Assembly: GCA_001797465.1 (NCBI GenBank)
Contig: MGPQ01000020.1
Span: 81,032-145,031 of the forward strand
DNA: 64,000 nt
Direction of reading: 5' to 3'
From: Deltaproteobacteria bacterium GWB2_55_19
Lineage (GTDB): Bacteria; Desulfobacterota; GWC2-55-46
Part shown: positions 1 through 64,000 of the stretch, one piece after another
How the letters are laid out: each line of letters starts with the position of its first letter
Numbering within the stretch: the stretch's first letter is position 1
Notes under the pieces: model-generated
Seen by the model: only the letters and a program-made list of their open reading frames with translations
The model's database searches: none
What the model was told of the DNA's origin: nothing
Made by a program: the position numbers and the translations under genes

Positions 1-1
1 A

Positions 2-739
2 CAGGAGAGGCTTGAAAGAGAATACGGGCTCGCGCTCATAACGACCGCGCCGACGGTCATTTACAGGGTGACGAAGACCGACGGGACCGTCGTCATGGTT
101 GACAACCCCTCGAACCTGCCTTCGCCACAGTATATAAATTTTGTGGAAGAGCCGTTCATACTCGCCACCCTCCATCTGCCCGCGGAGTACCTCGGCGCGG
201 TCCTCGCCCTCTGCGAGTCCAAAAGGGGCATACAGAGGGAGATAAAATTCTTGACCACATCGAGGGTCATGGTCGAGTACGAGATACCTTTGAACGAGAT
301 AGTGCTCGACTTCTACGATAAGCTCAAAACCCTGTCGAAGGGCTACGCCTCGATGGACTACGACTATCTGGACTTCAGGAAGTCCGACCTCATAAAGCTC
401 GACATACTCATAAACGGCGAGGCCGTGGACGCGCTCTCGCTCATCGTCCCGCGCGAGAGGGCGTTTGCCAGGGGCAAGGACCTCGCCGAGAAGATGAAGG
501 AGATAATCCCGAGGCAGATGTTCGAGGTCATAATACAGGCCGCCATAGGGGCGAAGGTCATAGCGAGGGAGACGATAAAGGCCCTCAGGAAGAACGTCAC
601 GGCAAAGTGCTACGGCGGCGACATCACGAGGAAGAGGAAGCTCCTCGAGAAGCAGAAGGAAGGCAAGAAACGCATGAAGCAGGTCGGAAGAGTGGAACTG
701 CCGCAGGAGGCGTTCCTCGCCGTCCTTAAGGTAAGCTAA
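2..739 (+). CDS. lepA: Elongation factor 4 (LepA), C-terminal part
   Basis: This is the C-terminal part of the ribosomal back-translocase EF4/LepA, a translational GTPase that acts on stalled ribosomes. The reading frame is open from the left edge, so the gene starts outside the window; a methionine at base 68 is internal. The visible peptide begins with a LepA-type stretch ([20 protein letters not shown]). It continues through the EF-G domain V-like region and the LepA-specific C-terminal domain, which is rich in Lys and Arg near its end ([20 protein letters not shown]). The GTPase G motifs are not in view. lepB follows after 25 bases, the common lepA-lepB pairing, so the two are probably co-transcribed. 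The family call is very safe. Confidence 0.96.
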
Positions 740-764
740 AAGAAAAAGGCGGTAACAGGCGGAC

Positions 765-1433
765 ATGGAAGATAAAAAGGAAGAGAAGGACAAGAAGAAA
801 AACATAAGGGAGATAGCCGAGGCGATCGTCATAGCCCTGGTGCTGGCCCTAGTCATAAGGACCTTCGTCATACAGGCCTTCAAGATACCGTCGGGGTCTA
901 TGGAGGACACGCTCCTTGTAGGCGACCACATAGTCGTCTCCAAGTTCGCCTACGGCATACAGGTCCCGAAACCGGCTATCATAAAGGTCTTCGGCGCTTC
1001 CATCCCCTTTTTTGAGACGAAGCTCATACCGTCATGGGGCAAGGTCGAGCGCGGCGACGTCATAGTCTTCCGTTTCCCGGGCGACAGGTCGAAGGACTAT
1101 ATCAAAAGGGTCATAGGGCTGTCCGGAGACAGGGTAGAGCTCCGGGAGAAGGTCCTCTACCTTAACGACGCCAGGATCGACGACCCCTGGGGCGTGAACA
1201 AAGGCGGCCTCTACGGCGAGGACACAGAGAAAAATGTCAACTTCGGCCCCTATACGGTTCCTGAAGGGACGGTTTTTGTCATGGGAGACAACCGCGACAG
1301 GAGTTATGATTCCCGTTACTGGGGGACTGTGCCTTTCAAGGACATAAAGGGCAAGGCCTTCATCATCTACTGGTCCTGGGACAGGGACAGCCACTGGGTG
1401 AGATTTGGCAGGCTTGGGGACATAATCCATTAG
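765..1433 (+). CDS. lepB: Signal peptidase I
   Basis: Type I leader peptidase (222 aa), which removes Sec/Tat signal peptides at the periplasmic face of the inner membrane. A charged N-terminus (residues 1-14) is followed by one transmembrane segment (about 17-36). The catalytic Ser45 lies in the SGSM box, the general-base Lys114 in YIKRVIG, and the GDNRDRSYDSR box is at 174-184. Only one N-terminal membrane span is evident, unlike the two-span E. coli enzyme. The ATG at 765 follows a GGCGG-like ribosome binding site. It sits directly downstream of lepA, its usual partner. All catalytic motifs are intact. Confidence 0.96.
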   Translation: MEDKKEEKDKKKNIREIAEAIVIALVLALVIRTFVIQAFKIPSGSMEDTLLVGDHIVVSKFAYGIQVPKPAIIKVFGASIPFFETKLIPSWGKVERGDVIVFRFPGDRSKDYIKRVIGLSGDRVELREKVLYLNDARIDDPWGVNKGGLYGEDTEKNVNFGPYTVPEGTVFVMGDNRDRSYDSRYWGTVPFKDIKGKAFIIYWSWDRDSHWVRFGRLGDIIH

Positions 1434-1463
1434 GCCCGTGCCTGCTTTAACCCCAAAAAACCA

Positions 1464-1492
1464 TTGAAGGCTTCGCCTTTTGATGTTATAAG
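1464..1492 (+). promoter_or_regulatory. Candidate sigma-70 promoter for xerC-hslVU
   Basis: TTGAAG at 1464-1469 and TATAAG at 1487-1492 are 17 bases apart, a good match to a housekeeping promoter. The predicted start of transcription (about 1499) falls on the xerC start codon. The message could therefore be leaderless, or translation could begin at the in-frame GTG at 1511. No terminator is seen after lepB, so read-through from lepB is also possible. Confidence 0.45.
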
Positions 1493-1498
1493 TCATGG

Positions 1499-2476
1499 AT
1501 GTTCGGCCAAGTGGATTTGTTTATCGACTACCTCGCGGTCGAGAGGAACTCCTCCCCCAATACAAGGCTCGGATACGCGAGGGATTTAAGCCAGTTTTAC
1601 GCCTTTCTTAAGTCGGAGCCGCGCTGTCTCGGCCCAGGCGGGGAGGTCGATATAGAGAGGATCGACGAGCCAGCTGTCTCTGGCTTCATCTACGCGCTCT
1701 TCCGGTCCAACAAGAAGATAACGATTGCGAGGAAGCTCTCCTCGATAAGGTCTTTTTTCAGATTTCTCGTAAAGAAGGGGCTCGCAAAGGCGAACCCCGC
1801 CGAGTGCGTATCCGCCCCCAGGGTCGAAAGGTTCCTCCCGACGGTACTGACCGTCGAGGAGGCCAAATCCCTCATTGAGGCGCCCGGGAGCGCTCTGGAG
1901 GGGCAAGATGAGAGCCCTTCCATTTTAAGGGACCTCGCAATACTGGAGGTCCTTTATTCGTCTGGCATAAGGGTTTCAGAGCTTACCGGGCTGGACGCCG
2001 GCTCCGTCGATATCGAGGCCGGCACCATAAGGGTGCTTGGCAAGGGCAACAAGGAACGGATAGCCTATCTCGGCGGCCACGCTAAAGATTCGCTCCGTCT
2101 CTATATGGACAAGGAGAGGCCTTACGGCGGCGGCCCGCTCTTTATTGGCGGCAAGGTGGGGAGGGGCGGCAATGGGGGGCTGAAGGCCGGGAATAAACAG
2201 CGGCGCCTTACCCCCAGGACGGTCCAGAGGCTCGTAAAAAAGTATACGGCAACAAGCGGGATAAATAAGACGCCTACGCCGCACTCGCTCAGGCATACGT
2301 TCGCGACGCACCTCCTGGACGCCGGAGTTGATCTCCGCTCCATACAGGAGCTCTTAGGCCACAGCAAATTGTCGACGACCCAGAGGTACACGAAGGTCGG
2401 CGTCAAGGCGATGATGGAGGCCTATGACGCGGCCCACCCGAGGGCGCGGTCGAAGAAGCAAGGAGGATCTTTTTGA
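1499..2476 (+). CDS. xerC: Tyrosine recombinase XerC/CodV type
   Basis: Site-specific tyrosine recombinase (325 aa) of the Xer family, which resolves chromosome dimers at dif with a partner recombinase. The SAM-like N-terminal core-binding domain covers about residues 3-100 and the catalytic domain about 115-310. The active-site set is complete: Arg158 (SGIRVSEL), Lys182/185 (GKGNKER), His262 and Arg265 (HSLRH), His288 ([10 protein letters not shown]) and nucleophile Tyr297. A Gly-rich insert near 215-232 lengthens the catalytic domain slightly. Linkage to hslVU is the same as in the xerC/codV-hslV-hslU arrangement of other bacteria, which favours XerC over XerD or an integrase. GTG at 1511 is an alternative start. 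Its last four bases overlap the hslV start. Confidence 0.9.
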
Positions 2477-3006
2477 CAACCTTCCACGGCACCACGGTCA
2501 TAGCCGTAAGGCGTAACGGGTCCGTCGCCATGGCCGGGGACGGTCAGGTGACGCTCGGCTCCACGGTCGTAAAACGCGGCGCGATAAAGGTCCGCCGTAT
2601 AAAAGAGAAGGTCCTTGCCGGGTTCGCCGGCTCGACAGCCGACGCGATGACGCTCTTCGACAAGTTCGAGTCGAAGTTCGATGAGACGAGGGGCAACATC
2701 ACCAAGGCCGTCGTGGAGCTCGCCAAGGACTGGAGGACCGACAGGATATTAAGGCGTTTGGAAGCCTTGCTCATCGTAGCGGACAAGGACCACACCTTCA
2801 TGATTTCCGGCGCAGGCGACGTCATAGAGCCCGAGGACGGCATAGCGTCCATAGGCTCAGGCGGCTCCTTCGCCGCCGCGGCGGCAAAGGTGATGATGAA
2901 GCACACTGCCTTGTCCGCGAGGGAGATAGCCGAGGAGGCCATCAGGACCGCCGCCGAGATATGCATATACACTAACGACGAGATAACGGTAGAGGAACTC
3001 GTATAA
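2473..3006 (+). CDS. hslV: ATP-dependent protease subunit HslV
   Basis: Proteolytic subunit (177 aa) of the HslUV (ClpYQ) protease, a cytoplasmic N-terminal-threonine hydrolase that stacks as two hexameric rings against HslU. Translation starts at a TTG that overlaps the xerC stop (TTGA). An ideal AGGAGG lies at 2461-2466, six bases upstream. After removal of the initiator Met, the conserved Thr ([11 protein letters not shown]) is exposed as the catalytic nucleophile, which fixes the start codon. GDGQVTLG and the Gly/Ala-rich [13 protein letters not shown] segment are typical. It ends in TAATG overlap with hslU, so the pair is translationally coupled. Confidence 0.97.
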
Positions 3007-4364
3007 TGAAAAGCTTTACGCCGAGGGAGATAGTTTCAGAACTCGACAAGTACATAATAGGCCAGAGGCAGGCCAAGAGAGCTGTGGCCATTGCGCTCCG
3101 CAACCGCTGGAGGCGCCAGCAGGTGAGGCCGGAGCTCCGAGACGAGATATCACCAAAGAACATCATCATGATAGGCCCGACAGGCGTCGGCAAGACCGAG
3201 ATATCGAGAAGGCTCGCCAAGCTCGCGGAGGCCCCGTTCATAAAGGTAGAGGCCTCGAAGTTCACGGAAGTGGGCTACGTCGGCAGAGACGTCGAGTCCA
3301 TAATAAGGGACCTTGCCGAACTCGCCATCAAGATGGTAAAGGACGAGGAGAAGGCGGGCGTGCGCTTAAAGGCGAGGGACTCAGCCGAAGAGCGGTTGCT
3401 TGACTGCCTCCTTCCGCCCGTCACCGCGCCCCCGTTCCAGGCGATCGACCAGGATAGGCTCGCCAAGGAGCGGGAACTCCAGAAGTCCACGAGGGACAAG
3501 CTCCGGGCGCTCCTTCGGGAAGGCAAGCTCGACGACAGGACCGTCGAGATAGAGACCACTGAACAGCAGAAGATGCCGTCCATCGAGATACTCTCCTCCC
3601 AGGGTGTGGAGGAGATGGACATGAACCTTAAGGACATGTTCTCCAACCTCTTCCCGAAAAAGACGAGGAAGAGGAAGGTGAAGGTGCCGGAGGCATTCGA
3701 GTTTCTTACGCAGGAGGAGACCCAGCGCCTGATAGATATGGAAAAGGTCGTGAAAGAGGCTGTCGAGCGCGTAGAGCAGTCCGGTATCGTCTTCATAGAC
3801 GAGATAGACAAGATCGCCGGGAGGCAGACAGGCCAGACCCCGGATATATCGAGAGAGGGCGTCCAGAGGGACCTGCTCCCCATAGTCGAGGGCTCGACGG
3901 TCAATACCAAGTACGGCATGGTGAAAACCGACCACATATTGTTTATCGCCTCAGGCGCGTTCCATGTGTCGAAGCCGTCGGACCTTATCCCCGAGTTCCA
4001 GGGGAGGTTCCCGATAAGGGTCGAGCTCGATCCACTCGGCGAGGATGAGTTCATCAGGATATTGACGGAGCCGGAAAACGCGCTCCTGAAGCAGTACAAG
4101 GCCCTCCTTGAGACCGAAGGCGTCGAGGTGACTTACACCGACGACGGGGTCCGTGAGATAGCCTCGATGGCGACGATAGTGAACGAGCGGATGGAGAACA
4201 TCGGGGCGAGAAGGCTACACACCGTCATGGAACGGGTCTTTGACGAGATATCGTTCGACGCCCCGGACATGCGGGATAAAAAGCTCGTAATCGACGGGGA
4301 ATACGTGAGAAAGAGGCTCTCGGAAGTCATTAAGGACGAGGACCTCTCACGGTACATACTCTAA
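3006..4364 (+). CDS. hslU: ATP-dependent unfoldase HslU
   Basis: AAA+ unfoldase (452 aa) that feeds substrates into HslV. Walker A GPTGVGKT is at residues 57-64 and Walker B IVFIDEID at about 261-268. The intermediate (I) domain lies between, roughly 110-235, and the sensor-2 Arg is in the NIGARRLHT segment. The C-terminus SRYIL is the conserved tail that inserts between HslV subunits and activates the protease. The gene overlaps hslV by one base (TAATG). Full family length, no anomalies. Confidence 0.97.
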
Positions 4365-4425
4365 GGGCGCAACTGCCCGCGGATCTTCGGGGCGTTGCGC
4401 GGTATTTCCATTTTGGAGTCCGGCC

Positions 4426-5283
4426 TTGCAGAAGAACATCGAAAAAATCAGGACGCTATTCGAGTCGCTTCCTTACATAAGGAAGTTCTACGACAAGACT
4501 ATCGTCATAAAGTACGGCGGCCACGCGATGACCGAGGAGCGCTTGAAAAAGTCCTTCGCGCGCGACATCGTGCTCATGAAGTACGTCGGCATAAACCCGG
4601 TCATCGTCCACGGCGGAGGGCCCCAGATAGGCGGGCTCCTTGCGCGCCTCGGTAAGGAGTCGAGGTTCGTAAAGGGCATAAGGGTCACTGACAACGAGAC
4701 GATGGACGTAGTCGAGATGGTCCTCGTAGGCAAGATAAACAAGGAGATAGTCGGGCTCATAAACCACTTCGGAGGCAGGGCCGTGGGATTGGGCGGTAAG
4801 GACGGCGGGCTTATTACCGCCAGGCGCTTGAAGATCAAGGGCGAGGAGATGGGCTTTGCCGGGGACGTCGCGGCGATAGACCCGTCGGTAATAAGGACGC
4901 TTGAGGCGAATAACTTTATCCCCGTCATCGCTCCTGTCGGCGGCGGCGACGAGGGCCTTAGCTACAACATAAACGCCGACACCGTCGCCGGAAAGATAGC
5001 GACGGCGCTGAAGGCCGAGAAACTCATATTGCTGACGGACGTCGCCGGGGTGCTTGATAAGGACAAGAAGCTCATATCGTCGCTCTCGTTGTCTGAAGCG
5101 CGCGCCCTCATCACGAAGAAGGTCGCTGTCGGCGGCATGATACCTAAGATACAGTGCTGTATGGAGGCCGTCGCCGGGGGCGTGACGACCGCGCACATCA
5201 TAGACGGCAGGGTAGAGCACGCGGTCATGCTCGAGGTATTTACGGACGAAGGGGTAGGCACGGCCATCGGGCTTAAGAAGTAG
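4426..5283 (+). CDS. argB: Acetylglutamate kinase
   Basis: N-acetyl-L-glutamate 5-kinase (285 aa), the second step of arginine synthesis through acetylated intermediates. An amino-acid-kinase fold is shown by KYGGHAM (29-35), HGGGPQI (62-68), GKDGGLI and the [12 protein letters not shown] nucleotide segment. The N-terminal helix before the kinase core (residues 1-22) resembles that of arginine-inhibited hexameric enzymes, so feedback control by arginine is likely but inferred. TTG start at 4426 with GGAG about eight bases upstream. It opens an argB-argD-argF-argG cluster. The 62 bases after hslU show no clear terminator. Confidence 0.96.
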
Positions 5284-5296
5284 AAAAATCCGTTAT

Positions 5297-5331
5297 TGTC
5301 ATTCCCGATGGCTTTTATCGGGAATCCAGAT
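5297..5331. repeat. Palindromic dispersed repeat, copy 1
   Basis: A perfect 9-bp inverted repeat (ATTCCCGAT / ATCGGGAAT) with a 7-base loop lies between argB and argD. Its flanks TGTC and CCAGAT are shared with a second copy at 24869-24905. The loop bases differ while stem and flanks match, as in a REP/MITE-like family. Confidence 0.7.
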
Positions 5332-5363
5332 AGTAACAATATCTCACAAGAAAGGTCCTTTAG

Positions 5364-6557
5364 TTGACGAACGCGGAAGTTATAGCTCTTACAACAAAGC
5401 ATGTGGCGAATACCTACGGCCGTTTTCCCATCTCAATTGTAAAGGGCCTGGCCGCGGAGGTCTGGGACGCCGACGGAAGGCGCTATCTCGATTTCACCTC
5501 GGGCCTCGCCGTCTGCAACCTCGGACACTGCCACCCGAAGGTCGTCGAGGCGATAAGGGCGCAGGCCGGAGAGCTCATCCACGTCTCCAACCTCTATCAC
5601 ATAAAGCCGCAGTCGGAGCTCGCCGAGCTTTTGACCGCGCACTCATTTGCCGACAAGGTCTTTTTCTGCAACTCGGGGGCTGAGGCGAACGAGGCCGCGA
5701 TAAAGCTCGCGAGGAAGTTCTTTAGCGTCAAGGGCGAGGAGCGTTTCCAGGTGGTCACCATGGAGAAGTCCTTTCACGGCAGGACATTGGGGGCGCTCGC
5801 GGCCACGGGCCAGAAGAAGTTCCAGGCGGGCTTCGAGCCTTTGCTTGAAAAGTTCACCTATGTGCCTTTTAACGACATCGCCGCGATCAAAGGCGCGCTG
5901 AACGCCAAGACGGCGGCCGTTATGGTCGAACCCATACAGGGAGAGGGCGGGGTCAATGTACCTTCGGACACGTATTTGAAAGAGCTGAAGGCAGTATGCA
6001 AGGCGAACGGGACTCTCCTCATATTCGACGAGGTCCAGGTCGGCATGGGGCGCACCGGCACGCTCTTCGCTTACGAGAACTACGGCGTCGCGCCCGACAT
6101 AATGACGCTCGCCAAGGGGCTCGCCGGAGGGGTGGCCATAGGCGCGATGTTGGCGACCGACGAAGTCGCTTCCGCTTTCACCCCTGGCACGCACGCGTCT
6201 ACCTTTGGCGGAAACCCGCTCGCCACAGCCGCGGGGACAGCGGCCTTGAAGGTGCTCATCGAGGAAGGCGTGCTTGATAACTGCAAAAAGTCCGGCGCGT
6301 ATCTTGTTCAAAGGCTTGAAGGGCTCAAAAAGGCCTTCCCCTTTATAAAAGAGATACGCGGCAAGGGGCTGATCATCGGCATGGACCTCGTTGACGGCAT
6401 AAAGGGCGGGGATATCGTGAAGGACTGCCTGGCGCGCGGCCTTCTCATCAACTGCGTCGGCGACAAGACGCTCCGCTTCATCCCGGCGCTTATCGTGGGT
6501 GAAAAAGAGATAGACGAGATGATAGGGGTGCTTACGCAGTCTTTTTCGTCTTTTTAA
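5364..6557 (+). CDS. argD: Acetylornithine aminotransferase
   Basis: Class-III PLP aminotransferase (397 aa) that converts N-acetylglutamate semialdehyde to N-acetylornithine; members often also act as succinyl-DAP aminotransferases. SGAEANEAA is at 104-112, the PLP-ring Asp in FDEVQ at 221-225, and the Schiff-base Lys251 in LAKGLAGG. TTG start at 5364 with AAAGG eight bases upstream. Because dapL lies in the same cluster, diaminopimelate probably does not depend on this enzyme here, so the arginine role is favoured. Length is normal. Confidence 0.95.
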   Translation: MTNAEVIALTTKHVANTYGRFPISIVKGLAAEVWDADGRRYLDFTSGLAVCNLGHCHPKVVEAIRAQAGELIHVSNLYHIKPQSELAELLTAHSFADKVFFCNSGAEANEAAIKLARKFFSVKGEERFQVVTMEKSFHGRTLGALAATGQKKFQAGFEPLLEKFTYVPFNDIAAIKGALNAKTAAVMVEPIQGEGGVNVPSDTYLKELKAVCKANGTLLIFDEVQVGMGRTGTLFAYENYGVAPDIMTLAKGLAGGVAIGAMLATDEVASAFTPGTHASTFGGNPLATAAGTAALKVLIEEGVLDNCKKSGAYLVQRLEGLKKAFPFIKEIRGKGLIIGMDLVDGIKGGDIVKDCLARGLLINCVGDKTLRFIPALIVGEKEIDEMIGVLTQSFSSF

Positions 6558-6636
6558 TTACCTTCCCATCGCATCAAGGGAGTGGGGGTGGGTACGAGCG
6601 CAGGAGCTTTTTTTAAAATAGCATATTGTTTTTTTA

Positions 6637-6658
6637 CCTCTCCCTTAATGGGAGAGGG
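6637..6658. repeat. CCTCTCCC hairpin repeat
   Basis: CCTCTCCC and GGGAGAGG flank a five-base loop between argD and argF. The same core recurs at 55732-55754 (CCCTCTCCC / GGGAGAGGG). A poly-T run lies just before, not after, so it is not a plus-strand intrinsic terminator. It is more like a dispersed hairpin, possibly a minus-strand terminator. Confidence 0.55.
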
Positions 6659-6690
6659 TGTGGTTTTGAATACGAACAGGGAATAATTCA

Positions 6691-7605
6691 ATGCACCTTT
6701 TGCGCATAGCTGACCTTACAAAGGAAGAGATAGACGGATTGCTCGAGAGGGCCTCGGCTTTGAAGGAGAGGCACAAGAAGGGCATCCCGCACAATCCGCT
6801 CCGGGGAAAGACGCTCGGCCTCATATTCGAGAAGTCTTCCACGCGCACGCGCGTTTCGTTCGAGACCGCCATGTACCACCTCGGCGGCAACGCGATATTC
6901 ATAAGCGGAAAGGATTCCCAAATCGGCAGGGGCGAGCCTATAAAAGACACCGCCCGCGTCATGTCCAGGTATGTGGACGCCATAGTCATCCGCACATTCG
7001 GGCACGAGATAATCGAGGAGTACGCTAATTATTCGTCCGTCCCGGTCATAAACGGCCTGACGGACACGCACCACCCGTGCCAGGTGCTCGCCGACGTAAT
7101 GACGGTAGTAGAAAAAAAAGGCCGCTACGACGGTCTTAAGTTTGCATGGATAGGCGACGGCAACAACATGGCGAACTCGTGGATAGAGGCGGCCTCAGTC
7201 CTCGGCTTATCACTTACGCTCGCCTGCCCAAAGGGGTACTGGCCGCCGAAGGAATTCCTCGACAAGGTCGGCTCAACGGGTTCCGAGATAATCGTGACAG
7301 AGAGCGTGGAAGAGGCCGCTAAGGACGCGGACGTATTGAATACCGACGTCTGGGCCTCGATGGGGCAGGAAGAGGAGTCCGAAAAACGGAAAAAGGCCTT
7401 CAAGGGCTTTCAGATAAACAAGGAATTGCTGAAGCTCTCAAAAAAGGACGCGACGGTCCTCCACTGCCTCCCGGCGCACAGGGGGGAAGAGATAACAGAA
7501 GACGTACTCGAAGGGCCGCACTCCGCGGTCTGGGACGAGGCGGAAAACAGGCTCCACGTACAGAAGGCGGTTCTTGAAAAGTTGCTCGTGGAAGGCTCGA
7601 AGTAG
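6691..7605 (+). CDS. argF: Ornithine carbamoyltransferase
   Basis: Transfers the carbamoyl group from carbamoyl phosphate to ornithine to give citrulline (304 aa). The carbamoyl-phosphate site STRTR is at 50-54, HPCQ at 128-131, and the ornithine-binding HCLPAHRGEEIT at 258-269. The DxxxSMG loop is present as DVWASMG (219-225). ATG start at 6691. It follows argD after a 133-base gap holding repeat-like hairpins and precedes argG by 29 bases. Complete and typical. Confidence 0.96.
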   Translation: MHLLRIADLTKEEIDGLLERASALKERHKKGIPHNPLRGKTLGLIFEKSSTRTRVSFETAMYHLGGNAIFISGKDSQIGRGEPIKDTARVMSRYVDAIVIRTFGHEIIEEYANYSSVPVINGLTDTHHPCQVLADVMTVVEKKGRYDGLKFAWIGDGNNMANSWIEAASVLGLSLTLACPKGYWPPKEFLDKVGSTGSEIIVTESVEEAAKDADVLNTDVWASMGQEEESEKRKKAFKGFQINKELLKLSKKDATVLHCLPAHRGEEITEDVLEGPHSAVWDEAENRLHVQKAVLEKLLVEGSK

Positions 7606-7634
7606 ATCTCAGATAAAAGGAAGGGCTCTCAGAG

Positions 7635-8849
7635 ATGAAGAAGGTTAAAAAAGTCGTCCTTGCGTACTCCGGCGGGCTTGATACGTCCGTCATAATGAAG
7701 TGGCTGATCGAGCGCTACGAATGCGAGTGCATAGCGTTTTCCGCGGACATCGGCCAGGGCTCCGAGTTAAAGGGTCTTAAAGAGAAGGCCCTGTCCACCG
7801 GCGCGTCCAAGATATACATAAAGGACCTCCGTGAAGAGTTCGTCTCGGACTTCGTATTCCCGATGCTCCGCGCGGCCTCCGTATACGAGGGGCATTATCT
7901 CCTCGGCACCTCCATCGCGAGGCCTTTGATAGCAAAGGCGCAGATGGAGATAGCGAAAGCGGAAAAGGCCGACAGCGTCTCGCACGGCGCGACCGGCAAG
8001 GGGAACGACCAGGTGAGGTTCGAGCTCACCTATTACGCGATAGACCCGCACATACACGTCATCGCCCCCTGGAGAGAGTGGGATATGAAGGGCAGGGCAG
8101 ACCTCATACGCTACGCCAAGAGGCACGGCATACCGGTGCCGGTGACGAAGTCCAAGCCATACAGCTCAGACAGGAACCTCTTCCACATTAGCTTCGAGGG
8201 CGGCATACTCGAAGACCCGTGGGCCGAGCCGCCGTCTGACATGTTCGTGCTGACGCGCTCCCCGGAAAAGGCCCCGGCAAAGCCGACCTATCTGGAAATT
8301 GGTTTTGAGAGCGGCGACCCGGTCTCGATAGACGGCAAGAAGCTTACGCCAGCAAGGCTCCTTGAGAGGCTTAACGAAATCGGCGGCGTAAACGGCATAG
8401 GCAGGGTCGACATGGTCGAGAGCCGATACGTCGGGATAAAATCGCGCGGCGTGTACGAGACCCCCGGCGGCACCGTCCTCCACTCGGCGAGGAGGGCGGT
8501 CGAGTCCATCACCATGGACAGGGAGCTACTGCATCTGCGCGACAGCCTCACTCAGAGGTACTCCGACCTCGTGTACAACGGCTACTGGTACTCGCCGGAG
8601 AGAAAGGCCCTTCAGGGGCTGATTGATGAGGCGACGTCCGCTGTAACGGGCATAGCGAGGATGAAGTTATATAAGGGCAACGTGATGGTCGTCGGCAGAA
8701 AGGCCGAGGCCTCGCTCTACCGTCCTGACTTCGCGACCTTTGAGGAAGACATGGTCTACGACCAGAAGGACGCCGAGGGGTTCATAAAGATAAACGCGCT
8801 CCGCCTTAAGATAAACGCGATGGTCGAAAAGGACCTGAAGAGGAGATAG
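7635..8849 (+). CDS. argG: Argininosuccinate synthase
   Basis: Joins citrulline and aspartate with ATP hydrolysis to give argininosuccinate (404 aa). The N-type ATP pyrophosphatase P-loop SGGLDTS is at 12-18. [13 protein letters not shown] and the SDRNLFH substrate segment follow. ATG start at 7635. argH normally follows argG, but here the next gene is a FAH-family hydrolase starting two bases after the stop, and no argH is present in the window. Confidence 0.97.
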
Positions 8850-8850
8850 G

Positions 8851-9627
8851 TTGAAGGTCTGCAGGTTTTCATTCGAGGGCAGGGCCTCTTACGGAATAGT
8901 GGAGAATGAAACGGTCTTCGAGGCCGACGGCGACCCGTTCAAAGAAGGCCTCTCCGGCCTTAAAAAGAACGGCAGGAAGGCGGCGGTCTCAAGCGTTAAG
9001 CTCCTTGCCCCTTGCGAGCCGACGAAAATAGCGGCGATAGGCCTAAATTACAAGGCCCATGCGGCCGAGTTCAACAAGCCTTTGCCTGAAGAGCCGATGC
9101 TCTTCCTTAAACCCTCCACCGCCGTAATCGGCCCGGATGAGGCAATAGTCTACCCGTCGCATATGTCACACAGGGTCGACTACGAAGGAGAGCTCGCAAT
9201 CGTTATAGGCAGGAGGGCGAAGGACGTCCCAGTTGATAAGGCGCGGGAGTACATACTCGGGTACACGTGCTTTAATGACGTCACCGCCCGGGACCTCCAG
9301 GGCAAGGACATACAGTATTCGAGGGCAAAGGGCTTCGATACATTCGCCTGCGTGGGTCCCTGGATAGAGACGGAACTCGACCCGGGGGACCTCCGCATAA
9401 CGAGTTTTCTTAATGGAGAGAAGAGGCAGGACACCTCGACCGGGGATATGATATTCGATTGCTTCAGGCTCTTGAGCTTCGTTTCATTTGTCATGACGCT
9501 CCTTCCTGGCGATATCATAGCCACCGGCACGCCATCGGGCGTGGGAAAGATGAAGCCCGGCAACACCGTAGAGGTGTCGATTGAAGGCATAGGCGTACTT
9601 AGAAATATTGTCGTTGCAAGGCAATAA
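8851..9627 (+). CDS. Fumarylacetoacetate hydrolase family protein
   Basis: FAH-superfamily enzyme (258 aa). Such proteins cleave or hydrate C-C bonds in 2-oxo acids (2-hydroxyhepta-2,4-diene-1,7-dioate isomerase, acylpyruvate hydrolase, oxaloacetate decarboxylase or tautomerase). The small N-terminal domain (about 1-55) is followed by the FAH core with [10 protein letters not shown] (64-73) and the metal-ligand segment [10 protein letters not shown]. The later TARDLQGKD and TGTPSGVG motifs are also present. TTG start at 8851 with AGGAG just upstream, two bases after the argG stop, so it belongs to the same transcript. The substrate cannot be read from sequence. It occupies the place where argH is expected. 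Confidence 0.88.
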
Positions 9628-9662
9628 ATAAGATACAAGGAAAGTCAAGGAGGTAGCACCGA

Positions 9663-10901
9663 ATGCCGGAAGATTACATACAGGGGTTGTTCGCCGAGAG
9701 GATCGGCGGGGCCGCCTTCGGGACAAGCACGAAGCTCTACAAGTTCGAGAAGATAAAGAGGGCGAAGGCCGAGGCGAAGAGGGTAAGCCCCAATACGGAG
9801 CTGTTGGACTTCGGCGTGGGTGAGCCGGACGAGATGGCATTCCCTATTGTGGTAGAGGCGTTGAAGCACGAGTGCGCCAAGCCTGAGAACAGGGGGTATT
9901 CGGATAATGGCATATTCGAGCTGAAAGAAGCCGCGGCAAAATACCTTGAAAAGGTCTATGGCGTAGCCGGCATCGACCCCGCGAAGGAGATAATACACTC
10001 CATAGGCTCGAAGCCCGCGCTCGCCATGCTCCCGGACGCGTTCATAAACTCCGGCGACGGCGTACTTATGACCGCGCCCGGCTACCCGATCCTCGCCACC
10101 CACGCCGAGTGGAACAACGGGCGCGTGGTGAGGCTACCGTTGAAGGAGGAGAACGGCTTCCTCCCGGACCTCGACGCCCTGACCCCGGCGGACCTCAAGG
10201 GCATAAAGCTCCTATACCTCAACTACCCGAACAACCCGACTGGCGCGACGGCTACTCCTGAATTCTTCGCCAGGGTCGTCGAGTTCGCGCGCCGGAACAG
10301 GATACTCGTAGTGCACGACGCGGCATACGCCGCGCTCTCCTACGAGGGCAGGCCGTTGAGCTTCCTGTCCGTCGAAGGCGCAAAGGAAGTGGGCATCGAG
10401 ATACACTCGTTCTCAAAGGCCTTCAACATGACCGGCTGGAGGCTCGCCTTTGTCGCAGGCAACGAGCGTGCCGTAGCGGCATACGGCCACGTGAAGGACA
10501 ATTACGATTCCGGCCAGTTCATCGCCATACAGAAGGCGGGGATCTACGCCCTCGACCATACGGAGATAACCGAGAAGATATCGGCCAAGTACAAGCGGAG
10601 GTTGAAGCTCATGGTCGACGCCCTTAACGTATCCGGCTTTTCCGCCGTTATGCCGAAGGGCTCGTTCTATATCTATGTCAGGGCCCCCAAAAGGGCGAAG
10701 AGAGGCGAGGCGTTATTCGAGACCGCCGAGGACGTCTCAGAGTTCCTCATAAGAGAGGCGCACATATCGACCGTGCCCTGGGACGATGTGGGGAGCTATC
10801 TCCGGTTCTCGGCGACCTTCGCGGCAAAGGATAAGGACGACGAGTACAGGGTCATCGAGGAGATGAAGAAGAGGCTCAAGGCCCTGGAGCTTGAGTTCTG
10901 A
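9663..10901 (+). CDS. dapL: LL-diaminopimelate aminotransferase
   Basis: Class-I PLP aminotransferase (412 aa) that converts tetrahydrodipicolinate directly to LL-diaminopimelate for lysine and peptidoglycan, bypassing the acylated route. DapL hallmarks are LDFGVGEPDEMAFP (48-61), YSDNGIFELK (79-88), NYPNNPTGA (187-195) and the PLP Lys252 in HSFSKAFNMTGWR. AAGGAGG lies about eight bases before the ATG. DapL is found in a restricted set of bacteria including deltaproteobacteria, which supports the lineage guess. An alternative class-I aminotransferase role is possible but less likely given the motif match. Confidence 0.9.
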   Translation: MPEDYIQGLFAERIGGAAFGTSTKLYKFEKIKRAKAEAKRVSPNTELLDFGVGEPDEMAFPIVVEALKHECAKPENRGYSDNGIFELKEAAAKYLEKVYGVAGIDPAKEIIHSIGSKPALAMLPDAFINSGDGVLMTAPGYPILATHAEWNNGRVVRLPLKEENGFLPDLDALTPADLKGIKLLYLNYPNNPTGATATPEFFARVVEFARRNRILVVHDAAYAALSYEGRPLSFLSVEGAKEVGIEIHSFSKAFNMTGWRLAFVAGNERAVAAYGHVKDNYDSGQFIAIQKAGIYALDHTEITEKISAKYKRRLKLMVDALNVSGFSAVMPKGSFYIYVRAPKRAKRGEALFETAEDVSEFLIREAHISTVPWDDVGSYLRFSATFAAKDKDDEYRVIEEMKKRLKALELEF

Positions 10902-10905
10902 CAAA

Positions 10906-10928
10906 AAGGGCCCTTCGGGGCCCTTGCG
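10906..10928 (+). terminator. TTCG-loop hairpin after dapL
   Basis: AAGGGCCC (10906-10913) and GGGCCCTT (10918-10925) pair perfectly around a TTCG tetraloop. Only a weak T run follows (GCGGTTT), so it may be a leaky terminator or an mRNA stabiliser between dapL and folK. Confidence 0.6.
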
Positions 10929-10947
10929 GTTTATGGGCAGGGGGCGG

Positions 10948-11439
10948 ATGGGCGAGAGGGTTTTCATAGCCATAGGGTCGAACCTCGGCGACAGGGAAGC
11001 GAACTGCCGGAGCGCGATAGAGCATCTTAAAGGCGATCCACGCGTGCGGGTCATAAAGGAGAGTGCCTTCTACGAGACCGAGCCCTGGGGCAAGACCGAA
11101 CAGCCGGCGTTCATTAACGCGGCCGTTGAGATAGAGACAGACCTTGCCCCAAAGGAGCTCCTCGCGCTTTTAAAGAATATCGAAGATCGGGTCGGGAGAA
11201 AGGCGCGGGAACGCTGGGGCCCGAGGGAGATAGACCTCGATATAATCTTTTACGGCGACAGGGTCATAAAGGAAGAGGGGCTCACTATCCCTCACCCCGA
11301 GGCCCACAACCGGCGCTTCGTCATCGAGCCGATTGCGGAGATGGCCCCCGAATTTATCCACCCGGTCCTTGAGGAAAAGTTATACGACATCCTTATAAGG
11401 CTCCATAACAGGCCCGTAAGGAATGAGAGAAAAGAATGA
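10948..11439 (+). CDS. folK: HPPK, folate pyrophosphokinase FolK
   Basis: 2-amino-4-hydroxy-6-hydroxymethyldihydropteridine pyrophosphokinase (163 aa from this start), which pyrophosphorylates the pterin before dihydropteroate synthesis. AIGSNLGDRE lies at the N-terminus and the signature RWGPREIDLDIIFYGD carries the Mg/ATP-binding acidic residues; HPEAHNRRFV follows. In-frame starts exist at 10891 (TTG, inside dapL and upstream of the hairpin) and 10933. The ATG at 10948 is chosen because it matches the family N-terminus and has a G-rich AGGGGGCGG just upstream. It ends by overlapping the next gene (ATGA). Confidence 0.94.
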   Translation: MGERVFIAIGSNLGDREANCRSAIEHLKGDPRVRVIKESAFYETEPWGKTEQPAFINAAVEIETDLAPKELLALLKNIEDRVGRKARERWGPREIDLDIIFYGDRVIKEEGLTIPHPEAHNRRFVIEPIAEMAPEFIHPVLEEKLYDILIRLHNRPVRNERKE

Positions 11440-11711
11440 AACCCGTAATCATCCTCATAATCGTCTTCTTCGCGGTGAGGCTCCTTAAAAAAAGCCTCCA
11501 GAAGAAGACGGCCTCGATGTCCGCTTCTGAGCAGGCGGCAGGCGGCGCCCGCATCCCCAATAAAGGCGCGGAGAAGCGCGGGGAGGAGATGGTCCTTGAC
11601 CCCGTGTGCGGCTCATATGTCCCGGAGAGCTCGGCCTTATCCGCGAAGAGGGGCGGCGAGACGGCTCATTTTTGCTCGCCTGACTGCCGGGATAAGTTCT
11701 TGAACGGCTGA
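11436..11711 (+). CDS. Small membrane-anchored YHS/TRASH-like Cys protein
   Basis: A 91-residue protein starting four bases inside folK. One N-terminal hydrophobic segment (about residues 3-16) followed by KK-rich residues suggests an inner-membrane anchor. The C-terminal 40 residues hold DPVCGSYV and an FCSPDC cluster, the Cys pattern of YHS/TRASH-type metal-binding modules also seen in PP0621-like small proteins. A metal-binding or metallochaperone role is plausible, but no substrate can be named. Conserved linkage with folK is not known to me; coupling rests on the overlap. Confidence 0.8.
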   Translation: MKPVIILIIVFFAVRLLKKSLQKKTASMSASEQAAGGARIPNKGAEKRGEEMVLDPVCGSYVPESSALSAKRGGETAHFCSPDCRDKFLNG

Positions 11712-11732
11712 AAAGCCCCTTCCATAAATCAG

Positions 11733-11761
11733 TTGACGCGGAGATTTTACCTTGTTATCCT
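11733..11761 (+). promoter_or_regulatory. Strong sigma-70 promoter
   Basis: TTGACG (11733-11738) and TATCCT (11756-11761) are separated by exactly 17 bases. Predicted transcription starts near 11768, just ahead of a terminator-like hairpin at 11780-11810 and about 90 bases before the aldolase gene. Confidence 0.7.
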
Positions 11762-11779
11762 AAAAAGTACGCGTTGAGA

Positions 11780-11817
11780 GCGGGATTTTTTGCTTAAATC
11801 CCGCGTTTTTGTTATAT
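11780..11817 (+). terminator. Leader terminator/attenuator
   Basis: GCGGGATTT (11780-11788) pairs perfectly with AAATCCCGC (11796-11804) around a 7-base loop and is followed by GTTTTTGTTATATTTTT. It sits inside the presumed 5' leader of the LsrF-like gene, about 12 bases after the predicted start site. It would either attenuate the operon or end a very short RNA. Confidence 0.7.
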
Positions 11818-11857
11818 TTTTACGATAAAATCAGATTGGTAAGAAGGAGGGCTCATA

Positions 11858-12661
11858 ATGGATTGGGGCATGAAGAACCGCTTATCGAAGATCATACGGA
11901 CAGAGACCGGCAGGACCGTGATGCTCGCCGTCGACCACGGGTACTTCCTGGGGCCGACTACCGGGCTTGAGTCCCCGGGCAAGACCGTAGCGCCGCTTAT
12001 CCCTTACGCGGACACGCTCATGCTCACAAGGGGCGTTTTGAGGTCGTGCGTCGACGCGACAACCAACATCCCCATAGTGCTCCGCGTATCCGGCGGCACG
12101 TCCATACTCGGCAACCTCGCCGACGAGGGGACGACCGTCTCGATGAAGGACGCGCTCCGCCTGAACGTCGCCGGTGTGGCCCTCTCCATATTCGTAGGCT
12201 CCGATCTTGAGAGAAAGACCCTTCTTGCGCTAGCCGACATCGTGAACGAGGCAGAGGAGTACGGGGTCCCGGTCCTCGCCGTCACTGCAGTCGGAAAAGA
12301 GATGGTGAGGGACGCGCGGTATCTTGGACTCGCATGCAGGATAGCGGCGGAACTCGGCGCGCACCTGGTAAAGACCTACTACTGCGACGACTTCGAGAAG
12401 GTAGTCCGGAACTGCCCTGTCCCGGTAGTCATCGCCGGCGGAAAGAAGATACCAGAGAAGGAAGCGATAGAGCTGTCCTACAACGCCGTTACAAGGGGCG
12501 CGGTAGGCGTGGACATGGGCCGTAACATATTCCAGTCCGATAACCCGGTATCCATGATAAGGACCGTAAGGGAGATAGTCCATAAGGATCTCAAACCCGA
12601 CCAGGCGTGGGACATGTTCAATACGCTTGTTAACGAGAACAAGGAAAAGGCGTTCGCCTGA
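11858..12661 (+). CDS. LsrF/DhnA-family class I aldolase-thiolase
   Basis: A 267-residue TIM-barrel enzyme of the DhnA/LsrF group. It opens with MDWGMKNRLSKI and shares the segments VMLAVDHGYF, GPTTGLE, TRGVLRS, AVTAVGKEMVRD, VIAGGKKIPE and VDMGRNIFQS with LsrF, the 3-hydroxy-5-phosphonooxypentane-2,4-dione thiolase of AI-2 catabolism. The Schiff-base lysine equivalent is Lys172 (HLVKTYY). It lacks the roughly 31-residue N-terminal extension that I recall for E. coli LsrF. No lsr transporter, kinase (lsrK) or regulator is nearby. It overlaps the next dehydrogenase gene by one base, so a role in another phosphorylated keto-sugar pathway is more likely than AI-2 processing. AGGAGG precedes the ATG. 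Confidence 0.85.
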   Translation: MDWGMKNRLSKIIRTETGRTVMLAVDHGYFLGPTTGLESPGKTVAPLIPYADTLMLTRGVLRSCVDATTNIPIVLRVSGGTSILGNLADEGTTVSMKDALRLNVAGVALSIFVGSDLERKTLLALADIVNEAEEYGVPVLAVTAVGKEMVRDARYLGLACRIAAELGAHLVKTYYCDDFEKVVRNCPVPVVIAGGKKIPEKEAIELSYNAVTRGAVGVDMGRNIFQSDNPVSMIRTVREIVHKDLKPDQAWDMFNTLVNENKEKAFA

Positions 12662-13683
12662 TGAGGGCCGCTTTTTATTATAACAACAGGGACGTAAGGG
12701 TGCAGGAGCTCCCTGTACCGAATATCCGCGAAGGCGAACTGCTCGTCAAGGTCGAGGCGTCCGGCATCTGCGGTAGCGACGTCATGGAGTGGTACAGGAT
12801 AAAGAAGGCCCCGCTTGTATTGGGCCATGAGATAGCCGGGACCGTAACGGAGGCCGGCGCGGGCGTCACAAAGTTCAAGGTGGGCGACAGGGTGACGGTC
12901 GCCCATCATGTGCCGTGCAACTCGTGCAGGTATTGTCTCGCCGGGAACCACTCGGTCTGCGATACGCTCCGGACGACCAATTTCGACCCCGGCGGGTTCT
13001 CCGAGTATCTGAGGGTCCCGGCGATAAATGTGGAGAGAGGCACGTTCAAACTGCCGGACTCCATGACCTTCGGCGAGGGGACTTTCTCGGAGCCTTTGGG
13101 GTGCGTGGTGCGCGGCATGCGCGCGGCGCGCTTCGAGCCGGGGAAAACCGTCCTCGTCATAGGCTCAGGCATGTCCGGGCTACTCTACATTAGGCTCGCA
13201 AAGGCCCTTGGCGCCGGGAAGATAATCGCGACCGACATAAGCGATTATAGATTGAACGCCGCTAAGGCGTCGGGCGCCGACCTTGTATTAAAGGCTGACT
13301 CAGACGTGCCGGCAGAGGTCAGAAAGTTCCTCGGCAGGCTCGCCGACATCGTAGTAGTGTGCGTGGCGCGGGACTCCGCGTTTACGCAGGCGTTAAAGTC
13401 GGTGGACAAGGGCGGAGTGGTCTCGTTTTTTGCGCCCAAGGAGCCGGGAGAGACCTTCCCCATACCGATGTTCGACCTCTGGAGGGACAATATAACGATA
13501 GTCCACTCCTACGCCTCCCCGCCGCTCGATACGCAGACGGCGCTCGACCTCATCGAATCGAAGAGGGTGCCTGTCGAGGACCTCATCACTCACAGGCTCA
13601 AGCTGGACGAAGCCCAGGAGGGGTTCTCTCTTGCGGCCGGGGCAGGGGACTCGATAAAGGTCGTAATAGAGCCGAACCGCTGA
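12661..13683 (+). CDS. Zinc-dependent alcohol/polyol dehydrogenase
   Basis: Medium-chain dehydrogenase (340 aa). The GroES-like catalytic domain has Cys37 (ICGSD), His56-Glu57 (GHE) and Glu144 (SEPLGC) as catalytic zinc ligands. The structural zinc set is Cys86, 89, 92 and 100. The Rossmann motif IGSGMSG at 167-173 is a GxGxxG variant. Overall it resembles sorbitol/threonine dehydrogenases that act on sugar alcohols or L-threonine. Translation is coupled to the LsrF-like gene (TGATG), so the two probably act on successive intermediates. Substrate unknown. Confidence 0.87.
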   Translation: MRAAFYYNNRDVRVQELPVPNIREGELLVKVEASGICGSDVMEWYRIKKAPLVLGHEIAGTVTEAGAGVTKFKVGDRVTVAHHVPCNSCRYCLAGNHSVCDTLRTTNFDPGGFSEYLRVPAINVERGTFKLPDSMTFGEGTFSEPLGCVVRGMRAARFEPGKTVLVIGSGMSGLLYIRLAKALGAGKIIATDISDYRLNAAKASGADLVLKADSDVPAEVRKFLGRLADIVVVCVARDSAFTQALKSVDKGGVVSFFAPKEPGETFPIPMFDLWRDNITIVHSYASPPLDTQTALDLIESKRVPVEDLITHRLKLDEAQEGFSLAAGAGDSIKVVIEPNR

Positions 13684-13699
13684 GACAAGGGATCAACTG

Positions 13700-14560
13700 A
13701 TGAGAACAGGTCTTATAATAAAGGCGTCGAACCCCGAGGCCGTAAGGCTCGCTTCAGAGATAGCCGGGTGGGTCTCGGAGAGAGGTAGCGTTGCCTACGC
13801 CGACGCAGGTATCGCCGGCAGGGTCAACGGGGCGGTCTCTGTACCGATTGAGGAGTTCCCGGACGCAATCGACGTGCTTATAGTATTGGGCGGCGACGGC
13901 ACCATGATACACGCCGCGCGATTGCTCGACGGCAGGAAGGTGCCCATACTCGGGGTCAACATGGGCTCGCTCGGGTTCCTCACATCCATTACCATAAAAG
14001 AGGTCTTTCAGATCCTCGAGCGTATTATGAAGGACGACTTCGCGATAGAAGAGAGGATGATGCTCTCGGTCGTCCACACGCGGGACGGCGAGACGATATC
14101 GAAGTTCAAGGTCCTCAACGACGCGGTAATAAAGGGCGACAACGCCCGGCTCATAAGGTTGGAGACCCGCATAAACGAGGAGTACGTCAACACATACAGG
14201 GCCGACGGACTTATAGTCGCGTCCCCGACCGGCTCAACCGCCTATTCGCTCTCCGCGAACGGGCCGATACTCTATCCGACGATTCACTCGATAATAGTCG
14301 CGCCGATATGCCCATTCAACCTGACGAACAGGCCGGTCGTCATACCTGACTGGATGACGGTCGACGTGACAGTCGCCCCGGACCAGTCGAACGTCGAGTT
14401 GATACTCGACGGCCAGGTCGACGTCCCGCTCCTTACCAACGACACGGTGAAGATAAAAAGGGCGGAGACCAGCGTATATCTAATTAAGTATGAGGGAAAG
14501 AGCTATTTTGATATACTCAGGGAGAGGCTTATGTGGGAGGTTAAGACGGTAAAGGTCTAA
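13700..14560 (+). CDS. nadK: NAD kinase
   Basis: ATP-dependent NAD kinase (286 aa) supplying NADP. The GGDGT motif is at 64-68, NMGSLGFLT at 87-95, and the glycine-rich SPTGSTAYSLSANGP segment forms the NAD site. The start is 16 bases after the dehydrogenase stop, so it shares the transcript. NAD kinase beside recN is a common bacterial neighbourhood, and recN is indeed the next gene, after a 260-base repeat-bearing gap. Confidence 0.96.
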   Translation: MRTGLIIKASNPEAVRLASEIAGWVSERGSVAYADAGIAGRVNGAVSVPIEEFPDAIDVLIVLGGDGTMIHAARLLDGRKVPILGVNMGSLGFLTSITIKEVFQILERIMKDDFAIEERMMLSVVHTRDGETISKFKVLNDAVIKGDNARLIRLETRINEEYVNTYRADGLIVASPTGSTAYSLSANGPILYPTIHSIIVAPICPFNLTNRPVVIPDWMTVDVTVAPDQSNVELILDGQVDVPLLTNDTVKIKRAETSVYLIKYEGKSYFDILRERLMWEVKTVKV

Positions 14561-14587
14561 AAATTGTTCTTTTTCCTGATCTCTGCG

Positions 14588-14661
14588 TCAGGTCGGAAAT
14601 AAAAATGCTCACATATTACCATATATGCTGCGCTTTTTATTTCCGCCCTTCCTTGACCTCA
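14588..14661. repeat. Large stem-loop in the nadK-recN gap
   Basis: GGAAATAAAAA (14595-14605) and TTTTTATTTCC (14634-14644) form an 11-bp stem. A second pairing, AGGTC (14590-14594) with GACCT (14655-14659), lies outside it. The A/T-rich stem differs from the surrounding base composition. The T run is inside the stem, so terminator activity is doubtful. Confidence 0.6.
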
Positions 14662-14699
14662 GAAAAAATTACTAATTTTTAGAGGTGGCCTGAAATAAG

Positions 14700-14800
14700 C
14701 CCCTCTGATACCAGGGGAGCGAGGGATGAGGCGTACTTTCGTATGTACGCCGGAGTTCCGATTTGACGCCAACGAAGCAGATGGATTTTTTCACAGCCTC
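14700..14800 (-). repeat. GGCGTAC palindromic element, copy A
   Basis: Read on the minus strand, this stretch contains AAAAATCCATCTGCTTCG, then GGCGTAC-8 bases-GTACGCC (14730-14751). It matches in order and spacing the element at 62747-62849 after infB. The two are diverged copies of one dispersed repeat; here the outer ends are less clear. Confidence 0.65.
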
Positions 14801-14820
14801 ATGCCCTCCCGGACGACTGT

Positions 14821-16608
14821 ATGCTTTCTGAGCTTAACATCAAGGACTTCGCCATAATAGAGGGTCTCGCCCTCTCCTTCGCGCCCGGCCTCAATATTTT
14901 CACGGGAGAGACCGGCGCGGGCAAAAGCATCATCATGGACGCGATAGCGCTTATCCTCGGAGAGCGCGCTTCGAACGACCTCATAAGGTCTTCGGCGGCG
15001 GAGGCGAGGGTTGAGGCGCTCTTCGACCCGTCGCCCGCCTCGGTCGAAGGGGTGCTTAGAGAGGCCGGCATCGAGCCTTCGGACACGCTCCTCATAAAGA
15101 GGGTCGTCCAGCGGGCCGGGAGGAACAGGATATATATAAACGGATCTCTCGCGACCATCGTCACATTGACCGAGGTCGGCAGGCGTCTCATCGACATATA
15201 CGGCCAGAGCGAGCACCAGTCGCTCACGCGCCCGGAGGAGCACGTAGAGATGCTCGATTCCTTCGGGGGGCTCAAGGGGCTACGCTCCCACATGGCCGAG
15301 CGACACAGGGACTTTCTCGCCCTCAAAAAAGAGCTTGATTCGCTTGCGGCGGAGGCCAAGGGCCTGAAGGACAGGAAGGACCTCCTCGAATACCAGCTGA
15401 AGGAGATATCCTCAGCCGGACTCAAGAAAGGCGAGGACGAGGCGTTACATAAAGAGATAGAGAGGCTCAATCACGCCGAAAGGCTTAAAACGGCGTCCAG
15501 GATTGCCGAGCGCGAGATATACTCTGACGACGGCTCGATGGTCGAAAGGCTCGGCGCGATCGTAAAGTCTTTAAAAGACGCTGTCGCGTTCGACGAGAAG
15601 TTGAAAAAGGCGGTGGAGCCGCTTGAGTCTTCTCTCATAGGCCTTGAGGACGCCGGGGCGTTTTTGAGGGACTATTCGGACACGATCGAGGCAGACCCGG
15701 ATGCGCTTGAGACCGCGCTCTCCCGGATCGACCTCATAGGGAAACTCAGGAAGAAGTACGGAGGCTCGCTCGAAGAGGTCATAAAAAAAGGGGAGGAACT
15801 CTCCGCCGAACTCGAGCTCGCTGGAGGGTCGGACGAGAGGCTGAAGGCCCTTGACGGGCTCGTAGCCGAGGCGAGAGAAAAGGCGCTCTCGGCGGCGACG
15901 GCGCTCACTGAGGCGCGCGTCAACGCGGCAAAAGAGCTTGAGGAGAGGATTGGGGAGGAACTCTCCACCCTCGGGATGAAGGACGCCGTTTTTCAGGTCT
16001 CGATGGATACCGAGAAAAACCCGGACGGCACCGTCCGCCTCAACGAGAAGGGCGCGGACAGGGTAAACTTCTTCATAGCCCCGAACAAGGGCGAGGGGTT
16101 AAAGCCGTTGTCCAGGATAGCCTCCGGAGGGGAACTCTCCCGTATAATGCTCGCCCTTAAAAGCGCGGCCTCCGCGGGGAAGGTCCCGGCGCTTGTCTTC
16201 GATGAGATAGACACAGGCGTCGGCGGCGCCATGGCGCAGGTCGTCGGGCTTAAATTAAAAGAGGTATCGAGGGGACATCAGGTCCTCTGCATCACGCACC
16301 TGCCGCAGATAGCCGCGTTCGCGGACAGACACTTCGGCGTTTCCAAGGAGACGACAAAAGAGGGCAGGACCGTAAGCACGGTAAGGGAGCTTAAGGGGGA
16401 GGAAACGGTCGAGCAGATATCCGTCATGCTCGGCGGGCTTAAAGTGACTGAGACGACGAGGATGCACGCGGTTGAGCTAATGGACGCGGCCGCTTCGATG
16501 TCTCAAAAGGGGCTTAAAGCGACAAAGCCGCCCGCGCCGCCGGTAACAGTGACAAAGGCGCGCGCGAGAGAAAAGACGGTAAGCAAGGCTGAGAGCGGAG
16601 GGAAGTAA
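14821..16608 (+). CDS. recN: DNA repair protein RecN
   Basis: SMC-like ATPase (595 aa) that acts early in double-strand-break repair. Walker A GETGAGKS is at 29-36. A coiled-coil region spans about 150-370. The ABC signature ASGGELSRIMLAL (about 435) and Walker B ALVFDEIDTGVGG (about 460) form the second ATPase half. A basic, Pro-rich tail of about 30 residues follows residue 560 and is not typical of the core family. No SD-like sequence is obvious before the ATG, which sits just after the repeat. The GNAT gene starts five bases after the stop. Confidence 0.96.
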   Translation: MLSELNIKDFAIIEGLALSFAPGLNIFTGETGAGKSIIMDAIALILGERASNDLIRSSAAEARVEALFDPSPASVEGVLREAGIEPSDTLLIKRVVQRAGRNRIYINGSLATIVTLTEVGRRLIDIYGQSEHQSLTRPEEHVEMLDSFGGLKGLRSHMAERHRDFLALKKELDSLAAEAKGLKDRKDLLEYQLKEISSAGLKKGEDEALHKEIERLNHAERLKTASRIAEREIYSDDGSMVERLGAIVKSLKDAVAFDEKLKKAVEPLESSLIGLEDAGAFLRDYSDTIEADPDALETALSRIDLIGKLRKKYGGSLEEVIKKGEELSAELELAGGSDERLKALDGLVAEAREKALSAATALTEARVNAAKELEERIGEELSTLGMKDAVFQVSMDTEKNPDGTVRLNEKGADRVNFFIAPNKGEGLKPLSRIASGGELSRIMLALKSAASAGKVPALVFDEIDTGVGGAMAQVVGLKLKEVSRGHQVLCITHLPQIAAFADRHFGVSKETTKEGRTVSTVRELKGEETVEQISVMLGGLKVTETTRMHAVELMDAAASMSQKGLKATKPPAPPVTVTKARAREKTVSKAESGGK

Positions 16609-16613
16609 CGGAA

Positions 16614-17108
16614 TTGGTGAGGAAGGCGGTCCTGAACGACGTCCAGGACATTTTCAATATAGTCGAGGCCTCGGCCTCCAAGGGGCTCATGCTCCACAGG
16701 GCGCTCGCGGACATCTGCGACAGCCTCCGGGATTTTTTCGTCTACGAGGAGAGCGGAGCGGTCCTCGGCGCATGCGCCATGCACATAAGCAGCGAGGACA
16801 TGGGTGAGATCCGCTCGCTCGCCGTAAGGGAAGGCTCGACCGGCAGAGGCATCGGGAGGCAACTCGTCGAGGCGTGCCTGGACGAGGCGCGCTCCATAGG
16901 CCTTAAAAAGGTCTTTGCCCTTACGTACAAGACGGGCTTTTTCTCGAGGCTCGGCTTCAAGCCGATTTCCAAAGAGGTGCTTCCTCACAAGATATGGGGG
17001 GACTGCATCAAATGCGTCAAGTTCCCGAATTGCGATGAGAACGCTGTGATAATAGACTTAAGCGGGAGAATAGCCGCGGTATTTTCCGGGAAAGAGGGGG
17101 CGGCGTAA
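16614..17108 (+). CDS. GNAT acetyltransferase, short ArgA-like
   Basis: N-acetyltransferase (164 aa) with the GNAT acetyl-CoA loop around GSTGRGIGRQLVEACL (about 78-95) and a downstream FFSRLGF motif. The C-terminal PHKIWGDCIKCVKFPNCDE, with its Cys triplet, is the pattern I know from the short stand-alone N-acetylglutamate synthases of deltaproteobacteria and relatives. It therefore may supply N-acetylglutamate for arginine synthesis. TTG (16614) and GTG (16617) are both possible starts, with GGAGGG about 11 bases upstream. The TAATG overlap with pmbA means coupled translation. General acetyltransferase activity is the fallback call. Confidence 0.8.
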   Translation: MVRKAVLNDVQDIFNIVEASASKGLMLHRALADICDSLRDFFVYEESGAVLGACAMHISSEDMGEIRSLAVREGSTGRGIGRQLVEACLDEARSIGLKKVFALTYKTGFFSRLGFKPISKEVLPHKIWGDCIKCVKFPNCDENAVIIDLSGRIAAVFSGKEGAA

Positions 17109-18469
17109 TGGACAAGGACATGAAAAGGGCGGAAGGGCAGAGGACGATAGAGGCTCTAAAGGGGCTACTAAAGGGACGCCCGGTGGAGTACGAGATATTC
17201 TTCTCCCATGACAGTGGCTTCGGGGCTGACGCGAAAGAAGGCGAGATAGACGCGCTGAAGGCCCGCTCGAACGCAGGGGTGGGCTTGAGGACCATATCAA
17301 ATAACAGGCTCGGCTTCGGGTTCTCATCCGTCTTGACCTATGATGCTCTCAGCGACCTTGTGGGCAAGACGCTCACGGGTAGCCGTGAGTCCTCGGAGGA
17401 CGCCTTTCTCGGGCTCCCCGAATACGCCGCGCTCGCAAAAGACGCGGACCTCGGTGTGTATGACGAGTCATACGACATGGCGGCCGAGGAAGAGAAGATA
17501 AGGCACGCGATCGACATAGAGGCGGCCGCTCTCTCATATGACCTGAGGGTAAAAAGGGTAAGGAAGGCCTCGTACAACGAGTCCGTCAGGTACGAGAGGA
17601 TCGTGAACTCAAAGGGTGTCGACGCCGAGCACGAGGCGACATACTTTTCCGGCTCGGTCACTGCCGTAGCCGAAGAAAATGACGAGTCACAGATGGGCTG
17701 GGACATGGCGCTCGGCCATTTAAGAAAGGACGTCGACCCCGCCACAGTCGGCAGGGGCGCGGCTGAAAACGCCGTCCGGCTCCTCGGCGCGCGGAAACTC
17801 AAATCGATAAAATGCCCGGCGATAGTCGAAAATGTCGTAGCCTGCGAGCTACTCGAAGCGCTGGCAGGCTCGTTTCTGGGCGACAATGTGGAAAAGAAGA
17901 GGTCGATGCTCATAGGCAAGGTCGGCGCGAAAATAGCAAGCGGCGCGATAAATATCTATGACGACGGCCTTAAAAAGGGCGGATGGGCGGCGTCCCCGTT
18001 CGACGGAGAGGGGGCGGGCAGGCAAAGGACCCCTCTTGTCGTAAATGGCGCCTGCCAGGGCTACCTCTACGATACATACTGGGGGCGGAGAGCCGATCGG
18101 TCATCGACTGGCAACGCCACTCGCTCGGGCTTCAAGTCCACGCCCGGCGTGGGGATATCGAACCTCTATATCGAGAACGGCGCGAAGTCACTCCCTGAGC
18201 TTAAAAAAGAGCTCGGCAATGGGCTTTTTGTCACGGAAGTCCTGGGCGTACATACGATAAATACAGTGACCGGCGACTTTTCCATCGGTGCGGCGGGCCT
18301 CTGGATAGAGAACGGCGGCTTCGCGTATCCGGTGCGCGGCCTTGCGGTCTCCGGCAACCTCCTTGACCTCTTTTCAAGGGTCGGGGCGGTAGCCTCGGAT
18401 ATCCGCTTCATGGGCTCGATAGGCGCACCCAGTCTTCTAATAACTGAAATCGAGGCGAGCGGGCAATGA
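17108..18469 (+). CDS. pmbA: TldD/PmbA-family metalloprotease (PmbA)
   Basis: PmbA/TldE-type subunit (453 aa) of the TldD-PmbA zinc protease that matures microcin-like peptides and degrades CcdA in enteric bacteria. Family segments seen include SNNRLGFGFS, AASPFDGEG, YLYDTYWGRR, STGNATRS and the glycine-rich C-terminal half. The HExxxH zinc site found in TldD partners is absent, which suits PmbA. No tldD gene is in the window. It begins one base inside the GNAT gene and ends in an ATGA overlap with the Crp-type regulator. Confidence 0.9.
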   Translation: MDKDMKRAEGQRTIEALKGLLKGRPVEYEIFFSHDSGFGADAKEGEIDALKARSNAGVGLRTISNNRLGFGFSSVLTYDALSDLVGKTLTGSRESSEDAFLGLPEYAALAKDADLGVYDESYDMAAEEEKIRHAIDIEAAALSYDLRVKRVRKASYNESVRYERIVNSKGVDAEHEATYFSGSVTAVAEENDESQMGWDMALGHLRKDVDPATVGRGAAENAVRLLGARKLKSIKCPAIVENVVACELLEALAGSFLGDNVEKKRSMLIGKVGAKIASGAINIYDDGLKKGGWAASPFDGEGAGRQRTPLVVNGACQGYLYDTYWGRRADRSSTGNATRSGFKSTPGVGISNLYIENGAKSLPELKKELGNGLFVTEVLGVHTINTVTGDFSIGAAGLWIENGGFAYPVRGLAVSGNLLDLFSRVGAVASDIRFMGSIGAPSLLITEIEASGQ

Positions 18470-19152
18470 CGAACGAGACGAGCAAGGAAGAGAAGAAGGA
18501 ATCATTGATCCGCGAGGCGCTGACAAAGAACCCGCTCTTCAACGGCCTTGAGGATTTTTACCTGAAGGACATCACCTCCAGGGGCGAGTTCAGGACATGG
18601 CCTGAGGCGAGCCAGATAATAATCGAGGGAGAGAGCGGGGACGCGGTCTTTTTCGTCATCTCGGGGAAGGTCAAGGTGACGCTCTACGGCGAGGAAGGGC
18701 GGGAAATAGTCCTCGCGATACTCAAAGAGGGCGACATGTTCGGCGAGATGTCGATAATAGACGACAAGCCGAGGTCCGCGAACGTCGAGGCGATAACCGA
18801 TCTCGAGTGCCTTGTCGTCGGAAAGACCGCCTTCCTAGATTATCTCTCTCGCCACCACAAGGTCTACATGAGGTTCTTCGCGTACCTTACCGGGAGGCTC
18901 AGGGAAGCGACAAGGAAGATAGGCGGGCTCGCGCTCCTCGACGTCTGCGGCAGGATAGCCCACACGCTCATCGGGATGTCCAAGACCACGCTCACCGGCG
19001 ATGAGAAGGTCATTGCCATAGAGAGGCCGACGCACGAACAGCTCGCCGCTATGATAGGCTCGTCCCGCGAGGTCGTCTCCCGAGCGCTCAAGAAAATGAC
19101 CCAGGAAGGCTACATCAAGATAGAAAAGGACAGGATACTGCTCTATCCTTAG
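18466..19152 (+). CDS. Crp/Fnr-family transcription regulator
   Basis: A 228-residue regulator. The cyclic-nucleotide-binding beta-barrel covers about 20-135 (GDAVFFVISGKVKV, GDMFGEMSIIDDKPRSANVEA), then the long dimerisation helix, then a winged helix-turn-helix (about 165-228) with SSREVVSRALKKM as recognition helix. The phosphate-binding cassette GEMSIIDDKPRSA is intact, so a cyclic nucleotide may bind. No Fnr-type N-terminal Cys cluster is present, arguing against an oxygen sensor. The last gene of the recN-GNAT-pmbA run; its targets are unknown. Confidence 0.9.
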   Translation: MTNETSKEEKKESLIREALTKNPLFNGLEDFYLKDITSRGEFRTWPEASQIIIEGESGDAVFFVISGKVKVTLYGEEGREIVLAILKEGDMFGEMSIIDDKPRSANVEAITDLECLVVGKTAFLDYLSRHHKVYMRFFAYLTGRLREATRKIGGLALLDVCGRIAHTLIGMSKTTLTGDEKVIAIERPTHEQLAAMIGSSREVVSRALKKMTQEGYIKIEKDRILLYP

Positions 19153-19212
19153 CCAAGGCCGCGCCATAAAGTGTAACAATCGTCAGTGCGCGTATTTATC
19201 CGTCTTTAAGCC

Positions 19213-19242
19213 TTGACAAGGCGTCCGTTGCCGTGCTAATCC
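19213..19242 (+). promoter_or_regulatory. Candidate promoter upstream of M23 gene
   Basis: A consensus TTGACA (19213-19218) is followed after 18 bases by TAATCC (19237-19242), preceded by TGC as an extended -10. It would give a leader of about 170 bases before the peptidase gene. The -35 element also forms part of an inverted repeat described in the next entry. Confidence 0.45.
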
Positions 19243-19340
19243 ATTCATACTCAAGGGTCTGAAGCGCAGGGGCGGGGGATGATGCCTCCGCCGGTCGCTC
19301 TCGGCGCTCAACAGGCGGAGGCCGCTCGTCAGGCCTTGTC
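19215..19340. other. Structured intergenic segment
   Basis: The 267-base gap between the Crp-type gene and the M23 gene holds a perfect 9-bp GC hairpin, GCCTCCGCC (19284-19292) / GGCGGAGGC (19314-19322). It lies within a wider 8-bp inverted repeat, GACAAGGC (19215-19222) / GCCTTGTC (19333-19340). This could be a structured leader or small RNA. I recognise no known RNA family and see no protein gene here. Confidence 0.35.
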
Positions 19341-19419
19341 GTTCATTGCTTTCTAAGCGCCAACCGTTTCCGATAATCGTAAATTCAATCAGCCCATTTA
19401 TTAAAGGGGAGCCTATAAG

Positions 19420-20328
19420 TTGGACAGGCGTTTTCTAACATTTTTCGTTTTGACGGACGACGCCTCAAAGACCCGCCATCTCCGTCTCCCCGTGCGGCTC
19501 CTTAAGGGCCTTGGCGTAGTATCCGCGCTCGTCTTCCTCGCGCTCGCCTTTGTCATCTACGACTACGCCCGGATAAAGGGCGATAAGGCCGACCTCTTCA
19601 CCCTTAAAAAGGAGAACGAGGACCAGAGGCTCGAGCTCCAGTGGTTCAGCGCCAGGATCGGTGAGATAGAGACCGAGCTCTCCAAGCTGAATATCTTTGA
19701 CAGGAAGCTCCGCGCCATGGCGCGCCTCGGGACGCCCAAGGCCTCGCTCCCGGACCAGGTAACGGGCATGGGCGGGCCGATAGAGGAAAAACCCTTGAGC
19801 TCCATCGAAGGGGCGGCCAAAGGGCTCAAAGAGGAGATGCGCTCCGATATATCGCGCCTCGAAGACGGGCTCTCAGGCCAGAAGGCGAGTTTTTCGGACT
19901 TGCATGAATATATGATAGAGCGCGCGTCGTTCATCGCCGCGACCCCGTCGATCTGGCCCGCGCGCGGCTGGGTGACATCCGCATTCGGCGAGAGGATTTC
20001 CCCTTTCTCCGGCACGCTACAGCCCCACAAGGGCATAGACATAGCTAACAGGGTCGGCACGCCGATCGTCGCCCCTGCCGACGGGGTCGTGGTAGAGGCC
20101 GTAAACGACGAGGGGCTCGGCAGAAAGATTACCGTATTCCACGGCTTCGGCTACAAGACCTCTTACGGGCATCTCTCGCAGACGTTCGTAAAGGCAGGGC
20201 AGAAGGTCAAGCGTGGAACGAAGCTCGGGCTCATGGGCAACTCCGGACGCTCCACGGGCCCGCACCTCCATTACGAGGTCTCGCTCTCCGGCGTCCCGGT
20301 CGACCCCGCGAGGTACCTCCTGAACTGA
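19420..20328 (+). CDS. M23 peptidoglycan endopeptidase (LytM domain)
   Basis: Membrane-anchored M23 metallopeptidase (302 aa). A transmembrane segment at about 29-48 is followed by a coiled coil (about 58-160) and a C-terminal LytM domain (about 185-300). Zinc and catalytic residues are present: His203 and Asp207 in HKGID, His251 in YGHLS, and His282/His284 in HLHYEV. It probably cuts peptide cross-links in the periplasm or activates an amidase. TTG start at 19420, AAAGGGG nine bases upstream. An M23 gene just before secA is a familiar deltaproteobacterial arrangement. Confidence 0.92.
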   Translation: MDRRFLTFFVLTDDASKTRHLRLPVRLLKGLGVVSALVFLALAFVIYDYARIKGDKADLFTLKKENEDQRLELQWFSARIGEIETELSKLNIFDRKLRAMARLGTPKASLPDQVTGMGGPIEEKPLSSIEGAAKGLKEEMRSDISRLEDGLSGQKASFSDLHEYMIERASFIAATPSIWPARGWVTSAFGERISPFSGTLQPHKGIDIANRVGTPIVAPADGVVVEAVNDEGLGRKITVFHGFGYKTSYGHLSQTFVKAGQKVKRGTKLGLMGNSGRSTGPHLHYEVSLSGVPVDPARYLLN

Positions 20329-20354
20329 CGGTTCAGCCTGATTTGACCCATGAG

Positions 20355-20382
20355 CCCTTCGGAGGACCCGAAGGGTTTTTTT
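20355..20382 (+). terminator. Intrinsic terminator after M23 gene
   Basis: CCCTTCGG (20355-20362) pairs with CCGAAGGG (20368-20375) around a five-base loop and is followed by seven T residues. It lies 26 bases past the stop codon and separates this gene from secA. Confidence 0.85.
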
Positions 20383-20454
20383 ATGGCCGTAATCGATTGC
20401 CCTTGAGGCCCGCTCGGCGCGGGGCCGATTTCAAATCGGCTGCTCCGCCCCCCC

Positions 20455-20663
20455 GGATTCAAAGCCGTCCGATACGGATTTGCCCGTCCGGGTGCTTGGC
20501 GCACGGCCAGATTCAAATCGGGATGCTTCAGGCCCCCCGGATTCAAAGCCGTCCGATACGGATTTGCCCGTCCGGGTGCTTGGCGCACGGCCAGATTCAA
20601 ATCGGGATGCTTCAGGCCCCTCGGATTCAAAGCCGTCTGATACGAATTTGCCCGTCCGGCCAG
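20455..20663 (+). repeat. 84-bp tandem repeat array before secA
   Basis: The repeat starts at GGATTCAAAGCCGTC at 20455, 20539 and 20623, exactly 84 bases apart. Units 1 and 2 are nearly identical and unit 3 is partial. A more degenerate partial unit lies at about 20421-20454. Each unit contains GATACGGATTTGCCCGTCCGG. 84 is a multiple of three, so long open frames run through on both strands, but no start signal or codon bias supports a protein. The core motif is shared with arrays at 47131-47400 and 56963-56992. Confidence 0.9.
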
Positions 20664-20677
20664 GACCAAAAAAGGTT

Positions 20678-20705
20678 TTGCCCGCCGTGGAAATATATGT
20701 ATAAT
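20678..20705 (+). promoter_or_regulatory. secA: Promoter for secA
   Basis: TTGCCC (20678-20683), 16-base spacer, perfect TATAAT (20700-20705). The predicted start is near 20712, giving an 80-base leader before secA. The -35 element lies in a degenerate end of the adjoining repeat array. Confidence 0.6.
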
Positions 20706-20792
20706 TGTGCTAATATGACAAATTGCATTTATGCCCTGATGTAAGGGTAAATATCATATATCGGAAAGGGGTTTAAGGCCCCTGGGAGAGAC

Positions 20793-23534
20793 ATGTTAAA
20801 CAACCTGCTTAAGAAGGTCTTCGGCTCCAAGAACGACAGGGAGGTAAAGAGGCTTCAGCCCATCGTCGAAAAGATAAACTCCATTGAGCCGAAGATGAAG
20901 GCCATGAGCGACGAGGGGTTCAAGGACCTTACGAAGCGCTTCAAGGAAGACCTCGCCTCGGGCAAGAGCCTCGACGACATACTCCCGGAGGCCTTCGCGG
21001 CCTGCAGGGAGGCGTCATGGAGGCGCCTTAAGATGCGCCACTTCGACGTCCAGCTCATGGGCGCGATGGTGCTGAACGAAGGCAAGATATCCGAGATGAA
21101 GACCGGCGAGGGAAAGACGCTTGTAGCGACCCTTGCCCTTTACCTTAATGCCCTTATGGGAAAGGGCGCGCACCTCGTCACCGTGAACGACTACCTCGCC
21201 AAGAGGGACTCCCACTGGATGGGCGCGTTATATAACGCGCTCGGCTTGACGGTCGGCGTCATACAGCACGAGGCGAGCTTCGTCTACGACCCCTCCCACA
21301 GGGACCCTGGAGGTTTCATACACCTGCGCCCCTGCTCGAGGAAAGAGGCATACAACGCCGACATCACCTACGGCACGAACAACGAGTTCGGCTTCGATTA
21401 TCTGCGCGACAACATGAAGTTCTCGCTCGACGAGTACGTCCAGAGGGACCTTAACTTCGCCATAGTCGACGAGGTCGACTCGATCCTCATAGACGAGGCG
21501 AGGACCCCGCTCATAATATCCGGCCCGACCGAGGACTCGACCGACAAGTATTACACCATAAACAGGATAATCCCCGGGCTTAATAAGGACGCCCACTACA
21601 CGGTGGACGAGAAGGCGCGGCAGGTCCTCATGACCGACGAGGGGGTGGAGAAGGTCGAGGAGCTCTTAAGTCTCGGGAACCTCTACGACCCGGAGAACAT
21701 CGAAACGCTCCACCACGTTAACCAGGCCCTGCGCGCGCACGTACTCTTCCACAGGGACGTCGATTACGTCGTCAAGGACAACCAGGTCATAATAGTGGAC
21801 GAGTTCACCGGGAGGCTCATGCCCGGAAGGCGCTGGTCGGACGGCCTCCACCAGGCGGTCGAGGCGAAGGAGGACGCCAAGATCGAAAACGAGAACCAAA
21901 CGCTCGCCACGATCACCTTCCAGAACTACTTCAGGATGTATAATAAGCTCTCAGGCATGACCGGCACCGCCGACACCGAGGCCTCGGAGTTCCACTCGAT
22001 ATACAACCTCGAGGTCATGATAATACCGACGAACAAGCCGCTTAAGAGGGCCGACACCACGGACCTCATATACAAGACCAAGAAAGAGAAGTTCAGGGCC
22101 GTCGTAAAGGAGATAGAGGAGTGGAACAGGCAGGGCAGGCCCTGCCTCGTAGGGACGATCTCCATCGACGACTCGGAAAAGCTCTCCAAGATCCTCCACA
22201 GTAACAACATAACCCACCATGTCCTTAACGCCAAGGCCCACGAGAGGGAGGCCGAGATAGTCGCGCAGGCCGGGAGGCTCAAATCCGTCACCATCTCGAC
22301 GAACATGGCCGGCAGGGGCACCGACATACTCCTCGGCGGCAACCCGGAGTACCTCGCCGTCGAGCGCGCTGGCAAGGACGACACGACGGAAGAGTACAGG
22401 GACGCGCTCGCAAAGGCGCGGGCCCTTTGCGAGGATGAAAAGCAGAAGGTCCTCGCCCTTGGCGGCCTGCACATCATAGGCACCGAGAGGCACGAGTCGC
22501 GCCGCATAGACAACCAGCTCAGGGGCCGCGCGGGCCGCCAGGGAGACCCGGGGTCTTCCAGGTTCTATCTCTCGCTCGAAGACGATCTCCTCCGTATCTT
22601 CGGGAGCGACAGGATAGCCTCCATCATGAGCAAGATAGGCATGGAAGAGGACATGCCTATCGAGCACGGGCTCGTTTCAAGGGCGATCGAGAACGCGCAG
22701 AAGAAGGTAGAGGCGCACAACTTCGACATAAGGAAGCACCTCCTTGAGTACGACGACGTCATGAACCAGCAGAGGGAGGTCGTCTACGGATACAGGAAGC
22801 AGATACTCTCCGAGGCGGGCTTGCGCGACATGGTTAAGGAGTTCACCCTGGAGGTCTCCGAGAACATAATAAACACCCACATAGACGAGAAGGCGCACCC
22901 CGAGGACCGGGACCTGAAACCCCTCATCGATGGTCTGCACCATCAGTTCGGCGCGCAGATAACGGCGCGCGACCTCGAGTCCGTCGGCAGGGACGCGCTC
23001 GCCGGGGTAGCCGCCGACCATATGTTCAAGGCATACGCCGAGAAGGTAGCGCTCGTCGGGGATGCGCCTTTCGCGTCATTCGAAAAAGTCATAATGCTGC
23101 ATACCCTCGACACCCTCTGGAAGGACCACCTCCTCTCCATGGACCACCTGAAGGGCGGCATAGGGCTTCGCGGCTACGGCCAGAAGAACCCGCTCCAGGA
23201 GTACAAGAAGGAAGGGTTCGACCTCTTCGTAGATATGATCCTCCGCTTCAAGACCGAGGTGGCCGAGAGGCTGTATAAGGTTCAGATAAGGGAGCGGGAG
23301 GAAGAGGCTGTGCCCGCGGCAACGGCCCATGCCGCTCAGACGGAAAGGACCGCGCCTGCGTCTCCCGAGAGGAGGCCGAAGCCGGAGCGTCTTAAATACA
23401 GCAGGGGCGAGGAGGAGCCGGAGGAAGAGCGGAAAGAGGCCCCGGCCACCCGCCACGGCGATAAAATTGGCAGGAACGACCTTTGCCCGTGCGGGAGCGG
23501 GCTTAAATACAAAAGATGTTGCGGATCAAAATAG
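20793..23534 (+). CDS. secA: Protein translocase ATPase SecA
   Basis: Motor ATPase of the Sec translocon (913 aa), cycling between cytosol and SecYEG. The first nucleotide-binding fold has TGEGKT at 104-109 and [13 protein letters not shown] near 224. [16 protein letters not shown], the preprotein cross-linking domain, and the second fold ([22 protein letters not shown]) follow. A short acidic/Pro-rich linker (about 845-895) precedes the C-terminal zinc site [13 protein letters not shown], which in other SecAs binds SecB and phospholipid. GGGAGA lies before the ATG. Full length, no anomalies. Confidence 0.98.
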
Positions 23535-23563
23535 CTGGCAAAAATTGTCTTCAAGGACGATAG

Positions 23564-24820
23564 ATGGACTTCACAAAAAATGGCGGGGCAAAGGGCGATG
23601 GTGGAGCGAGTGGCGTGAGCGGTCCGGCTGAGTACAAGCTCCCTGAATTCATCGTACCCGGGTTCAAGGCCGCAGGGGTCGTAGCCGGGATAAAGAAGAA
23701 CGGCAGGAGGGACCTCGCCCTTATATTGAGCGACGTCCCAGCCTCATCAGCCGCGCTTTTCACCACCAACAAGGTAAAGGCCGCTCCTGTCCTCCTCGGC
23801 ATCGAGAGGATAAAAAAGGGGGTCTCAAGGGGGGTCGTCGTAAACAGCGGCAACGCCAACGCCTGCACCGGAAAGAACGGCATGAAAACGGCGCTCGCGA
23901 TGACCTCATATATAGAGCTCGCACTCGGCTTGGAGAAAGGCGAGATACTCGTTTCATCCACAGGCGTCATAGGCGTGCCCCTGCCTTATGAAAAGGTAGA
24001 GGCCGCTGTCCCCGCTCTCATCGCGTCCTTGAGCTACAAAGGCCTCGGCCCGGCAACAGAGGCTATAATGACGACGGACGCCTTTCCTAAGTCTGCCGTA
24101 AGGGAAATAAAAATCGGGTCGAAGACCGTGACCATAGGCGGCATAGCCAAGGGCGCCGGCATGATATGCCCGAACATGGCGACACTCCTTTCTTATTTTA
24201 TGACCGACGCGCGGATAAGGCCATCATTGCTTAAAAAGGCGCTGAAGGTCGCGGTAGACGCCTCCTTCAACAGCATACTCGTCGATAACGACACCTCCAC
24301 TAACGACACCTCGATGATATTCGCTAACGGCGTAAGCGGCGTTGAGATAAAGGACGCCACGCCCGGTTACAGGGCGTTCCTTAAGGCGCTTACCGAAGTC
24401 TCTGTCTCGCTCGCGCAGATGATAGTAAGAGACGGCGAGGGCGCGACACGTTTCCTTGAGATAAGCGTAAAAGGCGCAGGTTCCAATAAAGACGCGAAAA
24501 AGGGCGCCAGGACCGTCGCCGAGTCACAGCTTGTGAAAACCGCCTTCTTCGGGGGCGACCCGAACTGGGGGAGGATACTCGCCGCGCTCGGCAGGGCGGG
24601 GATAGCGTTGAAAGAGGATAAGGTCTCGATCGTATTCAACGGCATCGAGGTCGTAAGGAACGGCCTCGACACAGGCAAGGAAACTGAAGCGGCCGACGCC
24701 ATAAAGACAAGGGACGTTGCGGTAGCTATCGACCTTAAGTCAGGCAAGGGGTCTGCAAAACTCTGGACAACCGACCTCTCTTACGAGTATGTTAAGATAA
24801 ACTCTGCGTACAGGACTTGA
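23564..24820 (+). CDS. argJ: Glutamate N-acetyltransferase/ornithine acetyltransferase
   Basis: ArgJ (418 aa) moves the acetyl group from N-acetylornithine to glutamate, and in bifunctional forms also acetylates glutamate with acetyl-CoA. Self-cleavage precedes Thr207 in KGAGMICPNMATLLS, giving alpha and beta chains; MTTDAFPK and the C-terminal SYEYVKINSAYRT are typical. A Gly-rich N-terminal extension of about 25 residues precedes the usual start of homology. AAGGA supports the ATG at 23564, but an in-frame GTG at 23615 with GGTGGAG upstream would remove most of it. It lies 29 bases after secA, far from argBDFG. Confidence 0.94.
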   Translation: MDFTKNGGAKGDGGASGVSGPAEYKLPEFIVPGFKAAGVVAGIKKNGRRDLALILSDVPASSAALFTTNKVKAAPVLLGIERIKKGVSRGVVVNSGNANACTGKNGMKTALAMTSYIELALGLEKGEILVSSTGVIGVPLPYEKVEAAVPALIASLSYKGLGPATEAIMTTDAFPKSAVREIKIGSKTVTIGGIAKGAGMICPNMATLLSYFMTDARIRPSLLKKALKVAVDASFNSILVDNDTSTNDTSMIFANGVSGVEIKDATPGYRAFLKALTEVSVSLAQMIVRDGEGATRFLEISVKGAGSNKDAKKGARTVAESQLVKTAFFGGDPNWGRILAALGRAGIALKEDKVSIVFNGIEVVRNGLDTGKETEAADAIKTRDVAVAIDLKSGKGSAKLWTTDLSYEYVKINSAYRT

Positions 24821-24830
24821 ACCCTGTTAA

Positions 24831-24850
24831 GCCCCTCGCTAAAGAGGGGC
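24831..24850 (+). terminator. Hairpin after argJ
   Basis: GCCCCTC (24831-24837) pairs with GAGGGGC (24844-24850) around a GCTAAA loop, 10 bases after the argJ stop. No T run follows, so termination would be weak. It resembles the CCCCTCC-type hairpins near 56 kb. Confidence 0.4.
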
Positions 24851-24868
24851 CGGGGAGATCGGCTGAAC

Positions 24869-24905
24869 TGTCATTCCCGCACGTTTCAAACGGGAATCCA
24901 GTATC
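24869..24905. repeat. Palindromic dispersed repeat, copy 2
   Basis: ATTCCCG (from 24873) and CGGGAAT (to 24897) form the stem with a different loop from copy 1 at 5297-5331. The outer TGTC and CCAGTAT flanks match copy 1. It sits just before the HEPN gene. Confidence 0.7.
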
Positions 24906-24934
24906 TATAACCTTTTTAATTACAGGAGGCCAGA

Positions 24935-25357
24935 GTGGGGCTTTTAGCCAAAGAGGCTGACAGGTGGTTACGGCAGGCGGAGTATGATCTGCGTGCCGCG
25001 GAGTGGAACCAGCAGGGAGGTTTTTTCGCCCCGGCGTGTTTCCTGGCGCAACAGAGCGCGGCGAAGTCTCTGCGCTCGTTCCTCTTCTTTAACGGCGAGG
25101 ACGCGAGGGAGACCCGCTCCGTCGTCGAACTAATCGACCGCGCCATTACTTACGAAGAAGAGTTCAGGTCTTTCGTAGGGACTTCCACGAGCCTCGACAT
25201 CTACTACAAGACCTCCCGGTTCCCGGACGCCATACCCGGCGGCATACCTGCGGACGTCATAACTGAAAAGGACTCGAAGGACGCGGTGAAGCAGGCCTCA
25301 GACATAATCGCCGTCGTCGAGAGGAAGCGGAAGGGCTTTCTGCCGGAGACGATGTGA
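24935..25357 (+). CDS. HEPN-domain protein
   Basis: A 140-residue all-alpha HEPN protein. The N-terminal signature ADRWLRQAEYDLRAAEW and the ACFLAQQSAAKSLRSFL helix (34-50) match the HEPN group usually paired with an MNT nucleotidyltransferase as a toxin-antitoxin module. Where the family often has a His (THS-like before the VVELI helix), this protein has ETRSVVELI with Arg61, so the RNase-type R-x4-6-H motif looks absent. No MNT partner is adjacent. GTG start with AGGAGG at 24924-24929. Possible roles are a nucleotide-binding or inactive HEPN protein; function unknown. Confidence 0.8.
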   Translation: MGLLAKEADRWLRQAEYDLRAAEWNQQGGFFAPACFLAQQSAAKSLRSFLFFNGEDARETRSVVELIDRAITYEEEFRSFVGTSTSLDIYYKTSRFPDAIPGGIPADVITEKDSKDAVKQASDIIAVVERKRKGFLPETM

Positions 25358-25380
25358 AGAGGGTTTCGTGGTAGCGGGTA

Positions 25381-26160
25381 TTGCCGGTGCCTGACGCCCT
25401 CTTGATAGTGCCTTTTCTGTTCGGGGCTGTTGTGGGGAGTTTCCTGAACGTCTGCATCTGCCGCCTCCCGGAAGGGGTCTCCGTCGTCTTCCCGCCGTCC
25501 CGGTGTCCCGCGTGCGGGGCGGGCATCCCCTTCTATTATAATATCCCGATACTCGGCTGGTTCATCCTCAGGGGCCGTTCCGCCTGTTGCGGTGCTCCCC
25601 TTTCTTTCAAGTATCCGCTCATCGAGGCCGTGACCGCGGTCTTCGCAGTCCTCCTTGCCGTAAGGTTCGGATACGGGGCCGAGCTCTTCGTCTACTTCAC
25701 ATTTGTCTCAGCGCTCATCGTCGTCACCTTCATCGATCTCAAGCACCAGATAATCCCGGACGTCATCAGCCTCCCCGGCATCGCCGTAGGGCTCATTCTG
25801 TCGTGGGTCATGCCCGTCGGCATAGTCGACGCGCTCATTGGCGTTGCCATTGGAGGAGGCATACTTTTCGGCATAGCCGCGGCCTACCTCCTCCTTACCG
25901 GCCAGGACGGCATGGGAGGCGGCGACATAAAACTCCTCGCCATGATAGGCGCCTTTCTCGGGTGGAAGGGTGTTATCGTGACGCTCCTTCTTGGGTCGTT
26001 CCTCGGGGCGGCGACAGGCGTCATTTTCATGGTCTTTGCCGGAAAGGGGGCGAAGTTCCCCATACCCTTCGGGCCGTTCCTCGCCGCAGGGGCGCTCGCG
26101 TACCTATTTTTCGGTGAAGAGCTCATTAACTGGTACATAATAAGGGCCGTCGGTCCTTAA
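25381..26160 (+). CDS. pilD: Prepilin peptidase (PilD/GspO)
   Basis: Aspartyl prepilin peptidase and N-methyltransferase (259 aa), an inner-membrane protein with about eight hydrophobic segments. Catalytic aspartates are Asp119 (TFIDLKHQIIPD) and Asp182 (GMGGGDIKLL). The cytoplasmic loop has RCPACGAGIPFYYNIP with Cys42 and Cys45. The second pair is irregular: SACCG, with Ser67 where the first Cys is expected and Cys69-Cys70 adjacent. It processes the prepilins encoded at 29.3-36 kb. TTG at 25381 is assumed; GTG at 25387 is equally possible and no clear SD distinguishes them. Confidence 0.93.
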   Translation: MPVPDALLIVPFLFGAVVGSFLNVCICRLPEGVSVVFPPSRCPACGAGIPFYYNIPILGWFILRGRSACCGAPLSFKYPLIEAVTAVFAVLLAVRFGYGAELFVYFTFVSALIVVTFIDLKHQIIPDVISLPGIAVGLILSWVMPVGIVDALIGVAIGGGILFGIAAAYLLLTGQDGMGGGDIKLLAMIGAFLGWKGVIVTLLLGSFLGAATGVIFMVFAGKGAKFPIPFGPFLAAGALAYLFFGEELINWYIIRAVGP

Positions 26161-26257
26161 GCGGAGGGGGCGATGGGCCCGCAAGGCGTTTATGCGGCTC
26201 GTGTAGGAATTGGCGGAAGACGCCTGATCCCCGGGAAAGCCGGACTAAGGACCAGTT

Positions 26258-27790
26258 ATGAGCGGTCTTAAGATGAAGCGCCAGCTTGGCATAAGGTTTC
26301 AGCTCATCGCCGGGATAGTCATCATGACGCTCTCCGGCATCGTCCTCATCGGGGCCTTGAGCGCGGTCATCATCGAGAGGACGGCCTTCAATTGGAAGGT
26401 GAACGAGGCCGAGAGGCTCGTCTCCTTCCTCCGCGCATCTTACCCATCCGAGACCGTTGACCCGTCTATCGGCTACCGCCATTTTGTCAGGACTTTGAAG
26501 GAGTTTGGCGCGGCCGAATACGCCATAGTCGGCCCCGGCGGGCGCCTCCTCGCCGGGGAGGCGAAGAAGCGCGAGTACGACGGCGGGGATGTCGTCTATT
26601 CAGGTGAGTCTCTGACTATCAAGAGGCTCGGGGGCGGGTGGTTCCGCGGCATGGGGGACGCCCTCCACGTTACCGCGCGGCTTAAGCAGTCCGGGAAGGA
26701 CGGATACATGACCTTCACGCTGCCCCTCTCAGGCGCGAGCGAGGACCTCTCCAGGGTCAGGAGGTTCCTCCTGATATACGCCCTCCTCGACGCCGTCGTT
26801 ATCGTCGTCTTCGGCGCCTATTTCCTCTCCCGCTACATAGTCGCCCCGATAAGGGCGCTCGACAAGGCGGCTACCCGCATAGCCGGAGGCAACCTGGATG
26901 AGAGGGCCGAAGCTCATGTCGATAACGAGGTCGGGTCCCTTGCCGCGTCCTTCAATACAATGGCCGATAGGCTCTCATCCGAGATTAAGAGCCTCGAGCG
27001 GGCGAACGAGGAGCTCAACACCGCGCAGGAGGAGTTGCTGCGATCTTCCACGCTCGCGGTCGTCGGAAGGCTCGCGGCGGGGATCGCCCACGAGGTAGGC
27101 AACCCGCTCGGCGCGGTCAACGGCTACCTCGACATCCTCGCCAGGGGCGGCTTGAGCAAAGACGAGGAAAGGGATATCCTTGAGAGGAGCGTAAGGGAGG
27201 TCTCCCGCATCGACTTCATCGTAAGGGAATTCCTTGAGATATCGAGGCCCGCTTCCCGCCCGCTTGAGCCTGTCGACATGAACTCGGTCGTAAGGGAGAC
27301 TGTTACGACGCTTGAGGCGCACAAAGATTTCAGGGGAATAGACACGGCCTTTGTGTTAAAAGAGGGACTGCCTCCGGTTTTGATCGACGCGAGGAAGCTC
27401 CGGCAGGTATTCATGAACATACTCATGAACGCGGCCCATTCTTTCGCCGGCGTCGAGGGCGCAAAAAAGGTGACGATAGAGTCCGGGACCGAGACGAGGA
27501 CAGTTGCGAGGAGGAGACGCAGGGACGACCCCCGGTTCTCGCCCTCTCCTGAAAGGGATTTTGTCTTCGTCCGCGTAACCGACATGGGCTCCGGCGTCAG
27601 CACGGAGGCCGCCTCCAGGATATTCGAGCCTTTCTACACGACCAAGGGGCCGTCCATGGGCACGGGGCTCGGGTTGTTCGTATCGCAGTCGATAATAAAT
27701 ACGTACGGCGGGGAGATAACGCTTTCGTCAAGCGAGGGCGCCGGGGCGTCGTTTACGGTCTCGCTTCCCGTCCCCGTTGAAAAGGCGTAA
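26258..27790 (+). CDS. Sensor histidine kinase (PilS-like)
   Basis: Membrane sensor kinase (510 aa). Transmembrane segments at about 16-39 and 170-191 enclose a periplasmic domain of about 130 residues. A HAMP linker (about 190-245) follows, then HisKA with phospho-acceptor His278 (GIAHEVGNPLG), then HATPase with the N box (MNILMNAAHSF), VTDMGSGVS and GTGLGLFVSQ. It lies 12 bases before an NtrC-type regulator, so they form a pair. Between pilD and pilin genes the natural reading is PilS. The topology differs from Pseudomonas PilS (six spans), so the stimulus may differ. ATG at 26273 is an alternative start. Confidence 0.9.
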   Translation: MSGLKMKRQLGIRFQLIAGIVIMTLSGIVLIGALSAVIIERTAFNWKVNEAERLVSFLRASYPSETVDPSIGYRHFVRTLKEFGAAEYAIVGPGGRLLAGEAKKREYDGGDVVYSGESLTIKRLGGGWFRGMGDALHVTARLKQSGKDGYMTFTLPLSGASEDLSRVRRFLLIYALLDAVVIVVFGAYFLSRYIVAPIRALDKAATRIAGGNLDERAEAHVDNEVGSLAASFNTMADRLSSEIKSLERANEELNTAQEELLRSSTLAVVGRLAAGIAHEVGNPLGAVNGYLDILARGGLSKDEERDILERSVREVSRIDFIVREFLEISRPASRPLEPVDMNSVVRETVTTLEAHKDFRGIDTAFVLKEGLPPVLIDARKLRQVFMNILMNAAHSFAGVEGAKKVTIESGTETRTVARRRRRDDPRFSPSPERDFVFVRVTDMGSGVSTEAASRIFEPFYTTKGPSMGTGLGLFVSQSIINTYGGEITLSSSEGAGASFTVSLPVPVEKA

Positions 27791-27802
27791 GGACATGAGG
27801 GG

Positions 27803-29200
27803 ATGAGGATACTCATCATAGACGACGAAGACTCGATGCGCCACATGCTCTCGGTGATCCTGAAGCGCGAGGGCTATGAGCCGGTCTCGGTCGCCGAGGC
27901 CGCGAAGGCGCTCGATCTCCTTGAGGCCGACGACTTCGACTTCATACTCTGCGACATAAAGATGCCTGGCCTCGACGGGCTCTCGTTCCTCAAGGCCCTG
28001 AAGGACAGGGGGCTTGCGCGCACAGTCATCATGATGAGCGCCTACGGGACGTTCGAAACGGCTCTCGAGTGCATGAAGCTCGGCGCCTACGACTATATCT
28101 CAAAGCCGTTCAAGGCCGACGAGATAGTGCTGACGGTCAAAAAGGCCGAGGAGAGGGAGAAGCTCAAGAGGGAGAATACGCGCCTTAAGGCGGATGCGCT
28201 CGAAGAGTACGACTTTACGAACATATTTACGATTGACGGGAATATGCTCTCCATACTCGGCCTCGTTCGGAAGGTCGCGGATTACACCACCTCAGTCCTC
28301 ATACTCGGGGAATCCGGCACCGGCAAGGAGCTCGTCGCCAGGGCCATACACTACGGTGGACAGAGGGCGCAGAAACCCTTTGTAACCGTCAACTGCGGGG
28401 CGATCCCCGGCGCGCTCCTTGAGAGCGAGCTCTTCGGGCACGTGAAGGGGGCGTTTACCGACGCGCACAGGACCAAGACAGGGCTCTTCCAGGAGGCAAA
28501 CGGCGGGACGATATTCTTAGACGAGGTGGGGGAACTCCCGATGGAGCTCCAGGTGAAACTGCTCCGCGTACTTCAGGAGGGGGAAATAAGGAAGGTCGGG
28601 GACACAAAGTCGGCCAAGGTAGACGCGCGGGTCGTAGCCGCGACCATTAAGGACCTGAAAGACGAGATACGAAAGGGGGCGTTCAGGGAGGACCTCTATT
28701 ACAGGCTGAACGTCATAGAGATAAAGCTCCCGACGCTACGTGAGAGGCCCTTTGACATACCCGGGCTCGCCGCGCGCTTCGTCGAAAAGTATTCAAGGAA
28801 GTTCGGCAAGCCTCCGAAGAGGGTATCGGAGGAGGCGTTAGCGATTCTCGCCGGGTATGCATGGCCGGGGAACATCCGGGAGCTTGAGAACGTGATTGAG
28901 CGGGCTATGATACTCGAGGAGACCGATACCATCAGGCCTAAGTCCCTGCCCATAGCCGGGCCGAACGCAGGGGGCAGGGCGTCATTGCAGGCGGCCGATG
29001 CCCTGGAGAGCCAGCTTTCGTCCGCTACGCCGCGCCGACCCTCAGACGACCTCTCCATCAAGCGCGCCCAGGAGGCGATGGAGAAAGACCTTATAAAAAG
29101 GGCGCTGGAAAGGACCCGCAACAACAAGACAAAGGCCGCAGAGATACTGGAAATAAGCCACAGGGCCCTCCTCTACAAGATAAAAAATTATGGACTATGA
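27803..29200 (+). CDS. NtrC-family sigma-54 response regulator (PilR-like)
   Basis: Sigma-54 activator (465 aa). Receiver domain (1-120) with phospho-acceptor Asp51 (CDIKMPGLDG) and Lys101. The AAA+ domain has Walker A GESGTGKE at 169-176, the sigma-54-contact loop as GAFTDA (216-221) rather than GAFTGA, and Walker B GGTIFLDEVGEL. A Fis-type helix-turn-helix closes the protein (about 425-462: NNKTKAAEILEISHRALLYKIKNY). A consensus sigma-54 promoter lies 63 bases downstream in front of the pseudopilin operon, so it likely controls that operon. AAGGA lies about 10 bases before the ATG. Confidence 0.92.
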   Translation: MRILIIDDEDSMRHMLSVILKREGYEPVSVAEAAKALDLLEADDFDFILCDIKMPGLDGLSFLKALKDRGLARTVIMMSAYGTFETALECMKLGAYDYISKPFKADEIVLTVKKAEEREKLKRENTRLKADALEEYDFTNIFTIDGNMLSILGLVRKVADYTTSVLILGESGTGKELVARAIHYGGQRAQKPFVTVNCGAIPGALLESELFGHVKGAFTDAHRTKTGLFQEANGGTIFLDEVGELPMELQVKLLRVLQEGEIRKVGDTKSAKVDARVVAATIKDLKDEIRKGAFREDLYYRLNVIEIKLPTLRERPFDIPGLAARFVEKYSRKFGKPPKRVSEEALAILAGYAWPGNIRELENVIERAMILEETDTIRPKSLPIAGPNAGGRASLQAADALESQLSSATPRRPSDDLSIKRAQEAMEKDLIKRALERTRNNKTKAAEILEISHRALLYKIKNYGL

Positions 29201-29220
29201 AAAAAGTTCATAGTTTTTTT
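29194..29220 (+). terminator. Intrinsic terminator overlapping the pilR-like stop
   Basis: ACTATGAA (29194-29201) and TTCATAGT (29207-29214) form an 8-bp stem with a five-base loop, followed by six T residues. The regulator stop codon is inside the first arm. It insulates the two-component genes from the pilin operon. Confidence 0.75.
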
Positions 29221-29262
29221 GGCCTCTTGAAATTTTAAATCAGGAAAATCAGCTGGTTACAC

Positions 29263-29279
29263 TTGGCATATTAATTGCT
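29263..29279 (+). promoter_or_regulatory. Sigma-54 promoter of the pseudopilin operon
   Basis: TTGGCATATTAATTGCT carries the invariant GG (29265-29266) and GC (29277-29278) separated by exactly 10 bases, with TTGGCA and TTGCT matching the -24/-12 consensus. Transcription should start near 29290, 16 bases before the first pseudopilin gene. The adjacent gene encodes a sigma-54 activator, which strengthens the call. Confidence 0.85.
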
Positions 29280-29305
29280 TCTTATTAAGGCAGAGGTGTT
29301 GACGT

Positions 29306-29788
29306 ATGTCTATAAAAGATGATTCGGGTATCTCATTGGCTGAGCTCCTTGTGGTGATAGCGTTGATGGGCGTAATAACCGTCATTGCCGTACCCGCGAT
29401 AGTAGGCCAGATGTCGCATTTGAGGCTTACGAGCTCGGTAAGGGACATTTCTACCGAGCTGAACGCCGCGAGGCTCAAGGCCATATCCAATAACACCATG
29501 TACAGGGTCCAGTTTACGCTCAACTCCGGCGCCGCCGATACGTACAGGCTCTACGTCTACGACGCGACCCTGGACTCCTGGTCGGCCGAGACTTCGAGGA
29601 CGACGAGGTCTCTTGAGGGCGGGATAAACATAAGCACTCCCTCCGCTGACTTCAATGTGGACTTCCGCCCGAACGGGTCTTCGACCGGGGCCTCCATATG
29701 CGTTGACAACACCGGGACCTCCGGCGACAGGATGGAGGTCACGGCGCAGACTTCAACAGGCATGATAACGATTACTACAGGGTGCTGA
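29306..29788 (+). CDS. Pseudopilin, FimT/GspH type
   Basis: Minor pilin (160 aa) with a short prepilin leader. Cleavage is expected at Gly8-Ile9 (SGISLAELLVV), with Glu at mature position 5, then a hydrophobic helix to about residue 32. A GspH/FimT-like domain follows (STELNAARLKAISNNTMYRVQF). The mature first residue is Ile rather than the usual Phe, though PilD enzymes tolerate this. First gene of a four-gene operon behind the sigma-54 promoter. Minor pilins prime assembly of the pilus at the inner membrane. Confidence 0.9.
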   Translation: MSIKDDSGISLAELLVVIALMGVITVIAVPAIVGQMSHLRLTSSVRDISTELNAARLKAISNNTMYRVQFTLNSGAADTYRLYVYDATLDSWSAETSRTTRSLEGGINISTPSADFNVDFRPNGSSTGASICVDNTGTSGDRMEVTAQTSTGMITITTGC

Positions 29789-29790
29789 AA

Positions 29791-30276
29791 ATGGGTAAGC
29801 GCGGGTTCACTCTTATAGAAGTCCTTATTGCGATGACCATACTTTCCATTGGCATACTCGGGGTAGCCGGGCTCGCCGGGACGGTCATCAGGTCATCGGG
29901 TTACAGCCAGGCGCTCACTCAGGCGACCAACATAGCCCAGGAAAAGCTCGAGACGCTCGTAAGCGTTGACTTTTCCAACATACAGGCTACCGACACCGCC
30001 ACCGCGCGCACTGACTTGAGGAGGACCTGCACGCAGACCGACTTTACCGCCTCAAAACCCGTATACACATGCGTGCCCACGACCGCCACAGTGACCGTCG
30101 GCGGCAAATCATATACCTGGGGATACACCGTCTCATACGTAGACCTTGACGCAAGCGGCACGGCAAGCGAGAACTCGGACGGACTGAAGAGGATAGACCT
30201 TACCGTATCCTGGACAGACGCCGTCTGGAGGGCTACAAAGAGCATCACGGCCGTAACCATGAGGACGAGGGGTTAA
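29791..30276 (+). CDS. Pseudopilin, PilV type
   Basis: Minor pilin (161 aa) beginning MGKRGFTLIEVLIAM. The leader is cut after Gly5, with Glu at mature position 5 and the PilV-like ILSIGILGVAGLAG segment, a feature of the PilV/GspI group. NIAQEKLETL follows. Two cysteines about 16 residues apart (near 73 and 88) may form a disulfide. The in-frame GTG at 29782 overlaps the previous gene, but the ATG at 29791 gives the standard short leader and is preferred. Second gene in the operon. Confidence 0.9.
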   Translation: MGKRGFTLIEVLIAMTILSIGILGVAGLAGTVIRSSGYSQALTQATNIAQEKLETLVSVDFSNIQATDTATARTDLRRTCTQTDFTASKPVYTCVPTTATVTVGGKSYTWGYTVSYVDLDASGTASENSDGLKRIDLTVSWTDAVWRATKSITAVTMRTRG

Positions 30277-30280
30277 TACT

Positions 30281-33200
30281 ATGAAGAACTGCGGCAAGGG
30301 CCTGACAGGAAGACGGACCGGGGCGGCGCGCGGCGCTGACCGCGGCTTCACGGTAGTGGAACTGATCATATCGATGTTCATAGTCGGGATAGTCGCCGCG
30401 GCTATTTTCACGCTCTACAACTCTTTTTACAGCGCGACCCGCTCGCAGGACCTGCTTTTGGAGGCTCAGCAGAACGCGAGGGTCGGCATAGACCTCATGG
30501 AAAGAGAGCTCGTCAACGCGGGCTACGACGCCGGCACCGCCGACATCTTAACCGAGGCGACGGCTAACTCCGTGGAGTTCACATACACCGACCCGTCCGA
30601 CAATACGACCGTAAGCCCGACCGCGGGGCAGAGGCTCAAGGTCAAGTACTCGCTCAGTACCGAGGCAGGCATCCAGTACCTGCAGAGGACCGAGAAGGTC
30701 ATGCCCGACGGCACCCCGGCCACCGAGAAGGTCATACCGTACGTCGACCAGTCCGGTGGTCTCACCCTGACCTATTACGACGTCGACGGCGCACTGATAG
30801 ACTACACCAGCATTGACGACGCAGGCGAGCAGTCGAACAGGAACGGCATTAAGTTCATTTCCGTCAGCCTGAAGACTACCGCAAAGGCCGCCGTGCAGGG
30901 CACTTCAGAGGTCAAGACGTTTACGCTCGACACGCACGTGATGCTCCGGAACATCGGGGTAGGCGCAACGTCCGCTGATACGACCGCCCCGGCGGCCCCG
31001 ACCGGCGTCCAGGTCAGGGACCCGGGGATATGCGCCAGGCTCAAGGTCAAGTGGACGAAGAACTCCGAGGGAGACATCGCCGGTTATAGGATATATTACG
31101 GGTCCGCGACCGGCACGTACACGGGCATACTCAACGTCCCGACGACTGTGCTCACCGGCTCGACCTACTCCTGCACGACCGTCTCCAGCACGATCGAGTG
31201 CACGATATTCCCGACGTCCCCGTCGCTCACCTATACGCCGTCCGACCCGTCGGGCGGGTCAGGCGCCACGTACTTTATCGCTGTCAAGGCCTACGACAAC
31301 TCCTATAATTACAGCGAGTATTCCTCCGAGGTGTCAGGGAGCCCGGCTACGAGCAACGCGACATTCGACACCGGCTCCGACGACTCCACCCTGAACCCGG
31401 TGAAACCAGCGGTCGTAACCGGCCTTTCCGCCGTTGACGGCGCAACCGACGGGCAGGTGGCGCTTTCGTGGAGCGCGTACAATACTACGGACAACCCGGA
31501 CGTCGTGGGCTTCAGGATATACAGGTCCACTGCCCCGTTCACGGCCTATCCTGTGGACCCGGCGTCCGCCGGCATAGACTGGATAGCCGGAGAGCCCGGG
31601 AGCGGCAAGCCCGAGATCTCGCAGACCTCGACCGCTTATACCGACGTCGGCCCGAGTCTTGCTGGTTGCACGGTCTACTACTACGCCATAGCCCCGGTCA
31701 ACTGCGACGCTACACTCATATCGGACAGCGGCGGCGACCCGGACAGCGAGAAATACCTCCAGACCAACTACGCGGCTACCTGCGGCAACGGCTCGACCGC
31801 CTGCACGCCGGGCACCGGGTTCTCCGCCGTCTCGGGGTCGGACACGGCCCCGAACGAGACGACGGCCCCTGACGCGCCTGTCATAGACGCGAGGGCCGGA
31901 TGGAAGAGGGTCGCGCTCTCGCTCACTCAGCCCGCGTCCACTGACCTCGACCAGACATGCTTTTATGAGAACGACAGCGCCACGTACCCGGCGCTCCTTA
32001 CCGACACCGGGTCCTACCCGAAGGTGAGCAATTGTTATCAGGTGAACACCGGCTCGACCCCTAACGCGAGGCTCGTGCCGGATTCCGGAGGCATATTCAC
32101 TTCTTCCGAGCTTGCACCGGGGCAGTCCACGTCCTTCTGGCACGATTCCATGACCGTCGAGGACCCTGGGACGCCGTCTCTCGCCGAGACAGGGACTTAT
32201 TCATACAGGGCCGTCTCGTTCGATCTCTGCGGCAACGGCTCGCCGTACACGAGCGCGCAGGCGACTACCATACTCTGCGGCGAGGACCCGGCCTCCGGCG
32301 AAAAACCGCCTGCGGTGACAGCTGTCTCGGCCTCGTGCTGTTCGAACCCGGTCTCCCTAACGTGGACGGGCGTTCCCAGCGATACCGGCTCGCCGTCCAC
32401 GCCGACGAACCCCTACGACCTCGCGGGATACAGGGTGTTCAGGTCGACGTCAGTGGACTTTACCGGCTCGACGATGGTCTCGGGTGCCGCGCCGTACTGG
32501 GGCTCGACATACAGCGACACGTCGGTATCCGACGGCGGGACGTACTATTACAGGATAGTCTCCACCGATTGCCCGTACGAGAGGAACAACCCCTCGGAGG
32601 CGACGATAAAGAGCGACATGCTGAGCGGGTATCTCAATTCCGTAACCGTTGGGCCGGTGACGCCCGGGCAGATAGACAGGGATGAGAAGTGCGAGGACCC
32701 GGTCGCGCCGACCGACAACTCATGCACAAAGGACGACCACAGGGAGGCGCTGACCGGCGTTGACGTCAACAACTCGACTGGGACCGGCAACAGCACTACT
32801 ACGCCGAAGAGCGAGTACACCCACGAGACCGTTACCATGTACTTGAGCAACACCGCCGCCGGCGCGATGACCATCCAGAACATTAGCGTAAGCTGGGTCA
32901 ACTCAGGCGCGTACCTGCGGGAGATAAAGATCGGAGGCGGAAGGAGCGGCATCACCGCAATCGATACCAACATAGCCGCTGGCGCGACAGCCACAGTGAC
33001 CGGCAACGACCCTTACACCAGGGCGGTTACTGACGCTACCATCACCACAGGGACGATAACGGCAGGGGCCCGTTATGTCCCCATAACCTTCAAGTTCAAG
33101 GACGCGAGCGACTCAGCCGTCGACATGCGTGACGACCAGCTGTTGATAACGATCAAGGCCCGGAACGACAGCACCTCCACCACACAGTGCCTGTCGTACA

Positions 33201-34699
33201 TGACCGTTTCCAGGGGCCTCGAAGGGGTCTCCGTGCCGTTCGGCCCGTCGATATCCGCGACCCAGCAGGACAAACCGGCCTCCCCGACCTTCAGTTATGC
33301 CGTCCCCGGGTCGTCCGGCAGTAACACCGTGCCTTCCGGCTCTGTTGCGCCGATAGAGGCGCCCTCGAGCGTTACGGTCACGGTCTCGGCGAGCATACAG
33401 GGCAATACGACCAACCAGGCTACGGGCCTTAAAGTGGCGGTCTCGTCGGCTACACTCTATTACAAGGCCACGGCAAATACAGTCACCACGGCGCCTACCT
33501 CAGGGTATACATCGGTCTCGATGACGAACGCGAGCGGCAATACATGGACCGGCGCCATTCCGGCGAACGACGGGTTCAGGCTCTGGTATTACATAGTCGC
33601 CAAGGACGCGGACGGCAACTGGGACCGCGACCCTGAGAAGACCGAGGGGGCCTATGTCTATGACCAGGGCGAGTTCGACGTATGCCTTGTAACCCCTAAC
33701 GCGCCGACGAGCCTACAGGCCTCGCCGAGCGGGTCCGACGTGGCCCTTGTCTGGACCGCGCCGACCACATACACGAACGGCGCTACTATCGACACCGGGC
33801 TCGACCCGATACAGTACAGGATATACAGGGGAGGGACGCAGATAGGGTCGGACCAGGCAGGGACGACTTATTCCGACACGGGCCTCGCCAACGGCGTCTA
33901 CGGCTACTATGTGAAGGCGATAAACTCCTGCGCCGACCCGTCGCCGAACGTCAGCGCTGAGTCCAACACGGCCTCTGCGTGCGTCGGGGCCACCGGACAG
34001 GCGACCATTACAGTCACCCCCACGTCCATTTACAGGGGGGAGAGCTATACCGTCACAATAGTAGACTGCCTCGCCATAAACGGCGCGTACTCGGCTACGA
34101 CTGAAGTCATAAACACGTCGAGCGGCTTTACCGGGTTTACGAACACATCCACCGCGCCCGGCTCCTACAACCCGACGATAACCGAGACCGGCCCGGCGAC
34201 CGGCACGTTCACCAAGACCATTACGACGACGAGCGACGTGACTGACTCAACAAAGCTCCTGACGCTCGCTACAGACACCGTGACCGTCACCTACCCGTAT
34301 GCGAGTCCGTCGTCCAGGACCGTAAGCGTCGTAGTTGACCCGTGCACGAACACCCCGAAGGCCCCGACGGGCTTCACCGGGACGATTGTAAGCAACAACG
34401 CGAACCTCTCGTGGACGGCGGTCACGCAGAACACCGACAACTCGGCGATAACCGACCTCGTTGGATACAAGATATACGAGAGGGTCTGCGCCAAGAACAA
34501 GACCAACTGCACAGGCTCCGACATAGTCGCGGAGTGGTTTCTGAGGACTACGGTAGCGGCCGGCACGACTACGGCGAGCCTCGGGCCGGACCAGGGCGCA
34601 TGGAACCAGAGGATATACTACTTCAAGGCGACGGCGTACGACTCCTGTTCAACGCCGGTGGAGAGCGCCTACTCATCCACTTGGAACGAGACAAACTGA
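30281..34699 (+). CDS. Giant PilW-type pseudopilin with FN3-like repeats
   Basis: A 1472-residue prepilin. Leader cleavage is expected at Gly22-Phe23 (RGFTVVELIISMFIVG), Glu at mature position 5, followed by a PilW-like domain to about residue 230 (ATRSQDLLLEAQQNARVGIDLMERELVNAGYD). PilW proteins are usually 200-400 residues. The remaining roughly 1240 residues are Thr/Ser/Pro-rich and hold several fibronectin-III-like units, starting near APAAPTGVQV (about 236), PAVVTGLSAV, PPAVTAVSA, NAPTSLQASP and KAPTGFTGT, many containing G(Y/F)R(I/V)(Y/F). At least one further Ig-like unit and paired cysteines are present. Third gene of the sigma-54 operon. A pilus-borne adhesin is inferred. Confidence 0.9.
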   Translation: MKNCGKGLTGRRTGAARGADRGFTVVELIISMFIVGIVAAAIFTLYNSFYSATRSQDLLLEAQQNARVGIDLMERELVNAGYDAGTADILTEATANSVEFTYTDPSDNTTVSPTAGQRLKVKYSLSTEAGIQYLQRTEKVMPDGTPATEKVIPYVDQSGGLTLTYYDVDGALIDYTSIDDAGEQSNRNGIKFISVSLKTTAKAAVQGTSEVKTFTLDTHVMLRNIGVGATSADTTAPAAPTGVQVRDPGICARLKVKWTKNSEGDIAGYRIYYGSATGTYTGILNVPTTVLTGSTYSCTTVSSTIECTIFPTSPSLTYTPSDPSGGSGATYFIAVKAYDNSYNYSEYSSEVSGSPATSNATFDTGSDDSTLNPVKPAVVTGLSAVDGATDGQVALSWSAYNTTDNPDVVGFRIYRSTAPFTAYPVDPASAGIDWIAGEPGSGKPEISQTSTAYTDVGPSLAGCTVYYYAIAPVNCDATLISDSGGDPDSEKYLQTNYAATCGNGSTACTPGTGFSAVSGSDTAPNETTAPDAPVIDARAGWKRVALSLTQPASTDLDQTCFYENDSATYPALLTDTGSYPKVSNCYQVNTGSTPNARLVPDSGGIFTSSELAPGQSTSFWHDSMTVEDPGTPSLAETGTYSYRAVSFDLCGNGSPYTSAQATTILCGEDPASGEKPPAVTAVSASCCSNPVSLTWTGVPSDTGSPSTPTNPYDLAGYRVFRSTSVDFTGSTMVSGAAPYWGSTYSDTSVSDGGTYYYRIVSTDCPYERNNPSEATIKSDMLSGYLNSVTVGPVTPGQIDRDEKCEDPVAPTDNSCTKDDHREALTGVDVNNSTGTGNSTTTPKSEYTHETVTMYLSNTAAGAMTIQNISVSWVNSGAYLREIKIGGGRSGITAIDTNIAAGATATVTGNDPYTRAVTDATITTGTITAGARYVPITFKFKDASDSAVDMRDDQLLITIKARNDSTSTTQCLSYMTVSRGLEGVSVPFGPSISATQQDKPASPTFSYAVPGSSGSNTVPSGSVAPIEAPSSVTVTVSASIQGNTTNQATGLKVAVSSATLYYKATANTVTTAPTSGYTSVSMTNASGNTWTGAIPANDGFRLWYYIVAKDADGNWDRDPEKTEGAYVYDQGEFDVCLVTPNAPTSLQASPSGSDVALVWTAPTTYTNGATIDTGLDPIQYRIYRGGTQIGSDQAGTTYSDTGLANGVYGYYVKAINSCADPSPNVSAESNTASACVGATGQATITVTPTSIYRGESYTVTIVDCLAINGAYSATTEVINTSSGFTGFTNTSTAPGSYNPTITETGPATGTFTKTITTTSDVTDSTKLLTLATDTVTVTYPYASPSSRTVSVVVDPCTNTPKAPTGFTGTIVSNNANLSWTAVTQNTDNSAITDLVGYKIYERVCAKNKTNCTGSDIVAEWFLRTTVAAGTTTASLGPDQGAWNQRIYYFKATAYDSCSTPVESAYSSTWNETN

Positions 34700-34710
34700 C
34701 CGGGGGCCTT

Positions 34711-36000
34711 ATGAAGATGCCTGAGACGACCAATAAGGGAGACAAGACGGGGCAGGAGGGGTTTGTCCTGATACTCGCCCTCGTCACCATGCTCGCGATG
34801 ACGCTCATCGGTTTGAGCGTCATCATGAGCTCTACGACCGACCTTCAGCTCGCGAGGAACGACCGCGACGCCAAGCTCGCGTTCCAGCTCGCCGAGGCCG
34901 GCATAAACGAGGCCTCCGCGAGGCTCCACCTGTCGTCCTCCAACGCCAGGTATGTAGGCGAGGTCGAGGGCGAATCCGGTTACAGGACTGTAAGCTGGAA
35001 CGCCGCCAACGCGCTCGGCAAGGACTTCGGCTACAACGTCGGCGGCAACAGGAACAGCGCGGACAACCTCAACTACACGGTCAACATAAGCTATCTTGTC
35101 GAGGGCAACACGGAGAACTACTGCGACAGCAACAACACCGCCGACAACGCCCCCTTGACCGCGACGGTCCCGCCGGCTAGTTGCCCCAACAGCCCGGCGG
35201 AGGTCGTGATGTACGGCCAGGACTTTAACCTCGACGCGAGCTTGACGTATATCGAGTACGGTCTGCTCCCGGTCTATGAGATTACCTCCACTGGCACCTC
35301 CAACGGCGTGACAAGGACGGTAGTAGCCTACCTCGGCGAGAGCAACCTGAATACCGACTCTCAGTACCCGATATTCACCAACGGATGCGTGGACGCGAGC
35401 GGCGTACCCAATACCCTCACAGGCGACCCGTCGGTGCCGGGTAGCGACGTCGTCATGCAGGCGACCGGGTGCGCGTGCGACCCTCAGCTGAGCCTCTCAT
35501 GCAGTACAAGCACCGACCCGGTGGACATGAACACATATTTAGGCGACACGCTCGCCAACATCGCGACCTACTCCGACGAGTACCACTCGTGCAAGAGCGC
35601 GGGATGCAATACCGCCGGGGACGACATCCCCTCGAACGGCAGGCTCGATAACGGCGTCGTCCAGAACTGGGAGGGTGCCGACCCGACCGAGGGGGTGCTC
35701 CTCTTTATCGACAACTCCGGCGGCGAGGACGCCACGATAGGCGGCAACGTCAGCGGCGAGGGGATACTCATCGTTACCGGCAACCTCTCCATAAGCGGCA
35801 ACATCACCTGGGAGGGGCTCATCTACGTACTCGGGACCCTTACGGTCTCGGGCACTGTGGACGTCCACGAGGGGGGGATGATGACAGGATCGACCGTGCT
35901 CCTTAACGGCAACGTCACCGTAAACTACGACAGGGAAGAGCTCCTTGAGATGTCGAGGCAGACGTCCACCTCGGCGAAGATAGTCTGGAAGAGGCTCTGA
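34711..36000 (+). CDS. PilX-type minor pilin
   Basis: Minor pilin (429 aa) of the PilX_N group. GQEGFVLILALVTMLAMTLIGLSVIM gives a leader ending at Gly17. It lacks Glu at mature position 5, as Pseudomonas PilX does. NDRDAKLAFQLAEAGINEASARL continues the N-terminal helix. The C-terminal 110 residues form short parallel-beta-like repeats (GGNVSGEGILIVTGNLSISG, WEGLIYVLGTLTVSG), a common tail of PilX-like proteins. An out-of-frame open reading frame extends upstream into the giant pilin gene; the ATG at 34711, 11 bases after that gene, is the sensible start. Last gene of the operon, with a strong terminator downstream. Confidence 0.88.
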   Translation: MKMPETTNKGDKTGQEGFVLILALVTMLAMTLIGLSVIMSSTTDLQLARNDRDAKLAFQLAEAGINEASARLHLSSSNARYVGEVEGESGYRTVSWNAANALGKDFGYNVGGNRNSADNLNYTVNISYLVEGNTENYCDSNNTADNAPLTATVPPASCPNSPAEVVMYGQDFNLDASLTYIEYGLLPVYEITSTGTSNGVTRTVVAYLGESNLNTDSQYPIFTNGCVDASGVPNTLTGDPSVPGSDVVMQATGCACDPQLSLSCSTSTDPVDMNTYLGDTLANIATYSDEYHSCKSAGCNTAGDDIPSNGRLDNGVVQNWEGADPTEGVLLFIDNSGGEDATIGGNVSGEGILIVTGNLSISGNITWEGLIYVLGTLTVSGTVDVHEGGMMTGSTVLLNGNVTVNYDREELLEMSRQTSTSAKIVWKRL

Positions 36001-36087
36001 CGGTCACTGTGATTGGAAGCCATTACGTTCCGCGCCGTCACGCGTTTTGAGCGCATTCTCCTGAAAGCTGAAAGTGTAATAAACCGC

Positions 36088-36128
36088 ATGGGCCGCCGGG
36101 CTTTTCGCCCGGCGGCCCATGTTTTTTT
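36088..36128 (+). terminator. Strong intrinsic terminator of the pseudopilin operon
   Basis: A perfect 14-bp stem, ATGGGCCGCCGGGC (36088-36101) with its complement at 36107-36120, has a TTTTC loop and is followed by GTTTTTTT. It closes the sigma-54 operon. Confidence 0.95.
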
Positions 36129-36189
36129 GATTTCCTTAAAGTTTCCCATCGTTGCCCCGATATATAAACAGTGGCTTCAATTAGCGCCA

Positions 36190-36211
36190 AATTATATATA
36201 ATTATGATAAT
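36190..36211. promoter_or_regulatory. A/T-rich palindromes upstream of XRE-pilM
   Basis: AATTATATATAATT (36190-36203) is a perfect 14-bp palindrome, followed by ATTATGATAAT. They lie 14-35 bases upstream of the -35 element in an unusually A/T-rich tract of this GC-rich genome. They could be an UP element or operator, possibly for the XRE regulator encoded next. The remainder of this 335-base gap holds only the terminator and the promoter. Confidence 0.4.
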
Positions 36212-36224
36212 TTAAAAAAATGTA

Positions 36225-36253
36225 TTGACAATTTTGACATATTGGAATAGATT
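36225..36253 (+). promoter_or_regulatory. Sigma-70 promoter of XRE-pilMNOPQ
   Basis: Perfect TTGACA (36225-36230), 17-base spacer, TAGATT (36248-36253). A second TTGACA-like copy overlaps the spacer. Transcription would start near 36260, 76 bases before the XRE gene. Confidence 0.75.
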
Positions 36254-36335
36254 TCAATTAAATTGCCCAGGCCTTTGCGGGATTGCCGGAAACTTTTAAA
36301 AATTCCATTTAAGTTGTGACTTTAGTGCTTGCCAT

Positions 36336-36533
36336 ATGGCCAGAAATAAACTAAAAAATATACGAGAGAACCTGCTTCTGAGCAAATCCGAACTCGCTCG
36401 CAAGGCAGGCATCTCGCCGCTTACCGTAGACAGGATAGAGCGCGGCTTCCCATGCAGGGTGGACACCAAGAGGAAGATAATACACGCTCTGGGGCTGAAG
36501 GTAACGGACAAGGGAAAGGTCTTTACGGACTGA
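36336..36533 (+). CDS. XRE/Cro-CI-type DNA-binding protein
   Basis: A 65-residue single-domain helix-turn-helix protein: NIRENLLLSKSELARKAGISPLTVDRIERGFPCRV matches the Cro/C1 fold (helices 2-3 at about 17-38). It starts the pilMNOPQ transcript, ten bases before pilM, and is therefore a likely autoregulator or pilus-gene regulator. It has no sensing domain of its own. A possible operator is the palindromic A/T-rich DNA upstream. Its base use matches its neighbours, so recent phage origin is not indicated. Confidence 0.87.
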   Translation: MARNKLKNIRENLLLSKSELARKAGISPLTVDRIERGFPCRVDTKRKIIHALGLKVTDKGKVFTD

Positions 36534-36543
36534 CCGGGGGTAT

Positions 36544-37602
36544 ATGAATCTGCCGTTTTTGAAGAAAAAGGACGCCGTCGCCTTCGACATAGGCTCCAAT
36601 TCCATAAAGCTCGTCCAGATGAGCCAGACAAAGAAGGGATGGGAGCTTACCAAGCTCGGCATGGCCGAACTCCCGCCCGAGGCGATCGTCGACGGCTCCA
36701 TAATCGACTCCATGACGGTCACAAACACGCTTAAGGACCTCATCAGGGAGCACGGGGTCAAGGTCAAGGACGCCGTCTCCTCGCTCACCGGACACTCAGT
36801 CATCATAAAAAAAGTCAGTTTCCCCGCCATGTCCGAGGAAGAGCTCGCCGATTCCATCCAGTGGGAGGCCGAGCAGTACATCCCGTTCCCGATAACCGAC
36901 GTCAACATCGATTTTCAGATACTCGGCGCCGACACCGAGGGCAGGGGCCAGATGGACGTAATGCTGGTCGCGGTCAAGAAGGACGTCATAAACGACTATA
37001 CGAACGTCATCAAGGAGGCGGGGTTGAACCCCGTCGTCATCGACGTCGACTCCTTCGCACTCGAGAACATGATGGAGATAAACTACCCGGTGGCCCCAGG
37101 CGAGAACATCGCGATGGTGAACATCGGCGCCTCCATCACCTCCATAAGCGTCATATTCGCCGGGCTCACCATATTCACCCGTTCGATACCGATGGGCGGC
37201 AACCAGTTCACCGAAGAGATACAGAGACAGCTTAACGTGAGTTTCAAGGACGCCGAGGAGATGAAGACCGGGAAGAAGGCAGAGGGCGAGACGCCGATAG
37301 CCCCGGCTGTCGAGTCTATCGCCTCGAACCTCACCTTCGAGGTGAAGAGGTCGCTGGACTTTTTCCTCGGCGGCTCCCAGGGTTCTTACGTCAGCAAGAT
37401 ATACCTCTCCGGCGGCGGCTCGCTGGCGCCGGGGCTTAAGGACCTCATGCAGGAGAAGACCACCATCCCGGCGGAAGTGGTGAACCCGTTCAAGAATGTT
37501 GAGGCCAACCCCAAGCACTTCGACAAGGAAAAGCTCAAGGACTCGGCCCCGTTCTTCGCAGTGGCCGTGGGGCTTGCCACGCGGAGGTTCGCAGACAGAT
37601 GA
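36544..37602 (+). CDS. pilM: Type IV pilus assembly ATPase-like protein PilM
   Basis: Actin/FtsA-like cytoplasmic protein (352 aa) that binds the N-terminus of PilN on the inner face of the membrane. AFDIGSNSIKLVQ near the N-terminus is the phosphate-1 motif. ISSISVI-like and LSGGGSLAPGL near residue 300 form the second nucleotide-binding half. The N-terminal LPFLKKKD segment precedes the first strand as in other PilM proteins. It overlaps pilN by four bases (ATGA). Full family length. Confidence 0.95.
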   Translation: MNLPFLKKKDAVAFDIGSNSIKLVQMSQTKKGWELTKLGMAELPPEAIVDGSIIDSMTVTNTLKDLIREHGVKVKDAVSSLTGHSVIIKKVSFPAMSEEELADSIQWEAEQYIPFPITDVNIDFQILGADTEGRGQMDVMLVAVKKDVINDYTNVIKEAGLNPVVIDVDSFALENMMEINYPVAPGENIAMVNIGASITSISVIFAGLTIFTRSIPMGGNQFTEEIQRQLNVSFKDAEEMKTGKKAEGETPIAPAVESIASNLTFEVKRSLDFFLGGSQGSYVSKIYLSGGGSLAPGLKDLMQEKTTIPAEVVNPFKNVEANPKHFDKEKLKDSAPFFAVAVGLATRRFADR

Positions 37603-38171
37603 TCCGCATAAACCTCCTGCCCGTAAGGGCCGCAAAGAAAAAGGAATCGCTCCGGTTCCAGCTGACGGTAGCCGGTCTCGTGAGTTTTCTCGTCATCGTA
37701 CTGGCCCTCGGCGCGTACTTTACGGTGAGGAACGAGGCGGGCGGGCTGAAGGACCAGCTGGCGCAGGGCGAACAGGAGATCTCGGAGCTTAAAAAGAAGA
37801 TAGGCGAGCTCTCGAAGATAAAAGAGCAGAAGAGGATAGTAGAGGAGAAACTGAAGGTCATAACCAGTCTCGAGGCCGCGAGGACCGGCCCTGTCGAGCT
37901 CTTCAGGAAGATAGGCGAGGCCATACCTGAGAGGGCCTGGCTCGCCTCCATGAAGGACGAGGGGGCGGCTGTCGTCGTCAAGGGCTACGCCTCCGACGAC
38001 GAGGTGGTCGCGGACTTCATGAGGGGGCTTCAGAAGTTCAAGGACCTCGGGGTGGTCGAGCTGGAGGTCGCCCAGAGGCTGATCGAGAAGGAAACCGGCT
38101 CGGACCTCGTGGGCTTCACCATAAGGCTCGAGAAGACGATCGAGAAGCCCCAGCCCAAGGAGAAGAAATAA
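37599..38171 (+). CDS. pilN: Type IV pilus inner-membrane protein PilN
   Basis: Bitopic membrane protein (190 aa). The cytoplasmic N-terminal MIRINLLPVR motif docks into PilM. One transmembrane helix (about 24-44) is followed by a coiled coil (about 50-90) and a ferredoxin-like periplasmic domain, which pairs with PilO. Start ATG overlaps the pilM stop. Typical length and order. Confidence 0.94.
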   Translation: MIRINLLPVRAAKKKESLRFQLTVAGLVSFLVIVLALGAYFTVRNEAGGLKDQLAQGEQEISELKKKIGELSKIKEQKRIVEEKLKVITSLEAARTGPVELFRKIGEAIPERAWLASMKDEGAAVVVKGYASDDEVVADFMRGLQKFKDLGVVELEVAQRLIEKETGSDLVGFTIRLEKTIEKPQPKEKK

Positions 38172-38172
38172 C

Positions 38173-38781
38173 ATGGCCCTTGCGCTGCCTAAGATAAATC
38201 CGGAAATAATAATGAAGCTCCCGCTCCCGAAGCGGGCGGCGATACTCGCGGCGGTGAACGTCGTGGTCGTCGGGCTCATCTACTGGTTCCTCATAGGCCC
38301 CAAGTACGCTGAGGTCAAGGACCTCCGCGTACAGCTCCAGGACCTGAACGTCAAGCTGAACGAGAACAGGCAGATAGCCGCCGACATCCCGAAGTTCATT
38401 CAGGAAAAGGACGAGATGGAGCAGAAACTCAAGGCCGCGGTCGCCCAGCTCCCGAACGAAAAGGAGATCCCCGACCTCATAGACAGCATAAGCGAGGCCG
38501 GGCAGAGGGCGGGCCTCAAAATACTGCTCTTTAAGCCCGAACGCGAGAACAAGAAGGGCTTTTACGCGGAGGTGCCGGTCTCGATGATGGTGGAGGGCAG
38601 GTTTGAGAGCCTCTACGACTTCAGCGACAAGGTAGGCAAGCTCCCGAGGATAGTGAACATCAGCGGCATGGACATATTATCGATTGCGCACAAGAACAGG
38701 ATCCCACAGCTCAAAGCGAACTTCACGTCCACGACCTTCAGGTTCATACCGATGCAGGGCGAAGGAGAGCCTAAGAAATAA
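38173..38781 (+). CDS. pilO: Type IV pilus inner-membrane protein PilO
   Basis: Bitopic protein (202 aa) with a transmembrane helix at about 22-41 (AAILAAVNVVVVGLIYWFLI), a periplasmic coiled coil (about 50-90) and a C-terminal ferredoxin-like domain. It heterodimerises with PilN and contacts PilP. It begins one base after pilN and shares the TAATG junction with pilP. Confidence 0.94.
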   Translation: MALALPKINPEIIMKLPLPKRAAILAAVNVVVVGLIYWFLIGPKYAEVKDLRVQLQDLNVKLNENRQIAADIPKFIQEKDEMEQKLKAAVAQLPNEKEIPDLIDSISEAGQRAGLKILLFKPERENKKGFYAEVPVSMMVEGRFESLYDFSDKVGKLPRIVNISGMDILSIAHKNRIPQLKANFTSTTFRFIPMQGEGEPKK

Positions 38782-39302
38782 TGGCAAGGAGATTCGTAAT
38801 ACTCTTTTTAGCGGCGTCCCTCTCGCTCGCGATTACGGCCTGCAAGAAGGAAGAGCCCAAGCCGGAAGAGCCCATTAAAAAGGCCCAGCCTGCGGCGCAG
38901 GCCGCCCCGCAGGCCGCCCCAGCTTCGATAGACGCATCAGCGAAGGCGGATGCGAGTGTAGAGGCCTCCAGGCGCAGGAACCCGTTCCAGAGCCACATCC
39001 TTCTGCTCCGCGGGACCGCGGACGGCCCGAGGAAGATAAAGGGGCCGCTCGAATGCTGCGAGCTGGCCCTCTTCAAGGTGCACGCAATAGTAGCCGCCAG
39101 AGACGGCGCGTTCGCGCTCGCGCAGGCCCCCGACGGCAAGAGGTATGTCGTAAGGAAGGGCGACGTCATCGGCACCAAGGAAGGCAAGGTCATAAAGATA
39201 GACGGCAGGGCGATAACGGTAAGGGAGTTCACGAGGGACCAGGAAGGCAAGGTCATCTCGACAGATGACACCGATTTGAAGCTCCCTGCCGAAAGGAGAT
39301 AG
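38781..39302 (+). CDS. pilP: Pilus assembly lipoprotein PilP
   Basis: Lipoprotein (173 aa) that links the PilN/PilO complex to the secretin. A signal peptide ends in the lipobox LAITAC with lipidated Cys21. A low-complexity Pro/Ala/Lys linker (about 24-60) is followed by the HR-type beta domain (about 70-165) containing the family pattern RRNPFQ. ATG overlaps the pilO stop by one base. Confidence 0.93.
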   Translation: MARRFVILFLAASLSLAITACKKEEPKPEEPIKKAQPAAQAAPQAAPASIDASAKADASVEASRRRNPFQSHILLLRGTADGPRKIKGPLECCELALFKVHAIVAARDGAFALAQAPDGKRYVVRKGDVIGTKEGKVIKIDGRAITVREFTRDQEGKVISTDDTDLKLPAERR

Positions 39303-39378
39303 CCGTCCGGCACGGCCGCGGTCAGTTGTTTTTTTCGTTTTCCGGTTTGATCCAAGTAAGAGAAGCTCTGGAGGGCTT

Positions 39379-42186
39379 ATGCGTATGACAGACGATCGGT
39401 TGAGGCACGGCCTCATCGGCTCCATCCTTGCCGGCGCGCTTATCTTCACTGGTTGCGCCTCAACGGGGCCGAAGGACATAAAGGGGGACGTCGCGCCATC
39501 GAGCGTAGCCGGGGCTCCTGAGCCCCAAAAAGAGGCGGCCGCCCCGAACGTCGTCTCTGTCGAGTACATAAACGTAGTCGGCGACGGCGACAGGGTCATG
39601 ATAGCCACGACCGGGCCCGTCAAGTTTACGGCCTTCAGGCTATCCGAGCCCTCAAGGCTCATACTCGACCTCCCGGGCGTCAACCTCGACAAGGTCCCGG
39701 CCTCTCTCTCCGTGAACAACGCGTTCGTTGGAGAGATAACGTCGGCGACCTACGGGGAAGGCAAGGACATAGGCAGGGTCGTCATAGGGCTTAAGGACGG
39801 GGTCGACCACGACGTCAAATCCGGCGATAACAGCATACTCGTCAGCCTCGCCGCCCCTGTTTCAGCCGTTGCCCTCCAGCCCGTTGCTGAGACGGTGAAG
39901 GCCCCGGCGCAGGCCGCACTTGTTGAGCCGATAAAGGTCGAAGACCTTGCCCCCCAGGCGAAGCCGATGAAGCAGGCCTCAGCCGTCGTCAGGGTGGCCG
40001 AGTCAAGGGACGGAGAGAACACCGTCATAAGGATAGTGAGCGACGGGCTTCTCGGGAATTACAGCACGTTCGATCTGGACAGCCCCGGGAGGATCGTCAT
40101 AGACGTCTGGGATGTGGACAGTTCCATCGGCAAGGACGTGGTAAGGCTTGAAGGAAAGTATCTCAAGACCGTAAGGGTCGGGACCCACGCCGACAAGGCG
40201 CGTTTCGTCTTTGACGCGGCGGGTAAGAAGCTCCAGCCCCATTCGATAAAGCGCGTAGACGGCGAGATAGTCGTCACGATCGGGCCGAAGGTCGTGCCTG
40301 TCGTTGACGAGGCCGCGATGCCGTCCAGAAAGCCAGTCAAAAAGGCCGAGCAGGTAAAGACGGCCAAGGCGGAGAAAAACGCGGAAACTAAGAAGGAGGC
40401 CGCGGAGGCCCAGAAGGCCGCTGTGGCCGTAAGCGTTGTTGAGGGACCGAAGGCCGAGCCGGAAAAGACCGTTGAAAAGGCCGTAACGCCCGAGAATGCA
40501 TTAAGGGTCGAGAAGGTCGAGTTCAGGCGCGTCGAAGGCGCGGGCGCTCTCTCCATAGCCACGAACGCGAAGGCCGAGTACGATGTGAAAGAGTCCGCGG
40601 ACGGCATGACCGTTACGATAGACATCAAGGGCGCTACAATCTCCGAGGAGCTTACAAGGACGCTGGACGCCGGAAAGCTCAATACCCCGGTCGCGACCGT
40701 CAGCTCGTTCCAGGGCGCCGCTGAGCCCAAAGAGGTCCGCGTAATAGTGAAGCTCAGGGAAAAGGCCCCGTACACGGTAACGGACGGGGACGGCACGCTT
40801 AAACTGAATTTCGCTGCGACAGCCGCCGAGACGGCGCCGGCTGTAAAGGCGCAGTCCGAAGCGGATAAACCGGCGGATAAGGAAGCTCCCCTTCTGGCTG
40901 ATAAGCGCGAGTACACGGGCGCTAAGATAGACCTCGACATGATGGACGCTAACGTCAGCGACGTGCTCCGTCTCCTTGCCGAGATAAGCAACATGAACAT
41001 CATAGCCTCAGACGACGTAAAGGGCACGATATCGCTACGGCTCAAAAATGTGCCGTGGGACCAGGCCTTTGACATAATACTCCGTTCGAAGGACTTGGAC
41101 AGCGTCCAGGAGGGCAACGTCATAAGGGTCGCCCCGGCCACCAAGATAAGGCTGGAGAAGGAATCCGTCCTGGCCTCCCGCAAGGCGCAGGAGAAGCTTG
41201 AGAACCTCGACACTCACTTCATCCCCATCAACTACGCCACGTCCACCGACCTCATAAAGTCGGTCCAGAGCGTGCTTACCGAAAGGGGAACGGTCACTAA
41301 CGACATCAGGACGAACACCATCATAGTAAAGGACATCAAGGCCGGGGTCGAGGCGGCGAAAAACCTCATCACCAAGCTCGACACCGCGATACCGCAGGTC
41401 CTTATAGAGGCGCGGATAGTAGAGGCCTCAACGAGCTTCGCCAGGGACTTAGGGATACAGTGGGGCCTTGATTACGGCACCGGCGGCTCCACCTCGACGC
41501 AGACTTTCGGATCGAGCGGCACGACCGGCCAGGCGACCGACAGGATGCAGACGCCGAACTCGAACATACAGGTCTCCGGCGCAGACCAGTACGCTGTTAA
41601 CCTCCCGGCCTCCGGCAACGCAGGCACGCTCGGCGCGCTCGGTTTCCTCCTCGGCAGCGCCGGTTCCAATCCGTTCCTTCTGGACTTGAGGCTCTCGGCC
41701 GGCGAGTCTGAAGGAAGGCTCAAGACCATATCGAGGCCGAGGATCACGACGATGGACAACAAGGAGGCGAAGATCGAGCAGGGCGAGTCCATCCCCTTCG
41801 AGACGACCTCGTCGGCCGGCACCGCAACGACGTTCATCGACGCGAACTTAAGCCTGACCGTCACGCCCCACATAACGCCTGACGGGTCGGTCCTCATGAA
41901 GATAAAGGCGTCGAGAAACTCCATAGGCACGTTCAGGACCTCAGGCGGAGAGCCTTCGATAAACAAGAAGGAGTCCTCTACCGAGGTCCTCGTGAGGGAC
42001 GGCGAGACGACCGTCATAGGCGGGATAGTGATAACGGATAAGAGCGATTCCGATCAGGGCATACCGTACCTCCAGGACATCCCGCTCATCGGATGGCTCT
42101 TCAAGTCCAAGTCCGTCTCCGACTCCCAGACCGAGCTCCTTATCTTCATAACCCCTACCATCATAAAAGACAAGATCAAGGCCTGA
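39379..42186 (+). CDS. pilQ: Type IV pilus secretin PilQ
   Basis: Outer-membrane secretin (935 aa) through which the pilus emerges. The signal peptide has a lipobox (IFTGC, Cys26), so it is probably a lipoprotein. Three AMIN domains (about 55-155, 205-305 and 375-480), which bind peptidoglycan, are separated by Ala/Lys/Glu-rich linkers. An STN/N0 domain (about 515-585) and an N1-type domain lead to the secretin barrel (about 690-930; ITTMDNKEAKIEQGESIPF, VGGIVITD-type end). Three AMIN domains are more than in many PilQs. The next feature is a strong terminator. Confidence 0.95.
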   Translation: MRMTDDRLRHGLIGSILAGALIFTGCASTGPKDIKGDVAPSSVAGAPEPQKEAAAPNVVSVEYINVVGDGDRVMIATTGPVKFTAFRLSEPSRLILDLPGVNLDKVPASLSVNNAFVGEITSATYGEGKDIGRVVIGLKDGVDHDVKSGDNSILVSLAAPVSAVALQPVAETVKAPAQAALVEPIKVEDLAPQAKPMKQASAVVRVAESRDGENTVIRIVSDGLLGNYSTFDLDSPGRIVIDVWDVDSSIGKDVVRLEGKYLKTVRVGTHADKARFVFDAAGKKLQPHSIKRVDGEIVVTIGPKVVPVVDEAAMPSRKPVKKAEQVKTAKAEKNAETKKEAAEAQKAAVAVSVVEGPKAEPEKTVEKAVTPENALRVEKVEFRRVEGAGALSIATNAKAEYDVKESADGMTVTIDIKGATISEELTRTLDAGKLNTPVATVSSFQGAAEPKEVRVIVKLREKAPYTVTDGDGTLKLNFAATAAETAPAVKAQSEADKPADKEAPLLADKREYTGAKIDLDMMDANVSDVLRLLAEISNMNIIASDDVKGTISLRLKNVPWDQAFDIILRSKDLDSVQEGNVIRVAPATKIRLEKESVLASRKAQEKLENLDTHFIPINYATSTDLIKSVQSVLTERGTVTNDIRTNTIIVKDIKAGVEAAKNLITKLDTAIPQVLIEARIVEASTSFARDLGIQWGLDYGTGGSTSTQTFGSSGTTGQATDRMQTPNSNIQVSGADQYAVNLPASGNAGTLGALGFLLGSAGSNPFLLDLRLSAGESEGRLKTISRPRITTMDNKEAKIEQGESIPFETTSSAGTATTFIDANLSLTVTPHITPDGSVLMKIKASRNSIGTFRTSGGEPSINKKESSTEVLVRDGETTVIGGIVITDKSDSDQGIPYLQDIPLIGWLFKSKSVSDSQTELLIFITPTIIKDKIKA

Positions 42187-42210
42187 CGGCCTCTCTTTAA
42201 AACAAAAAAA

Positions 42211-42237
42211 AGCACCCCGGAAGGGGTGCTTTTTTTT
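42211..42237 (+). terminator. Intrinsic terminator of the pilMNOPQ operon
   Basis: AGCACCCC (42211-42218) and GGGGTGCT (42223-42230) form an 8-bp stem with a GGAA tetraloop followed by seven or more T residues. An A-rich run upstream could allow it to work on both strands. Confidence 0.93.
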
Positions 42238-42308
42238 GTTTTTTTCTCCCCTACTGTGTTATGTTAAAAAACGGTAAAAGGAAAAAATCCCGCGTTGGAT
42301 AAGGTATA

Positions 42309-43511
42309 ATGCTGAAGTTTCTGACCGCAGGCGAATCACATGGAAAAAGCCTTACGGCGATTGTGGAGGGCGCGCCTTCGGGCCTGCCCATCTCTCCCGC
42401 CGGGATAGACGCCGACCTTGCCAGGAGGCAAGGCGGCTACGGCAGGGGCGGCAGGATGAAGATAGAGACGGACGGCGTTGAGATAACCGCCGGCGTCCGG
42501 CACGGGCTTACGCTCGGGTCCCCCATCGCGCTTATCATAAGGAACAGGGACTGGGAGAACTGGGCGGACGTCATGTCTCCAACGCCGTCTCCGGGCTACG
42601 ATGAGTCGCGGGCGGTAACGAAGCCGAGGCCAGGGCACGCGGACTTGTCCGGCGGCCTCAAATACGACCACAGGGACCTGCGGAACGTTCTCGAGAGGTC
42701 GAGCGCGAGAGAGACCGCCGCGAGGGTAGCGGCAGGGGCGGTTGCCAGGCGCCTCCTCGACGAGTTCGGGATAAAGGTATACAGCTGGGTGACCGGCATC
42801 GGCGGCGTGGAATGGCAGAGGAGGGGCAACGCCCCTTTCGACAAGATATTTGACGGCGCCGAGGCGTCGGTTGTGAGGTGTCCCGACAAAAAGGCCTCCA
42901 GGGAGATGGTCGCGGCGATAGACCGCGCCAAAAAGGCGGGGGACAGCCTCGGGGGCGTATTCGAGGTCGTAGTCGCCGGCGTGCCGCCGGGGCTCGGGAG
43001 CCATGTCCAGTGGGACAGGAAGCTCGACGGGTCTCTTGCACGCGCGCTCATGTCCATTCAGGCGATAAAGGGCGTTGAGGTAGGCACAGGCTTCGGCGCA
43101 GGCGCTACCCCAGGCTCAAGGGTCCACGACGAGATATTCTACGGGAGAAAGGCGGATGCGGCGAAGGGTTCATATTGGCCAGCGCCCGGGGGTTTTTTCA
43201 GGAAGACGAACAACGCGGGCGGCATAGAAGGCGGGATGTCGAACGGAGAGTCCATAGTGCTCCGGGCCGTCATGAAGCCGATACCGACGCTCTATAAGCC
43301 GCTTAAGTCCGTTGACATAGCCACAAAGGAGCCGTTCAAGGCGTCTATCGAGAGGTCGGACGTCTGCGCGGTCCCAGCCGCGGCAATCGTCGCCGAGTCT
43401 GCGGTCGCCTTCGAGGTGGCAAGAGAGTTCCTTATAAAATTCGGCGGTGACTCGGTAAAGGAAATTGAAAGGAATTACAGGGGCTACCTCGGCCAGATAG
43501 CCCGTTACTGA
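42309..43511 (+). CDS. aroC: Chorismate synthase
   Basis: Last step of the shikimate pathway (400 aa): FMN-dependent trans-elimination of phosphate from [12 protein letters not shown] is at 8-15, and [15 protein letters not shown], which contacts FMN and EPSP, is near 130. MKPIPT and the C-terminal [13 protein letters not shown] are also present. ATG at 42309; only AAGG four bases before it. A TATAAT-like stretch overlaps the start codon but lacks a -35. First of aroC-aroK-aroB, a block usually linked to pilMNOPQ. Confidence 0.97.
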
Positions 43512-43607
43512 TCGCCGTGGCGGTAGTAGAGGCCAGGCCGGGGGCGCGCGGATCACGCCTTTTTTCCATTGCGGTCCGTGGCGTTCCGTAGAGAGTTGAC
43601 GGAGAAT

Positions 43608-44135
43608 ATGAATATCGTCCTGACCGGCTTTATGGGTACCGGCAAATCGACTGTCGGGAGGCTCCTTTCAAGGGAACTCGGGCTCAGGTTCATGGACCTG
43701 GATGAGCTTATCGAGAGGGAGGCGTCCCTTGAGGTAAAGGACATCTTCGAGGTCCACGGCGAGGCGCGCTTTCGTGAACTTGAGAGCGCGGTCATTGAGC
43801 GGCTCTACACCGGCGCGTACGGCAACGGAATAATCATCTCGACCGGCGGCGGCGCAATCCTGAACGAGAGGAACAGGGCGCTTCTGAAATCCTTCGGAAA
43901 GGTCGTTTGTCTAAGGGCTTCGGTCGACGAGATATTGAAGAGGGTGGGGGAAAGGACTGACAGGCCCCTCCTTGCGAGGCCTGACAAGAGAGAGACGATA
44001 GAGAGGCTCCTTAAGGAGCGCGACGATGCTTACGGGGACTCGGATATTTCCATAGACACTACCGCTCTTTCCATAGAGCAGGTGGTTGCGAGGGTCGTGT
44101 CTTTTGTTGAAACATCCGCAAAAACGCCGAGTTAA
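43608..44135 (+). CDS. aroK: Shikimate kinase
   Basis: ATP-dependent shikimate 3-kinase (175 aa from this start). The P-loop GFMGTGKST is at 7-15, the shikimate-binding MDLDELIE follows, and STGGGA and the LID region (RTDRPLLAR) are intact. An in-frame TTG at 43569 would add 13 residues and a TTG at 43596 four. The ATG at 43608 is chosen because it places the P-loop at the usual distance, although GGAG is close to it (three bases). It lies 96 bases after aroC. Confidence 0.95.
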   Translation: MNIVLTGFMGTGKSTVGRLLSRELGLRFMDLDELIEREASLEVKDIFEVHGEARFRELESAVIERLYTGAYGNGIIISTGGGAILNERNRALLKSFGKVVCLRASVDEILKRVGERTDRPLLARPDKRETIERLLKERDDAYGDSDISIDTTALSIEQVVARVVSFVETSAKTPS

Positions 44136-44164
44136 GATAAAAGCCTGATGGAGAGGATGAAAAG

Positions 44165-45247
44165 ATGAGAACCTTGAGCGTCGACCTTGGCGAGAGGTCA
44201 TACCCGATTGTCATCAAGCGGGGGCTCCTTTCAGAGGTCGGGTCCAGGGTAATTGGTCTCGGGTTCAACGGCAGGGTAGCGGTTGTGACTAACCCGACGA
44301 TAGCCAACCTTTACGCCGACAGGGTCATGAAGGGGCTGAAGGGCGCGGGGCTGAACCCGGCGCTCATCACCATCCCTGACGGCGAGGAGTTCAAGTCGCT
44401 TAACGAGGCCGGTAAAGTATACGACGGACTTGTCAGGCACAGGATGGAGCGGTCTTCCGCCATAATAGCGCTCGGCGGCGGGGTCATAGGCGACATGGCG
44501 GGGTTTGTCGCCGCTACTTACCTCCGGGGAGTGCCCTATGTCCAGATCCCGACTACGCTCCTTGCCCAGGTAGACAGCTCAGTCGGCGGAAAGACCGCCG
44601 TGAACCACCCGTCCGGCAAGAACCTCATAGGCGCGTTCTACCAGCCGAAGGCCGTATTTATCGACCCGGACGTCCTGAGGACGCTCCCTGAAAGGGAGCT
44701 AAAGGCCGGGATGGCCGAGGTCGTCAAATACGGCGTCATCTGGGACGAGGGGTTCTTCGGATTTCTTGAGAAGAACTCCGGCGTAATTTATTCGATAGGC
44801 AGGGAAACGACGCACGCCATAGAGCGCTCATGCGAGATAAAGGCGGAGGTCGTCGGAAAGGACGAGACCGAAAGCGGCTTAAGGTCCATTTTGAACCTCG
44901 GCCATACCTTCGGCCACGCCATAGAGGCGGTCTCCGGGTACGGCACATACAGACACGGGGAGGCGGTCTCCATCGGGATGGTCATGGCCGCCGGCTTCTC
45001 GGCGAGGCTCGGGCTCTGCTCGAGCGATGTTGAGGCGAGGCTCAAGGGACTCCTTGCCGTCCTGGGTCTTCCGGTCGACGCGCCTGATATCCCGGCAGAG
45101 GCCCTGATCGAATCCATGCGGCTGGATAAGAAGGTCTCTGGCGATAAGCTCCGCTTCATACTCGTTACAGGCCTCGGGCAGGTGGTCCTGAAGGAGGCCT
45201 TTGAGGCCGATGTGAGGGGGTTTCTTTTGAGTTTCAAAAAGGCCTGA
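44165..45247 (+). CDS. aroB: 3-dehydroquinate synthase
   Basis: NAD- and divalent-metal-dependent enzyme (360 aa) that closes DAHP into 3-dehydroquinate. Seen are PDGEEFKS, ALGGGVIGDMAGFVAATYLRG, TTLLAQVDSSVGGKTAVN, KAGMAEVVKYG, and the metal-ligand region LGHTFGHAIE. The AroB form, together with AroK and AroC, shows a standard shikimate pathway. This matters because the DhnA-type gene at 11.9 kb is therefore unlikely to be an archaeal-type route to dehydroquinate. Confidence 0.97.
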   Translation: MRTLSVDLGERSYPIVIKRGLLSEVGSRVIGLGFNGRVAVVTNPTIANLYADRVMKGLKGAGLNPALITIPDGEEFKSLNEAGKVYDGLVRHRMERSSAIIALGGGVIGDMAGFVAATYLRGVPYVQIPTTLLAQVDSSVGGKTAVNHPSGKNLIGAFYQPKAVFIDPDVLRTLPERELKAGMAEVVKYGVIWDEGFFGFLEKNSGVIYSIGRETTHAIERSCEIKAEVVGKDETESGLRSILNLGHTFGHAIEAVSGYGTYRHGEAVSIGMVMAAGFSARLGLCSSDVEARLKGLLAVLGLPVDAPDIPAEALIESMRLDKKVSGDKLRFILVTGLGQVVLKEAFEADVRGFLLSFKKA

Positions 45248-45302
45248 GCGGCCTCTTATGACTGGCAACTATGCGTAATGCAAGGTGTTTTCAAGTTTAC
45301 CC

Positions 45303-45331
45303 TTGACTTGTACCTTATTCTTTAATAATTT
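45303..45331 (+). promoter_or_regulatory. Candidate sigma-70 promoter
   Basis: TTGACT (45303-45308), 17-base spacer, TAATTT (45326-45331), in a short A/T-rich gap. Predicted start near 45338, 45 bases before the small TPR-like gene. Confidence 0.55.
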
Positions 45332-45382
45332 AGGACATTCCGTTTCCGCAATTGATCCCTTTTAAGCGGGTAAGACTATTCA

Positions 45383-45592
45383 ATGGGCAACATCAAGGCA
45401 GGGGACGACATATTCTTTACCGCGACGATGGCCGAGGTCCTCGAAAAGCAGGGTCATTTCGAGGACGCCCTCATGATATACAAGATACTCGCTGACACGA
45501 CCCCGTGGGACCAGACGCTAAGCTATAAAATAGAGAGGTTGAAGGGGCTCGCCGAGCGCAAGAGAAAGTCCCCGGCAAAGGGCGGCGCGTAG
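45383..45592 (+). CDS. Small TPR-like protein
   Basis: A 69-residue protein, MGNIKAGDDIFFTATMAEVLEKQGHFEDALMIYKILADTTP, resembling one tetratricopeptide hairpin (AEVLEKQGHFEDALMIYKIL at about 17-36) with a Lys-rich tail. No membrane segment or signal. It has its own promoter and lies 70 bases before the roadblock gene. I know no named function; a small adaptor working with the roadblock protein or the larger TPR protein at 50.3 kb is possible but inferred. Confidence 0.75.
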   Translation: MGNIKAGDDIFFTATMAEVLEKQGHFEDALMIYKILADTTPWDQTLSYKIERLKGLAERKRKSPAKGGA

Positions 45593-45662
45593 CGCATGGT
45601 CTTTTGGGCGGAGCGCGCAGACACGCTACGGACGCCGCATAGACCCGTAAAACGGATAACGC

Positions 45663-46025
45663 ATGGCATTTTTTGAAATATTGAAAGAGCTCGTCGACGC
45701 CTCTAAGGGCGGCCTTGCCGCGACCGTCATGGGCATGGACGGCATCGCCGTGGACCAGTACGCGGGCGAGAGCGGATACGACGTCGAGACCGTAGGCGTC
45801 GAGTACGGCAAGGTCATAGAGGAGATAAGGAACGCGTCCCGGCTCCTTAACCTCGGAGAGGTCGAGGAGGTAATGGTTGCGTCTGCCGTTAACGACCTCC
45901 TCCTGAGGCTCGTCAACAACGATTATTACATAGCGTTCGTCGTTCCCCCTGAAGCGAACATCGGGCGCGCCAGATATCTCCTTAAAAGGGCCGCGGTAAA
46001 GACTTCGAAGGAGCTTGAGCGATAG
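45663..46025 (+). CDS. Roadblock/LC7-domain protein
   Basis: A 120-residue roadblock/LC7 fold: FFEILKELVDASKGGLAATVMGMDGIAV is the first helix and strands, and NDYYIAFVVPPEANIGRARYLLKRA the last strand and helix. In MglB and related proteins such domains dimerise and act as GAP or scaffold for small Ras-like GTPases, often in polarity or motility. No MglA-type GTPase is encoded in the window. ATG at 45663; 70-base gap upstream with nothing notable. Confidence 0.85.
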   Translation: MAFFEILKELVDASKGGLAATVMGMDGIAVDQYAGESGYDVETVGVEYGKVIEEIRNASRLLNLGEVEEVMVASAVNDLLLRLVNNDYYIAFVVPPEANIGRARYLLKRAAVKTSKELER

Positions 46026-46102
46026 GACCGTCTCCTCTGATATCCGGTCTCTCAGGGGGACGCGGACCTGCGGGGAGGCGAATTCAGGGCCTCTGCGGCC
46101 TC

Positions 46103-47131
46103 TTGAAGGGATCCGTAGACGCGTTCCTCGTAACCGACATAAAGAACATCCGTTACCTCTCGGGGTTCACGGGCTCTACGGCATACGCGATAGTCACAAG
46201 GGACGTTGCCTGGCTCGTGACGGATTCGAGGTACATGACCCAGGCGAGGGCCGAGGCGAAGGGCTTTAAGGTCAGGCTCTTTAGAAAGGCGATAGAGACG
46301 CTAAAGGAGCTCCTGGTCGAGCTTAAGGTAGCTACCCTCGCTTTCGAGTCCAACAGCATCGCGTACGCCTTCCTCCTCCGGCTCCGTAAGGCCTTTAAGG
46401 GCGTAAAGTTAAAGCCCGCGCCGAACGCCATACAAAAGCTCCGCGCCGTAAAGGACGCGGATGAGGTCGCTCTCATAAGGGCGTCCGCCGCTTTGCTTGA
46501 CGCGGGCTACAAAAAGGCCGAGTCGATTTTAAGACCGGGCGTCGTCGAGAGGGACGCGGCGCTCGAAATTGAGTTCGCGTTCAGGTCGATGGGGGCCGAG
46601 GGGCTGGCCTTTGATACCATTATCGCCTCCGGCGAGCGGGCGGCCCTGCCGCACGGCAAGGCGGACTTTAAAAAGATTAAAAAGGGAGACCTCGTCGTCG
46701 TCGATATGGGGGTCTTGAAAGACGGCTACAACTCGGACGAGACCCGCACTTACTGCATAGGCAGGGCGACGAGCGAGCAGAGGAAGGTCTACGAGGTCGT
46801 AAAGGCGGCGCAGGAGAAGGCTCTGGACGCCCTTAAGCCCGGCGTCAGCGCCTCGGCAGTCGACTTCGTTGCCCGGCAATATATTGAGAAGGCCGGCTAC
46901 GGCAGATACTTCGGCCACGGCACCGGCCACGGCGTCGGGCTCGACATCCACGAGTCGCCGGGCATCGGGCCGCTCTCAAAGGACGTGCTGAGGGAAGGCA
47001 TGGTCGTCACCGTGGAGCCGGGTATATACATACCCGGCTGGGGCGGCGTAAGGATAGAGGACATGGCCCTTGTCGTAAAGGGCGGATACGAGCTTATCAC
47101 CGCCACAAGCAAGGATTTCCGCTGTCTGTAG
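46103..47131 (+). CDS. Xaa-Pro peptidase (aminopeptidase P family)
   Basis: M24-family metallopeptidase (342 aa) of the PepP/PepQ group, cutting N-terminal or dipeptide Xaa-Pro bonds. A creatinase-like N-terminal domain (1-115; FLVTDIKNIRYLSGFTGS) is followed by the pita-bread domain. Metal ligands lie in VVDMGVLKDGYNSDETRT (two Asp), FGHGTGHGVGLDIHE, VEPGIYIPGWGGVRIED. The only standard start nearby is TTG 46103, but codons just upstream in the same frame (RIQGLCGLL) look like the missing first helix. Thus an upstream CTG/ATT start is possible. The stop codon abuts the 90-bp repeat array. Confidence 0.9.
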   Translation: MKGSVDAFLVTDIKNIRYLSGFTGSTAYAIVTRDVAWLVTDSRYMTQARAEAKGFKVRLFRKAIETLKELLVELKVATLAFESNSIAYAFLLRLRKAFKGVKLKPAPNAIQKLRAVKDADEVALIRASAALLDAGYKKAESILRPGVVERDAALEIEFAFRSMGAEGLAFDTIIASGERAALPHGKADFKKIKKGDLVVVDMGVLKDGYNSDETRTYCIGRATSEQRKVYEVVKAAQEKALDALKPGVSASAVDFVARQYIEKAGYGRYFGHGTGHGVGLDIHESPGIGPLSKDVLREGMVVTVEPGIYIPGWGGVRIEDMALVVKGGYELITATSKDFRCL

Positions 47132-47400
47132 TCCTCGCCGGACGGGCAAAGTTCATATCAGACGACAGCGTGGTGTTGAAATTATAATCGTCTCTGGATA
47201 CTCTGGCCCTGCGCCGAGCAGTCCTCGCCGGACGGGCAAAGTTCATATCAAACGACAGCGTGGTGTTGAAATTATAATCGTCTCTGGATACTCTGGCCCT
47301 GCGCCGAGCAGTCCTCGCCGGACGGGCAAAGTTCATATCAAACGGCTGGCGATTCAATACGCATCAGAGGCCCCGGCTGAAGCAGGCCCTGCGCCGAGCA
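47131..47400 (-). repeat. Three-unit 90-bp tandem repeat array
   Basis: Units begin with GTCCTCGCCGGACGGGCAAA at 47131, 47221 and 47311, each exactly 90 bases. Units 1 and 2 differ at about one position. Unit 3 keeps the first ~34 and last ~17 bases but has a wholly different middle. Read on the minus strand, each unit contains the core TTTGCCCGTCCGGCGAGGAC and TGCTCGGCGCAGGGCC, related to the 84-bp repeats before secA. The array fills almost the whole gap between the peptidase stop and the accB ribosome binding site. A minus-strand open frame through it is an artefact of the 90-base period. Confidence 0.93.
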
Positions 47401-47416
47401 GCTGATAGGAGGATAG

Positions 47417-47872
47417 ATGGATATAAAGGACATAAAGGCGATTTACAAATTTTTGAAAGAAACCGACATAACCGAGTTTGAGCTCGAGGGCGCGGACGGG
47501 AAGGTGCGCATAAAGAGGGGGAGCGTCGCACCGGCAAGGGAGATAGTCGAGGGTGAGGCGCACCCTCAGGTTGGGGCGCCCAAAGGCGACAGGCAAGAGG
47601 CCGCGCCGGAGAAGGCCAGGTCCGAGAACGTGAAGATAGTGACTTCCCCCATGGTCGGCACCTTTTACAGGTCGCCTTCACCCGAGGCCCCGTCGTTTGT
47701 AGAGCTCGGGTCGATTGTAAAGAGCGCGCAGACGATGTGCATAATAGAGGCGATGAAGCTCATGAACGAGGTCGAGAGCGAATTTAACGGAAAGGTCGTC
47801 TCGATCCTCGTTGAGAACGGACAGCCCGTCGAGTACGGAGAGCCGCTCTTCCATATCGAGGTCTCGAAGTAG
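47417..47872 (+). CDS. accB: Biotin carboxyl carrier protein
   Basis: BCCP subunit of acetyl-CoA carboxylase (151 aa). The N-terminal helical segment (1-35) is followed by a Pro/Ala/Lys linker and the C-terminal biotinyl domain (about 74-151). The biotin acceptor Lys114 is in [10 protein letters not shown], and the thumb residues [16 protein letters not shown] are present. AGGAGG lies seven bases before the ATG, right after the repeat array. Partner accC follows after 79 bases. Confidence 0.97.
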
Positions 47873-47951
47873 AAAGCCATAATCATACTAACAGCCGCAG
47901 AGGTCTGAGTGTATCAGGCCTTTTTCAACGAAGTGCCCAAAGGTATATTGA

Positions 47952-49286
47952 ATGTTCAATAAGATACTGATCGCCAACAGGGGCGAGATAGCCATAAGGA
48001 TAATAAGGGCCTGCAAGGAGATGGGCATAAGGACGCTCGCCGTCTACTCGGAGGCGGACAGGGACGCCCTCCATACCAGGTTCGCCGACGGGGCGATATG
48101 CATAGGCCCGGCCAAGAGCGCTGACAGCTATCTTAACATAACATCGCTCATAAGCTCGATGGAGGTCGCAGACGCCGAGGCGGTCCACCCTGGATACGGT
48201 TTTTTAGCCGAGAACGCGGGGTTCGCCGAGGTCTGCGAGAAGTGCGGGATAAAGTTCATAGGCCCGACTTCCGCGACGATGCGCCTCATGGGGAACAAGG
48301 TCCAGGCGAAGAGGAAGGCCGAGGAGCTTAACGTCCCGGTCCTGCCGTGGTCCAACCGCGCGATTACCGACGAGAAAGACGCGGTGGAGGTCTCGAAGAA
48401 AATAGGTTTTCCGGTCCTCATAAAGGCCGCGAGCGGCGGCGGCGGCAGGGGCATGAAGCTCGTCCATACGCAGGCGGCCCTCGGGAGCGCGTTCAATACG
48501 GCGAAGTCCGAGGCGATAGCCGCTTTCGGCGACGGCGAGGTATTCATGGAGAAGTTCTGCGAGCTCCCGCGCCACATAGAGATACAGGTCGTGGCCGACG
48601 AACACGGAAACGTCATACATCTGGGTGAAAGGGAGTGCTCCATACAGAGGAGGCACCAGAAGATACTTGAAGAGTCCCCGTCCCCGCAGGTCGACGCGAA
48701 GCTCCGCCACAAGATGGGGGAAGCGGCGGTAAAACTCGCAAAGGGAATCGGTTACACTAACGTCGGGACCGTCGAGTTCCTGCTCGACAAGAACAAGAAC
48801 TTCTACTTCATGGAGATGAACACGAGGATACAGGTCGAGCACCCGGTAACGGAGCTCGTAACCGGCATCGACCTTGTAAAGGAGCAGATAAACATCGCCA
48901 TGGGGCAAAAACTCGCGTTCAAGCAGAAGAACATCGAGATGAAGGGGCACTCAATAGAGTGCAGGATAAACGCCGAGGACCCGAAAACGTTCCTGCCGTC
49001 CCCCGGAAAGATAACGGAGCTCATAATACCAGGTGGCCCAGGGGTCAGGATCGATTCGGGCATATACTGCGGATACAACGTCCCACCGTTCTACGACAAC
49101 CTCCTTGCCAAGCTCGTAGTCCACGCCGGGACGAGGGCGGACGCTATCGCGCGGATGACCCGGGCGCTCGAAGAGTTCCACGTCGGCGGAATAAAGACGA
49201 ACATCCCCCTTCATTTGAAGATAATGAAGGACCATGACTTCATAGCAGGGAAGACCGATATTGACTTTTTGAGCAGGTTTACATAA
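47952..49286 (+). CDS. accC: Biotin carboxylase
   Basis: ATP-grasp biotin carboxylase (444 aa), the first half-reaction of fatty-acid precursor synthesis. [23 protein letters not shown] opens the protein, [12 protein letters not shown] is the ATP loop, and [16 protein letters not shown] and [14 protein letters not shown] hold the metal and bicarbonate residues. ATG at 47952. A strong terminator follows, so accB-accC end this transcript. Confidence 0.97.
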
Positions 49287-49307
49287 AAGAGGCGCTTGCC
49301 TTCGACT

Positions 49308-49338
49308 AATGCCGGGGCATCGAGCCCCGGCATTTTTT
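49308..49338 (+). terminator. Intrinsic terminator after accC
   Basis: AATGCCGGGGC (49308-49318) pairs with GCCCCGGCATT (49324-49334) around a five-base loop, followed by a T run to 49338. Confidence 0.93.
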
Positions 49339-49403
49339 ATTTCAGCCATATTGGCGGTAGACAGGGCTCGATGAAAGGCCTCGGGTTTTCGTCCCTCTTT
49401 TAC

Positions 49404-49432
49404 TGGCAAAGCCTCATTTTTTAGAGTAAAAT
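49404..49432 (+). promoter_or_regulatory. Weak candidate promoter
   Basis: TAAAAT at 49427-49432 is a fair -10. The -35 position 17 bases upstream, TGGCAA (49404-49409), is poor. Its place between a terminator and the lipoyl transferase gene makes a promoter here necessary. Confidence 0.35.
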
Positions 49433-49465
49433 ACTACATCCGTTAATAACGGCGCAAGGGGCTGT

Positions 49466-50281
49466 TTGGGGAGTTACTTAAAGATGCAGACGTGGAGGCT
49501 CATAATCGACCAGGACGGGCCGGGCGACGAGAACATGGCGAGGGACGAGTCCCTCCTCCGGGCCGCGGATTTGAGGACAAAGGTCCCGACGCTACGCCTC
49601 TACGGCTGGAGATCCCCGGCCATCTCGGTCGGATACATACAGAACCCGTCGAAGGTCCTCCCCTTCGGGCTCCCGGTCGTAAGGAGGATAACCGGCGGCA
49701 GGGCCGTGATCCACGATATGGAGCTGACGTACTCGATAACCGCGCCGACGGGCAGAGAGCCCTTTGCGGAGGGCATAAACGGCGCGTATTCGGCGATAAG
49801 CGTGTGCATCATAAACGCCCTTAAGGACATAGGCGTTGACGCGGCGTTCTCAAGGGGGCACCGTTCCGGAAAAGGGGCGGAAAAGGACGCCTGCTTCCAT
49901 TCGCCTTCGAGGTACGAGGTCCTCGTCAACGGCAAAAAGCTCGTAGGGTCCTCCCAGAGGAGGCTCAAAAACGCCTTCCTCCAGCACGGCTCGATAATAT
50001 TCGGGGTGAACCGGGCGTTGCACGAACGCATATTCGGCGAAGGGATCGTGGAGCGGATGTCCTGGATAGGCGCACACTCGGGTGTCGCGAGAGAGGCGTT
50101 TCGGGATATACTTGTCAAGAGGTTCGCCGAGGGGTTCATGGCGGACTTCAAAGAGGCCGCGCTTGACGACGACGAGGAAAACCTAAAGGATGAGCTCCTA
50201 AAGGCGAAATACTTAACTGAGGAATGGAACCACAACTGCGTGAGAAGGTACAAAGACCCGCTCGCGCTGAAAGAACGTTAG
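49466..50281 (+). CDS. Lipoyl/octanoyl transferase, LplA/LipM family
   Basis: Biotin/lipoate protein ligase-fold enzyme (271 aa). RITGGRAVIHD at 74-84 is the substrate-binding RRxxGGxxVxHD signature. The GSSQRRLKNAFLQHGSI segment (161-177) has Lys168, which contacts the lipoyl/octanoyl chain. Cys143 in ACFHSPSRYEV fits the acyl-thioester Cys of LipM-type octanoyltransferases, so transfer of octanoate to lipoyl domains is as likely as lipoate ligation. TTG at 49466 has AAGGGG upstream; ATG at 49484 is the alternative. The TPR gene follows after 16 bases. Confidence 0.87.
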   Translation: MGSYLKMQTWRLIIDQDGPGDENMARDESLLRAADLRTKVPTLRLYGWRSPAISVGYIQNPSKVLPFGLPVVRRITGGRAVIHDMELTYSITAPTGREPFAEGINGAYSAISVCIINALKDIGVDAAFSRGHRSGKGAEKDACFHSPSRYEVLVNGKKLVGSSQRRLKNAFLQHGSIIFGVNRALHERIFGEGIVERMSWIGAHSGVAREAFRDILVKRFAEGFMADFKEAALDDDEENLKDELLKAKYLTEEWNHNCVRRYKDPLALKER

Positions 50282-50297
50282 ATATTAAAGGATAATA

Positions 50298-52817
50298 ATG
50301 GCCCTAAAGGACAATATACTCGACCGCGCGCAGAAGTTCATGCAAAAGGGCGCGTACGACAAGGCCCTCATAGAGTACAGGGCCGCCTCCGACGTCGACC
50401 CGAGGGACATCTCCATCAGGCTACGCATAGGTGACCTCTACGTCAAGATGAACAAGAAGACTGAGGCGATAAAGGAGTACACGGAGGTCGCCAAGGCGAA
50501 CAGCCAGAGGGGGTTTTATCTCAAGGCCATCGCCGTATACAAGCAGGTGCTTAAGCTTGATGAATCCATCCTGGAAGTCCACTACAAGCTCGCCGAGCTT
50601 TACACCAAGCAGAGGTTGATCGCCGACGCCATCGGCTCCTATTCGACGATAGTCAACTCCTTTGAGAGGAAGGGGAAGACGAGCGAGGTGATGGAGCTTT
50701 TGAAGAAGATGTCCGAGATCGACCCCGAGAACATCGGCGTCAGGCTGAAACTCGCCGACTTATATCAGAAGCTATCGTTCGAAAAGGACGCGCTCGCCGA
50801 ATACTCCGTAATATTCTCGAAGCTCGTCGCCCAGAGGCAGTTCGACAAGGCCGAGCGGATATACTTGAACATATACAGCTCAAAACCGAGGGAGCCCGAG
50901 GTCTTGAGCGGCCTCTCGGACCTTTACAGGAAGAAGGGCGACGACCAGCAGTATTTAAGGTTCGCGAAGAACCTCTTCTACCATTACCGGGATTCCGATT
51001 ACACAGACGCCGCCAAGGGTGTCGCGGCCTCGATTCTCGAGGTCAGGCCTGACGAGGGAGAGTGCCTCCGGTTCCTTAAATCCCTTTCAAAACCCGAGCC
51101 GATCAAAGTCGAGCATAAGGAAGCCCCGGAACTCAAGCCGGTCCCGGAGGAGCCTCTTATAGAATTTCCCGCAGGCGCGGCAGAGCCTGCGCCTCCAGAG
51201 CCCGTCCCCGAGGAAAAGGAAGCGGCGCCCGGTAAGGAGGAAAAGCCGCTCATCTCGTGGCCAGAAGAAGAGATTGAGATATCCTTAGAGGGCTTCGAGG
51301 CCGAAAGCGACGTGGAAACGCGCGGGACAGCGGCTGAACCAGAGGCAAAGGCGGCCCCTCCGATAGATGAAGATCTCGGCGAGATAGAGATAGAAATAGA
51401 GGCCGAGCCTGATGCCGCGAAAGAGGCGCAAGTGGCTATCGAGTCGCTTGAGGCCCTTTCGGCCGAGCAGAGAGCCGATGAAGAGACGGTCTCCGGGGCC
51501 CGCGAAGAGGAAAAGGCCGAAGCCCCCCCGCTTGTTGAGTTCAGGGAGGAGACAGTATCCCAAAAGGCCGAAGAGCCGGCGATGGAATTCAAGGAGGCCG
51601 CTCCGGCCGCGCCTTTCGCGCAAGCCGCGCCGCCTTTTGATGAAGAGCCGGCGATCGAATTCAGGGAGAGCCTTCCGGAGGCGGAGGGGCCGGTTGCGGG
51701 GGTGGAAGGGGCCGTTCAAGAAGCAGGGCCTGAGGATAAGGCGGAAGAGCCGCTGATGGAGATACGCGAGGAAGAGTTTGGCGTCGTCGAGCCCTCCATG
51801 GAAAATGCGTTGCCGGAGATAGCGACGCCTCTTGATGCCGATGTGCGCTCAGGGGAGGCCGTTGGTCCTGAGATTGTTGTTGAAGAGGAGATGGCGGCTG
51901 TCGAGGCGACAGCCGGGCCCATGCCGACAGAGGCTGAACCGGCGGCCGCCCTGTCAGAGCCGGTCGAGGCTCCGTGGTCAGCGCCTGTTGAAGCGGCTGT
52001 CCAGGAGGCGGAAGCCGTGGGGGAGCCTTTAGAGGCAGTCGAGGAGGTCGTTGAGGAGCCCGAGGCCGCGTACGACGAGGGGGATGAAGACCTCTCGGAC
52101 GCCATCTCCGAGCTGATGGAAAAGATTGACGGCGCGGGTGCGGAGTCCGCGCCAACGGCCAAGATTGAGGTCGACGAAAAAATAGAGGCTGAGGAGAAGA
52201 TATTCCCCGAAGTGAGGTTTGCCGATACAGGAGAGAAGATAACCGAGGAGTCGGCGCATGAAGGCAAGGGAGGTTACGTCGACCTCTCCGCCGAGCTCGG
52301 CATGGAGGAGGCGCTCGAAGACCTCGCGGGCTCGTGGGGCGGAGGCGGGGCCGAGGCTAAGGAGACCTTCGACGAGTTCAAGAAGGGTATAGGCAAGCAA
52401 CTGAGCCGTGAGGATTCCGAGACGCACTACAACCTCGGGATCGCGTACATGGAGATGGAGCTCTACAACGAGGCCGCCAAGGAGTTTAAGATAGCCCTTA
52501 AGGACCCGAGGCTCGAGTTCGACTGCTACATAAGGCTCGGCCTCTGCTCGATGGCGGACGCGAACCCCGACGAGGCGATAATCTATTACCTCAAGGGGTT
52601 GAAAATTGAGGGCAAGACCGACGACGAGCGGAAGGGGATGATGTACGAGCTCGCGCTCGCCTACGAGGCGGCTGGCGACGGCGAGGAGGCGACACACCTC
52701 TTCAGGTCCGTTTACGACATGGACCCAGGCTTCAGGGAGGTATCCGAGAAGGCCGCCGGCGCCCTCGCGCCTTTTGTCCCGCTCGACGACGGGTTGATTG
52801 AGGTGGAGCTCCTCTGA
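50298..52817 (+). CDS. Large TPR protein with acidic repeat linker
   Basis: An 839-residue cytoplasmic protein. TPR repeats fill about residues 1-250 (AQKFMQKGAYDKALIEYRAA, GDLYVKMNKKTEAIKEYTEV and others) and again about 700-815 (NLGIAYMEMELYNEAAKEFKIAL). The middle (about 265-690) is a disordered Glu/Ala/Pro-rich linker with degenerate EEPxxEFRE-type motifs at about 285, 410, 425, 449 and 484. It overlaps the next gene by one base. Such proteins are common in deltaproteobacteria but have no agreed function; a scaffold for a membrane or motility complex is an inference. Confidence 0.88.
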   Translation: MALKDNILDRAQKFMQKGAYDKALIEYRAASDVDPRDISIRLRIGDLYVKMNKKTEAIKEYTEVAKANSQRGFYLKAIAVYKQVLKLDESILEVHYKLAELYTKQRLIADAIGSYSTIVNSFERKGKTSEVMELLKKMSEIDPENIGVRLKLADLYQKLSFEKDALAEYSVIFSKLVAQRQFDKAERIYLNIYSSKPREPEVLSGLSDLYRKKGDDQQYLRFAKNLFYHYRDSDYTDAAKGVAASILEVRPDEGECLRFLKSLSKPEPIKVEHKEAPELKPVPEEPLIEFPAGAAEPAPPEPVPEEKEAAPGKEEKPLISWPEEEIEISLEGFEAESDVETRGTAAEPEAKAAPPIDEDLGEIEIEIEAEPDAAKEAQVAIESLEALSAEQRADEETVSGAREEEKAEAPPLVEFREETVSQKAEEPAMEFKEAAPAAPFAQAAPPFDEEPAIEFRESLPEAEGPVAGVEGAVQEAGPEDKAEEPLMEIREEEFGVVEPSMENALPEIATPLDADVRSGEAVGPEIVVEEEMAAVEATAGPMPTEAEPAAALSEPVEAPWSAPVEAAVQEAEAVGEPLEAVEEVVEEPEAAYDEGDEDLSDAISELMEKIDGAGAESAPTAKIEVDEKIEAEEKIFPEVRFADTGEKITEESAHEGKGGYVDLSAELGMEEALEDLAGSWGGGGAEAKETFDEFKKGIGKQLSREDSETHYNLGIAYMEMELYNEAAKEFKIALKDPRLEFDCYIRLGLCSMADANPDEAIIYYLKGLKIEGKTDDERKGMMYELALAYEAAGDGEEATHLFRSVYDMDPGFREVSEKAAGALAPFVPLDDGLIEVELL

Positions 52818-54295
52818 TGGTAAAGGGCGATAAAGCAACCAGGACGGGCCGGAAAGAACCGGCCCGTTATTTTTTTGAGGGAGGCCTTTCCGCCCTGAGG
52901 CGGGACGCGCTTCTCAAGGCCGTTTATAAGGCGCTTGACGGGACGCCAGCCTGGCTCGTCGGCGGCGTTGTCCGGAACCTCGTTCTTTCAGAGCCGTCGG
53001 CCCCCGACTACGACTTTGCCGTTAAGGCAGACGTGAAGGGCGCGGCTTTGCGCATAGCCGAAAGGCTCAATGGCTCGTGCTTCCTCCTCGACGAAGAGAC
53101 CTCGACGTGGCGCGTGGCTGTAAAGAAAAAGACCGGAACCATTACCTTCGACTTCGCGCTTGTCAAAGACGATATCCTCCGCGATCTGTCCCTCCGTGAC
53201 TTTACGGTGAACGCGATGGCAGTTGGGCTCAGGGAGCTATTTGAAGGGGAGGCATCCGTCATCGACCCGACAGGAGGGCTTCTTGACGCGGACGCGCGCG
53301 TATTAAGGATGACCTCTCCGGAGGTCTTTGTGAGCGACCCCTTAAGGATACTCCGTGCGTTCCGGTTGTCTCTCCAGTACGGTCTTGAGATAGAAAAAGA
53401 GACAAGGCGGTCTCTTACGCAAAACGCCTTGCTCCTTAAGGAGGTCTCTGCCGAGAGGATACGGGACGAGCTCATTTTTATATTCTCGGGCAAAGGGACT
53501 GCGGATACCATAAGGGCTCTCTATGATGCGTCCGTTATCGCCTCCGTCTTCCCGGAGTTCAGGGGATGGGGGGACATCGGAGGGTATGACCTCCTTGAAC
53601 ACTCGCTCAAGACGCTCGATGAGGCGGAGTCTCTCGTAAATAATATTACGGATGATACTTTTCCTGGGGTCGCGAAGGAGTTGAAGGCGCACCTCGGGCG
53701 CAAGACCGGACATATCGAGAAAAAGGTAGTATTCAAGCTTGCGGCCTTTTTACACGACGCCGGAAAGGAGCTCGTAATCTCAAGGGAGGAGGTGAGGCTC
53801 AGATTTATCGGCCATGACTTCGAGGGTGCGAAAGCCGTGTCAGCGGCGTTAAAGCGCCTCAAGTTCAGCAACCGGACAGCCGGGACAATTGCGGGGCTCG
53901 TTAAAAACCACCACAGGGTCTTTGGCCTCGCCCAATTAACCGAGAGGACCTTCCGGGCAAAGGCGCACCTCTTCAGGGCTTCAAGCGGCGCGGATGGCGT
54001 CGACCTCGTCTGCCTCGCGCTCGCCGACGCGCGAGCCACAAGGAGTGAGGAAGACACAGACCTCTATCGTATAGCCCTCGATCTGCTTGAGTTCTATTTT
54101 AGAGTTTATTCAAAAAAGAAACCGAAGCCGCTCCTTGACGGCAAAGAGGTCATGAGGATATTCAAGGTGAAAGAAGGGCCAAAGGTGGGGGCGATACTCG
54201 TCTTTATAAACGAGGGGGTCGAAAAGGGGCTCGTGAGTGATAAAAAGGAAGCGGTCGAGTACGCGAGGGAGAGGCTGACGCACAAGAGCAAATAA
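52817..54295 (+). CDS. tRNA nucleotidyltransferase/poly(A) polymerase with HD domain
   Basis: Class-II nucleotidyltransferase (492 aa). The head has LVGGVVRNLVL (47-57) and the catalytic carboxylates Asp64/Asp66 in PDYDFAV, with RDFTVNAMA as neck motif. A C-terminal HD domain (FLHDAGKEL, about 313) adds phosphohydrolase-type residues. CCA-adding, A-adding and poly(A) enzymes share this layout; the sequence alone does not decide. It starts in a TGATG overlap with the TPR gene. The first 25 residues (KATRTGRKEPARYFFEGG) are not conserved in the family, and a later start is possible. Confidence 0.88.
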   Translation: MVKGDKATRTGRKEPARYFFEGGLSALRRDALLKAVYKALDGTPAWLVGGVVRNLVLSEPSAPDYDFAVKADVKGAALRIAERLNGSCFLLDEETSTWRVAVKKKTGTITFDFALVKDDILRDLSLRDFTVNAMAVGLRELFEGEASVIDPTGGLLDADARVLRMTSPEVFVSDPLRILRAFRLSLQYGLEIEKETRRSLTQNALLLKEVSAERIRDELIFIFSGKGTADTIRALYDASVIASVFPEFRGWGDIGGYDLLEHSLKTLDEAESLVNNITDDTFPGVAKELKAHLGRKTGHIEKKVVFKLAAFLHDAGKELVISREEVRLRFIGHDFEGAKAVSAALKRLKFSNRTAGTIAGLVKNHHRVFGLAQLTERTFRAKAHLFRASSGADGVDLVCLALADARATRSEEDTDLYRIALDLLEFYFRVYSKKKPKPLLDGKEVMRIFKVKEGPKVGAILVFINEGVEKGLVSDKKEAVEYARERLTHKSK

Positions 54296-54297
54296 TA

Positions 54298-54326
54298 TTG
54301 ACTTTGATGCGGCCTGAGGGTTACAT
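54298..54326 (+). promoter_or_regulatory. Candidate promoter for the cyclophilin gene
   Basis: TTGACT (54298-54303), 17-base spacer, TTACAT (54321-54326). The -35 is good and the -10 weak. It lies immediately after the preceding stop codon. Confidence 0.4.
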
Positions 54327-54350
54327 TAAATTTTTAAAACGGAGGCGTGG

Positions 54351-54941
54351 ATGAATTTTTTAAAGATATTAGTTCTGGCCGTAGTGGCCGTGGCCTTAGG
54401 CCTTGTGAATCATACGGAATCAATAGCGGCGAAAAAGGGGGCAAAGAAGATGACTGAGAAGAAAGAGCTGAGGGCGATACTTGATACGAAGTACGGGGAG
54501 ATAGAGCTAAAGTTCTTTCCCGAGTCTGCGCCTAACCACGTGGAGAACTTCGTAAGGCTCTCAAAGGAAGGGCTCTACGACAACACGATATTCCACAGGG
54601 TAATACCCGGCTTCATGATACAGGGCGGGGACCCGAACACCAAGGGGCCGAACACCGAGACCTACGGTACCGGAGGGCCCGGCAAGAACCTCAAGGCCGA
54701 GTTCAACGCCATCTCCCACAAGAGGGGGATAGTCTCGATGGCGCGCTCCCAGCACCCGGACAGCGCGGGCTCCCAGTTCTTCATAGTCGTGAAGGACTCC
54801 GAGTTTTTGGACAGGCAGTACACGGTCTTCGGCGAGGTGGTAAAAGGCATGGAGGTCGTGGACAAGATTGTGAACCTCCCCCGGAACTCCCGGGACCTGC
54901 CGAATGAGCGGGTGGAGATGAAGGTCAAAATAATAGAATAG
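54351..54941 (+). CDS. Cyclophilin-type peptidyl-prolyl isomerase
   Basis: PPIase (196 aa) with an N-terminal hydrophobic signal (FLKILVLAVVAVALGLV), so probably periplasmic. The cyclophilin core shows NFVRLSKEGLYDNTIFHRVIPGFMIQGGDP with the active-site Arg, and GSQFFIVV. An internal Met (MTEKKELRAIL, residue 34) could give a cytoplasmic form, but GGAGG before the ATG at 54351 supports the longer product. An intrinsic terminator follows directly. A remnant of a second cyclophilin tail lies about 140 bases downstream. Confidence 0.94.
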   Translation: MNFLKILVLAVVAVALGLVNHTESIAAKKGAKKMTEKKELRAILDTKYGEIELKFFPESAPNHVENFVRLSKEGLYDNTIFHRVIPGFMIQGGDPNTKGPNTETYGTGGPGKNLKAEFNAISHKRGIVSMARSQHPDSAGSQFFIVVKDSEFLDRQYTVFGEVVKGMEVVDKIVNLPRNSRDLPNERVEMKVKIIE

Positions 54942-54944
54942 AAC

Positions 54945-54975
54945 AAAAGGCCCCGAAAGGGGCCTTTTGGTTTTT
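54945..54975 (+). terminator. Intrinsic terminator after cyclophilin
   Basis: AAAAGGCCCC (54945-54954) and GGGGCCTTTT (54959-54968) pair around a GAAA tetraloop, followed by GGTTTTT. The A/T arms could let it act on both strands. Nearly the same hairpin recurs at 56112-56137. Confidence 0.93.
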
Positions 54976-55081
54976 GGGGCAGGGTGCGCGGGGCGCACCG
55001 TTCAAAACGGTTTTTGAGGGGCTGCGCCACACAGCATGTCTGATTACAGAAGGTCTCACTTAATGATACGCAAAACGCAAG

Positions 55082-55146
55082 GCTTCCGAACAGGTAGAAA
55101 TTAAAGTGAGGATAATAGAGTGGAACGAAGGGCCCCGGAAGGGATA
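55082..55146 (+). pseudogene. Remnant 3' end of a second cyclophilin gene
   Basis: Bases 55093-55143 align without gaps to 54911-54961, the last codons of the intact cyclophilin plus its terminator, at about 75 % identity. In frame it reads SEQVEIKVRIIEW against NERVEMKVKIIE-stop. Most differences in the coding part are at third codon positions and the stop is changed to TGG. This looks like the tail of an old tandem paralogue whose body has been lost. The terminator remnant now supplies the GGAAGGG ahead of the next gene. Confidence 0.6.
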
Positions 55147-55149
55147 GAT

Positions 55150-55689
55150 ATGTCACCGGCAAAAATCAAAGAAATAGAAGATGCTATACGAAAGCTTAAT
55201 GAGACATACGAGGAGTATTCAACTTCTCTCAAAGGTAGCGACCATCGCAATTTTCTTGAATTAAAAATTCAAGCTGAAATCGTGCAGTTTGAGCTATGCT
55301 CACAAATGAGAGAGATTCTGGAAAATGAACCATCAACATTCGCACGTAAAGTCGCGATTAAGGGTTTTATTCATACCGTTTACGAATATGACAAAACACT
55401 GCGCGGTAACCTCATAAATCGTACGACAAAACTCGCTTACACGAGAGATATGCCAGAATTGAAAAAGAACCTTCAGGCAATATCAAGAGCTTGGCGAGAA
55501 GCTCTAAGGTCAGTAAATAAATTCAAGGATCTTCGTGACAAAGCCACTGGCCACTATGATTCGGATATTTCAAGGCAAATAGACCTTATTAAATCTATAG
55601 ATGAATCTTGTGACTTTAAAGTTTGTGAAAATTTTCTCTCGTTCAACATGGACTATCTTTGCATTTTAAGAGATATCGGGAGAGGTTAA
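55150..55689 (+). CDS. Hypothetical HEPN-like protein in low-G+C patch
   Basis: An all-helical protein of 179 residues. I do not recognise the family with certainty. The segment FKDLRDKATGHYD has Arg, five residues, then His, the R-x4-6-H pattern of HEPN ribonucleases and abortive-infection (AbiU2-like) proteins. An upstream helix (LNETYEEYSTSLKG) and a long helical body fit that fold. Codon use is A/T-rich, clearly unlike every neighbour, which indicates horizontal gain. The in-frame GTG at 55120 lies in the cyclophilin remnant; ATG at 55150 with GGAAGGG six bases upstream is preferred. No antitoxin partner is visible. Confidence 0.65.
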   Translation: MSPAKIKEIEDAIRKLNETYEEYSTSLKGSDHRNFLELKIQAEIVQFELCSQMREILENEPSTFARKVAIKGFIHTVYEYDKTLRGNLINRTTKLAYTRDMPELKKNLQAISRAWREALRSVNKFKDLRDKATGHYDSDISRQIDLIKSIDESCDFKVCENFLSFNMDYLCILRDIGRG

Positions 55690-55731
55690 TATTTGGACTG
55701 AGCGTAGCGAAGCCCAACAAGGTTTATAGTC

Positions 55732-56055
55732 CCCTCTCCCCTTGTGGGAGAGGGCGGAGGGTGAGGGGGGATTTTGATTTTCGTTCAGTCTTTACCAAAA
55801 CACCGGCGCAGGGCGGAGAACGCCTAAGGGAGGGAGAGGCGAGCGCGCCGAGGGAGATTAGACGCGAAGCGCTCTAAGGGGCGCGCGAGCGGGAAGGGGA
55901 GGAAGGAAGCGTTAGGAGCCCCTGCGCGAAAGCGCGCGGAGCGCGCAAAAAGGCCTTTAGTAAAAGTGCCTTCTCCCCTCCTTACCAAGGAGGGGCGGGG
56001 GGAGGTCGTCGTGCTTTAAAACCACCCCACCCTGCCTCCCCTTGTAAAGGGGAGG
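55732..56055. repeat. Repeat-rich intergenic patch with three hairpins
   Basis: This gene-free stretch of about 450 bases holds hairpins CCCTCTCCC/GGGAGAGGG (55732-55754), CCCCTCCTT/AAGGAGGGG (55975-55995) and CCTCCCCTT/AAGGGGAGG (56035-56055). A direct repeat GCGCAAAAAGGCC(C)TTT at 55943 and 56068 flanks the last two. Base composition swings sharply (a GCGC-rich core near 55840-55950). It looks like a landing zone for dispersed repeats, with no coding support. Confidence 0.65.
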
Positions 56056-56111
56056 AGATTTACTACTGCGCAAAAAGGCCCTTTGTGAAAATATGTTGAT
56101 AGCCCAAAACA

Positions 56112-56137
56112 AAAAAGGCCCCTTTCGGGGCCTTTTT
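56112..56137. terminator. Bidirectional-looking terminator
   Basis: AAAAAGGCCCC (56112-56122) and GGGGCCTTTTT (56127-56137) form an 11-bp stem with a TTTC loop. T runs are available for both strands, so it can end the minus-strand Cys-rich gene and any plus-strand transcript. Confidence 0.85.
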
Positions 56138-56145
56138 CATAAAAA

Positions 56146-56700
56146 CTATTTTTTCGCCTTCCCCTTCTTCTCCACTATCTCAAAGACCGCCCTTATCTCT
56201 TTTTTCTGCGTCTCAAAGAGCGAAGGGACTTTTCTGCCCTTCGCGGGTTTCTCCTTGCACTTGCAGGATTTGCGGAGCGGCGTGTCTATGAAGAGCCTGC
56301 CCCTGTGCCATGTGATGGGGAAGACCCTGCATATCGTCGGCACTATCCGCTTCGGGGCCTTCTTCGTCGCCCACAGATAAAAGAGCGAGCATCCCCTTTT
56401 CCCCTTGAGGCGGAAGGCGCAGGTCTTGTCCTTTTTTCTTACAGCCGTTTCCATGTACGCGCCGCCGAGGTAGTCGTCGTCCTCTTTTAATGCCGTCTTG
56501 AAGCAATCCTCGACCTTCGCGCCTACGAGCGGCTCGATCAGGTCCCTGTGCCTGTTTATGAGCTTGATCGCGGTAAGGTCCACGTCACAGCCGTACTCGC
56601 AACACTCGTCCGCGCAGGAGGACCCGTAACATCCCTCGTCGTAAAGCCCGGCCTGCGTCATCACCTTCGGGTCTATTTGCGTTATCTTTATCTTCTTCAT
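56146..56700 (-). CDS. Cysteine-rich YkgJ-like protein
   Basis: A minus-strand protein of 184 residues with many cysteines: CYGSSCADECCEYGCDVD near the N-terminus, then CAF, GKRGCSLF, ICRVFP and CKC. This pattern is that of YkgJ-type or DUF3109-like zinc/iron-chelating proteins. No signal peptide, so cytoplasmic. TTG at 56733 would add 11 residues; ATG at 56700 with GGAGG about 11 bases upstream is preferred. It ends just before a bidirectional terminator. Function unknown; metal or cluster binding inferred. Confidence 0.82.
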   Translation of the reverse strand: MKKIKITQIDPKVMTQAGLYDEGCYGSSCADECCEYGCDVDLTAIKLINRHRDLIEPLVGAKVEDCFKTALKEDDDYLGGAYMETAVRKKDKTCAFRLKGKRGCSLFYLWATKKAPKRIVPTICRVFPITWHRGRLFIDTPLRKSCKCKEKPAKGRKVPSLFETQKKEIRAVFEIVEKKGKAKK

Positions 56701-56849
56701 CCTGAAAAATGCCTCCGGCCGCGAAATTTTCAAAGACTGGATTATATACGATTTGGATTTATTTGAACAGGGAATTTGAAAGGCGGATTGTAAAGTATGA
56801 TAGGGGAGGGTGGGAAAATTATGGGCAGGCTCTTAAAAATCCAAAACAG

Positions 56850-57009
56850 TGTCATTGCGAGCGAAGCGAAGCAATCTTTTCTTTTTATCTATTACTAAAC
56901 CCCTTGAGATTGCTTCGTCGCTTGATCGAAAAGCGGCCTAAGCCGATACAGGCTGAGCCGCTTGATATGGTTTTGCCCGGTCCGGCGAGGACCGCTCCTC
57001 GCAATGACA
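56850..57009. repeat. Inverted-repeat element with nested insertion
   Basis: Terminal inverted repeats TGTCATTGCGAG (56850-56861) and CTCGCAATGACA (56998-57009) bound the element. Inner arms CGAAGCAATCT (56867-56877) and AGATTGCTTCG (56907-56917) form a second pairing. This is the widespread CATTGCGAGCGAAGCG-type bacterial repeat. Between the inner arm and the right end lies one degenerate copy of the TTTGCCCG-TCCGGCGAGGAC repeat (56963-56992), so one family is nested in another. The 373-base gap holds no gene. Confidence 0.8.
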
Positions 57010-57073
57010 AAAGGGGCGAGCAGGAATAGAAGTGAGGAATGGAACCGTTAAGCGGTTTTCGGGGGAAGGCTTT

Positions 57074-57748
57074 TCATGTCCGCCCGTGCGCCCTGGCCTC
57101 GACCTTGATGTTGTTTACGACCTCGTTAACGCCCCAGACGTACCACGCGTCGTCCTCGGCGGCCTCTTTTTCTATCTCCGAGTGGGCGACCCCGGTGAGC
57201 GTCACAACCCAGTTGCTCGCCGTTGTCCGTATGGAGCTTGCGTCGACAAGCGTGTCCTTTTCCAGTACGAGCATTAAGGCGTCGACGACCTCGTCGTCCG
57301 AGTCCTCCTCAGGAGGGACGACCTCTATCGAGTTTATGACGTCAACAGAGCCTGGCACCCACCATGCGAGCACCCCGGCGAGCCGCTTGTGGCTGAGTGA
57401 TGAAACCTCGCCCTCGAGGTCGACTATGCCGTCTCTTACCTCGACCTTGATGCCGCAGGACTTAAGCGTCGGCTCCCCGTCGAGCGCGTCAATCAGGTGC
57501 TTCATTATCTCGGCGTCCGACATGGCCGTGGCCGGCCTTACTTTAAGCCTGTCGATGACGCCTTCAGACCCCGCGAGGACCATCGCCTTAAGGAGAGCCC
57601 TTTTCTTCTGTGAGACGCGCTCTACGGTCCCTTCGATAAGGAGGGACAAAGACTCCATGCCGCAGTGGATCGGGTTTTTACGGGGGTCTATGTGGAGCTC
57701 GTCCGTAAGCGCGGCCTTTAACTCCTTTACCGGGTCAAGTATTTTCAT
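57074..57748 (-). CDS. Multi-BON-domain protein
   Basis: A minus-strand protein of 224 residues with three BON-like units, at about 1-75, 80-145 and 155-220; the second contains the clear pattern IKVEVRDGIVDLEGEVSSLSHKR, the third VVTLTGVAHSEIEKEAAEDDAW and VNEVVNNIKVEA. BON domains bind membranes or polymers and are usually exported (OsmY). No signal peptide is seen from the chosen ATG (57748, GGAG five bases upstream), so a cytoplasmic form is suggested. An in-frame upstream start (57847) gives no signal peptide either. Function unknown. Confidence 0.85.
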   Translation of the reverse strand: MKILDPVKELKAALTDELHIDPRKNPIHCGMESLSLLIEGTVERVSQKKRALLKAMVLAGSEGVIDRLKVRPATAMSDAEIMKHLIDALDGEPTLKSCGIKVEVRDGIVDLEGEVSSLSHKRLAGVLAWWVPGSVDVINSIEVVPPEEDSDDEVVDALMLVLEKDTLVDASSIRTTASNWVVTLTGVAHSEIEKEAAEDDAWYVWGVNEVVNNIKVEARAHGRT

Positions 57749-57937
57749 GTCGCTCCGCTCTGTTTGTGTCGATTTTGCGGCGTGTCTTGACTCTCGATAC
57801 ATCGAAGACCGCATTACGAGTATATCAGGGGACCCGCCATTTAACAAGCCGTGTTGGGCGAATAACGCGCCTGGGGCTTATCGTGAAAATCCCCTGAAAA
57901 TCAGGGAAAAACCGCTCTGGACCGGTTCAATTATCGC

Positions 57938-57966
57938 TTGCAATCGTTTTTTTTGTGTGCTAAATT
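57938..57966 (+). promoter_or_regulatory. Promoter of the rimP-nusA-infB operon
   Basis: TTGCAA (57938-57943), 17-base spacer with a T tract, TAAATT (57961-57966). Predicted start near 57973, 25 bases before the leader hairpin. The rest of the 340-base gap upstream of rimP (from 57749) shows nothing further. Confidence 0.6.
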
Positions 57967-57997
57967 GTATTTATTAACAGCCTCTTATGTTTCCTGC

Positions 57998-58022
57998 AAG
58001 TGGGCATTTAGCCCACTTTTTT
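57998..58022 (+). ncRNA. rimP-leader-like hairpin/attenuator
   Basis: AAGTGGGC (57998-58005) pairs with GCCCACTT (58011-58018) around ATTTA and is followed by a T run and GTTTG. A terminator-like hairpin of this form in the 5' leader of rimP is known as the rimP leader in proteobacteria. It probably attenuates the operon. Identification rests on position and shape, not on a covariance search. Confidence 0.7.
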
Positions 58023-58088
58023 GTTTGAGCCCCGGAAAATTTGAAAGGCTTTCGAGCGGAGGCTTGAACTTCGGGAAAGGCGTGCCCC

Positions 58089-58559
58089 TTGAAAATAATG
58101 ACGACAGGGATAGAAGAAAAGGTGAGAGCCCTCGCCGAGCCTCTGCTCGCTGACAAAGGGATGGAGCTCGTAGACCTCGCCTTCGTAACGGAGCACGGAA
58201 GGCACGTGCTCCGTATCTTCATTGACAAGCCTGGCGGCGTAACAGTCGACGATTGCGGGGACTTCAGCAAGGAGTTTTCCACCATACTCGACGTAGACGA
58301 CCCTATCCCCCAGAGATATATGCTTGAGGTCTCGTCCCCCGGCCTCGACAGGCCGCTCGTAAGGGAGGCGGACTTCAAAAGGTTCGCCGGGAAAAAGGCG
58401 AAGATAAAGGCAAAAGAGGCGATAGATGGCAGAAGGAACTTCAAGGCCGTAATAGAGAATGTCGTTGAAGGCAAGGTCTTCGTGACGGACTTCGACGGAA
58501 AGAAGTTCGAGATAGCGCTCTCAAATATCGAGAGGGCCCGGCTTGAAATAGAATTCTGA
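58089..58559 (+). CDS. rimP: Ribosome maturation factor RimP
   Basis: RimP (156 aa) helps assemble the 30S subunit. LAEPLLADKGMELVDLAFV and HVLRIFIDKPGGVTVDDC form the N-terminal domain, YMLEVSSPGLDRPL the signature, and the C-terminal SH3-like domain ends in LSNIERARLEIEF. GGAAAGG ending at 58080 supports the TTG at 58089 over the ATG at 58098. First gene of the canonical rimP-nusA-infB operon. Confidence 0.96.
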   Translation: MKIMTTGIEEKVRALAEPLLADKGMELVDLAFVTEHGRHVLRIFIDKPGGVTVDDCGDFSKEFSTILDVDDPIPQRYMLEVSSPGLDRPLVREADFKRFAGKKAKIKAKEAIDGRRNFKAVIENVVEGKVFVTDFDGKKFEIALSNIERARLEIEF

Positions 58560-58652
58560 GACGGAAACCGGTTCGGCCATATAAGATTGCGAATATCCTG
58601 CCGCATGGCGGGTTTAAAATTAAAGAATAAGAGATTTCGGAGGTTTTTTTAA

Positions 58653-59960
58653 ATGTCATTAAATCTTACCCATATAATCGACCAGGTCGGCAAGGACAAG
58701 GGGATAGACAAGGCGATACTCATCGACGCCCTTGAGTCCGCCATGTTGAAGGCCGCCGAGAAGAGGTTCGGACAGAATAAGGTAATAGAGGCCCACTACC
58801 AGGAAGAGGCCGGGGAGATAGAGCTGTTCCTCTTCAAGACCGTCGTCGAGGAGGCCCAGGACCCCGATACCGAGATATCCTTGGAGGAAGCGAAGGAGCT
58901 CGATCCGGAGGTCGCGCTCGGAGACAGCCTCGGCGTAAAGTTAAACCAGAAGGAGTTCGGCAGGATCGACGCCCAGACCGCCAAACAGATAATCATACAG
59001 AAGGTCAGGGAGGCCGAGCGCAATATAGTATTCAGCGAGTACAGCTCGAAAAAGGGCGAGATAATAACCGGCATAGTACAGAGGTTTGAGAAGGGCGACA
59101 TCATCGTAGACCTCGGCAGGGCCGAGGCCGTGCTCCCCAAGAAGGAGCAGGTCAGGCGCGAGGGATACAGGCAGGGCGAGCGCTTAAGGGGCATAGTCCT
59201 CGACGTAAAGGCCGAGGCCAAGGGGCCGCAGGTCGTCATGTCCCGCACCCACCCGGGGTTCCTCATAAAGCTCTTCCAGATGGAGGTCCCCGAGGTATAC
59301 GAGGGGATAGTCGAGATAAAGGGCGCGGCGAGGGAGCCCGGCGACAGGGCGAAGATCGCGGTCGTCTCCCATAATAACGACGTCGACCCGGTAGGCGCTT
59401 GCGTCGGAGTAAAGGGCTCCAGGGTCCAGGCCGTCGTTCAGGAGCTTAAGGGCGAAAAGATCGATATCGTCCACTGGTCGGACGATTCAGCCATATTCGT
59501 AAAGAACACGCTCTCGCCGGCCCAGATAGCGCGGGTCATAATGGACGAGTCCGAGCACGCGATGGAGGTCATCGTCCCCGACGACCAGCTCTCGCTCGCC
59601 ATAGGGAAGAAAGGCCAGAACGTAAGGCTCGCGGCCAAACTCACGGGCTGGAAGATAGACATAAGGACTGAAACCGATACCAAGGGCGCGAAGGAAGCGT
59701 TTTCCCCGGAAGAGGCGCTCCGGAAAGAGGTCGAGGCCGCCGGCGCGAGGGAGGATCAGGAGAGGGCCGACTCGGTCAAGGCCGTCGGCGATTTCCTGAA
59801 CATCTCCCCTGAAGTCGCGCTCTCGCTCGTAAGGGGCGGGTACGATACCACGGCCAGGGTCTTGAGACTTAACCGGGAGGAGCTCCGCAAGGTCGAAGGG
59901 CTCAACGACGAATCCATCGAGCTCGTCCTTGATTCCATAAAGGAGCACACGGGCAGATAA
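58653..59960 (+). CDS. nusA: Transcription factor NusA
   Basis: RNA-polymerase-binding elongation/termination factor (435 aa). N-terminal RNAP-binding domain (1-125), S1 domain (about 130-200; GIVQRFEKGDIIVDLGRAEAVLP), KH1 (VGACVGVKGSRVQAVVQEL) and KH2 (LSLAIGKKGQNVRLAAKLTGWKIDI), then a single helix-hairpin-helix-like C-terminal unit (about 375-430) rather than the two acidic repeats of E. coli. GGAGG lies before the ATG. It probably also autoregulates its operon through the leader hairpin (inference). Confidence 0.97.
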   Translation: MSLNLTHIIDQVGKDKGIDKAILIDALESAMLKAAEKRFGQNKVIEAHYQEEAGEIELFLFKTVVEEAQDPDTEISLEEAKELDPEVALGDSLGVKLNQKEFGRIDAQTAKQIIIQKVREAERNIVFSEYSSKKGEIITGIVQRFEKGDIIVDLGRAEAVLPKKEQVRREGYRQGERLRGIVLDVKAEAKGPQVVMSRTHPGFLIKLFQMEVPEVYEGIVEIKGAAREPGDRAKIAVVSHNNDVDPVGACVGVKGSRVQAVVQELKGEKIDIVHWSDDSAIFVKNTLSPAQIARVIMDESEHAMEVIVPDDQLSLAIGKKGQNVRLAAKLTGWKIDIRTETDTKGAKEAFSPEEALRKEVEAAGAREDQERADSVKAVGDFLNISPEVALSLVRGGYDTTARVLRLNREELRKVEGLNDESIELVLDSIKEHTGR

Positions 59961-59963
59961 GGG

Positions 59964-60215
59964 ATGCCGGAGAGGACCTGTATCGGTTGCAGGGCCGTAA
60001 AGGACAAGGCAGGGCTCGCGAGGCTCGCCGTTGTCGACGGAGGGCTTGAGTTGGACGGCAAATGGAGGTTGCCCGGCAGGGGCGCCTACATATGCCGCGA
60101 CGAACAGTGCGTAAGGGCCGCTTATAAAAGGAAGGATTGTTTCGCAAAGGCGCTTAAGCGCGCAGTAACCCTGCCGGAGGAAAAAGAGCTCCGGGAGCTT
60201 ATCATAAAACAATAA
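59964..60215 (+). CDS. rnpM: YlxR/RnpM-family protein (DUF448)
   Basis: An 83-residue protein with RTCIGCRAVKDKAGLARL, GRGAYICRDEQCVRAAYKRK: the RTCxGCR start and GRGAYxC motif define the YlxR (DUF448) family, reported to bind RNA and modulate RNase P in Bacillus. It begins three bases after nusA and precedes infB, the standard place. In this copy the Cys set is C6, C9, C44 and C49-like, suggesting a small metal or RNA site. Confidence 0.93.
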   Translation: MPERTCIGCRAVKDKAGLARLAVVDGGLELDGKWRLPGRGAYICRDEQCVRAAYKRKDCFAKALKRAVTLPEEKELRELIIKQ

Positions 60216-60286
60216 AAGAACCATGACCTCGGAAGAGGGAAAAGGCAAAGGCTTATTAAAGCCTTTTTGGGGGTTTCGCCAGCATA

Positions 60287-62740
60287 ATGACAAACGAAAA
60301 AGAGAAACAGACAAAGGACGTCGAGGAGAAGAGGATCAAGCCCTCCGTAATCAGGAGGAGGTCCGCTCCAAAGCCAGCAGAGCCTGAGCCTGTGGCCGTA
60401 GCGGAGACGGCGGTCGCGGCCGCAGAGCAGAAGGGGGCCGCGGCAACGGAGACGGCCGTGGAGGCAACTGTTGCCCAGACAACGCCTCTTCCTGCCAAGT
60501 CCGAAGTGAAGCTCCCTGAGCCTCCGTCAGCCGTCAAGGTAGTGGCAAAAGAGGAAAAGAAGGAAGATAAAAAGCCGATACGCGGGCGCGGCAGGACAAA
60601 GGCCGTCGACGAGAAGAAGGACGTTGCCAAGAGGGGGGCGCTCCGAAAGACGAGGGAGAAGACCCCCGCGGAGATATTGGAGGAGCTTAAGGTCGAGGAG
60701 ACCGAGGAGATACCGGAGACGGTAGCCCCTTTGGCCCAGGCCGAGGAAAAGACAGAGGCCGAGACGACGGTAGAGGCTCAGGCAGCGGTTGTGGCGGCCC
60801 CTGTCGCGAAAAAAGAGGTCAAGGTCTTCACAAAACAGCCCGAGGTTAAGAGGTTCTTCGCCCCGAAGCGCCCGGCTGGCAGGAAAGACAAGTACCAGTC
60901 GAGGGACTCGCAAAAGGCAAGGGCGCAGTCCGCGCAGGCGCGGCCCATGAAGCAGACCGAGATCACCGTGATAAAGGCATCCAAGAGGGTGATAAGGATA
61001 GTCGACGCCATAAGTGTGGCCGACCTCTCGCAGAGGCTCGGCGTAAAGGCCGGCGAGATAATAAAGAAGCTCATGGGCTTAGGTATAATGGCGACGGTCA
61101 ACCAGCTCATTGACATTGACGCGGTCACGTTGATCGCCCAGGAGTACGAGTACGAGGTCGAAAGCGGCGCGGTCCATGAGGAGACCCTAATGGAGCCCGG
61201 CGCGACAGAGACCGAGGCCCCCACAAACCTGAAGCCGAGAGCGCCTGTCGTTACCGTCATGGGGCACGTCGACCACGGTAAGACATCTCTCCTTGACGCG
61301 ATAAGGCAGACGAACGTCGTGAGCGGTGAGGCCGGCGGCATCACCCAGCACATAGGCGCGTACCACGTCCATCTCGAGAAGGGCGACGTCACCTTCCTCG
61401 ACACCCCCGGCCACGAGGCCTTTACGGCCATGAGGGCGCGCGGCGCAAAGGCGACCGACATAGTGATACTCGTCGTCGCGGCCGACGACGGCGTCATGCC
61501 TCAGACCATAGAAGCCATAAACCACGCAAGGGCCGCAAGCGTCCCCATAATAGTCGCGATAAACAAGATGGACCTCCCGCAGGCCGACCCGGCGCGGATA
61601 AAACAGGAGCTCACGCAGTACGGGCTCGTATCCGAGGAATGGGGCGGAGATACCATATTCATGGAGGTCTCGGCTAAAAAGAGGTTAAAGATAAAAGAGC
61701 TCCTCGAGATTATACTCCTCCAGTCCGAGGTGCTGGAACTGAAGGCCAGCACGGATGCGCCGGCGCGCGGCATCGTCGTTGAGGCGAAGCTGGACAAGGG
61801 CAGGGGGCCTGTATCCACGGTCCTCATACAGGACGGGACGCTGAAGGTCGGGGACGCGCTTGTAACCGGCGTCAGCTACGGCAGGATCCGCGCCATGATA
61901 AACGACTGGGGCGAAAGGGTCGAAGAGGCGGGCCCGTCGATGCCGATCGAGATACTCGGCCTTTCCGGCGTGCCGCAGGCAGGCGAGATATTTACCGTCG
62001 TTAAGGACGAGGCGACGGCGAGGCAGATCGCCTCTATAAGGCAGAGGAAGGCGCTTGAGAAGGACCGCCTCAAGACCGCGAAGGTGAGCCTCGCGGACCT
62101 CTATGACAAGATAAACAAGGGAGAGGTGAAGGAGCTTAGCGTCGTCCTCAAGGCCGACGTCCAGGGGTCGATCGAGGCGGTGAAAGAGTCCCTCGGCAAG
62201 CTCTCGACCGACGCCATAAAGCTCAAGGTCATACACAGCGCGGTCGGAGGCATAAGCGAGGGCGATTGCATGCTGGCCTCCGCCTCTAACGCGATAGTAA
62301 TCGGCTTCAACGTCCGTCCTGAGCCGAAGGCCCAGGCGCTCGCTGAGAAGGAAAACGTAGACCTGCGGCTCTACACCATCATCTACAACCTGGTGGACGA
62401 GATAAAGGCCGCGATGGAGGGCATGCTCGCCCCTGTCGTAAAGGAAGAGGCGCTCGGACGCGTACAGATAAGGGACGTCTTCCGCATTACGAAGGTCGGC
62501 ATCGTCGCCGGTTGCTTCGTTACGGACGGCAAGGCTCTGAGGGGCGCGAAGGCGAGGCTCATAAGGGACAACGTCGTCATTTATGAGGGCAAGCTCTCGT
62601 CACTTAAGAGGTTCAAGGACGACGTCAAGGAAGTCGCCGCAGGGTACGAGTGCGGTCTTACCATAGATGGCTACAACGACATAAAGGTCGGCGACGTCGT
62701 GGAGCTCTACATCCTGAAAGAAGAGGCGGCGAAGCTCTAA
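60287..62740 (+). CDS. infB: Translation initiation factor IF-2
   Basis: GTPase (817 aa) that places fMet-tRNA on the 30S subunit. A low-complexity Lys/Glu/Ala/Pro region (1-220) precedes the IF2-N domain ([24 protein letters not shown]). The G domain has G1 GHVDHGKT at 326-333, G3 DTPGHEAF and G4 NKMD. Domain II, domain III and the tRNA-binding C2 domain follow. ATG start; the N-terminal extension is normal in type. A dispersed palindromic repeat begins seven bases after the stop. Confidence 0.97.
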
Positions 62741-62746
62741 CAGGTC

Positions 62747-62849
62747 GCTCAAAAAGTCCATCTGCTCTGTTGCCTTCGGCGTTCTGTCCTGCGGCGTACA
62801 AAAGAGTACGCCTCGTTCTTCGACGCCTCGCATCTGGAGCTTTTTGAGC
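62747..62849 (+). repeat. GGCGTAC palindromic element, copy B
   Basis: A 103-base element bounded by GCTCAAAAAGTCC (62747-62759) and GGAGCTTTTTGAGC (62836-62849), which pair. In the middle GGCGTAC (62793-62799) and GTACGCC (62806-62812) form a second hairpin. The same ordered motifs appear on the minus strand at 14700-14800. It sits between infB and the DUF503 gene and might also weaken read-through. Confidence 0.75.
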
Positions 62850-62865
62850 AGCCAGATTGTCGCAT

Positions 62866-63153
62866 ATGGTAATAGGGGTTTTGCGGATAACGGTGCTTAT
62901 CCACGAGAGCAGGTCTCTGAAGGACAAGAGACAGGTTGTCAAAAGCATCGTGGAGAAGGTGAAAAACCGCTTCAACGTCTCCGTTGCGGAGGTCGACGGC
63001 GCTGACCTCTGGCAGAGGGCCGAGATCGGCGTCGCCGCGGTCTCCAACGACGGCGCATTAGTCAACTCGGTCATGGACAAGGTACTCGACTTCGTCGATG
63101 GTCTCAACCTCGCGGAGGTGTCAGACCACGACATCGAGATAATCAACATTTAA
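62866..63153 (+). CDS. DUF503 family protein
   Basis: A 95-residue protein: VIGVLRITVLIHESRSLKDKRQVVKSIVEKVKNRFNVSVAEVDGADLWQRAEIGVAAVS matches DUF503 (YlxP-like), which lies between infB and rbfA in many bacteria. Ferredoxin-like fold expected. The biochemical role is unknown; linkage to ribosome-assembly genes suggests that area. An in-frame TTG at 62857 is possible, but ATG 62866 gives the family N-terminus. Confidence 0.92.
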   Translation: MVIGVLRITVLIHESRSLKDKRQVVKSIVEKVKNRFNVSVAEVDGADLWQRAEIGVAAVSNDGALVNSVMDKVLDFVDGLNLAEVSDHDIEIINI

Positions 63154-63216
63154 GGCGCGAGGGCGCGAGGGGGCGGGGGGTGCGGCATAAATGCCGGAAT
63201 CTCCCTTGAAGATACT

Positions 63217-63573
63217 ATGAGTTACAAACGCTCCGACAGGGTCGCGGACGTAATCAAGGAAGAAGTAGCCTCGATGATCCTCCACGGCGATATAAAGGAC
63301 CCGAGGATCGGGTTCGTCACCATAACCCGCGTGGAGCTCACCCCCGACTTGAAGGAGGCGAAGGTCTTCTTCAGCCAGATAGGCTCCGCCGAGGACAAGG
63401 CAAAGTCCAGGAACGGCCTCAATCACGCGAGCGGATATGTAAGGCGCGCGCTGGCCAAGAGGCTGGATTTGCGGCACATACCCAACGTCAGTTTCGTGTT
63501 CGACGATTCCCTCGAATACGCGGACCATATCGAGAAGGTCATAAAGGAGATGAAGGAGGGAGGCGGCCGTTAG
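63217..63573 (+). CDS. rbfA: Ribosome-binding factor A
   Basis: KH-like 30S maturation factor (118 aa). YKRSDRVADVIKEEVASMIL opens the protein; DPRIGFVTITRVELTPDLKEAKVFFS is the core strand pair; RRALAKRLDLRHIPNVSFVFDDSLEYADHIEKVI is the C-terminal signature. Standard position after infB and DUF503. Complete. Confidence 0.96.
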   Translation: MSYKRSDRVADVIKEEVASMILHGDIKDPRIGFVTITRVELTPDLKEAKVFFSQIGSAEDKAKSRNGLNHASGYVRRALAKRLDLRHIPNVSFVFDDSLEYADHIEKVIKEMKEGGGR

Positions 63574-63704
63574 GGGCCTCCGGGCGCGGGCAGGGCGCCG
63601 GGGAGGGCGCGGCGGGTAGACTGAGGGACCCAGCTTGTGTTTATCCTCTCCGCCGCAGGGGCTCGGAACCCTTCATCGCTCGCGCCGTACTTCGAAAAAC
63701 CCAA

Positions 63705-64000
63705 ATGGACAAAAGATTCGATAAGGCAGTAGAGGAGATACGGAAAGGAAAGAAGTTCCTTGTCGTCTCACATGTCAGCCCCGAGGGGGACGCGGTAGGG
63801 TCTCTCCTTGGCGTCGCGCTCGCGCTCCGCTCCATCGGCAAGGACGTGACGGCATACCTCGAAGACCCCGTGCCGGACCTCTTTAAATTCCTCCCTGGGG
63901 CGGAAACCGTCGTGCATTCACTCGAAGGCGCGGGGCCGTTTGACGCGACCTTCGCGGTCGATTGCGGGCAAAGAGAGAGGCTCGGCAAGGGGTTCGTGAA
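63705..64000 (+). CDS. nrnA: DHH-family nanoRNase/pAp phosphatase, N-terminal part
   Basis: The first 98 residues of a DHH-type phosphoesterase, open to the right edge. FLVVSHVSPEGDAVGSLLGVALAL carries the first metal-binding motif with Asp in PEGDA, and ATFAVDCGQRERLG the DCG-type second motif. NrnA degrades nano-oligonucleotides and pAp, and its gene commonly follows rbfA. The gap of 131 bases after rbfA has no other feature. The DHH and DHHA1 motifs lie outside the window. Confidence 0.9.
   Translation, partial: MDKRFDKAVEEIRKGKKFLVVSHVSPEGDAVGSLLGVALALRSIGKDVTAYLEDPVPDLFKFLPGAETVVHSLEGAGPFDATFAVDCGQRERLGKGFV

Follow-up and report, generated by a model that had tools for sequence, protein, structure and literature searches.

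The window, as we call the whole 64,000-nucleotide stretch of Deltaproteobacteria bacterium GWB2_55_19 that was analysed, carries a type IV pilus cluster. Its genes follow the order argJ, a HEPN gene, pilD, a histidine kinase gene, a sigma-54 regulator gene, fimT, pilV, pilW and pilX; downstream of pilX, a small HTH gene precedes pilM, N, O, P and Q. The first gene, presumably argJ, was named from its sequence. We refer to the interval between the regulator and pilM as the slot. Organisms of this class are uncultured.

25381..26160, + strand: pilD prepilin peptidase, flank of the slot
26258..27790, + strand: histidine kinase, flank of the slot
27803..29200, + strand: sigma-54 response regulator, upstream border of the slot
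29306..29788, + strand: fimT/GspH-type minor pilin, 160 aa (GspH 25.1 bits, cut-off 21)
29782..30276, + strand: pilV-like minor pilin, 164 aa (N_methyl 38 bits; cluster position)
30281..34699, + strand: pilW, modular minor pilin, 1472 aa (pilin module and nine predicted Ig/FN3-like domains)
34711..36000, + strand: long-form pilX, about 429 aa (assigned by PilX_N at 45.6 bits and by length class)
36086..36122, + strand: terminator-like hairpin with T run in the pilX-pilM gap (16 pairs, 13 G-C)
36544..37602, + strand: pilM, downstream border of the slot and first gene of pilMNOPQ
37599..39302, + strand: pilN, pilO and pilP, assigned from their position and from homologues in relatives, where the order is conserved
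39379..42186, + strand: pilQ secretin

PilW is thus encoded together with fimT, pilV and pilX, as is the core minor pilin PilW/PilJ of the GspJ type. Two PilT-family genes exceeded the cut-off in the genome, which suggests retraction, so that by gene content the pilus would be a retractable type IVa pilus (T4aP). Our scan returned 6 terminator-like sites versus 5.0 in shuffled sequences, a total not above the shuffles, and 5 promoter-like sites versus 2.7.

PilW joins a pilin module to a predicted chain of nine domains

A sequence-only reading of this DNA had described a giant PilW-type prepilin with an FN3-like chain, and this description was borne out. The protein has a class III signal peptide (N_methyl 25.7 bits versus 21.2), Gly22 and Glu27 are kept in all 34 alignment rows of PilW pilin modules, and structure models predict a GspJ-type pilin fold for the N-terminal module, with the pilin alpha-1 helix at residues 25-77. 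The tail of about 1,240 residues is predicted to fold into nine Ig/FN3-like domains that are not pilus-specific:

30281..30976, + strand: prepilin leader (residues 1-22) and pilin module (23-232), GspJ/PilW type, Glu5 kept
30986..31351, + strand: D1, FN3, residues 236-357 (structure model; fn3 in orthologues)
31412..31870, + strand: D2, FN3, residues 378-530 (structure model)
31871..32284, + strand: D3, FN3-like by model, residues 531-668; internal homology weak
32300..32665, + strand: D4, FN3, residues 674-795
32723..33280, + strand: D5, Ig-like beta sandwich by model, residues 815-1000; fold barely probed
33281..33679, + strand: D6, Ig/FN3-like by model, residues 1001-1133
33686..33985, + strand: D7, FN3, residues 1136-1235
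33986..34345, + strand: D8, Ig-like by model, residues 1236-1355
34346..34696, + strand: D9, FN3, residues 1356-1472

The models place FN3/Ig folds after residue 230, where they had been expected, and the predicted structure of the tail has the FN3 fold. Among the fold matches listed for the PilW models, all were of Ig/FN3 type or pilins; the structure alignment (VIA-align) covered mostly residues 234-667 of one model and 214-698 of the other. PilW of the window did not reach the gathering cut-off of PF00041 at E 0.01, and fn3 (PF00041) was above the cut-off in five of six orthologues (P0011, P0013, P0022, P0044 and P0051; not P0055). Domain profiles, applied to orthologues as well, picked out no lectin, vWA or other binding domain in the tail. 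Mean identity to the window's PilW was 52-60% for the tail domains and 43% for the beta part of the pilin module. Near full-length homologues of 1418-1642 aa occur in dozens of contigs, and a search with just the pilin module found 25 proteins, each already among those obtained with the full-length query. A PHROGs search gave a single weak, N-terminal match. Expansion of the tail by tandem repeats at the DNA level was rejected, with 0 arrays found.

No PilY1 was found in this genome

In diderm type IVa pili, the conserved complex for priming and for the tip is taken to include PilY1. The pilY1 gene had been reported missing from the cluster; this holds, and PilY1 is also absent from the genome by two profiles. 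A whole-genome search with PF05567, the C-terminal beta-propeller domain of PilY1, gave no match at E<=10 (genome 100% complete, 0.54% contamination), and PilW itself lacks this domain at E 0.01. Our own profile, which combined 17 PilY1 proteins from relatives, divergent ones as long as 1861 aa among them, was likewise without a match at E<=1e-8. In 14 control genomes, PF05567 gave one sub-cut-off match at E<=10 and none at stricter limits; since these were nearly matchless, the relatives served as positive control, with PilY1 detected in 31 of the 63 class genomes by PF05567 and in 34 of 63 by our own profile. PilY1 proteins of the class that were not cut short range from 1058 to 1861 aa, some falling below the PF05567 cut-off. 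A PilY1 hidden elsewhere in this genome was rejected within the limits of the two profiles.

One slot holds either of two cassettes

Gene maps around pilM, PilY1 and PilW, for stretches selected by matches to these proteins and not at random, revealed that the slot holds one of two cassettes. Type A consists of fimT, pilV, long pilW and pilX without pilY1. Type B comprises pilV, a short pilW (about 300 aa), pilX (about 140 aa mature), pilY1 (about 1070 aa), a lipoprotein-like gene and fimT, and variants of it occur in distant families. When the count was restricted to genes no more than 8 kb away from pilM or the main regulator, long PilW occupied the slot in 22 of the 63 class genomes, PilY1 in 20 and both in none, and 21 were untyped; these cassettes come from related genomes and are not independent counts. 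In G038 and G044, long PilW lies on contigs without regulator or pilM anchors. G020 carries two PilY1 slots.

Two genomes of one genus illustrate the exchange. In G009, of type A, and G018, of type B, the slot flanks share 89-92% DNA identity on both sides, and their cassettes (6.7 and 7.1 kb) gave no shared DNA match at E 1e-10. Outside the slot, G009 keeps a type B cassette that, across 6.65 kb, has 80% identity with the slot cassette of G018. Because pilM is linked to the slot, the PilM tree represents the tree of the slot's flank. On this tree (50 genomes, 41 typed) the slot type switches nine times, at least six of them on supported branches; it is clustered by kinship (9 changes versus a shuffled mean of 13.9). 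Type A cassettes thus take the chromosomal place of the pilY1 cassette in relatives.

Genome-wide, the relation is looser. Long PilW is present in 24 of the 63 class genomes, tallied by hand; some copies are split by contig ends (G005, G016 and G025, left unjoined), and that of G035 has 1073 aa. G017 and G023, in which a long-type PilX lies beside pilM and the contig ends before pilW, were excluded from this count. PilY1 accompanies long PilW in 7 of the 24 (G002, G004, G006, G009, G045, G046 and G047), so both systems can coexist. It never lies in the slot in these genomes: G045 has it in pieces on two small contigs, and the others have it in a separate cassette. A pilY1 elsewhere in relatives with long PilW, the observation named beforehand as speaking against a combined tip pilin and adhesin, is thus seen in these seven genomes, though the two never meet in the slot. 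PilY1 was found in 7/24 genomes with and 27/39 without long PilW, a moderate anticorrelation (Fisher P=0.0038, kinship ignored). Independent pairs on the tree, too few for significance, gave 0 changing the same way and 2-5 the opposite way (median P=0.125). All three long-PilW genomes of family f26 lack PilY1. Neither protein was detected in 12 of the 63 genomes, partly owing to assembly gaps.

PilX length separates the two cassettes

PilX of the window's cassette lacks Glu5, its mature form starting with FVLIL, and at 413 aa is about threefold longer than the 138 aa found in pilY1 cassettes of relatives. Mature PilX length is bimodal, with 29 short forms of 138-187 aa and 37 long forms of 362-533 aa (70 rows, of which three cut by contig ends and one frameshifted were dropped; loci L156, L159 and L161 carry several PilX genes, each counted). 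PilY1 was encoded within 3 kb of 28 of the 29 short and of none of the 37 long forms. The exception, a short PilX at L162:384-932, has PilY1 elsewhere in its genome.

The tail and the absence of PilY1 probably have separate histories

In a phylum sample of 395 genomes (E<=1e-25), full-length long PilW also occurred in a second family (G075, G112 and G147), and ten other genomes contained a related tailless PilW; as these genomes were sampled from a larger set, with two candidates scored in each, the 19 matches are a lower bound. In seven of these ten (G188, G413, G115, G127, G238, G078 and G253), tailless PilW lies beside pilD in a pilY1-free cassette with long PilX. Neither profile detected PilY1 in six of the seven; G188 has it elsewhere. 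In the remaining genomes, PilY1 is part of the cassette (G436) or present in the genome (G263 and G095).

In the tree of pilin modules, tailed PilW proteins fall into a single group, whose support (93/94) lies slightly below the mark counted as firm. Nested in it, beside the tailed G053 (100/99), is G054, whose PilW ends just after the pilin module; this genome is 100% complete, retains long PilX and has no PilY1. Given a single tailed group with a tailless member inside, the simplest history would be one gain and one loss of the tail, the direction being an interpretation of an unrooted tree. The tail would then have been grafted onto PilW after the PilY1-free cassette arose. The tailless PilY1-free cassettes of six genomes, together with G054, weaken the earlier view that the tail replaces PilY1: the PilY1-free state of the cassette is not due to the tail. 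PilX length, and not the FN3 tail, is the feature to which these data point as going with the absence of PilY1.

Discussion

We consider it rather probable that PilW of the window is a modular minor pilin in a PilY1-free cassette that starts a T4aP without PilY1, its tail being displayed close to the tip as an adhesive arm. Judged by its family, PilW would belong to the tip/priming complex. In such a pilus, PilD would cut the prepilin after Gly22, and FimT, PilW, PilV and PilX would stack as in known T4aP tips. Long PilX, without Glu5, may cap this stack with no need of a PilY1 partner, so that the four minor pilins would prime the pilus by themselves. The disulphide-braced tail of PilW would pass the PilQ secretin and project near the tip, where it may bind surfaces or cells; tip priming and adhesion would then be combined in one chain. 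In the available text of published models, beta-strand complementation joins PilX and PilY1 (PMC13190605). Both this pairing and the length split would be explained if the long form of PilX completed itself. Against the preferred reading counts that, in the available account of Myxococcus xanthus, PilY1 is essential for pilus extension. The coexistence of both systems in 7 of 24 genomes, the moderate genome-wide anticorrelation, the 12 genomes with neither protein and the lack of a recognised binding domain in the tail also count against it. A wider proposal, which we put forward tentatively, is that two interchangeable T4aP tip systems compete for one slot: short PilX with PilY1, or long PilX closing the tip alone, with adhesion able to move to the domain chain of PilW.

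If the tail itself stood in for PilY1, a fusion of tip-priming pilin and adhesin would have made PilY1 dispensable. The tail and PilY1 never share a slot and the f26 genomes with long PilW are all without PilY1, as such a fusion would have it, but tailless long-PilX cassettes in the PilY1-free G413, G115, G127, G238, G078 and G253 speak against it, as does tailless G054 from within the tailed group, and we find this account very unlikely. The idea of a different tip solution therefore survives in that one cassette replaces the other in the slot, but not with the tail as the reason for the absence of PilY1. It is unlikely that an unrecognised protein outside the cluster does the work of PilY1 and that the tail is simply the adhesive module of an ordinary modular pilin. 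Genes for tip effectors can lie elsewhere, and the length variation of PilY1 and its sub-cut-off members leave room for one; yet the profile covering divergent PilY1 was also matchless here, and the swap exchanges the whole cassette, PilY1 included.

The tail might instead be a spacer, a cell-cell clamp, a brace of pilus or secretin, or a mineral binder. Such a role agrees with fold matches listed only to Ig/FN3-type proteins or pilins and with the lack of a recognised ligand-binding domain, whereas the domain-by-domain conservation of the tail above that of the pilin beta part fits a binding surface, a weak argument that a brace could match; we regard such a role as quite unlikely. An assembly join or misread frame has practically no chance of being the explanation and was rejected, given the homologues of similar length in dozens of contigs and the 24 genomes with long PilW. 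We thus retain PilW as an adhesive modular pilin of a PilY1-free tip as the preferred reading.

We take IPR003961 to be the FN3 entry. In the available text of a survey, it is listed as an extra module within the 15 commonest modular-pilin architectures; modular pilins are described there as a pilin module followed by domains that are not pilus-specific, and a tip location is argued from their size (PMC8179133). PilB and PilC of Streptococcus sanguinis, like PilW here, have a pilin module followed by extra domains, and in that organism a set that includes two modular pilins stands in place of the usual minor pilins, according to the part available (PMC10191384). PilW, at 1472 residues, is longer than the most extreme case given in the survey's available text, which has 860 residues, but its nine predicted domains are fewer than the 12 of that case (PMC8179133). 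Unlike those pilins, it is encoded with fimT, pilV, pilX and a PilQ secretin, has no recognised binding domain, and belongs to a cassette that takes the place of the pilY1 cassette. The PilY1/minor-pilin priming complex of M. xanthus, as far as the available account goes, has the same four minor pilin types and a PilX also without Glu5, but here PilY1 is missing, PilX is long and PilW bears the tail. CofB/TcpB and GspK are, in the survey's available text, likewise enlarged minor pilins thought to sit at the filament tip (PMC8179133); unlike them, the enlarged chain here is of PilW/GspJ type with Ig/FN3 domains at the C-terminus. As here, pil genes occur without a pilY1 cluster in the Myxococcota Chondromyces, Sandaracinus and Haliangium, for which the available text describes no substitute cassette or slot exchange (PMC13190605). 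Modular pilins with IPR003961 and PilY1-less genomes in Myxococcota were therefore already known; a cassette of the present kind, the exchange of pilY1 and pilY1-free tip cassettes and the split in PilX length were not found in the open-licence literature.

One slot that holds either a pilY1 or a PilY1-free cassette, with at least six changes on supported branches, whichever their direction, amounts to a natural experiment on what a pilus tip needs. Since the PilY1-free cassette exists both with and without the tail, it offers a way to separate priming from adhesion. If the reading of two interchangeable tip systems is true, PilX length would give a simple means of predicting PilY1-independent pili from genomes.

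Possible variants of the long PilW and its cassette

The protein P0064, which comprises 1719 residues with fn3 domains, aligned with the long PilW of the window at 28% identity across 82% of the query. An N_methyl match was not among the Pfam matches listed for it. P0064 may be a divergent relative of the long PilW, or a tail without the pilin module.

Frameshifts or stops interrupt four genes of genome G047 (L120:4669-14785): those for the regulator, the long PilW, PilX and PilM. The record L045 shows the same breakage. With so many consecutive genes affected, uncorrected errors of sequencing appear to be a likelier cause than decay.

Some pilY1-free cassettes whose PilW lacks the tail carry two tandem long pilX genes (L156:10122-12643, L159:10329-12883 and L161:1080-9838). 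In L161 the pilV-pilW set occurs twice, alongside four PilX-like genes.

Accessory genes and regulators

Further genes lie in or near the cassettes:

Window 24935-25357: HEPN-domain gene (HEPN, 79.5 bits), between argJ and pilD
Window 36336-36533: HTH_3 (Cro/C1-type) gene, 65 aa, between pilX and pilM
L057:12322-13329: lipoprotein-like gene, about 300 aa, between pilY1 and fimT in pilY1 cassettes

The position of the HEPN gene between argJ and pilD is kept in nearly all slots of the class with both neighbours mapped; L062 lacks it. Within the lipoprotein-like gene, Big_9 (a bacterial Ig domain) scored over the cut-off, and phmmer found no match to this gene in stretches with the long PilW.

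The HTH_3 gene may control the pilMNOPQ operon separately from the tip cassette. A strong terminator-like hairpin (36086-36122) precedes this small gene.

Additional pilY1 cassettes were found outside the slot in the stretches L047, L052 and L119. Each contains its own NtrC-like regulator gene, matching the slot regulator at 262-270 bits. The presence of such a gene suggests that these extra cassettes are regulated and moved as units.
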